Source of the DNA: Pedosphaera sp.
GTDB lineage: Bacteria; Verrucomicrobiota; Verrucomicrobiia; Limisphaerales; Pedosphaeraceae
Length of the DNA: 33,909 bases
Assembly (NCBI GenBank): GCA_028293285.1
Contig: JAQGPC010000181.1
Coordinates: forward strand, 1 to 33,909
Reading direction: 5' to 3'
The translations under genes and the position numbers were made by a program. The notes beneath the pieces are model-generated. The model had not been told where the DNA came from, did not search any database, and saw only the letters and a program-made list of their open reading frames with translations. Positions 1 through 33,909 of this stretch are shown piece by piece; the stretch's first letter is position 1, and every line of letters starts with the position of its first letter.

Positions 1-705
1 ACTCACACCCACTCGTACCAGCTCGTACTAGCTCACCCTTGCTTGCACCTCCCGTGTCTATTCCCTTGTCTCCGCTGACCTCCGACTTCTGCCCGCCGTC
101 CTCCGACCCGCTGGCTCTCGACTCTGGACCCTCGTCCCTCGACTGCATTTGGCTTTCCCCGCTATCCTCCATCTTCAATCCTCCATCCTCTGCTTCCGCC
201 TTCTTCCGACTCCGCAACAATGCCTTGAACAACTCAAACGCACTAGGCTGTTCACTTTGCTTCTTCTCCTGCTGGTAGGCCAGAAACTCCCTTCTACTCT
301 TGGTCAACCGGCACAAGGAATTGATCAGCCGTAGATACATCTCCGGCTTTTCCGCCAGTTTCTCCTGCAAGGCATTCACATCCAACTTGTTGAGCACCTC
401 AAAGCACTGAATGGCCGCCACTTTCAGACTGGCCTCCTGAAACGTGTCCCCATCCAGTTCAAAGTTAAAGCGGCGCACATAATCCATCCGTTCATTCAAC
501 TCCTCCAGGCGCTGGATGTCTCTCAGCCAATCCTGGTAGCCGCCCTTGTACCAACTGGAGATATGCCCCTTGTTGAACCCGGATACCCTTCCTCCGCCAG
601 CCAGAGGCAGATTTCGCTGTAAGGCAGGCCATTTTCCAGTTCCAGATTGAGATCTTCCCGCAGCTCTCTGGGTAAGCGGGCAATCAAGCCAGTGCGTCGT
701 GCCAT
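1..705 (-). pseudogene. Frameshifted HTH-like protein (Mu Gp27/DUF3486-like), 3' end beyond the window
   Basis: The reading frame starts at ATG 705 (MARRTGLIARLP...) after an AAGGAA element about 13 nt upstream. It runs to a conserved-looking GYPG near 580 and then needs one extra base, around the CCCGG at 578-582, to continue as FNKGHISSWYKGGYQDWL. The shifted frame stays open to base 1. The second part is helical (DIQRLEELNERMDYVRRF..., VAAIQCFEVLNKLDVNALQEKL). It ends in a low-complexity charged tail rich in E, D, G, S and Q. The N-terminus resembles the small DNA-binding Gp27/DUF3486 phage-type proteins; that assignment is from motif memory and is weak. Without the shift the product stops after about 60 residues, so the gene is broken or the sequence has a base error. 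Both halves keep coherent protein sense, which supports a recent or artefactual shift. Confidence 0.6.
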
Positions 706-1072
706 AAAGAGAGTGGTTTCCTTTCGATTGAAGTGAGTGGTTGGTTGGGAATGGTGGTGGATAAAAGCAGGCCTTTGCAGTCCCGGGGTAACCCGGAACC
801 GCAAAGCTGTTACAGCTCTAAAAAGAACACCGGCCTGTTCCGGGCCGCCTGAACCATCTGGTTCATAAACGCACAATAACACATGTTATACTCTCGTCAA
901 CAGTTTTTGTGAAAAATATAAAATCGTAACCCCCCTTTTTCAGCTCAACCCTCGCGTGGCTGCGCTGATGACAGCGCGGCTGACCTCGCCCCGTTCGGAG
1001 TTCAAGCTTCAGCTTGGCCTTCGCTATTCCAACCATAAACTGCAAACTTGCCCACCGCCACCCCACCCTTCC
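706..1072. other. Gene-free leader region with short hairpins
   Basis: No convincing gene was found here. Two inverted repeats are visible: CGGCC/GGCCG at 831-835 and 843-847, and a near-palindrome TGAACCA-TC-TGGTTCA at 850-865. They lie 125-160 nt upstream of the minus-strand gene that starts at 705, so they could be a leader or operator, or just dispersed repeat debris. Open frames across this stretch have no start signal or domain sense. Confidence 0.35.
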
Positions 1073-1147
1073 CCATAGCGCAGATTTTCCAATCTGCTCC
1101 TCCCGCACGCGGGACGGGACCGACATTCCCGTCGGCCAATTGCTCCC
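1073..1147. repeat. Triple-hairpin dispersed repeat, copy 1
   Basis: Three consecutive hairpins occur here: GCAGATT/AATCTGC (1080-1097, loop TTCC), TCCCGC-AC-GCGGGA (1101-1114) and CCGAC/GTCGG (1120-1135). The same series occurs at 17556-17622. The first stem differs between copies by paired changes, which suggests that the folding is what is preserved. It looks like a REP-type extragenic element. Confidence 0.75.
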
Positions 1148-1200
1148 CCTCGCCCGGCTGCATTTGCAACAACGCGGCAGGCTTGCCACCTTTCTTCCCA

Positions 1201-1309
1201 AAATCCCACTGGACGAAAAAATTACCATGCGGCAATCTCCAGCTATTGCCTTTGAGGCGCCAAATGTTTCAATACCCGAACCCCAGATTGTATGGTGATT
1301 GTTAGGCGA
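1201..1309 (+). repeat. Direct repeat A ending in GTTAGGC (cassette-boundary-like)
   Basis: This aligns without gaps to 1981-2089, exactly 780 bp away, with roughly 70% identity by eye. Two blocks are identical: TTTGAGGCGC and AATACCCGAACC (one base differs next to it). It ends in GTTAGGC at 1301-1307, which fits the GTTRRRY core consensus of integron attC sites, but no RYYYAAC partner was found. The candidate start of the next gene (1292) lies inside the repeat. Confidence 0.65.
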
Positions 1310-1918
1310 TTCCGCACGCCTTCCGAAACGAAATTGCCGCCTCTTTTGCTTTGTCTCGCGGGCATCATTTCTTTGCTGTTCATGGCGGGTTGCGTCAGCG
1401 TCCAGCGCCAGCAACCGCACAGTTCATGGCCCAAACCCGCATCCGCAAGGAATATTCGACAGTTTGAGGGAGTGTATCTTAACCACAGCCTTGATGCTGT
1501 CACTGGGGAAGCAAAAAATACGGGCTATGAGCTTTTCGACTACCTGACCGGCAGGAGCCATTCTCAGGGCGGATTTGGCAAACAGGTCGAGTTGCGGGTT
1601 GCGACGGACGGAAACTCGATGCAAGTGCGCCTATTCGATGAACAAAGCCGCCAGATTGATTCCGCCACCCTACAACGCGACACCGCTTTCGCGCTCTCCG
1701 ACGGCAAGCTGATTCTCCACGGCCCATTCTCTGGTTTAAAAGACTTGAACAGCAATTGGGGGCCAGGCGTTAAATCTCAACGTTATACCTTGTGGCTTTC
1801 CGCAACGGGCGATCTGCTCGGGATTGTATCCGAAAAGGATGTTGCGCTCCTTATGGATATCATTCCAAGCGTTGGCACCGCAAAGCAATCAATGTTCTGG
1901 CCAAAGCTCGACAAATGA
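1292..1918 (+). CDS. Putative lipoprotein of unknown function
   Basis: The product is 208 residues. A hydrophobic stretch (about residues 17-31, PPLLLCLAGIISLLF) leads into a lipobox M-A-G-C near residues 31-34, so it should be lipidated and anchored in the envelope after processing by signal peptidase II. The mature part is soluble, with alternating strand-like segments (RQFEGVYLNHS, KQVELRVATDGNSMQVRLFDEQ, RYTLWLSATGDLLGIVSEK), and no family was recognised. The ATG at 1292 has no clear ribosome-binding site and lies within a repeat; GTG 1295 or another upstream-of-lipobox start is possible. The ATG at 1382 is too late, because it would remove the signal peptide. It is flanked by two copies of the same ~110-bp repeat, as in a gene cassette. 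Confidence 0.72.
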   Translation: MVIVRRFRTPSETKLPPLLLCLAGIISLLFMAGCVSVQRQQPHSSWPKPASARNIRQFEGVYLNHSLDAVTGEAKNTGYELFDYLTGRSHSQGGFGKQVELRVATDGNSMQVRLFDEQSRQIDSATLQRDTAFALSDGKLILHGPFSGLKDLNSNWGPGVKSQRYTLWLSATGDLLGIVSEKDVALLMDIIPSVGTAKQSMFWPKLDK

Positions 1919-1980
1919 GTTTGCTGCAATCGTAAAATCAATGATTTGCTGGTATGTGGTTACTTTTTAGACAACCAAAG

Positions 1981-2089
1981 GAATCCTGCTGGACGAACCG
2001 AATCCCATGCGGCAACCTCCAACCACCGACTTTGAGGCGCCCGATGTTTCAATACCCGAACCACAGGCTGGATAGTAACTGTTAGGTAT
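1981..2089 (+). repeat. Direct repeat B ending in GTTAGGT
   Basis: Second copy of the repeat at 1201-1309. The most conserved parts are CATGCGGCAA, TTTGAGGCGC and ATGTTTCAATACCCGAACC. It ends in GTTAGGT (2081-2087), again compatible with GTTRRRY. It sits about 60 bp after the lipoprotein stop and about 50 bp before the next small gene. Confidence 0.65.
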
Positions 2090-2137
2090 CCTTGAGTCTC
2101 GCATGAATTTTATGCCGATATCAAAGACACAAAGAAA

Positions 2138-2416
2138 GTGGGAGTTGACGTGCGTGCGCTGCTTTCTTCTTGCGAATCTCTTCTCTTGTTATTTCATGTT
2201 TTCGCGCGAACAGCTTTGACCGGTCCGACACGGCAAAGCATCGTAGAAACTCTTTGGCCGTTCCCATTGTTTCTGAGCTTTCTGTTACCTTGCTTTTCAG
2301 TTGTTGTGTTCATTCAGCGACAGCGCTGGATCGGCTGGATCGGAATTCTCGTAAGCATTCTTTCAGCGCTCATTGCTTTGCTGCCAATCCTATTAAAGGA
2401 GGCTGTTTACGATTGA
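2138..2416 (+). CDS. Small three-helix membrane protein, unknown
   Basis: A 92-residue product from a GTG start at 2138. Three hydrophobic segments are visible, at about residues 13-27, 43-58 and 65-85 (the last WIGWIGILVSILSALIALLPILL), so it is probably an inner-membrane protein. No family was recognised. No strong ribosome-binding site is visible; an overlapping 37-codon frame from ATG 2104 is an alternative but looks less protein-like. It lies between a GTTAGGT-ending repeat and an attC-like sequence, so it could be cassette cargo. Confidence 0.55.
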   Translation: MGVDVRALLSSCESLLLLFHVFARTALTGPTRQSIVETLWPFPLFLSFLLPCFSVVVFIQRQRWIGWIGILVSILSALIALLPILLKEAVYD

Positions 2417-2423
2417 AGACGAT

Positions 2424-2534
2424 GTTTAACCAGTCGCCAGAGCCAACGCGAGCGAGCCGTTTTGGTTTGCCGGGAAGTCGCGGGTTATCTTGTGTTGTCC
2501 GGCTGCGGGACTCCGCTTTCATCCATCAGTTATT
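2424..2534 (+). repeat. attC-like sequence (left half preserved, right core degenerate)
   Basis: It begins with GTTTAAC (2424-2430), which matches the RYYYAAC inverse-core consensus, followed by CAGTCGCCAGAGCCAACG, typical of the left arm of a hairpin-forming recombination site. An outer TAACC/GGTTA pair and an imperfect GCCAAC/GTTTGC pair can form. The right end near 2529 reads GTTATTA and does not fit GTTRRRY, so the site is degenerate or only attC-like. It follows the small membrane gene directly, where an attC would sit. Confidence 0.35.
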
Positions 2535-2553
2535 ATGAGCGCCACGGCCACAT

Positions 2554-2838
2554 TTGAATTGCGAAGCGATGTTTCCGAGGGAGAAATTCTCAACCGATTG
2601 CAAGGTGGCCCACGTGTGGGGATGCGTGGACGGCAAGCCAGGCAAAATCATTAATGTGTACCAACCCGCAGGCAAGATGGAGGAGTTCTTTCGCGAGATA
2701 GGCAAGCCCTTTAAAGACCTGATAACGGTGGAGCAGTTGGTCGACAAGACTTACACCGAGGAACAGGTAAAGTCGTTGCATCGGTTGTTCGACGCCCACG
2801 AAATGGATCTTCTCGGCCCGCCGCCCGGTTTTGAATGA
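2554..2838 (+). pseudogene. C-terminal fragment of a small cupin-domain protein
   Basis: The open frame encodes 94 residues. From about residue 17 it reads like the last half of a single-domain cupin: HVWGCVDGKPGKIINVYQPAG, then MEEFFREIGKP and a helical tail ending LLGPPPG. The metal-binding first cupin motif and the N-terminal strands are absent. The first ~16 codons do not look like cupin sequence, so the fragment was probably fused to unrelated DNA. An overlapping +1 frame from ATG 2535 is open for only 39 codons. It ends 8 bp from the convergent permease gene. It is probably non-functional, but translation from ATG 2554 cannot be excluded. Confidence 0.6.
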
Positions 2839-2846
2839 GCAAACGG

Positions 2847-4130
2847 TTACTCGTACCGCAATGAATCAATCGGATCCAAGTTCGCAGCTTTGTAGGCGGG
2901 ATAAGTTCCAAAAACAATTCCCACTATTGAGCAAATAACGAGGCCAATCACCGCCCAGTCGAAAGGGATGACCGGCGATAAATTGAGAGCATAGGCGGCG
3001 GCATTCCCTCCTGCAATCCCGAGCAGGATGCCAATCACCCCGCCGACTTCGCAGAGCACAATGGCTTCCATGATAAATTGCGTCATGATGTTCCGCTTCT
3101 TGGCTCCGATGGCGCGGCGAATGCCAATCTCGCGCGTCCGTTCAGTCACCGAGACGAGCATGATGTTCATGATGCCAATGCCGGCGGCAATCAACGCAAT
3201 GGAACTGATGGCACTCACTCCCATCCGCACAGCAAAAGTAAATGTATTGATCTGCGCGAGGATGGAATCATTGGAAAAAATTTCAAAATCATCTTCCTTG
3301 CCCGGTTCGACTTTACGAATGGTGCGCAAAATGCCCCGCACTTGTTCGACAGTGTCGTCATAACTGGTCGCGTCGGGCGCTTGCACCAGGATGCTGAGGG
3401 TTTGATAGCGGGCAGCGTAACGATTCAATCCGGTCGTGAGCGGAATGATGGCAAAGTTATCCTGGTTGCCGCCCGACATCCCTCCTTTGGGTTCCAACAC
3501 GCCCACGACGGTATAATTGATTCCGTTAAATTTAATCCGTTCATTGATCGGCGAACCGACCGGGAATAGATCCTTGGCGAGGCTCCCGCCTAATACGCAA
3601 ACGTCATGCGCGCCTTCAACGTCGGCGTCCTGCAAAATACGTCCATCTTGCAAAATCCAGTTTTGCGCCGGAAAACTGCCGGGCGTTTCTCCGAAGAGAG
3701 CAACGTTCGGCGGTGCGTTGGCAAAACGCGAACGCATTTCTCCAGAAGGAAATTGGAATTCCAGGCCAACATAACGCGCCAGCGTCGCGCGATTCTTTAC
3801 CTGAAGTCCCTGTTGCAAGGTTATGTCTTTGCGCCGCCAGAATTTTTCATATCCCTCACGGCCGCCGAAAAAGATTGCAGGCCGGTTCTGGACGATAAAA
3901 GTCTGGCCGCCCAATTGGCCCATCTCGCTTTCAATGTGCGACTGCATCGCGCGCATCGTGGTCATGACCACGATGATGGAAAATACTCCCACCAGTATGC
4001 CCAATAACGTCAGTGCGGAACGCAACTTGTGCGCTGCCAGCGAACTCATGGCCATGCGCAAACTTTCCGCCGACTCGGCGAGCAAGATGCTCCAGAAACG
4101 GAAGCGCGATGGTTTGGTTTGTGGGTTCAT
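2847..4130 (-). CDS. MacB/FtsX-type ABC transporter permease (second of two)
   Basis: The product is 427 residues with the standard MacB-permease layout. It has a cytoplasmic N-terminus, TM1 at about 38-60 (RSALTLLGILVGVFSIIVVM), a large periplasmic MacB_PCD domain (about 65-300), then an FtsX domain with three TM helices (about 305-420). The coupling-region motif [20 protein letters not shown] is intact, followed by RRAIGAKKR. It starts at ATG 4130, 5 nt after the stop of the first permease. It probably pairs with that permease as a heterodimer driven by the ATPase at 5362-6051. The substrate is unknown; relatives export peptides, macrolides or lipoproteins. It is the last gene of a four-gene operon and ends 8 bp from the convergent cupin remnant. 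Confidence 0.93.
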   Translation of the reverse strand: MNPQTKPSRFRFWSILLAESAESLRMAMSSLAAHKLRSALTLLGILVGVFSIIVVMTTMRAMQSHIESEMGQLGGQTFIVQNRPAIFFGGREGYEKFWRRKDITLQQGLQVKNRATLARYVGLEFQFPSGEMRSRFANAPPNVALFGETPGSFPAQNWILQDGRILQDADVEGAHDVCVLGGSLAKDLFPVGSPINERIKFNGINYTVVGVLEPKGGMSGGNQDNFAIIPLTTGLNRYAARYQTLSILVQAPDATSYDDTVEQVRGILRTIRKVEPGKEDDFEIFSNDSILAQINTFTFAVRMGVSAISSIALIAAGIGIMNIMLVSVTERTREIGIRRAIGAKKRNIMTQFIMEAIVLCEVGGVIGILLGIAGGNAAAYALNLSPVIPFDWAVIGLVICSIVGIVFGTYPAYKAANLDPIDSLRYE

Positions 4131-4135
4131 CGCGT

Positions 4136-5365
4136 TTATTCGTTACGCAAAGCTTCCACCGGATCCATCCGTGCCGCACGCCACGCAGGAAGAAAACCGG
4201 AAATTAATCCCGTTAATAACGACACCAAAATCGCCAGCCCCATTACGGACAGTGACATGCTTACCGGCAGCCACACCGCCAGCACCAGCGTGCATACATA
4301 AGTGATCGCCAATCCCACCAATCCCCCCAGCAAACAAATGGTCGCCGCTTCAATCAAAAATTGCATGAGGATGGTTCTTCGTTTAGCTCCGATGGCTTTG
4401 CGCACGCCAATTTCCCGCGTCCGTTCCGCCACGGAAACGAACATGATATTCATGATGCCGATGCCCCCCACGAATAGCGAAAGCCCGGTGATCAGCAATC
4501 CCACGGCGGCAATCGTTCCCGCGACCTTGTTATACATGGTAAGAAATTGCTCCTGTTGGTTGATGGCAAAATCATCTTCATCGCCCGGTGCCAGCCTCCG
4601 GATTTTGCGCATCACCCCGCGCAATTCCTCCTTGGTTTCCTCCAACTGATCGAGGCGAAGAGCTTTCACCTGAATTTGAAAATCCGGATTGCGCCAGTAC
4701 CCAATCAACAACTGCTGGATGGGAATGATCACTTGATTGTCCAGGCTTTTGAGCCCCAGGAAACTTCCCTGCTTGTCCAACACCCCGATGATCTCCAGCG
4801 AGCGCGGGCCAACCTTGATCTGCTTGCCGAGCGGCGATTCATTTGCAAACAGATTGGTCGCCACATCCAGTCCAATGATGCATACCGGTCGCCCACCATC
4901 CGCTTCCGCCTGCGTCATGAACCGTCCTTGGCCAACTGTAAAACTGCTGGTCGTTAAAAATTGTTCAGTCGAACCCAGAATGGTAACGCCGCTCGCGCTC
5001 TTTTCCTTGTACTTCACCGTCTGGTTCATTCCTACCAACGGCGCGACCGCCCGTGCCAGAGTCATTTCCTTTTCCACTCGCTTGGCCTGGTTCAGCGTAA
5101 TCTCGCGGCGCTTTTGCCCTTTTCGCCATTCTGCTTCCGAATGTGCGAGCCACGCGAACCGGTTTACGTAGAGCATGTCCGCGCCCATCATTGAAATGCT
5201 TTTATGGAAGGCCTGGTCCATGCCATTAATCGCCGAGCCCATCAGTGTGACTGTGACGATGCCAATGATGATGCCGAGCGTCGTGAGGATCGAGCGCATC
5301 TTGTTGGCGCGGATGGCATCCCAGGCAATGCTTAACCCCTCCTTCAACTCGATGAAGAAGTTCAT
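4136..5365 (-). CDS. MacB/FtsX-type ABC transporter permease (first of two)
   Basis: The product is 409 residues. TM1 is at about 20-45 ([21 protein letters not shown]), followed by a periplasmic domain (about 50-280) and a C-terminal FtsX domain with three TM helices containing [21 protein letters not shown] and RKAIGAKRR. It ends in the usual [13 protein letters not shown]. The ATG at 5365 overlaps the ATPase stop (ATGA), so translational coupling is expected. It is clearly related to the second permease but diverged, which suggests an obligate heterodimer, not a fresh duplicate. Inner membrane; substrate unknown. Confidence 0.94.
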
Positions 5366-6051
5366 GCCTTGCTCACCGGCTCATCACTGGCAATGAGTCC
5401 ATCACGAATGCGAATAATCCGCCGCGCATGTTTGGCCACATCTTCTTCGTGAGTCACGACAAAGATTGTATTCCCCTTGCGCGACAACGCTTCCAACAAG
5501 GCCATGATCTCCTCGCCTGTTTTGGAATCGAGATTACCCGTCGGTTCATCTGCGAGAATGATGGACGGGCTGTTCACCAGTGCCCGCGCAATCGCCACAC
5601 GTTGACGTTGCCCGCCGGACATCTCATTCGGCTTATGATGAATGCGATCACCCAACCCCACGCTGGTAAGCGCTTCGAGCGCTACTTGTTTCCGCTCATC
5701 TGCATCCATGCCTGAATAAATCAGCGGCAATTCAACATTACGCAACGCATTCGAACGCGGCAGCAGATTAAATGTTTGGAAAACGAACCCGATTTCTCGA
5801 TTACGAATCTCCGCCAATTGGTTGTCATCCATTTCACTGACATTCGTCCCGTTGAGTTCATAAAGTCCGGAAGTTGGTGTATCCAGACAACCGAGTAAAT
5901 TCATCAGCGTCGATTTACCGGAACCGGAAGGCCCCATGATGGCCGCATACTCGCCGCGTTGGATTTCCAACGAAACATCGCGCAGCGCATGGATGGTTTC
6001 CGTCCCCATCTGGTAACGACGCGAAATATTTTGGAGGCGAATCAAGCTCAC
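5362..6051 (-). CDS. ABC transporter ATP-binding protein, MacB/LolD type
   Basis: The product is 229 residues, normal for a stand-alone MacB/LolD-like ATPase. Motifs: Walker [10 protein letters not shown] (40-48), Q-loop Q92, signature MSGGQ (144-148) followed by [10 protein letters not shown], Walker B IILADE (164-169), H-loop H201. It powers the two FtsX-type permeases that follow. The start is GTG at 6051, 3 nt after the stop of the membrane-fusion gene; the end overlaps the next start by 4 nt. Unlike E. coli MacB, the ATPase and permease are separate polypeptides. Confidence 0.95.
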
Positions 6052-6054
6052 AGG

Positions 6055-7398
6055 TTACTTCTTATCGTCTTTGTCCGATCCCGCGACGTGACTACCCACG
6101 ATAATCTTTTTTCCGTCCTCCAACTCACGATTAATGGCTTTATATCCACCGGAGATAACTTCCTTCCCCTCTTCGAGCCCCTCAGTGATTTCGGTGTAAT
6201 TATCATCACTGATGCCGCGCTTGACCGGCACCATTTTCGTCCGCTCTCCATCAACCAGGAAAACCACTTCAATTGGTTTGGCCGGTTCACCCGGCTTCTT
6301 CTTGTCTGCTGACTTCACTTCATTTGTATCTGTGCCGCTCGATGGCGTCGGTCCAGCCAATTGAACAACATTCGTTTTACCCTGCGTGGAAGTTTCCTTC
6401 GGCAAACGCGTGGTGACACTTTGAATCGGCACCGTCAATACGTTTGTGCGATAACGGGTTTCAATCTCCGCCGTCACCGACATGCCCGGCCGGAACGATT
6501 CCTTTTCAGCGATGCGAATCTTGACCTGGAACTTGGTGGCATCCTGCGAAGCGCTGCTGGTATTGCCAGTGCTGGAATTATTGGAGGAATTGGCAATCTC
6601 CGTAACCGTGCCCTTGAACTTCCGGTTCTTGAATGAATCCACTTCCAACCGCGCCGTCTGGCCAACACTAATCAAAATCACGTCGATCTCTCCAATATCC
6701 ACGCGCGTCTCCATTTCATTCAAATCCGAGACAGTCATGATCTCTGTTCCCGCCATCATCGCCGTCCCGACCACCCGCTCACCTAATTGCGAATTCAGCT
6801 TGGTGATCGTCCCCGTCAACGGCGAGTAGATCGTCGTCTTGGAAAGATCATCCTCCGCCTTTTGCAACGCCGCATGCGCCATCTCCACTTGTTGGGCAGA
6901 ACCGGCAAGATTGGCTTTCGCTACATCGTGAAGTGTTTTCGCTTCCAGAAATGCCGAATCCGAAATCAGCTTGGTTTTAAAAAGTTGATCGTTCCGTTTA
7001 AATTCCAATTCAGCCTTTTCCAGGTTCGCCCAGGCCGTATTGCTGCTGGCGAGCGAGTATTTAAAATTGGCTTCGGAAGAATTTCTGCTGGCGATATAAT
7101 TATCCGGTTTGATTTTGACCAGCAGGTCTCCCTTCTTCACGCATTGCCCTTCCTTGACTGGCAAATCAGTAATCTCACCACTGACCTCCGGGCTGATCTT
7201 CACCTGCACCACCGGTTGAATCTTGCCATTGGCCACCACCAATTCCGTCAGGCTGCGACGCGCAATTTTTTCCTTCTGCACAGTGATGATCGCCTCTTTC
7301 TTTGTAAAAAAAGCGGCTACTCCCAGCGCGATTACCACCAGGAAAATGAGCGAAAGTATTATCAACTTCTTCCGCTTTTTAGATTTAGGATTTGCCAT
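6055..7398 (-). CDS. MacA-like periplasmic membrane-fusion (adaptor) protein
   Basis: The product is 447 residues. A lysine-rich N-terminus precedes one TM anchor (about 11-29, KLIILSLIFLVVIALGVAAFF). It has a barrel-sandwich/biotinyl-lipoyl region split around a long alpha-hairpin (about 105-185, SSEANFKYSLASSNTAWANLEKAELE...), then beta-barrel domains. A low-complexity insert rich in S, N and T (about 275-290) and a second Thr/Lys/Pro-rich linker (about 345-375) are longer than in E. coli MacA. The start ATG 7398 has a good ribosome-binding site (AAGGA about 6 nt upstream). As first gene of the operon it would link the ABC permeases to an outer-membrane exit duct. No TolC-like gene is in the window. 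Confidence 0.93.
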   Translation of the reverse strand: MANPKSKKRKKLIILSLIFLVVIALGVAAFFTKKEAIITVQKEKIARRSLTELVVANGKIQPVVQVKISPEVSGEITDLPVKEGQCVKKGDLLVKIKPDNYIASRNSSEANFKYSLASSNTAWANLEKAELEFKRNDQLFKTKLISDSAFLEAKTLHDVAKANLAGSAQQVEMAHAALQKAEDDLSKTTIYSPLTGTITKLNSQLGERVVGTAMMAGTEIMTVSDLNEMETRVDIGEIDVILISVGQTARLEVDSFKNRKFKGTVTEIANSSNNSSTGNTSSASQDATKFQVKIRIAEKESFRPGMSVTAEIETRYRTNVLTVPIQSVTTRLPKETSTQGKTNVVQLAGPTPSSGTDTNEVKSADKKKPGEPAKPIEVVFLVDGERTKMVPVKRGISDDNYTEITEGLEEGKEVISGGYKAINRELEDGKKIIVGSHVAGSDKDDKK

Positions 7399-7428
7399 TT
7401 ACGTCCTTAGACTATCAGATGCTGTTTG

Positions 7429-7448
7429 AGTTTAAATTTAATTAAACT
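7429..7448. promoter_or_regulatory. AT-rich inverted repeat upstream of the export operon
   Basis: AGTTTA/TAAACT arms surround an 8-nt AT spacer, 30-50 nt upstream of the membrane-fusion start and just after the YIP1-like gene. It could be an operator or a weak terminator for the upstream gene. No clear -35/-10 pair was identified. Confidence 0.25.
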
Positions 7449-7461
7449 GCTGGAATTCAGT

Positions 7462-8229
7462 TTATCTCCCGCCAAACGCCAGTGCCGGCCCTAAAGTAAA
7501 AAAGCCCCAGATTCCAAATATCCATGCCGCCGCCTTCCAAAAGGGCGCTCCGCTCAATCGGGCCAAGCCCAGACTCAGTACTGCGACATACCAGAGTGAA
7601 AAAACATTCAGCCCGGAAAGCAGCAGGTGCATTTTGTTGGCTGGATCAAAATTCCGGATTAACAGGGCCGGCCCAGGTGTCATGGACACGTTCCCATAAA
7701 TCACCACCAACAACATTGCAACGATAGCGCCAAGTACACTGATCATACTGGAAAGGCCGTTGACTTGGAGAGCCTGTAAATAGGTTACCTCCCCTTTGAA
7801 TAAAAACCTGCCCAGCAACCAAATAATTGCAGCGATCAAAAATAGTAATGCTGAGCTGCCAAACACCGCCCCGCCGATGCCGATCAGTTTGAATACCGTC
7901 GGAGTCATGATTTTTTCAATCATCGCTTGGGCATTATCCGCGTCCTGTTTTTTCATTTTTCCTTGCTCGACCCTTTGCTGAATTTTCTTGTCCTCAGCGT
8001 CCTTTATTTTCTGAATCACTCCCGGCTGCGAAAAAACCACTAGCGTATAAATTATTCCTATCGATATGGAGAGGATCAGCGGAACAATCCAGTTGCTATG
8101 TTTGGGCGGCGTGGCTTTTACCTCGTCGAAGACTTCAGCCGGAGCCACAAAGATGTTTGTCAGGCGCGTAATGAGTGAACTGGATTGCGGCGGGGCCTCG
8201 TGCGATGTAAGTGGCGGCTGTTCTTCCAT
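7462..8229 (-). CDS. YIP1-family-like integral membrane protein
   Basis: From ATG 8229 (MEEQPPLTSHE...) the product is about 255 residues. A longer frame opens at 8340, but its first 37 residues look non-coding, and an AAGG lies about 15 nt before 8229. A short polar N-terminus is followed by the line SLITRLTNIFVAPAEVFDEVKATP, typical of bacterial YIP1-domain proteins. Five hydrophobic segments follow (about 48-68, 115-140, 155-180, 195-215, 225-250). A charged stretch rich in K, E, D and Q separates TM1 from TM2. The function of bacterial YIP1 proteins is poorly defined. The gene is upstream of the export operon on the same strand, but the 63-nt gap makes co-transcription uncertain. Confidence 0.8.
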   Translation of the reverse strand: MEEQPPLTSHEAPPQSSSLITRLTNIFVAPAEVFDEVKATPPKHSNWIVPLILSISIGIIYTLVVFSQPGVIQKIKDAEDKKIQQRVEQGKMKKQDADNAQAMIEKIMTPTVFKLIGIGGAVFGSSALLFLIAAIIWLLGRFLFKGEVTYLQALQVNGLSSMISVLGAIVAMLLVVIYGNVSMTPGPALLIRNFDPANKMHLLLSGLNVFSLWYVAVLSLGLARLSGAPFWKAAAWIFGIWGFFTLGPALAFGGR

Positions 8230-8393
8230 AGTTTGGTTTATACCTTGGTACGGCAGGTGTTGAATATTCAGCGACGCAATCTGCCAATTAACTGGCCGCA
8301 AATTGGAGAAATACCCGGCACTTGTCAAGGCATGTTGCATGCCTGCGCCGGTTCATTGCCGCGAAGTTTACAATGCTTGGACTGTCTCCTGAA

Positions 8394-10949
8394 TTACGGA
8401 ACCTTCAACAACTCCGCCTCGCTCCAGGCATCTTCGTGTTTCGCAGTATCCGCCCGAACTTTTTTCACCGTTTCCGCGTCAACGGGATTGCCACCATGGT
8501 CCCATGACCGGCGGACGTACGTCAAAATGGCGGCGACCTGTTCATCAGTAAATGCGCTGCCAAATGCCGGCATGTCCATTTCATAAACCCGGCCTTTGAC
8601 ATTCAGTTTGCCATGCACTCCTTGCAGTGCAATCCGCGTCAAACGATGCTCCGAACCCAGCACCCATTCAGAATCCACCAATGGCGGAGCCAAACCTTCC
8701 TGGCCAAGACCATGGGGCTGATGGCACTGGGCGCAGGTCGATTCAAACAATGTTTTGCCATTATCGAAGAGGACTTGTTGGGCGGCATTCAGCGGAACCA
8801 CCGGCGCATCAGGTTCGTATCCGGGCTGTCCGGGCCAGGTAATGATGCTGGAAATCTTTTCCACCTTCTCTTGAATTGCTTTGTCCGTGCTTCTCTTTAA
8901 CGCCAACAAACCTGCTGGTTCCGCGGCAAACTTAATGAGCTTCACCTTCACCGCTGTCTTCGCCTTGCCCTTTACAGGTGCAGTCGTGGTCATTCCATCC
9001 AAAAGCGCCATTTGGCGCCATGCCACGGGCCCATCTTGCTTGGCGATGACATCCAATAAACGCTCAATGCGTTTGGTTTTTCTTTCTGTAAAAATGCATT
9101 GCGCCAGGCTGCGCAACAATACTTCGCGTCCAGCTTTCTTTTCCTGCCATGTTTTGTCAGCAAGTATTTTTTCGAGAAACTCAAGTTCATGCACCACGAG
9201 TCCGCTCAGCAAAGCATCCCGCACCAGCGGATTGGCGGAAGACTGTTTGGCAATTTGAAGCATCCCCTTTTCTGCCACAGGATCGGGCACTTCACCCAAA
9301 GTAAATGCCAATTGCAACTGAACGTCCGGACTTTGATCGCTTGAAATCATTGCAGTGAGTTGAGAAAGCACTTCTGCTTTATCAGTTGTCTTAAGCATCG
9401 GTTCCATCAAACGGATGGCTGTGGCTCGCACCTTGGGATATGGACAGGTAAGTGTGCTCGACAATGTTTGTTTATCCAGTTGGCCCATTCCCTCCAAGGT
9501 CCAGAGTGCATGAATGCGAGTGACTTGATTGGTATCTGTAACTGCGATCCTTTTAAGCGTGGGCGCAACGGATGCATCGCTTCGTTCAACCAGGAGGCGT
9601 TGGGCCGTATCCCGATACCAGCCATTCGGGTGCGAGAGATATTTGACCAAGTCAGCAAAAGTGGCCTTCGAAAAATGCGGCTTGGGAGCGAGCGGTGTTG
9701 ATTCATGGACGACCCGATAAATGCGCCCCATATTAACTGGCTTTTCCAAACCGCGAGAAAGAATTTGCTCGCGCAAATAGCTCGTCACAAAAATCCGGTG
9801 CTGCAAAACCCCTCGGTACATATCCACCACATAAAGCGCGCCGTCAGGCCCGACATTAGCGTTCACCGGACGGAATCGCTCATCGGTGGAAGCGAGGAAT
9901 TCGGAATTTTCATAAGCGCGCTTGGCCGTAATGACCCCATCCTTTTCTTCGAGGATATCACGATGAACCAGATTACCCGATGGTTCACAAATAAAAGCGT
10001 TGCCACGAAATTCAGCCGGAAAATTGTCTCCGCGATAAATCAGCGGTGCACAAGCCGCCGTGAAAGTCGCCAGCGTTCCATTGGTTCTCAATTGACCCGG
10101 GCGATAACCGCGATTGACGCCGGGATTGACTCGAACCGGCCAGACGGATTGTTCCTTGATGACCTGAAAATTAATTCCCATTGGAGTGCGATAATTTGGG
10201 TTGCGCACCAGATAAGCTGAGGGAACGAGATCGCACCTGAGTTGATCTTCGTTGGAGTTAAAAAATAATCTTCCAAAATCATCCTGCGAAATCCCCCATT
10301 GCCCGCGGAAGGAAGTTGGCCCGCGTTTCCACTCTTCTTCAAGACTGCGGAATCTGGCGGTGAAATCCGCGCTGTAAATCCAATTATCCATCGCCCACAA
10401 CAGTCCGTTCGCAGTGTGCTCCGGACTGTTGCGATTGCCGTAATCTTTGGCCACCTCGATCTTTTCATCCGCTTTGCCGTCGCCATTGGTGTCGCGACAA
10501 AACCAAAGCTTGGGCGGGTCTGCCACCAGCACTCCGCCACGCACCAAAGCAATGGCACGAGGTAAAAAAAGATCATCCAGGAAGACGGTGCTCTTATCCA
10601 TCTTCCCATCGCCATCCGTATCTTCCAAAATTGAAATCCTGCCCTTTTCCCCCTCTCCGCTGCCATCCACATTGGGCATGTAGCCCCGCATTTCGACCAC
10701 CCAAATCCTGCCCTCCGGATCAAATGCAATCGCCACCGGATCGTGTACCAGCGGTTCGCTCGCCACCAGTTCGATGCGAAAACCGGGTGCCAACTTGAAA
10801 GACTTCAACGCTTCCTCCGGTTTCAACACGGGTGCCGGCGGAACCTGAAAGCTGGGTTGTTTCTGCACTTCCCCTGCCCTGTCGCCGTTTTGTGCATATA
10901 AGGCAGAGGTCACCGTCAGTAAACCGAGTAAAAAAAGTCGCAACAACAT
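8394..10949 (-). CDS. Secreted PVC-type membrane-bound-dehydrogenase/HEAT/cytochrome c protein
   Basis: The product is 851 residues. A signal peptide (1-19, ending ALYAQ) is followed by the N-terminal propeller typical of the Pirellula/Verrucomicrobium 'membrane-bound dehydrogenase' family: FKLAPGFRIELVASEPLV, then FDPEGRIWVVEMRGY, and two DTDGDGK/DTNGDGKAD calcium-type loops. The middle (about 425-660) is helical, HEAT-like. A C-terminal class-I cytochrome c domain has CAQCH (C739, C742, H743) and a likely axial Met793 in MDMPAFG. It probably oxidises a sugar or sugar-derived compound in the periplasm and passes electrons to a carrier; the substrate is unknown. It is divergent from the M36 protease gene across a 450-bp region, and a smaller relative of the protein at 28695-32222. 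Confidence 0.92.
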   Translation of the reverse strand: MLLRLFLLGLLTVTSALYAQNGDRAGEVQKQPSFQVPPAPVLKPEEALKSFKLAPGFRIELVASEPLVHDPVAIAFDPEGRIWVVEMRGYMPNVDGSGEGEKGRISILEDTDGDGKMDKSTVFLDDLFLPRAIALVRGGVLVADPPKLWFCRDTNGDGKADEKIEVAKDYGNRNSPEHTANGLLWAMDNWIYSADFTARFRSLEEEWKRGPTSFRGQWGISQDDFGRLFFNSNEDQLRCDLVPSAYLVRNPNYRTPMGINFQVIKEQSVWPVRVNPGVNRGYRPGQLRTNGTLATFTAACAPLIYRGDNFPAEFRGNAFICEPSGNLVHRDILEEKDGVITAKRAYENSEFLASTDERFRPVNANVGPDGALYVVDMYRGVLQHRIFVTSYLREQILSRGLEKPVNMGRIYRVVHESTPLAPKPHFSKATFADLVKYLSHPNGWYRDTAQRLLVERSDASVAPTLKRIAVTDTNQVTRIHALWTLEGMGQLDKQTLSSTLTCPYPKVRATAIRLMEPMLKTTDKAEVLSQLTAMISSDQSPDVQLQLAFTLGEVPDPVAEKGMLQIAKQSSANPLVRDALLSGLVVHELEFLEKILADKTWQEKKAGREVLLRSLAQCIFTERKTKRIERLLDVIAKQDGPVAWRQMALLDGMTTTAPVKGKAKTAVKVKLIKFAAEPAGLLALKRSTDKAIQEKVEKISSIITWPGQPGYEPDAPVVPLNAAQQVLFDNGKTLFESTCAQCHQPHGLGQEGLAPPLVDSEWVLGSEHRLTRIALQGVHGKLNVKGRVYEMDMPAFGSAFTDEQVAAILTYVRRSWDHGGNPVDAETVKKVRADTAKHEDAWSEAELLKVP

Positions 10950-11041
10950 TCTGGTATGATGGTTTATTTTCCGAATTACACCGGCTTTGACGTTCCAAAC
11001 CGGACTTATATTTATACTAGCTTCGATTTAGGAGAACTTAG

Positions 11042-11343
11042 GGCACTCAATCTCTTGTGCCAAGCATTTCATGGATGCGCCCATTTAAAGCATTTTTAAG
11101 GAATAAGTTGCTGTTTATCTCTCAAAACCTCTTTGTAACATCTCTGTAAACATATTGTTCAGGTTTGACTTTTAGGTGAAACTAGCCTTTCATTGGAGCA
11201 AGCCATTAAATCAGTATTCCGAGTTTTATTTCTCGTATCGGTCGTGCCAAAGAGGGCTCTACCCGTAGTGTTTTATGGACGAGTAGCCGGTGCCAATATG
11301 GCATAAGTGAGGATGAACAGTTTTACATCCTCAAGACCTTGGA
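11042..11343 (+). promoter_or_regulatory. Structured leader candidate upstream of the M36 protease
   Basis: Within the 450-bp divergent gap I see: GGCAC/GTGCC (11042-11061); a bulged hairpin GGCT..AC-CGT/ACG-GT..AGCC (11255-11288); TGCCA-ATA-TGGCA (11291-11303); and a perfect 7-bp stem GAGGATG/CATCCTC (11309-11332). GTGCCAA occurs three times (11057, 11244, 11290), so TGGCA at 11299 could pair with alternative partners. A 10-bp palindrome GTATATATAC lies at about 11350. If transcription starts upstream of 11240, these would form a structured 5' leader; if the palindrome is part of the promoter, they would be operator DNA. It does not match a riboswitch class I know. Confidence 0.35.
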
Positions 11344-11400
11344 GTACAAGTATATATACCGCTTAAATTTGTCGACGCAGAGTTGTAGCTCGTAGTAAAA

Positions 11401-14400
11401 ATGAAGGGTAAGGCAAAAAATATTCGCCGAATCTTGCTTGCCGGGGTGTCTTTCACCTTCGGGCTCATTACTGCATTCGGCGCTCTTCCTTCAATCCATT
11501 CAGATCTCCCGAATTTCGATAAGCGTGGCGGCTTAAGCAGGAAAGCCGCCCTGCCTTCAACGAATAATGCCGCTGCGCTGACTCAATTGAAAACCGACCT
11601 TCCAGACGTTCAGGTTGACTTCGATGAAACTATTGGCACGCCAAAACTAATCAGTTCCAAGCGCGGTTTTTTAACCGGACCAGAAGGGACTGGCCGCGGC
11701 GTTCCTCCCAATACTTTATCTCGTTATTCCAAAAGCGATCCTTACCGTATTCCCAAGGCATTCCTCGCGGAACACAGCGCTCTCTTTGGTCATGGTCCCG
11801 AAATATTAAATACCACCCGCATTCACCGCGAATTTGTCACTCCGCATAACGGAATGCGTACCATCATATGGCAACAGCAGGTTGACAATATTCCGGTTTT
11901 TGAAGCCCATCTCATTGCACATCTCACCAAAAGTGGCGAGTTGGTGAGCATCTCCAGCCATCTTCTTCCGGCTCCAGACAAGGCCGCTGACACCGGCAAT
12001 CCCAACCGTGCAGCGCTTCAAGCCAAACCAACAGTTTCCGCCCTTCAAGGAGTCGTCAAGGCGGCGGCAAATATCGGCGATTTTTTGACTGAACCCGACC
12101 TGACTCCAGGGGATGGCTCGCCCAAAGATTCCACTCAGCACCAAACCTTCAAAGCGAAGGCATTGAAAGGATCTGCCGATGTGCATCTCGTATGGCTGCC
12201 GATGAACCGGACTTCAATGCGACTTTGCCACCAAGTCGTGCTAATGAGCCGCGCGCGCGGAGAAATGTTCCTGATTCTTATTGACGCACAGACCGGTGAA
12301 GCCCTCCTGCGCCATGATCTCACCGAGAACATAAGCGACGCTTCCTATCGCGTATTTACCACCGATAGCCCAACCCCATTCTCGCCGGGACATGCCACTC
12401 CTTTAACCAATCAACCACCACTCGTATCCCGCGTCTTGGTCGTCACCAATGCTTTCAACACCACCGCCTCTCCTAACGGCTGGATCAATGATGGCGATAA
12501 TGAAACGACCGGCAATAACGCGGACGCGCATCTGGATCGCAATGCGGATAATCTCCCCGACGGCCAGCGTCCTCGCGGCGCTCCCTTTCGCATATTTGAT
12601 TTTCCATTAGATTTCTCTCAAGACACTGATACCTATGCCGACGCCTGTGTCGTTAATCTGTTTTACTGGAACAATTGGATGCACGATAAGCTTTATGAGT
12701 TTGGTTTTACGGAAGCAGCAGGAAATTTTCAGGTGGACAATTTTGGCCGGGGTGGAGTTGACAGTGATCCTGTCGAAGCCGATGCGCAGGATGGCAGCGG
12801 TTTTAACAACGCAAATTTTTCCACACCACCTGATGGTTTGTCCGGCCGCATGCAGATGTACCTCTTTAACGGACCAACCCCAAACCGCGATGGGGATTTC
12901 GATACGCAGGTTATCCTGCATGAATACGCCCATGGACTCAGCGGGCGGCGCGTCGGTGGCGGGGTCGGCATCAGTGCGCTCGTATCACGTGGATTGGGCG
13001 AAGGTTGGTCGGATTTTTACAGTCTGGCGCTCTTGAGCAAGCCCGGTGATGATGTGAATGCCAACTATCCCGAAGGGTCTTACGCCAGTTATCAACTCTT
13101 CGGCGGATTGGGAGAAAATTATTATTATGGAATCAGGCGTTATCCCTACAGCACTGACATGGCCAAATGCCCGGGGACGCTAAAAGACATTGATCCCGGT
13201 CAGGCAAGTTCCCATTCCGGGGTGCCACGCAACCCCGTCATTGGAAATTCGCCTGCGGAAATTCATAACGTGGGCGAAATCTGGTGCGCGGCATTGTGGG
13301 ACGTCAGGGCCAATTTAATTAACAAATATGGTTTTACGGTCGGCAATCACCTCGTTTTACAGCTCGTTACGGATGCAATGAATTTGACCCCCGCAAATCC
13401 CAATTTTATCCAGGCAAGGGATGCGGTCATTCAGGCGGATCTGGTGGATAGCGGAGGAGTGAATTATCACGAACTCTGGACTGCGTTCGCAAAGCGCGGC
13501 ATGGGTTATTATGCAACTTGCCCGTCCAGTTCCACTACCACCGGGGTGGTGGAGTCGTATGTTGTTCCAGACGACTTGGTGGTTACGCCTCCTGCGGATT
13601 TCAGTTCCACCGGTGCCATCACCGGACCATTTACCCCGTCAGCACAAGTATATACTCTCATCAATTCGGGAACGAATGCAATCAGTTGGTCCGGGACTGC
13701 ATCCGTCTCCTGGGTGAGTATGTCCGCTGTGGGCGGTGTATTGAACGCTGTCGGTGACTCTACAAATATAACGGTTTCCCTTAACGCCGCCGCCGCGACC
13801 TTGGCGGTGGGAACTTATACGGGAACGTTGAATTTTACCAATGTGTCCACCGGTTCCAATCTGACGCGCAATATCACTCTGAGCATTTCTCCACCGCGTT
13901 TATATTCGTTCTCTTTGAATACCGACCCCGGCTGGTCGCGCGAGGGAGAGTGGAGTTTCGGTAGTCCTGAAGGCCAGGGCGGTGCTTCCCATGGGAACCC
14001 CGATCCCGGTGCGGGTGCGACCGGCACTAATGTCTTTGGGGTAAATTTAAACGGCGATTACTCGCTTGCAGCCGGAGGCCCTTATTACCTTACCACTGGC
14101 CCGTTAAATTTCAGCGGTGGTCGAAACGTCGCCTTGCAATTTAAACGCTGGCTCAATTCTGATTATCCGCCGTATGCCTCTGCTACTGTCGAAATGTCAA
14201 CCAACGGGATCGCTTGGACAACGATCTTTGATAACCCAAGTGGTGAAATAGCTGATTCTTCCTGGAATACATTTCAATACGACATCTCTGCCTATGCCGA
14301 TAATCAGCCGGCCATTTACGTCCGCTGGGGTTATCAGGTAAATGCGGGAGCGTTCGCATATTCGGGATGGAACATTGATGATATTGATTTTTTAGGTATC

Positions 14401-17214
14401 AGCCAAATTTCCATGTCGATTCCATCTTCTGCGACAGAAGGTAATGGCTCACTATCCGGCCAAGGTCATCTTACGGTTGCTCACCCGCCCACCTCGGACC
14501 TTACCATAGCACTGGCTTCCAGCGACACTTCGAAATTAACTGTCCCTGCTAGCGTCACAATTCTTGCCGGTCAAACTAATGCGAGCTTCAGTCCAGTGGT
14601 TGTGAATAACGCTCTCTTGGATGGAACTAAAATCATAACCGTTACCGCGTCTGCTCCTGGCTACCTAGGGAGCACCAACTCCATTTCAATTTTTGATAAT
14701 GAAACGGCAATTTTAACGATCAGCCTGCCTGCCAGTGGAACCGAAGGAAATACACCACTCCAGGGAACTATATACTCTAGCGCGGCTCCATCCGCCGATA
14801 TTCAAGTGAGTCTTGTTTCGGGTGATACGAACAGTATCCAAGTACCAGCCTCAGTAACAATTTTAGCAGGACAAACCTCGGCCAATTTTGATGCCAGTAT
14901 TATTGATGACACTAAAATCAACCGTGATCGAAACATCATTATCACTGCACACGTCATGAATTGGACTGATGGCATTGCCAATGTTTTGGTTCACGACAAC
15001 GAATCCACCAATCTCGTCGTCCATTTGCCTGCCCAGGCACACGAAAGCAGCGGCACCCTGACCAATGCGGCCAGCGTCGCGATTTCGGGAACCTTGACGA
15101 GCAATCTGGTTGTTTCGCTGACGACTGATGCCACTGAACTGGTCGTGCCACCTACGGTCACCATTCTGGCTGGACAAACCACCGCGTCCTTCAACATCAC
15201 TCCAGTTGACGACAATCAACCTGATGGCGTGCAATCTGTCATTGTCACCGCCAGCGCTCCAGCTTTTGCCAGCGGTCAAAGCGCCATCAATATCATTGAT
15301 AACCAGACTCCCCCTGCTCCCATCAACCTGCTGCCTCCCCATCTATCCACGAATAACCCGATGCCGGTTCGTTTGTCGTGGAGTCCTGGGCTTGGTGAAG
15401 GCGTGGAATACATCGCGAACGGCGGGTTTGAATCTGGCAATCTGGCGGGTTGGAGCTTTTCTCCTGGTTCCAACGGAAATTTTCTTAATGATGGAACGGT
15501 TGATCCTGCCAGTCCGGATGCAGCCACCCTGCCCTTTGCCGGCAATTTCAGCGCACTGGTTGCTGCCCAGTCCACGCCAGATTTTTCCGTGATGTATCAG
15601 GATTTGATCCTGCCCACGAATGCGACCACTTTGACTTTAAGCTGGGTCGATCGCATAAGAAATTTCAACACCTCTTTCGACACCAATCAACAATTTCGCG
15701 TCGAAGTCAGAAATACCAATAACCTCACCTTGGCTGTAGTATTTTCAACCCGACCTGATGACCCGCTGCTTGCGGATTGGACCCAGCGAAATTTCGACCT
15801 TTCAAATTATCGCGGTCAAACTATCCGCTTGGCCTTTATCGTTGATGCCAGTCTGGATTTTCTGGATGTCCATCTGGACGAAATAAGTTTGCGGGCGGCA
15901 AATCCGCCGGTAACAACCTATGACGTTTATTTCGGAACCAATGCCATTCCCGGACCAGGTGACTTGATTGGCAGCACCACGAATACTTCATGGCTGCTTT
16001 CCGGAGTGACGTCCTTGACAACTTACCATTGGCAGGTTGTCGCAAGACGATATTTTCAGACACCGGGGCCAATCTGGCAATTCAGCACACTCCCTACCAT
16101 TTCCATCAATGACGTCAGTCTGGTTGAAGGAAACTCCGGAACTACCAACGCTTTGTTCCAGGTCACGCTATCCGAGCCTGGCAGCGATACCATTTCCGTT
16201 GATTTTACCACGTTGGATGGCACTGCCATTGGCACCGAGGATTACACACCCACCAATGGAACACTGGCTTTTCTTCCCGGTGAAACCAACAAGACTATTT
16301 CCATTGAAGTCATCGGCGATTCTTACAACGAACCTGACGAAACATTTTTTATCACCCTGTCCGTCCCCATGGGCTTTGCCGTGACCACTAACAGCGCGGT
16401 TGGCACTATCCTAAACGATGATAACCACGCGCCCATGCTGGCACCTGTTTCCAACCAAACCATCAACGAATTAACAACGCTCATTATTACAAATTCTGCC
16501 AGCGATCCCGACTTTCCAGACGAAGAACTGACCTTCAGTCTCAACGGCGGAGCCCCCGTCGGCGCGAGCATAGATGCAACCACAGGCGTTTTTAGCTGGA
16601 CCCCAACTGAAACCCAGGGGCCGGGAAACTATTCTATCACCGTGCGAGTCACGGACAATGGCACCCCGCACCTAAGTGACAGCAAAACATTCAGCGTCAC
16701 TGTAAATGACGTGAACAGCGCGCCAGTTCTCACGGCGATTCCCAATCAAACCATTCATGCAGGAGCCACTTTAAGTTTTACGGCCATCGCCACCGACACA
16801 GATGTTCCCACCAATCATCTTACTTTCAACCTGCAGCCCGGCGCGCCAACCGGAGCGAGCATTACTACCAATGGCCTTTTCACCTGGACGTCAACGGAAG
16901 CCCAAATAGGCACAAATCATGTCACCGTCAAAGTGACCGACAATGGAACCCCCAATTTAACGGATGTTAAAACATTCCACATCATAGTCGTTGCGCGACC
17001 AACGGTCAGTGCCATCTCGGTGACCGGCGCCAATGTATTCCTTGAGTGGAATGCCATTCCGGGCAAGGTATATCGAGTCCAATACAAAAACACCCTGACC
17101 AGCCCTTGGAATGATTTAGCGGACGATGTCACTGCCACTGGCACGCTCGCGAACAAAACAGACGCCTCGGGCCTGGCCGGATACCGATTTTACCGGGTAA
17201 TATTGGTGCAGTAA
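11401..17214 (+). CDS. Giant secreted M36 (fungalysin-type) metalloprotease with adhesion-like tail
   Basis: The product is 1937 residues. Signal peptide (about 1-28); FTP-type propeptide (about 90-300); M36 catalytic domain with zinc motif HEYAH (H507, E508, H511) and the third ligand region GEGWSD (E534), so the active site is intact. Next come a BACON-like domain (about 722-835), a jelly-roll CUB/MAM-like domain (about 837-1000), three ~95-residue repeats each holding PxxVTILAGQT (about 1002-1300), another jelly-roll with GGFESGNLAGW, a Calx-beta repeat (about 1565-1675) and two cadherin-like repeats (about 1680-1865). The last ~70 residues form a module also found on two other secreted proteins here. 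It would degrade extracellular protein, probably displayed at the surface. No strong ribosome-binding site is visible at ATG 11401. It is several times longer than ordinary fungalysins because of the tail. Confidence 0.93.
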   Translation: MKGKAKNIRRILLAGVSFTFGLITAFGALPSIHSDLPNFDKRGGLSRKAALPSTNNAAALTQLKTDLPDVQVDFDETIGTPKLISSKRGFLTGPEGTGRGVPPNTLSRYSKSDPYRIPKAFLAEHSALFGHGPEILNTTRIHREFVTPHNGMRTIIWQQQVDNIPVFEAHLIAHLTKSGELVSISSHLLPAPDKAADTGNPNRAALQAKPTVSALQGVVKAAANIGDFLTEPDLTPGDGSPKDSTQHQTFKAKALKGSADVHLVWLPMNRTSMRLCHQVVLMSRARGEMFLILIDAQTGEALLRHDLTENISDASYRVFTTDSPTPFSPGHATPLTNQPPLVSRVLVVTNAFNTTASPNGWINDGDNETTGNNADAHLDRNADNLPDGQRPRGAPFRIFDFPLDFSQDTDTYADACVVNLFYWNNWMHDKLYEFGFTEAAGNFQVDNFGRGGVDSDPVEADAQDGSGFNNANFSTPPDGLSGRMQMYLFNGPTPNRDGDFDTQVILHEYAHGLSGRRVGGGVGISALVSRGLGEGWSDFYSLALLSKPGDDVNANYPEGSYASYQLFGGLGENYYYGIRRYPYSTDMAKCPGTLKDIDPGQASSHSGVPRNPVIGNSPAEIHNVGEIWCAALWDVRANLINKYGFTVGNHLVLQLVTDAMNLTPANPNFIQARDAVIQADLVDSGGVNYHELWTAFAKRGMGYYATCPSSSTTTGVVESYVVPDDLVVTPPADFSSTGAITGPFTPSAQVYTLINSGTNAISWSGTASVSWVSMSAVGGVLNAVGDSTNITVSLNAAAATLAVGTYTGTLNFTNVSTGSNLTRNITLSISPPRLYSFSLNTDPGWSREGEWSFGSPEGQGGASHGNPDPGAGATGTNVFGVNLNGDYSLAAGGPYYLTTGPLNFSGGRNVALQFKRWLNSDYPPYASATVEMSTNGIAWTTIFDNPSGEIADSSWNTFQYDISAYADNQPAIYVRWGYQVNAGAFAYSGWNIDDIDFLGISQISMSIPSSATEGNGSLSGQGHLTVAHPPTSDLTIALASSDTSKLTVPASVTILAGQTNASFSPVVVNNALLDGTKIITVTASAPGYLGSTNSISIFDNETAILTISLPASGTEGNTPLQGTIYSSAAPSADIQVSLVSGDTNSIQVPASVTILAGQTSANFDASIIDDTKINRDRNIIITAHVMNWTDGIANVLVHDNESTNLVVHLPAQAHESSGTLTNAASVAISGTLTSNLVVSLTTDATELVVPPTVTILAGQTTASFNITPVDDNQPDGVQSVIVTASAPAFASGQSAINIIDNQTPPAPINLLPPHLSTNNPMPVRLSWSPGLGEGVEYIANGGFESGNLAGWSFSPGSNGNFLNDGTVDPASPDAATLPFAGNFSALVAAQSTPDFSVMYQDLILPTNATTLTLSWVDRIRNFNTSFDTNQQFRVEVRNTNNLTLAVVFSTRPDDPLLADWTQRNFDLSNYRGQTIRLAFIVDASLDFLDVHLDEISLRAANPPVTTYDVYFGTNAIPGPGDLIGSTTNTSWLLSGVTSLTTYHWQVVARRYFQTPGPIWQFSTLPTISINDVSLVEGNSGTTNALFQVTLSEPGSDTISVDFTTLDGTAIGTEDYTPTNGTLAFLPGETNKTISIEVIGDSYNEPDETFFITLSVPMGFAVTTNSAVGTILNDDNHAPMLAPVSNQTINELTTLIITNSASDPDFPDEELTFSLNGGAPVGASIDATTGVFSWTPTETQGPGNYSITVRVTDNGTPHLSDSKTFSVTVNDVNSAPVLTAIPNQTIHAGATLSFTAIATDTDVPTNHLTFNLQPGAPTGASITTNGLFTWTSTEAQIGTNHVTVKVTDNGTPNLTDVKTFHIIVVARPTVSAISVTGANVFLEWNAIPGKVYRVQYKNTLTSPWNDLADDVTATGTLANKTDASGLAGYRFYRVILVQ

Positions 17215-17347
17215 AATCAGCGCAATTAGCTGAATCTGCGGAAGGCGCGCGCCGTTATGGCGTTTGAAACTTTAATTCGGTAATCACGCGGACAGTCGGC
17301 AGATTGCAAACCAGACCGTTCTTACTTCAACTGCGCCAGACGGTTCC
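17215..17347. other. Gene-free start of a repeat-rich intergenic region
   Basis: No gene is visible between the protease stop and the repeats that follow. A short stretch near 17245-17272 (AAGG-GCGCGCCGTT-GGCG) resembles 17663-17690, where GCGCCG/CGGCGC forms a perfect hairpin (17671-17686). It therefore looks like another dispersed-repeat fragment. No clear intrinsic terminator for the protease was found. Confidence 0.35.
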
Positions 17348-17381
17348 CCTTCTCTGCGGGGGAGAAGGCCGGGATGAGGGC
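17348..17381. repeat. Hairpin repeat (CCTTCTC/GAGAAGG)
   Basis: A perfect 7-bp stem CCTTCTC (17348-17354) and GAGAAGG (17362-17368) with a TGCGGGG loop, followed by CCGGGATGAGGG. It resembles common GC-rich extragenic palindromes. It may double as a transcription end for the protease gene, but no T-run follows. Confidence 0.5.
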
Positions 17382-17440
17382 GTGGGTACCACTGACTTTT
17401 CCCCTTCCGATTACCGGTTAATAATTAAAAAACCATCACA

Positions 17441-17524
17441 GCGCATCGACGCTATTCCTTCGCTGGACACAAACCCGCCCGTCTCTGCCCCACCTTCACG
17501 GGTAGCAGTCGAGTTAACGAGGCT
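17441..17524. repeat. Dispersed direct repeat, copy 1 (ends GTTAACGAGGCT)
   Basis: This shares with 17683-17766 the order ACGCTAT, GACACAAACCCGC, a C/T-rich spacer, TTCACG-GTAGCAG and GTAACGAGGCT (GTTAACGAGGCT here). The spacing is almost the same in both copies. Confidence 0.65.
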
Positions 17525-17555
17525 TGGCCATCATCCCTCCCTGGCGCGAACCTCT

Positions 17556-17622
17556 CCCGTAGCGCGGACTTTCCAGTCCGCTCCCGCATGCGGGACCGAC
17601 ATTCCTGTCGGCCAATCGCTCC
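17556..17622. repeat. Triple-hairpin dispersed repeat, copy 2
   Basis: Hairpins GCGGACT/AGTCCGC (17564-17581, loop TTCC), TCCCGC-AT-GCGGGA (17582-17595) and CCGAC/GTCGG (17596-17611) match the element at 1073-1147 in order and orientation. It lacks two short spacers present in copy 1. Confidence 0.75.
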
Positions 17623-17682
17623 CAACCTTTATTTGCGTCGCTTGCCATCCCGCCCCTTCCGCCAAGGTGCGCGCCGTTCACG

Positions 17683-17766
17683 GCGCTTCAACGCTATACA
17701 TCGGCAGACACAAACCCGCACCACACCGCCTCCACTTTCACGCGTAGCAGCCGGGGTAACGAGGCT
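17683..17766. repeat. Dispersed direct repeat, copy 2
   Basis: Partner of 17441-17524, with the triple-hairpin element between them. A GCGCCG-TTCA-CGGCGC hairpin (17671-17686) abuts its left edge. Confidence 0.65.
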
Positions 17767-18017
17767 CTGACCCACAGCCCGACTATCACTTCCAGATTGC
17801 GCTGGGTGGATAAAGCGAAGCTGAATGCAATCAAGCATCGCGGCAGGTATTTTTTCAAAGTTTTTTTAAGGCTGGTCATAGGTTCCCTTGGCTGAACGGC
17901 ACCACCTTAATACGAAATAAGCAGGCCCTTCCACCTATATTAGGTTGCCTCGCATTCTGAGTAGTGCGAGTGAAGTTTTCGGATTTAACTGACGGTGGAA
18001 AAGGCAAAAACCCGTCT
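17767..18017. other. Gene-free region with one hairpin
   Basis: No gene is supported. A perfect 6-bp hairpin CTCGCA/TGCGAG (17949-17970, 10-nt loop) lies 50 nt past the stop of the minus-strand His-rich gene and might be its weak terminator, although no T-run follows on that strand. Confidence 0.3.
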
Positions 18018-18356
18018 CTATTTCACCGGCTCAACCACCGGAGCATTTGTCCCAGTGGACTCTTCCGGGTTATTATGAAGACGCTTGCGAGCTCCCTGTG
18101 AACGAGCATAAGACCTGCTATGCGATGCCGAGGTATGACTTACACTGTGGCTGCCTTGCGAATGCGACGGCTTGGTTCGTGAAGGCTGTGAATGACTTGA
18201 ACTCCCGTGCGAATGGGAGGGCTTGGTATGCGAGGGGTGACTGGGATGAGAATGAGAATGGCTCGAGCTGTGCGTATGACTTCCCTTGGCCCAGGCTGAT
18301 GCCGGCGCCAAGGCTAATGCCAAACTAAAAATCAATACAACTCCAGGCAATTTCAT
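18018..18356 (-). CDS. Small secreted His/Ser-rich protein
   Basis: The product is 112 residues. A clear Sec signal peptide (about 1-23, LIFSLALALAPASAWA, AxA cleavage site) precedes about 60 residues made almost only of S, H, P, T and K, with repeated SHSH, PSH and TKPSHS units. A basic stretch (ARSQGARKRL) and an acidic/Val tail follow. The spaced histidines could bind Zn, Cu or Ni in the envelope, but low-complexity drift gives the same look. No homologous family was recognised. The opposite strand is also partly open, but without a signal peptide. It stands alone, 113 nt downstream of the pseudopilin gene on the same strand. Confidence 0.7.
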   Translation of the reverse strand: MKLPGVVLIFSLALALAPASAWAKGSHTHSSSHSHSHPSHPSHTKPSHSHGSSSHSQPSRTKPSHSQGSHSVSHTSASHSRSYARSQGARKRLHNNPEESTGTNAPVVEPVK

Positions 18357-18468
18357 GATGTTCTGTTGTTAAACCAGCTCCTGCAAATTACAAGCTTAAT
18401 ATAAGATTCCCTGACCCAAGTTTCAACCAGCACACCTGTCGCAACAAAAGTTAAGCTGTAGAAATTCC

Positions 18469-19260
18469 TTATGACTTCTTCACACTCGTCCTCTGCTTCA
18501 ACCACTCGAAATCCGTTGTCGGCTTGGCAGGAATAATTCCACCTACTGCGCCTTTCCTTGCTGGACGCAACGTGTCCGGAACAACCCAGCGATGCAACTC
18601 CGCATGACCATCGGCAAAAGATAAATTAACTCCGCCATTGTGATAGGAACCCGGCAGGTTGTCCCACTTGTAATCTTCCAACCAATTCACAAAGAAGCCG
18701 TCATTGATCGTATCCGGATGTTCATCCAGAAAAACAAAGGTGCTGGAGGGATCCCGAATTTCAGTCATTTTAAAATACTGTTCATAAAGCGGGTTGAAGT
18801 GGTTCGTCAATTCACCGGGATCTCCCACCATGGCATTCATCGCCACGCTGCGGATGCGTTCCCCGTTCTCCGCCGGTTCCCGATCCGATGGGCATTTGTA
18901 AATCTTGGCGGACTTATTGTCATAAGGAGAAAATTTGGTTTCGGTGAGAAAAGTAAGGTTCGTGTTGTCATCGGCGGTGCCCCAATCCTGCACGTTATTG
19001 GCCCAGGTTTCACGATGGGCAAGCGTTTCAGGTTTGCCGTGATTATTCACGAGAAAACCAGCATTCTCGTCCGCATATAAAAACCACGCCAGCGATAACT
19101 GCTTGATATTATTGTTACAACTGGCAGCTTCCGCCTTGGCCTTTGACTTCGCCAACGTTGGCAACAATAGTCCTGCCAAAATTTCAATAATGGCAATCAC
19201 CACCAATAGCTCAATTAAAGTAAAGGCTGAGCTCCGAAGTTTATAAGATGAATTAGACAC
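18469..19260 (-). CDS. H-X9-DG-type pseudopilin-like protein (prepilin N-terminal methylation motif)
   Basis: I choose GTG 19260 ([21 protein letters not shown]), giving a 263-residue product with a short basic prepilin leader. A longer frame from 19293 adds 11 residues that overlap lspA. The [14 protein letters not shown] segment is a type IV pilin/type II pseudopilin N-terminus, although the residue before F is Ala, not the usual Gly. The C-terminal part contains [20 protein letters not shown], the H-X9-DG motif typical of planctomycete/verrucomicrobial proteins that exist in many copies per genome. The start overlaps the lspA stop by 8 nt, so the two are probably co-translated. It resembles the protein at 25287-26174. 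Its role is unknown; secretion or surface assembly is likely. Confidence 0.88.
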
Positions 19261-19792
19261 CTGATTTCTCTGATCGCAAACACAAGGAGGCAAGCACTAC
19301 CGTAATGCCAACCATGACCACCAGATCCGCCCAATTGAATATCCCCGTGTGAAATGGTCCGATTCTGACAATGGCGAAATCCGTGACCAGACCGTGGCGC
19401 ACAATTCGATCCAGCAGGTTGCTCATCCCCCCGGCTCCAATCAAGGCAAGCCCAAAAAAGGTGAGGCTGGCGAATCGGGAGCTAAGCGTAAGTTGCACGA
19501 ATAAAATGGAGAGCCCCAGGCCAACGCCCAAGGTAAGCAGAAAAATCCTTAACGACCCAGGCAGTGAAGCTCCCAGACTGAGGAAAGCCCCGGGATTTTC
19601 CGCAAGCGAAAATTCCAGAAATCCGCCCGGCGTTGTGACCGATCCCGACTGGCTTAATTGAACCCGTGCAAAGTGCTTCGACGTTTGATCGCACCCCACT
19701 GTCAACAAGAGCAGAAGCAAAATAACCATCAGCCGACGCCCACGGGACGAGGTCACAACGCCGAGTTGCTTGAGTAGTCTAATATAATTCAT
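19253..19792 (-). CDS. lspA: Lipoprotein signal peptidase (signal peptidase II)
   Basis: The product is 179 residues, typical for LspA, with four TM helices. It carries the DQTSKHFA motif after TM1 (GCDQTSK), the [10 protein letters not shown] segment, [16 protein letters not shown] and [11 protein letters not shown], which supply the conserved aspartates of this aspartyl membrane protease. It cleaves diacylglyceryl-modified prolipoproteins just before the lipobox Cys. The first 20 residues before TM1 are a little longer than usual; ATG 19792 has no strong ribosome-binding site and MVILLLLLL (near residue 22) is a possible later start. The pseudopilin gene overlaps its 3' end. Confidence 0.94.
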
Positions 19793-19860
19793 TTCAAAAA
19801 GACGGCGTAATTATCCCTTAATACCCCATCGTGTTCAAGCGGCCATTACCTTTACAAATA

Positions 19861-20015
19861 AAGCGCAAATCTACCGTGGCTTAAGTATTCCGACTGCTGG
19901 GTATTAGCCCCATGCGTGGCAATAGTGCGTAACCATTCCCGCAGATTCAGCGTCTATGCTGAGTGTTGGTTAATGTAGGTTTGGGCCAGCCTCTCGTGAG
20001 GCTGGCCTTTCCTTT
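19861..20015 (+). ncRNA. Candidate small RNA ending at an orphan terminator
   Basis: Between the divergent lspA and the 20150 gene a strong plus-strand terminator occurs with no coding region before it. Upstream hairpins include GGG/CCC around 19899-19910, CCA-TGCG-TGG near 19911 and TCAGC/GCTGA (19947-19962). Together with the terminator these could form a ~150-nt RNA. The 5' end is a guess. I do not recognise it as 6S, SRP or RNase P RNA. Confidence 0.35.
19984..20015 (+). terminator. Rho-independent terminator (10-bp perfect stem)
   Basis: GGCCAGCCTC (19984-19993), loop TCGT, GAGGCTGGCC (19998-20007), then TTTCCTTT. The stem is perfect and the T-rich tail is on the plus strand only, so it ends plus-strand transcription. 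Confidence 0.8.
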
Positions 20016-20149
20016 ATAGGTAATACATTTGGGACAGGTGTGTCTTCCTATTTGACTGCAACAATTTGCGGACAAACCAATTTTTCCTAGGAAAAACGCC
20101 TGCTTTATTATGACGATTACTTGGCATGAAATAAGCGTCATTCCATTCC

Positions 20150-20497
20150 ATGAAAGTCATCATTCGTGACCAGGAAACCAGAAAATACCTTTCATCCAAT
20201 GGCCGGTGGGTACCGACGGCACACGATGCCAAGGACTTTCTCGCCCTCGTACCCGCGTATAATTTTGCCAAGGAAAACACCTGCTGCCGCTTTCAAGTTG
20301 TCCTTTATTGTCCCGAAGACAATTATTATAAAAGCATTATTGATGGCACCGGCATGGCCGATGATTCAAATACGTCTGTCGCCAGCGCTTCTACAACCGT
20401 GATCGCTACTTTGATTGGTCGGAAAGCAAAATCCCGATTTGATGTGGCCGCGCACCTCCCCGCTCATTTTGCAGAATCCCGAAACTACCTGAACTGA
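20150..20497 (+). CDS. Conserved-looking small cytoplasmic protein of unknown function
   Basis: The product is 115 residues with no signal peptide or TM. The N-terminus (MKVIIRDQETRKYLSSNGRWVPTAHDAKDF) has the look of a small alpha/beta fold in which a substrate-free 'R-K-Y-L...G-R-W-V' strand pair precedes a helix; similar short proteins occur in soil Verrucomicrobia, but I cannot name a family. The C-terminal ~40 residues are Ser/Thr- and Ala-rich and look less ordered. The start at 20150 lacks a visible ribosome-binding site. It ends 20 bp from the convergent Gre-family gene. Confidence 0.68.
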   Translation: MKVIIRDQETRKYLSSNGRWVPTAHDAKDFLALVPAYNFAKENTCCRFQVVLYCPEDNYYKSIIDGTGMADDSNTSVASASTTVIATLIGRKAKSRFDVAAHLPAHFAESRNYLN

Positions 20498-20516
20498 AGT
20501 TCTTCTTGTCCAATTC

Positions 20517-21026
20517 TTACTCGTAGGCAATCCCTGCAACCTCCAATTGTTGTTCACCCGCGGGAACACGAAACCGCACGCGCTGTCCCAGCCGGGCATT
20601 AAGCAGCGCCTTGGCAATCGGTGAACACCAGCTTACCCAGTCGCGGTCAATGTCCGTTTCATCCACCCCTACGATGCGATATTTTGATTCAATACCATTA
20701 TTATCGCGCACAGTCACCGTTGCGCCGAAGCGAACTTGGTCCCAGGGTTCGGGTGGCGGTTGGACTATCACAGCGGATTGCAGACTCTGCTCCAGATAGC
20801 TGATTCGCTGATCCAATATTTGAAGGTGACGTCTTCTTTCACTCTCCGGCAAAGACACAGCCTGCGGACGCTCAACCTGAACGAGACGATCCAATTCATC
20901 CCGCAACTGTTGCGCGCCTGCGGACGTAAGATAATTCTTTGCCCCCGGCGGCAAAGGCGACGGACTCCGGGATACAATTGGCAAATCCGGAACATCATCT
21001 GACTCGCGGGTGAACGCCTTACTCAT
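20517..21026 (-). CDS. GreA/GreB-family transcription factor with shortened coiled-coil tip
   Basis: From ATG 21026 (MSKAFTRESDDVPDLP, the usual opening of long GreB-type proteins) the product is 169 residues; an upstream ATG at 21041 adds five residues. KNYLTSAGAQQLRDELDRL and RRRHLQILDQRISYLEQSL form the two arms of the N-terminal coiled coil, and the C-terminal half is the FKBP-like domain (VRFGATVTVRDNNGIESKYRIVG...). In GreA/B the arms are joined by a tip carrying a D/E-containing motif (GDRSENADY-like) that reaches the polymerase active site; here the link is only about AVSLPESE. It probably binds the secondary channel of RNA polymerase, but may not stimulate transcript cleavage. Confidence 0.88.
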   Translation of the reverse strand: MSKAFTRESDDVPDLPIVSRSPSPLPPGAKNYLTSAGAQQLRDELDRLVQVERPQAVSLPESERRRHLQILDQRISYLEQSLQSAVIVQPPPEPWDQVRFGATVTVRDNNGIESKYRIVGVDETDIDRDWVSWCSPIAKALLNARLGQRVRFRVPAGEQQLEVAGIAYE

Positions 21027-21105
21027 AGACCATCTTACCATGCAGGCAACCGGCTAACAATCCAGCTTTTCATCCTTAAAGCAAACCAGCGCAGCGACTG
21101 GCGGA

Positions 21106-21267
21106 CTAGACTCCGCAAGGAGGAGCCGCTGTTTCCTGATCGTTGTAGTCCACGGCCAAGGTGAAATTCAGCATATTTTTGACACAATTTGTGCCTGCCA
21201 GCTTCCAACCTTCAATATCTGTCTCCCAATGATAAAGCTTGGCATTCGCATGCTGCTTCAAAAGCAT
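21106..21267 (-). CDS. Possible 53-residue protein
   Basis: From ATG 21267 the frame encodes MLLKQHANAKLYHWETDIEG... and ends in PPCGV at TAG 21106-21108. A stop lies just upstream, so no longer start exists. Composition (W, Y, H, K, D) looks protein-like, and the region between the Gre gene and the giant Ig gene is otherwise empty. There is no ribosome-binding site and no recognised family. It could be a real small protein or the tail of a lost gene. Confidence 0.35.
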   Translation of the reverse strand: MLLKQHANAKLYHWETDIEGWKLAGTNCVKNMLNFTLAVDYNDQETAAPPCGV

Positions 21268-21323
21268 TACAAATTTAATCAGTTGAACTTTTGGCCCTTT
21301 ACCCTATCTCGCCGTTCATCCCA

Positions 21324-24300
21324 TCAAGGTACCACGACTCGATAGAATTTCTGTGAACCGGAGGCGGTATCGTTCTTTGAAGCTGTGGCATTGGTGGCAG
21401 TGACATCCGGGGCGATGTCCAGCCAGTTGGTGTTCCCGAGACTCGTATTGGATTGCAACCGGTAAGTCGCGCCGTTCACCACGTTCGTCCAGGTGACGGT
21501 CACGATGGAACCGTTTTTGACAACGGAACTGATGACTGGCCGCGGCGTTTGACCGGTTACCGTCAGGGCCACTGCCGTGCTGTTGGTCGCAGAAATGTCG
21601 TTGGTGACCGTCACGGAGTAACTGCCCGCGTCGGTCGCTTGCAGATTGGTGAGCGTGAGGGTGGAGTTCGTCGCGCCGATAACCGGGCTTGCGCCTTTCA
21701 GCCATTGATAACTGAAGGGAGCGCTCCCAGAGGCGACCACGGAGAAGGTCACGCTGGCTCCCGATGCCGCCGACTGGCTCTGGGGCTGTGTGGCAATGGA
21801 AACCGGGTCGGCAACCGGCGCAAAACGAATCCCGCGGATAACCTCAATGGCACCTACGGTGTAAATGACGGAACTGGAGGAGCCAGCGACCACATCGTTA
21901 ATGCGGACCACACTGTTCTGTGCGGCAACCCCGGTCATGGCAAAAACGATCGCGCCGGTTCCAGCCGCACCGCCCCCGGTGAAATTGCTGAAATCGACCG
22001 CCACACCATAAGGCCCGTTATTCCCCGAAGTGCCTCCGGGCATGTCATTCAGTATGTAGCTGCGGACCCAATTTGTGGTGCCGGCATCGAAATCCCAGCG
22101 CTGCACTCCGCCGCCGGTGGCCAAATTGCTGCCATCGGTCAGATAGATGGTGTTGCCGTCCGGGCTGACCACAAAATCGTCGGGGTTGGTGGTGGCAAAA
22201 AGCTGCGTTGCCGCGGTGGCAACGGTCGGCAGTCCGTTGAAGTGAAATAGTCCGCCATTCAGACAGGCGTAGAGGTCGTTATTATAAATGCCCACCGCAA
22301 ACCGCCCCCCACTGGTGGTGACGCGGACATCCGAATCTGGCAGGGGTGGCGTGTAAGTAACCCCCGCACCTCCCACCGTCCAAAATTGCGTCAAACCATC
22401 GGTGGAAGCCGCTCCCTTGAGAAACTGACCATTGTAAAGACTGTTCGTGTCGGAAACGGCCAGGGAATAATAGCCCAGGCCATTCACCGTGCCGATCCCG
22501 CGCGGGACCGCCGCCGCCGTCGAAGACCCCAGGGCTGAGCCAAACGGCTTCGTGGTATTAAACCCACCAAAGACGACGGCGCGCCGGTTGGTTGTCGAAC
22601 CCAGGTAATGGTCCGTCAAGGCGTTGTTTCCAATCAAGGCTGTGCTGCCACTATCGGGGATGGTGATGGTGCTGACGTAGGCTCCATTCGTTGTGATCTG
22701 GTCGAGGAACAAGGAGTTGCCCGTGTTGGCCAGCGCCGCCACGCCATCACCGGCGCGCAAGATGACTAGGTTGGTGGGAGCCAGATGTAGCAACCCCGCC
22801 GAAACCGTCAGCGTCGCACTGGCATTGGTCGAGCCGCCGAAATTACTGACCTGCACCGAGTAATTTCCCGCGTTGGTAAGCTGCGCGCTCAATATCGAAT
22901 AACTGTTTGCCGTCGCGCCGGAAATCGGGCTGCTATTAAAAGACCATTGATAAGCGATGCCAGTGCCGGTGGCGCCCACGGCAAAAATAACCTTGTCGCC
23001 AACCCGCACGCTTCGCGATTCCGGACCGGAGGTGATGGCTGCCGAAACGATCACCGTCAACGTCACATCCACGCTGTTCGTAATTCCCGAGCCGCCGGTA
23101 ATGTGAGCTGTGTAAACTCCGGCATCGGCGGTGGTGAGCGCGGGAATGGTCAGCGTGGCGGTATCCACACCGGAGATGCGACCGTCGTCAAAGATGGAGG
23201 CGGTGCCGTTTTTGTACCAGGTATAATTGAGCGGCGGCGTGCCGCCGGCGGCCACCGTAAAGATGGCCGTCCCGCCAGTCGCATTGGTGCGGCTCACGGG
23301 CTGAGTGACAATGTAAGGATCAGCCACGGTCAAAGTCGCATTGGAACTGGTCGAGTTGGTGCCGCTGCCAGTAACCACCACGGAGTAGGAACCAGCATCG
23401 CCCAGTGCCACTCCGGCAATGGAAAGGACACTCGACGTGGCCCCGGAAATCGTGGCACCGGAGACCGAAGGGCCATTGCTCAGATTGCTTCCGTCCTTGG
23501 ACCATTGGTAGGTAAAGGGAGGATTGCCGCTGACGCCGACGGAAAAGGTTGCGGTCGCGCCATAATTGGTCGCCAGATTTTGCGGCTGCTGGATTATGGC
23601 CAATGGAGTTACCACCACACTCAGCGCCGCATTGGCACTGGTCGCGGAATTCAGATCGTTGCTCACGACGACGGAATAATTTCCCGAATCACTGAGCGCG
23701 ACGCTCGACACTTGCAAGGTGGCGGTATTGGCCCCGGAAATGTTTCCGACATTGGTGAGGTTCGTCCCATTCTTTTTCCATTGGTAGGTAAAAGGCGCGG
23801 AACCGGACACCGCCACCGTGAAGGTCACGGTCGCACCTGGCGCGTTGGTCACGCTCGCCGGTTGCGTAACGATGGAAGGCGCGTCAGCCACAGGCGCGAA
23901 ACGAACGCCGCGAATCACCTGGTTAACACCAGCGGCATAAATAATCGGCGCGGGAGTGGTGGTGTAGCCGTTGTCCACAATGCGAACGAGACTATTCAAG
24001 GTAGCCTGGCTGGAAGTGGCATAAATGACTGCACCCGTCCCGGTGGCTCCTCCCCCGGTGAAACCACTGAAATCAACCGCGATTCCGTCTGGCCCGTTAT
24101 TGCCGGTGGCAGTAGCGGTAATATTGGTGAAGTTGTAACTGAGCGTCCAGGTGCCGCCGTTGTTGTCATAGCGCCGCACGCCGCCGCCGGCAGTGCTGAG
24201 GTTACTTCCGTCGGCTTCATAGATGGTCAAGCCATCGGGACTCAGGGCGAAGTCATTGCAGTTGCCGGTCGTCGCCACGACCTGGCTGGCAGTGGTGGCG

Positions 24301-25181
24301 GTGGTCGGCAATCCGCCGAATTGATTGATGCTACCCCCGACCAGGACGTAGAGGACGGAATTGTAGATGGAGATTGAAGAGCGACCGCCTGAGGAAATGA
24401 CAGTATCGGGGCCGAGCGACGGTGCCACATAAACCGTACCCGACCCGCCCGAAGTCCAAAACTGGGTCAAGCCGTCGGTGGAGGTCACGCCTTTCATGAA
24501 CTGGCTGTTGTAAATGCTGCTGGTGTCCGAGACGGCCAGCGAATAATAGCCCAAACCATTCACCGTGCCGATACCGCGCGGGGCCGCCAGGGCGGTGGAG
24601 GCTCCCAGGCTGGAACCGAACGGCTTGGTCACATTAAAACCACCAAACAGGACCGCGCGATTGTTTCCCGCTGAATTCAGGTAATGATCGCTCAAGGAGT
24701 TGAAACCCACCAGCGACGAAGTTCCGCTATCCGGAATGGTCACTGTGCTGACATACGTTCCGTTCGTGGTGAGCTGATCCAGGAACAGGGAATTTCCGGT
24801 GGTGGCCAACGCTGCCACGCCATCCCCGGCGCGCAACACCACGAGGTTGGTGGGAAAAAGATGCAGCAGCGCGGTCGAAACCGTGAGCGACGTGCTGGCG
24901 CTGGTGGTGGCAGTGGTCGAATCGGTGATCAGCACCGAATAGTTGCCCGCGTTCGCAAGTTGTGCGCTTGCCAGCGTGTACGACGCCGCGGTGGCGCTGG
25001 GAATGGGAGTCCCGTTGAACGACCATAGATACGTCAGCGTCGTGCCGGTGGCGCCCACCACGAAAGTCACCTTGTCACCCACGCGCAACGAGCGCGACTG
25101 CGGGGCGCTGGTGATGACCGGGGCGGCGAATACGCTGGCCGCCAGCGCAAACAACCAAAGGGAGACGAGGATTTTTTTCAT
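21324..25181 (-). CDS. Giant secreted Ig-domain/propeller-like protein with internal duplication
   Basis: I choose ATG 25181 (MKKILVSLWLFALAASVFA, a clear signal peptide), giving 1285 residues; a frame from 25250 only adds a signal-masking extension. Order: Ig-like domain, a ~350-residue propeller-like region (from TNLVVLRAGDGVAAL to VIRGVRFAPVAD, with SPDGLTIY and a NNGPDGIAVDFS block), three Ig-like domains (WKKNG, WSKDG, WYKNG; each ending NYSVVV or similar), then a second Ig plus propeller-like unit, another Ig and a ~70-residue terminal module ending FYRVVVP. No catalytic motif is evident; adhesion or polymer binding is plausible. The GC-rich third positions leave very long open frames on the opposite strand. 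It lies 105 bp downstream of a pseudopilin gene on the same strand. Confidence 0.88.
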   Translation of the reverse strand: MKKILVSLWLFALAASVFAAPVITSAPQSRSLRVGDKVTFVVGATGTTLTYLWSFNGTPIPSATAASYTLASAQLANAGNYSVLITDSTTATTSASTSLTVSTALLHLFPTNLVVLRAGDGVAALATTGNSLFLDQLTTNGTYVSTVTIPDSGTSSLVGFNSLSDHYLNSAGNNRAVLFGGFNVTKPFGSSLGASTALAAPRGIGTVNGLGYYSLAVSDTSSIYNSQFMKGVTSTDGLTQFWTSGGSGTVYVAPSLGPDTVISSGGRSSISIYNSVLYVLVGGSINQFGGLPTTATTASQVVATTGNCNDFALSPDGLTIYEADGSNLSTAGGGVRRYDNNGGTWTLSYNFTNITATATGNNGPDGIAVDFSGFTGGGATGTGAVIYATSSQATLNSLVRIVDNGYTTTPAPIIYAAGVNQVIRGVRFAPVADAPSIVTQPASVTNAPGATVTFTVAVSGSAPFTYQWKKNGTNLTNVGNISGANTATLQVSSVALSDSGNYSVVVSNDLNSATSANAALSVVVTPLAIIQQPQNLATNYGATATFSVGVSGNPPFTYQWSKDGSNLSNGPSVSGATISGATSSVLSIAGVALGDAGSYSVVVTGSGTNSTSSNATLTVADPYIVTQPVSRTNATGGTAIFTVAAGGTPPLNYTWYKNGTASIFDDGRISGVDTATLTIPALTTADAGVYTAHITGGSGITNSVDVTLTVIVSAAITSGPESRSVRVGDKVIFAVGATGTGIAYQWSFNSSPISGATANSYSILSAQLTNAGNYSVQVSNFGGSTNASATLTVSAGLLHLAPTNLVILRAGDGVAALANTGNSLFLDQITTNGAYVSTITIPDSGSTALIGNNALTDHYLGSTTNRRAVVFGGFNTTKPFGSALGSSTAAAVPRGIGTVNGLGYYSLAVSDTNSLYNGQFLKGAASTDGLTQFWTVGGAGVTYTPPLPDSDVRVTTSGGRFAVGIYNNDLYACLNGGLFHFNGLPTVATAATQLFATTNPDDFVVSPDGNTIYLTDGSNLATGGGVQRWDFDAGTTNWVRSYILNDMPGGTSGNNGPYGVAVDFSNFTGGGAAGTGAIVFAMTGVAAQNSVVRINDVVAGSSSSVIYTVGAIEVIRGIRFAPVADPVSIATQPQSQSAASGASVTFSVVASGSAPFSYQWLKGASPVIGATNSTLTLTNLQATDAGSYSVTVTNDISATNSTAVALTVTGQTPRPVISSVVKNGSIVTVTWTNVVNGATYRLQSNTSLGNTNWLDIAPDVTATNATASKNDTASGSQKFYRVVVP
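21807..23035. repeat. Internal duplication of the giant Ig gene, downstream unit
   Basis: Encodes the second Ig plus propeller-like unit (SRSVRVGDKV ... VIRGIRFAPVAD). It is colinear with 23886-25110, with long nearly identical blocks such as GRFAVGIYNND versus GRSSISIYNSV and the shared RGIGTVNGLGYYSLAVSDT. Copy lengths are about 1229 and 1225 bp. Confidence 0.85.
23886..25110. repeat. Internal duplication of the giant Ig gene, upstream unit
   Basis: Encodes the first Ig plus propeller-like unit (SRSLRVGDKV ... VIRGVRFAPVAD). The divergence from the second unit, spread along the length, suggests an old duplication followed by independent change. Confidence 0.85.
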
Positions 25182-25286
25182 GTTAATTAAAGCAATGGGT
25201 ACGGAAGGAGAATAACTGACCAATCCGGACTGGGGCCGATTTGGACTCAAATTTAAATCGAATTGGCATGGAACGGTGCAAAGTGA

Positions 25287-26174
25287 TCATTGTTCCTTGT
25301 AAGTGGAATGCTCGCGCAACCATAGCAAGTCCGCATTGTTCGCGGCACAGGGGACTTCGGTGATTAATCCTGAAGAAGTTCCGATGGTCTGGCGTTGCAA
25401 TACTTCCGCCGTGCGCCAGCGGTGAATTTCGGCATGGCCATCGGCAAAGGTAACTCCCCCGGATCCCGCGTGATATCCTGCCGGAACATCGCGAATTTTG
25501 CTGCCCACCATATCGACCGCTAAAACTCCGTCGTTAATGCTGTCATCGCGCTGATCAGCAAACACCAATGCCATGGAGGGTGATATAACCGAGATCTCGC
25601 TGGCTTTCCGGAAAACTTTGTACCCGGTATTACCGGCTTCCGGCACCGTGACGTAACCCATAAAATCACTCATCGCGATGGTGCGAACCAGGGGGAAAGT
25701 CTGGTTGCCGATGCGCACCTGTACTTTGCTCGCCGCGCACTGGTAAGCCTTGGCATTATTCACGTACGGCCCCAGGGTCGCATACTGGGGATCGAGGATA
25801 AGCATGGTATTGGTATTGTCCGTGTTGCCGACCTGACTGGCATTCAACTTACCCGCTACCCATTGCCCCGGGCCGTGCGCTCCTTGCACCTGCCAATCGT
25901 TGCCCGGAATATAATCGGAAAAGTCCCCGGCATACATATGCCAGGACAACTGAACCTGGCGCAGGTTATTCATGCAATACACTGCCTGCGCCTTCTGCTT
26001 GGCCTTGCTCAATGCGGGCAACAACAAGGAGGCAAGAATCGCAATAATCGCAATGACTACCAAGAGTTCGATCAAGGTAAATCCCGCCATGCCCGGGCGG
26101 GCTTTCTGACGGTCTGCGCCGATGGAACGCAGATTTATCGATGGGACTGGATAAAGCTGATGCGTGTGGGACAT
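25287..26174 (-). CDS. H-X9-DG-type pseudopilin-like protein (second copy)
   Basis: The product is 295 residues. A 30-residue leader is followed by [29 protein letters not shown], with the canonical Gly-Phe prepilin cleavage point. [28 protein letters not shown] continues the usual pilin helix. A globular C-terminal part carries [20 protein letters not shown] (H-X9-DG). It resembles the protein at 18469-19260 from end to end, including the WLRE/WLKQ tail. ATG 26174 has no strong ribosome-binding site; an internal start at MAGFTLIE (residue 29) would leave a too-short leader. It is followed 105 bp later by the giant Ig/propeller gene, so the two may share a transcript. Confidence 0.9.
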
Positions 26175-26232
26175 GTAGGGAAGATAGCGAAAATGCCATT
26201 GCTGGCCACTCCCCTAATCAGGTGAGGCTAGA

Positions 26233-26252
26233 CCAAAAGAGGCCGCTTTTGG
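26233..26252. terminator. Possible weak terminator hairpin after the response-regulator gene
   Basis: CCAAAAG/CTTTTGG with an AGGCCG loop, 66 nt past the regulator stop. The stem is perfect, but no T-run follows on the minus strand, so it may only mark the operon end. Confidence 0.3.
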
Positions 26253-26317
26253 CCTGAATACGCGAGCTGTTACCTGTTGATATGACCTGCGCGAAATTCA
26301 GCCGTTCTGCCAGGGTT

Positions 26318-26995
26318 TTAACGAGGAGTATTTAAATAACGGGCGACGGCTTCGGTGCGTGACCGGACATGCATCTTTTTATAAACGGCCTTCAAATAGG
26401 TACAAACCGTGTCCACGCTGAGCGAAAGATGTTCGGCAATTTCCTTGTTCGAATATCCCTTGGTCAAAAATATCAGCACCTCCTCTTCGCGCGCCGATAA
26501 GCGCACGCTCTCATCCTGCAAACGGCTTCGCTGGCGAAAGAAACCCACGACCCGCCGCGCGATCTGGCTCGTCATCGGCACCCCGCCTTTCATGACGTCC
26601 AAAAGTGAAGTCCGCAGGTCGTCCGGCCGGGTTAGCTTTAACAGGAAGCCGTCGGCTCCCGATTCCAAGGCCATAAACACCAGTTCATCATCATCCACGG
26701 CAGTCAGCATCACGATTTGGAGATCGGGCAAAATCGCCTTCAATTTCTTGACACATTCGATGCCCGACATGCGCGGCAAAAAAATGTCCATCAGCACCAC
26801 ATCGGGCGGGTTGGCGGGAATTAACCGCAAGGCCTCCTCAGCGGAAACGCAGGTTTGGATGCAAACGAAATCCGAAAAGGAATTGATGAGGCGGCTCCAG
26901 TTCTCGCGGATTTCGGGCAGGTCTTCCACCAGCGTAATCCGCACGGGCAGTTTGGACGGGGCGGCCGGTTGGGCTTTTGAATGATTTGCGACCAT
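26318..26995 (-). CDS. NarL/LuxR-type response regulator
   Basis: I choose ATG 26995, 5 nt after the kinase stop, giving 225 residues; the frame stays open to 27091, but that would overlap the kinase by 90 nt. REC domain about 15-135 with acidic pair E24/D25, phospho-acceptor D70 (VVLMDIFLPRMSG), T98 and K120 all present. The LuxR-type HTH spans about 165-222 (LSAREEEVLIFLTKGYSNKEIAEHLSLSVDTVCTYLKAVYKKM). The final TEAVARYLN is typical. Binding sites are most likely in the divergent intergenic region 28507-28694, an inference from position. Confidence 0.94.
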   Translation of the reverse strand: MVANHSKAQPAAPSKLPVRITLVEDLPEIRENWSRLINSFSDFVCIQTCVSAEEALRLIPANPPDVVLMDIFLPRMSGIECVKKLKAILPDLQIVMLTAVDDDELVFMALESGADGFLLKLTRPDDLRTSLLDVMKGGVPMTSQIARRVVGFFRQRSRLQDESVRLSAREEEVLIFLTKGYSNKEIAEHLSLSVDTVCTYLKAVYKKMHVRSRTEAVARYLNTPR

Positions 26996-27000
26996 GAAAA

Positions 27001-28506
27001 TTATAATACGATTGTACCGTGAGCCGGGTGAACCTGGTTTTCCGAAAGATTTTCCGGAGCGCCCAACGTCGCGTTGCCGCCGGACCTCCAAGCCCGAAAC
27101 CAGCGGGAGCCAAGGCGCGCATCCGACAGCGGCATGACGAATTCCACCCGGCAGCCTTTCCCCGGCTCACTGGCCAAAGCACAACTTCCCCCCAACTCCT
27201 TCATTCGCTGCGCCATGTTTTTGAGGCCGTTGCGGTCCGGGGTCGGGCGCTGCGGGTCAAAGCCCTTCCCATTATCGGCCACTACGACCCGGATGACCTG
27301 ATTGGCACAGGCAATCGTCAGGATAACTTCGGTGGCTCCCGAGTGTTTCGCCGCGTTGTTCAATGCTTCCTTGACCGCGAGAAAAAGATTTCGCCGAACC
27401 GGCAGGTCAAAGCTGCATCCGGGAAATTCCGTGGCGACATCGAATCGGCAGCGAATGGAGGCGGCCCGCAAAAATGTCTCGGCATACTTGCAAATGTAAG
27501 TGGAGAAATCGCCCAGCGTGTCGCGTTGCGGATTTACCACCCAGACGACTTCATTAATCGCGCCCGCCAATCCGCGCATACGATTGCAAAGTTGATCGAG
27601 CTTGGCGCGAGTGTTCGTCCCGTCCGGCAGTTCGCGCTGGGTCACTTCACCGAAGAGGATGATTTGGGTGATGGCGGCGCCGAGGTCGTCGTGAAGATCG
27701 CGAGCCAGGCGCAGGCGTTCCAATTGCAAGAGACGCTGGGATTTTCGCTGCACCGCCAGTTGCGTCATTAAATAGAGGCAAAACAGGGCGACCGCCGTGC
27801 AGGTGGAAATAAGCGCGATTTGGAATACGCCGGTCTGCCAAAACTTGACTTTGATCGGTTGCAATATCGGGCCGGTGGTGATGCGCGGCCGCCAATGCGC
27901 CAGTTGCACCACTTTGGCGCGGCGCCACGCAGGACCAGGGTTGTTTTTTTTCTCCCAGCCGGATTCGTCGCTCGGCACGATTCGCCAGGTGGCATCGGTG
28001 CCAACCTTTATTATCCGCCCGTTCGCCAGTTCCGCGCGCAAATTCAGGATCATCCCGGCGAATAGAGTGCCATTGAATGCCTCGACCGCCAGGACATGAG
28101 TTCCCGGCTCAAGAATGGCCGAGATATCGTATTCAATCACTCTTTGCCATTCGCCCGCCTGTCCAATTTCGCGGCCATCCAGGAAAAAGCGATAGCCATT
28201 GTCCGCCGTGATCTGGATATAGGCGTTTTTCACCGAAGCTTCATTTGGAATCTTAAACTTTTTCCAGAAGCGGCAGGTTTGAAAATCCTCGGTGCGGTGG
28301 TCCCAAATCCAGGAAGCAGATTCGGACATCGCTTCAACGACCGCCGGCCAGTTGGTATCCGTTGTTGCTGCATAACTCCGACCGGAAAAAAGAATCAGGA
28401 AAAGCAGAATCGCCAGATAATAACGGAAAGAGCGAATGGTGCGAAACCGAGGCAGGATTCGATGCCAGACTAGGCGGTTGAACTGGAGGGATAATTTCAA
28501 TTTCAC
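27001..28506 (-). CDS. Histidine kinase (HisKA_3) with rhamnosidase-type carbohydrate-binding-like sensor
   Basis: The product is 501 residues. TM1 about 29-47; extracytoplasmic region about 48-225; TM2 about 226-248; HisKA_3 with phospho-acceptor H272 (LARDLHDDLGAAIT); ATPase domain with N383/N384 (NNAAKHSG) and DNGKGFD (411-417). The sensor region has SASWIWDH, ADNGYRFFLDGREIG, YDISAILEPGTHVLAVEAFN, TDATWRI and SGWEKK, an order seen in the N-terminal sugar-binding jelly-roll of bacterial alpha-L-rhamnosidases. A ~40-residue C-terminal tail (ARLGSRWFRAWRSG...) extends beyond the kinase core. It lies 5 nt upstream of the regulator. The ATG at 28506 has no clear ribosome-binding site. Confidence 0.93.
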   Translation of the reverse strand: MKLKLSLQFNRLVWHRILPRFRTIRSFRYYLAILLFLILFSGRSYAATTDTNWPAVVEAMSESASWIWDHRTEDFQTCRFWKKFKIPNEASVKNAYIQITADNGYRFFLDGREIGQAGEWQRVIEYDISAILEPGTHVLAVEAFNGTLFAGMILNLRAELANGRIIKVGTDATWRIVPSDESGWEKKNNPGPAWRRAKVVQLAHWRPRITTGPILQPIKVKFWQTGVFQIALISTCTAVALFCLYLMTQLAVQRKSQRLLQLERLRLARDLHDDLGAAITQIILFGEVTQRELPDGTNTRAKLDQLCNRMRGLAGAINEVVWVVNPQRDTLGDFSTYICKYAETFLRAASIRCRFDVATEFPGCSFDLPVRRNLFLAVKEALNNAAKHSGATEVILTIACANQVIRVVVADNGKGFDPQRPTPDRNGLKNMAQRMKELGGSCALASEPGKGCRVEFVMPLSDARLGSRWFRAWRSGGNATLGAPENLSENQVHPAHGTIVL

Positions 28507-28694
28507 GCGACCTTCAGTTCAAACAAAACCAATCATGAGCAAAAAACTCCCTGATACCCTCGTAAAGGCGGTGTCGCGGGCCATGGGGTAATATTCTTTG
28601 AACTTGTGGCGCAATCAAGAAATATCACTATATCACTGCCTCACCGAAATAGGGTCTGTTCATCCGCGGGCGAGTGAGTTATTTGTTTTGACTC
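28507..28694. promoter_or_regulatory. Divergent intergenic region between kinase and dehydrogenase genes
   Basis: These 188 bp hold signals for both genes. Visible elements: a GTTCAAA...TTTGAAC inverted pair about 80 nt apart (near 28517 and 28600), a tandem ATATCAC-T-ATATCAC (28623-28637), and TGAGT/ACTCA (28675-28695) just before the plus-strand start. Any of these could be a regulator site. No clear -35/-10 pair was assigned. Confidence 0.35.
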
Positions 28695-31600
28695 ATGAAT
28701 CTGTGTCAATTGCGATCGAAATTACTTCTATGTTTCCCATTGGTAATTTTGATGACGATAATAGTTCCCGCCGGGGCGGCGGAAAATCCGTTTGCCGAGT
28801 TCGTGCGCAAGACCGAACCGCTTACGCCGGAGCAGGAGCAAAAAACCTTCCATCTGCCACCCGGTTTCGAAATTCAACTCGTGGCGAGTGAACCTGAAAT
28901 CGGCAAGCCGATGAACATGGCCTTCGATGCGCGCGGACGACTTTGGCTGACGCAATCACGCGAGTACCCCTTTGCCGCGCCCACGAACCGGCCCGCGCGC
29001 GACAAAATCATGGTCCTTGAAAATTTTGATGTGAACGCCCGCGCGCAAAAGGTCACCACCTTTGCCGAAGGATTGAATGTCCCGATTGGTCTCTACCCGT
29101 TCAAGGACGGCTGCCTCGCATTTAGTATTCCCAATATTTATTTCTTCGAAGACACCGACGGCGATGGCAAAGCCGACAAAAAGGAAAAAGTCCTTGGCGA
29201 ATTTGGTTTCAACAAGGATTTGCATGGTCTCACGAGCTCCTTTCGGCGCGGCTTCGATGGCTGGATCTATGCAGATCACGGATTCAAAAACGATTCGACA
29301 CTCACCGCGCAGGACGGCAGCCATGTCACCATGAATTCCGGCAACACCTATCGTTTCCGACCGGATGGCGCGCATGTCGAGCAATATTCCCATGGCCAGG
29401 TCAATCCCTTCGGATTGATGTTTGATCCCCTGGGCGATTTGTGGGCATCCGATTGCCACAGTTCACCGGTTTACCTGCTTTTGCGCGGCGGCTATTATCC
29501 GAGTTTTGGCAAACCGCACGATGGCCTTGGCTTCGCTCCCGGCATTTGCGATCACAGCCATGGTTCAACGGCCATCGCCGGTATGGTTTACTATGCGGCC
29601 ACAAATTTCCCGGCGGCATTTCAAAACAACACTTTCATTGGCAACGTGATGACCTGCCGCATCAATCGCGATTCCTACACTGAAACCGGCTCGACGCGTA
29701 TCGCCAGGGAAGAACCGGATTTTCTAATCTGTGATGACCCCTGGTTTCGTCCCGTGGATGTGCAACTCGGACCGGACGGTGCAATTTACGTGGCCGATTT
29801 TTATAATCGCATCATCGGCCATTATGAAGTGCCACTGGATCATCCGGGCCGCGACCGCGAGCGCGGTCGCATCTGGCGAATTGTTTACCGGGGAACCACG
29901 GCCTCGCCCGGCAATTTAATTCCTCTGGCGCTGCCGGATGACGTAAACGGCCTCATCGCTGAACTGGGGAATTCCAACCTCATCCGCCGCATGCTGGCCA
30001 TGAATGAACTGACTGATCGCATTGGCGAAAAAGCCGTAGGTCCGCTAAAGGCAATTTTTCAACAACAGAAAGCCGTCTCGTTTCAAAAAGTGCATGCGCT
30101 CTGGACCCTGCAACGGCTCGGTGCACTCGACGAAGCATTACTGGCAACCGCCGCGCAGGATGCGAGCCGCGACGTGCGCGTCCACGTGCAGCGAATTGTG
30201 GGGGAAATGCCAACACCCGGAGTAAAAACACTCGCCCTGGCCGTCACCGGCACACGCGATGCCGACGCCTATGTCCAACGCGCGTCCGCCGAGGCGCTGG
30301 GCCGGCATCCCGATTTTTCCCATATCCAGCCGTTGCTGAAATTACGTGAAAGCATTTCCAGAGCAGATTCGGAACTCCTCCATGTGGCCCGAATCGCTTT
30401 GCGCGACAATCTGGTTGCCTCGAATAATTTCGCGCGCGTCATGGCGGCAGATTTATCCGAGGCGGATTCGCGTGCGCTCGCCGATGTCTCGGTCGGAATC
30501 CAGACTCCCGGGGCGGGTGAGTTTTTACTCAAGCACATCCAAAAATTCTCCGAGGATCGCCGCCAACTCGCGGATTACCTGCGTCACATCGCGCGCGTGG
30601 CTCCGGTGGTGCGGCTGCCTGAACTCGCCAGTTCCACTCGCAAAGCCTTCGCCGACGATCTCGACTTTCAGGTTGCACTATTAAAGTCAACCGAAGCCGG
30701 TCTCGCCCAACGCGGCGTAAAAAGCGAGGCGAGCCTGACTGACTGGGGCGCGGATTTGGCTGGCAAGCTTATCGTCCCCCTCGACCCGGACTTACTCCCC
30801 TGGCGCAATACACCACTTAAAAACGGCGATACGCCCAATCCCTGGGTCGTCGAAAAGCGGGCTTCGGCGGATGGCGACAAGGAATCGCGCTTCATTTCCA
30901 GCTTTGCGGTCAGTGGAGAAAATCTAACCGGGGTGTTGCGCTCAAAACCGTTTATCATTCCCGGTCAGCTTACTTTTTTCATCGCCGGATATGATGGCTC
31001 GCCCGACCGTCCGATGGGCAAAAAGAACTTCTTCCGCCTGCGTTCCGCCGATAACCATAAAATTCTGGCCGAAGCCCGTCCCCCGGCAGCCGAGATCGCC
31101 CGGCCCGCAAAATGGGATTTGGGCAAAGTCGCTGGCAAAAAAGGTTACCTGGAAATTGTGGATGGCAATGGCGGGCATGTAGCCGCATGGCTCGCAGTCG
31201 GTCGGTTTCAGCCGGAAGTTTTGCCGCTGCCGTCGGTCATTCCGAGCCAGATCGAGAAACGCCAGCTTGCCGCCGCCGAACTGGCTGGCGAATTTCACCT
31301 GACCAAGCTTACGCCGCAACTGCTGGCGCTGTTGGAAAATGAAAAGGCCGACGAAGAAGCCCGCATCGCGGCGGCCAAAGCTTTGGCGGCTTTGAATCCC
31401 GAAACCAGCGTTCCGGAAATCGCCAAAATCTTTTCAACTGCCGGGGAGCCGACAAAACTGCGCGAAGTCACCGCGCAAATGCTTGCAAAAATTAATTCTC
31501 AAAGTTCCCGGTCAGTCCTGGTCACGGGAATAACCCGGGCTTCACATCCACTGCAGAAGCAAATTGCGTCGGCGCTGGCCGCCAATCCGGAAGGTGCGGA

Positions 31601-32222
31601 GGAACTGCTGCAAGCTGTCGAGCGGGGCAAAATTTCCGCGCATGTGTTGCAGGAAAACGCTGTTAAAGAGCGGTTGGCCGCCGCCAAACCCGTGGATTTA
31701 AATGCCCGTTTGGAAAAACTGACAAAGGATCTTTCGCCCATCAGCGACGAAAAGCAAAAGTTGATTGAGGCGCGACGTTCCGCATTCACCGCCATGCGCA
31801 CTTCCCCGCAGAACGGCGAAAAAATCTTTACCCGCAATTGTGCCGTTTGCCATTCCATCAGTGGTCGCGGAGGAAACATCGGGCCGCAGCTTGATGGCGT
31901 GGGCAATCGCGGTGCCGACCGCCTCATGGAAGACATTCTCGATCCCAACCGGAATGTGGACCCGGCCTTTTATTACAGCAACGTCACGCTCAAAGATGAC
32001 ACGGTGCTGAGCGGGTTGTTTCGGCGCGAAGACGGCGCATTGGCCGTGTTTGCAGACGCCACGGGCAAAGAAGTTTCCATTCCGAAAACGGAGATCGTTG
32101 AGCGCCGGCAGTCGCACAATTCACTGATGCCGGACAATTTCGGGGAAATTATTTCCCCAAGCGATTTTAACGATTTGGTGAGCTTCCTTTTGACCAAGAG
32201 CAGCAAACTCGCAGCGCATTAG
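28695..32222 (+). CDS. Secreted PVC-type membrane-bound-dehydrogenase/HEAT/heme-binding protein
   Basis: The product is 1175 residues. Signal peptide about 1-28 (FPLVILMTIIVPAGAAE). N-terminal dehydrogenase propeller about 35-410 (FHLPPGFEIQLVASEPEI, FDARGRLWLTQSREYPF, DTDGDGKAD, LGPDGAIYVADFYNRIIGHYE). HEAT-like helical region about 415-690, an extra beta-rich domain about 725-855, more helical repeats, and a C-terminal Pirellula/Verrucomicrobium-type heme-binding domain with CAVCH (C1049, C1052, H1053) and likely axial Met1145 (HNSLMPDNFG). Periplasmic or surface oxidation with electron transfer is the expected role; substrate unknown. It is divergent from the two-component system, longer than the related protein at 8394-10949, and has a more elaborate middle part. 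Confidence 0.93.
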   Translation: MNLCQLRSKLLLCFPLVILMTIIVPAGAAENPFAEFVRKTEPLTPEQEQKTFHLPPGFEIQLVASEPEIGKPMNMAFDARGRLWLTQSREYPFAAPTNRPARDKIMVLENFDVNARAQKVTTFAEGLNVPIGLYPFKDGCLAFSIPNIYFFEDTDGDGKADKKEKVLGEFGFNKDLHGLTSSFRRGFDGWIYADHGFKNDSTLTAQDGSHVTMNSGNTYRFRPDGAHVEQYSHGQVNPFGLMFDPLGDLWASDCHSSPVYLLLRGGYYPSFGKPHDGLGFAPGICDHSHGSTAIAGMVYYAATNFPAAFQNNTFIGNVMTCRINRDSYTETGSTRIAREEPDFLICDDPWFRPVDVQLGPDGAIYVADFYNRIIGHYEVPLDHPGRDRERGRIWRIVYRGTTASPGNLIPLALPDDVNGLIAELGNSNLIRRMLAMNELTDRIGEKAVGPLKAIFQQQKAVSFQKVHALWTLQRLGALDEALLATAAQDASRDVRVHVQRIVGEMPTPGVKTLALAVTGTRDADAYVQRASAEALGRHPDFSHIQPLLKLRESISRADSELLHVARIALRDNLVASNNFARVMAADLSEADSRALADVSVGIQTPGAGEFLLKHIQKFSEDRRQLADYLRHIARVAPVVRLPELASSTRKAFADDLDFQVALLKSTEAGLAQRGVKSEASLTDWGADLAGKLIVPLDPDLLPWRNTPLKNGDTPNPWVVEKRASADGDKESRFISSFAVSGENLTGVLRSKPFIIPGQLTFFIAGYDGSPDRPMGKKNFFRLRSADNHKILAEARPPAAEIARPAKWDLGKVAGKKGYLEIVDGNGGHVAAWLAVGRFQPEVLPLPSVIPSQIEKRQLAAAELAGEFHLTKLTPQLLALLENEKADEEARIAAAKALAALNPETSVPEIAKIFSTAGEPTKLREVTAQMLAKINSQSSRSVLVTGITRASHPLQKQIASALAANPEGAEELLQAVERGKISAHVLQENAVKERLAAAKPVDLNARLEKLTKDLSPISDEKQKLIEARRSAFTAMRTSPQNGEKIFTRNCAVCHSISGRGGNIGPQLDGVGNRGADRLMEDILDPNRNVDPAFYYSNVTLKDDTVLSGLFRREDGALAVFADATGKEVSIPKTEIVERRQSHNSLMPDNFGEIISPSDFNDLVSFLLTKSSKLAAH

Positions 32223-32223
32223 A

Positions 32224-32278
32224 CCCTTTTGTAATCCGTCGCTCGCGACAAGTGTCTGTACTGCGAGTAAAGGGATTA
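32224..32278. terminator. Candidate bidirectional terminator between convergent genes
   Basis: TAATCC (32232-32237) pairs with GGATTA (32273-32278), enclosing a GTCGC-TC-GCGAC hairpin (32238-32249); CCCTTT/AAAGGG offers a competing outer stem. It sits just after the dehydrogenase stop and about 70 bp from the end of the convergent GH13 gene. Confidence 0.4.
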
Positions 32279-32346
32279 TCACCGCGTTCAGTGCCCTTTG
32301 TGGCGCTTCTGTTTACCGTCTTCCAGACACAAACTACCAGTTTGGG

Positions 32347-33909
32347 TTACGGAGCCAGTTCAATTCTAAAAATGGCAGAAGACGAAACCGGAATGGAAAC
32401 CGTGAAAGAATTCGTGATGGCGGTGGGAGGGTTATTAGTATAAATGGCGGTCCACGGTCCGCTCAACTGACTTGCCTGCTTGAGTATCTGCCGCACGGAC
32501 TGGCCGCCTTTCCACGTTAAGGTGACTTGTCCGTTTTCGGTCTGGATGGCAGTGAACTTTAATACGGAATTAGCGGACTTGGGATCGGTGTCCGCCGCCT
32601 GTTCGTGCAGATTGTCCACCCCATCCCCATCATCATCCGCCGAGGCAACCGCGCTGATGGGATCGCCAAAATGCAGTTGTTCCCAGCCATTAAGCAAACC
32701 GTCCCCGTCCGAATCAAGCTGCGGCAGCGCCTGACGCGAAAGCACCAGCACACTGTAAGGGCCGATGGTAACTTGCCCATTGCCCGCGGCCACCTGAACC
32801 AGCGAACTTCCCTTGTTGCCAAAATCAGCGCCATACGCTGTCCAATCTGAGTTCAGGTTGACATACCACGTTCCACTCGCGGGAAATCCGCCGATCGAAT
32901 AATTGGTCAATGTCTTGTTGGAGAAATTCATAACCACCATCACCTGGTCATTGGGTCCCGCGCCCCAGCGGTGGAAGGCGAGAAGCTTGGCGGTGTTGTC
33001 CACTACGTGCGACGTGATATTGGGACCGGTGAGGCCAAGGCTGACGCCGTCGAGATTTCGTCGCAAATGGATCAAGTCACGATAAAATTGCACGACGGCG
33101 GAGTAGTTGGTCTTGTTTGCCCAGTGCAGCGGGTTGCTGTCACCGAACTGCTGAGTCTCCAGCATCTCCTGTCCCATGAATAGCATGGGCATTCCCGGCG
33201 TGGTCATTACGACGGCCGCAGCCAGCATGGATCGTTTGCGCGCAAAGTAACCGGTGGGATCGGCGGATTGAATGCGATAAGGCAGTCGTTGCGCGCCGGC
33301 ACCATTCAGGTTGCCCACCAGATCGTGAGTTTCATCGTACAGCACCCGGGAAAATCCCGACGCATTCATGGCGTTGAACAATCCCACCATGTCCCGCGAA
33401 CTATCGGTTCCCTTGACGATTTCACCAATGAGGGTATCGCCAAAACTTCGATTCCATTCGCCGTCAAAACTCATTCCCGACGATTCATCCTCGGCAATAC
33501 TGATGGCTCCCGGATGATCCGCATGGATGGTGGTGGAGTTGATGTATTGAATAAGCGAATCGGCCTCGGGAATGCCGACATGTCCTGGGTCGTAATATCT
33601 CATGGCTCCCACCGCGTCCCAACGAAAGCCATCCACATGATACTCATCCAACCATTGGCGAAAACTTCCAATGATGAAGGAACGCACGCCTTCGGTTGAA
33701 TAGTTGGGCCGACCTCCCCATTGGGTGCAGCAGATGTTTGACGCGGTGTAGAAGTAAATGCTCGGGCTGGCTCCATTATCAAACGTCCACAGGTCGAGAT
33801 CACTGGGACCGTAATGATTGTGAACCTCGTCGAGCAGAACGCGAATGCCGCGTTGGTGGGCGGCTTTGACGAAATTTTTTAATCCATCCGGCCCGCCGTA
33901 ACCGGTATT
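32347..33909 (-). CDS. Secreted GH13 alpha-glucan enzyme (branching-enzyme/isoamylase-like), N-terminus outside the window
   Basis: The frame is open to the right edge, so 520 residues are seen and the start is missing. Residues from the window edge: region I DEVHNH (27-32), region II GFRWDAVGA with nucleophile D98, region III AEDES with acid/base E140, region IV YDETHDLVGN with D196, all intact. YGGPDGLKNFVKAAHQRG resembles branching enzymes and maltogenic GH13 enzymes. After a C-terminal beta domain come calcium-type DSDGDGLLNGWE and DDDGDGVDNLHE loops and a ~70-residue module ending IFRIELAP. It would act on alpha-1,4/1,6 glucans outside the cytoplasm. The nearby kinase sensor suggests sugar control, but this is inference. 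Confidence 0.92.
   Translation of the reverse strand, partial: NTGYGGPDGLKNFVKAAHQRGIRVLLDEVHNHYGPSDLDLWTFDNGASPSIYFYTASNICCTQWGGRPNYSTEGVRSFIIGSFRQWLDEYHVDGFRWDAVGAMRYYDPGHVGIPEADSLIQYINSTTIHADHPGAISIAEDESSGMSFDGEWNRSFGDTLIGEIVKGTDSSRDMVGLFNAMNASGFSRVLYDETHDLVGNLNGAGAQRLPYRIQSADPTGYFARKRSMLAAAVVMTTPGMPMLFMGQEMLETQQFGDSNPLHWANKTNYSAVVQFYRDLIHLRRNLDGVSLGLTGPNITSHVVDNTAKLLAFHRWGAGPNDQVMVVMNFSNKTLTNYSIGGFPASGTWYVNLNSDWTAYGADFGNKGSSLVQVAAGNGQVTIGPYSVLVLSRQALPQLDSDGDGLLNGWEQLHFGDPISAVASADDDGDGVDNLHEQAADTDPKSANSVLKFTAIQTENGQVTLTWKGGQSVRQILKQASQLSGPWTAIYTNNPPTAITNSFTVSIPVSSSAIFRIELAP

Follow-up and report, generated by a model that had tools for sequence, protein, structure and literature searches.

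CBM67-type sensor histidine kinases of Pedosphaera sp. and other Verrucomicrobiota: candidate receptors for rhamnose-type glycans

What does a histidine kinase perceive when its extracytoplasmic region resembles a module of alpha-L-rhamnosidases, and which genes does it control? This question is raised by a locus of Pedosphaera sp. located on a stretch of 33,909 nucleotides (contig JAQGPC010000181.1; "the window" denotes this whole stretch). The initial annotation, made from the sequence alone, read the region as a rhamnosidase N-terminal jelly-roll without the catalytic part, proposed that it senses a sugar, and assigned to the kinase the control of a divergent heme protein gene and perhaps of a GH13 gene.

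Architecture of the kinase and its surroundings

The following features of the window were distinguished (basis of the assignment in brackets):

27001..28506, minus strand: CBM67-type sensor histidine kinase, 501 aa (ORF call, domain matches)
28369..28434, minus strand: N-terminal hydrophobic stretch, residues ~25-46, putative signal peptide or TM1 anchor (sequence)
27904..28326, minus strand: CBM67-type jelly-roll sensor, residues 61-201 (sequence and structure matches)
28198..28203, minus strand: Asp102-Asn103 pair of the sensor (alignment to the SaRha78A CBM67 and the Pleurotus lectin)
27823..27843, minus strand: juxtamembrane motif FWQTGVF, the segment also given as FWxxxWF (alignment)
27760..27822, minus strand: second transmembrane helix (TM2), residues ~229-249 (structure model)
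27529..27720, minus strand: HisKA_3 dimerisation/phosphoacceptor domain, residues 263-326, with His272 (Pfam, 4e-6)
27124..27393, minus strand: HATPase_c ATP-binding domain, residues 372-461 (Pfam, 2e-11)
26318..26995, minus strand: NarL/LuxR-type response regulator, its ATG separated by 5 bp from the stop codon of the kinase (domain matches)
25287..26174, minus strand: prepilin-type N-methylation protein, candidate target (same strand, downstream)
21324..25250, minus strand: large secreted multi-Ig protein, start probably at ~25181, candidate target (same strand, downstream)
28695-32222, divergent from the kinase: PVC-type heme-binding protein (TIGR02604/TIGR02603)
32347-33909, beyond the divergent heme gene: GH13 gene, cut by the contig end

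The kinase gene starts with GTG, with GAAGG just 5' of the start codon; positions 28507-28694, outside the kinase ORF, are intergenic. All sequence blocks quoted in the initial annotation are present in the protein in the order given there: SASWIWDH (residues 63-70), ADNGYRFFLDGREIG (101-115), YDISAILEPGTH (126-137), TDATWRI (170-176) and SGWEKK (182-187). The composition of the locus is that of a HisKA_3 (NarX/NarL-type) two-component system, with a HisKA_3 domain and its phosphoacceptor His, a HATPase_c domain and an adjacent NarL/LuxR regulator. In the AlphaFold model, TM2 is continuous with a long helix extending into the kinase (residues 226-292; model positions 206-272), and W223 of the juxtamembrane motif is invariant in the family alignment (65/65 kinases).

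A Pfam scan of the kinase found no GH78 catalytic (alpha/alpha)6 domain (PF17389), in agreement with the catalytic part having been described as absent, and gave no match to a PAS/GAF or 7TMR-DISM extracellular domain, PAS and 7TMR-DISM having been named as alternatives at the outset. Neither Reg_prop nor Y_Y_Y (PF07494/PF07495) was detected in the kinase by Pfam and the regulator is a separate protein, so the system is not an HTCS.

The sensor domain and its calcium/sugar site

For residues 61-201, searches with the window sequence gave matches to NF041573, an NCBIfam model for alpha-L-rhamnosidase (7e-13, model positions 134-284), and to lectin (2e-9) and rhamnosidase (3e-5) chains of the PDB; given these values, the jelly-roll resemblance is not a chance one. 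A family profile of the sensor, built from 65 sequences, matched both repeats of the Pleurotus ostreatus lectin (POL; E 2e-29) and residues 136-295 of SaRha78A from Streptomyces avermitilis (3w5m; E 1.3e-22). The AlphaFold2 model of the sensor (pLDDT 90, pTM 0.84) retrieved 6t1d, 3w5n (with L-rhamnose) and 6kc2 (POL with rhamnose) as its best fold matches in the PDB, and 3w5n was superposed on it with an rmsd of 1.9 Å over 149 columns (Foldseek E 1e-10); a viral fold library returned just weaker matches to phage PA14 or tail proteins. The modelled fold is thus a CBM67 jelly-roll and not a PAS or 7TMR-DISM domain.

The rhamnosidase-type jelly-roll has therefore been borne out by profile, model and fold search, and the "N-terminal" part of the earlier identification is refined: the window protein has no match to Bac_rhamnosid_N (PF08531) at E<=1 and the profile favours the SaRha78A module, and assignment to PF08531 was rejected in favour of CBM67. 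The sensor belongs to the CBM67 type and is homologous to domain D of SaRha78A. Domain D is reportedly the CBM67 of that enzyme, at about residues 136-295 (Fujimoto 2013). A study of a shiitake lectin, in which CBM67 is modelled on 3W5M, agrees with this placement. In the SaRha78A crystal, L-rhamnose is bound to CBM67, a calcium-dependent, non-catalytic module (PMC4690510).

The Asp102-Asn103 pair aligns with Asp179-Asn180 of the SaRha78A CBM67 (chain positions counted) and with an Asp-Asp pair of POL. Asp179 and Asn180 are presumably the residues named in the 2013 work of Fujimoto on CBM67. D102 is kept in 64/65 and N103 in 62/65 kinases, the window kinase included, the remaining three having Asp at the second position, as does POL; N145 is kept in 64/65. 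The window kinase retains all residues of the calcium/sugar site. In POL-type lectins, the Ca2+ that serves in sugar binding is reported to be held by this pair (PMC11512411). Conservation of the pair in the kinases is informative, because it is missing from the second, PF08531-like part of 3w5m in the alignment.

In the loops that neighbour the site in sequence, residues 104, 118-124 and 146-149 vary between subclades, and therefore the ligand of the window kinase need not be L-rhamnose; rhamnose or another 6-deoxyhexose is plausible. POL is called promiscuous in the title of a work cited within PMC11512411, and to the extent of that title the CBM67 fold does not fix the ligand.

An unlikely alternative is that the jelly-roll binds no sugar itself and has a purely structural role or one in protein-protein interaction, e.g., in sensing a partner lectin, a glycosidase or the state of the cell wall. 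The same fold class does occur in many multi-domain secreted proteins, the profile gives hundreds of weaker matches in proteins of ~1000-1100 aa, and fold relatives without the pair exist, such as the PF08531-like domain of 3w5m. However, the Asp-Asn pair is near-invariant in the CBM67 kinases, they match best to two sugar binders, CBM67 and POL, and their genes cluster with those of rhamnosidases (see below). The CBM67 kinases form a conserved family and are probably sugar receptors. The carbohydrate sensing proposed in the initial annotation is strongly, though indirectly, supported by the proximity of GH78 genes, by microcompartment genes and carbohydrate domains, and by the site residues.

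Distribution of the family and its genomic neighbours

A search with the sensor profile identified ~70 CBM67 kinases in 39 of the 320 genomes of the order. Across these genomes ~72 matches scored above 200 bits, one partial match scored 141, and no other exceeded 110 bits. Each of the 65 strong ORFs inspected encodes a sensor-TM-HisKA_3 fusion; the fusion noted in the initial annotation is recurrent and conserved. Among 388 genomes sampled phylum-wide, a CBM67 kinase was found outside the order in 2 genomes only; the named carriers are Pedosphaera sp., Limisphaera sp. and other "Verrucomicrobia subdivision 3" MAGs. In 63/65 cases, the kinase gene is immediately followed by a NarL/LuxR regulator gene in the same orientation. 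The kinase cores group together (SH-aLRT 99) within a larger kinase set, in which Reg_prop and Y_Y_Y domains occur in several members and PAS/GAF domains in one; since the cores form one clade, a single sensor swap or fusion event likely gave rise to the CBM67 kinases.

The sensor region also varies in composition. Two kinases (L060 and L063) carry tandem CBM67 domains, and an extra carbohydrate domain was found in two of the scanned variants of 930-1056 aa. In one of these (~930 aa; L155:8097-10895), an F5/8C and GH43-like region precedes the CBM67 sensor, so that this sensor kinase contains a glycosidase-like domain; kinases L159, L169, L174 and L175 share its length and layout, the domain scan having covered L155 itself. 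The other (1056 aa; L143:3868-7038) has an N-terminal WbsX-like domain (PF14307, 6e-49).

GH78 catalytic domains (PF17389) are scarce, with 1-18 matches per genome, and yet one lies within 10 kb of 27 of the 70 CBM67 kinases (1.1 expected). In six genomes, the proportion is 7/10 for CBM67 kinases vs. 2/140 for the other HisKA_3 kinases listed (Fisher p 1.4e-8, among those listed), and GH106 rhamnosidases flank four further loci. A clade of 34 kinases (support 100/98), which are kin and not 34 independent cases, accounts for 25 rhamnosidase-flanked loci, vs. 3/31 elsewhere. The glycan ligand of the largest subclade most likely contains L-rhamnose. A paralogous kinase in the genome of the window itself (contig C139) adjoins a protein of 1733 aa that contains a GH78 domain. 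Rhamnosidase genes of this genome are located on contigs C139 and C216.

Several members of another clade, of 12 kinases, adjoin genes of bacterial microcompartments (BMC), i.e., shell proteins, EutN/CcmL, PduL-type PTAC, RnfC/PduS-like protein, class II aldolase and aldehyde dehydrogenase. The BMC locus type of Planctomycetes and Verrucomicrobia serves the breakdown of L-fucose and L-rhamnose (PMC4207490, PMC8857213), and this subclade points to one of these two sugars. At L145, L158, L172 and L182, the kinase-regulator pair is directly adjacent to a fucose/rhamnose-type BMC locus.

A search for an operator motif common to the regions upstream of the kinase and GH78/GH106 genes gave no palindrome above shuffles worth naming. 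The best 8-mer, CGCCAAGC, occurs at 12/28 loci (shuffle maximum 8); its excess was unconvincing under block-wise shuffling and it was rejected as a shared operator of the regulator.

The window kinase belongs to a subclade of four (the window, L059, L164 and L173; 98/88). No GH78 or GH106 gene is found within ~10 kb of these four kinases, nor on the 33.9-kb contig of the window, one end of which is just 5.4 kb from the kinase; in all four, the regulator is followed by large secreted proteins. The L164 kinase has an extra N-terminal domain of 237 residues that is 34-46% identical to modules of two adjacent secreted proteins, and this identity suggests that sensor and secreted proteins encounter the same substrate. 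Along L164:640-11505, modules shared with the extracellular domain of the kinase recur in both neighbouring secreted proteins.

The subclade may therefore have shifted its ligand, e.g., to a surface or self-made polysaccharide, and control secreted Ig/LamG/pilin-like surface proteins and not rhamnoside breakdown. We regard this refinement of the main explanation as possible and hold it tentatively: the regulator followed by secreted proteins, the lack of a rhamnosidase and the module shared in L164 speak for it, but the window kinase keeps all calcium/sugar-site residues, and the subclade comprises just four members on short contigs. The likeliest local targets of the window kinase would be the same-strand downstream genes for secreted proteins, over the divergent heme gene. 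Adjacency of the prepilin-type gene was rejected as a strong signal and is weak evidence, because such genes are so common (79 in the window genome; 79-112 N_methyl genes per genome, relatives included). In the window genome and its relatives, they are often located near giant Ig/LamG/HpiC1-like secreted proteins.

It is very unlikely that the kinase-regulator pair controls the divergent PVC heme-binding dehydrogenase/cytochrome gene together with the GH13 gene, the proposal of the initial annotation. Such control would fit the divergent arrangement and the 188-bp intergenic region shared by the kinase and heme genes, but none of the other 64 kinases checked has a homologue of the heme protein within ~10 kb, and for this reason neither control of the heme gene nor conservation of the divergent neighbourhood in relatives is supported; the gene was rejected as a conserved partner. 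The sole other match in the homologue search was a second gene in the window itself. For the GH13 gene, which is not a recurrent neighbour, nothing speaks in favour of control. A 1027-aa protein (L074:7299-10382) was observed to combine an N-terminal CBM67-like jelly-roll with a match to the C-terminal heme-binding part of the divergent gene product.

Proposed signalling and comparison with known systems

In HisKA_3/NarL pairs, a His residue of the kinase is autophosphorylated and the phosphate is then transferred to the NarL-type regulator. The computed fold, family, residue conservation, fusion, regulator adjacency and genomic association lead us to propose ligand binding, signal direction and targets for the window system in the following form, which we consider quite probable as a whole: a membrane two-component sugar receptor whose CBM67 module binds carbohydrate and signals via HisKA_3 to a NarL/LuxR regulator. 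The periplasmic lectin module would bind carbohydrate, probably via Ca2+ held by Asp102-Asn103. Binding would alter the FWQTGVF juxtamembrane segment and TM2, and the change would pass into the continuous helix. This helix would switch the HisKA_3 kinase by setting autophosphorylation of His272, and the phosphate would be passed to the regulator encoded 5 bp downstream, which may then alter the transcription of neighbouring genes involved in the use or handling of this glycan. With somewhat less assurance, we favour the broader reading of an undescribed Verrucomicrobiota receptor family that uses a lectin/CBM module as a direct two-component sensor for rhamnose-type glycans. Its subclades would be specialised for different deoxy-sugar programmes, namely those of rhamnosidase loci, of the fucose/rhamnose microcompartment and of secreted surface proteins, and some would have gained a glycosidase-like domain as part of the receptor.

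The sensor shares with the SaRha78A CBM67 (3w5m/3w5n) the jelly-roll fold, the sequence profile and Asp-Asn at the Ca/rhamnose site. There, however, CBM67 is an ancillary module of a GH78 enzyme, whereas in the kinases it is the sole or membrane-proximal sensor and the catalytic GH78 domain is absent. The Pleurotus lectin (6t1d, 6kc2, 6li7) is the best profile and fold match and resembles the tandem kinases in having two CBM67-like repeats, but it is fungal, carries Asp-Asp instead of Asp-Asn and has no signalling part. Kinases of the Reg_prop/Y_Y_Y (HTCS-like) type are among the closest kinase cores and represent carbohydrate-related two-component sensing; in the CBM67 kinases, a 140-residue CBM67 takes the place of the long beta-propeller and Y_Y_Y, and the regulator is a separate, unfused NarL-type protein.

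RsgI anti-sigma factors of Clostridium thermocellum carry CBM or GH10 sensor domains; there too, genes for glycan degradation are controlled by an extracellular CBM or glycosidase-like module in response to a polysaccharide, but through sigma-factor release and not phosphotransfer, and the signalling part is unrelated (PMC4711584). No description of a CBM67-histidine kinase was found in the open-licence literature, and publications naming both terms are, by their titles and abstracts, genome surveys and not accounts of such a receptor. The parts are thus already known, as is the principle of a CBM acting as a sensor, from RsgI (PMC4711584); the fusion of CBM67 to a kinase appears to be new.

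Verrucomicrobiota are important degraders of polysaccharides, and little is known of how they perceive particular glycans. The CBM67 kinases would provide a compact receptor whose ligand class is predictable from a characterised binding module, and the conserved site residues and genomic neighbours make this prediction directly testable. A sugar-binding module was joined to a kinase core, apparently in a single event, and diversified thereafter; the RsgI sensors of Clostridium, which also bear CBMs, are a parallel case.
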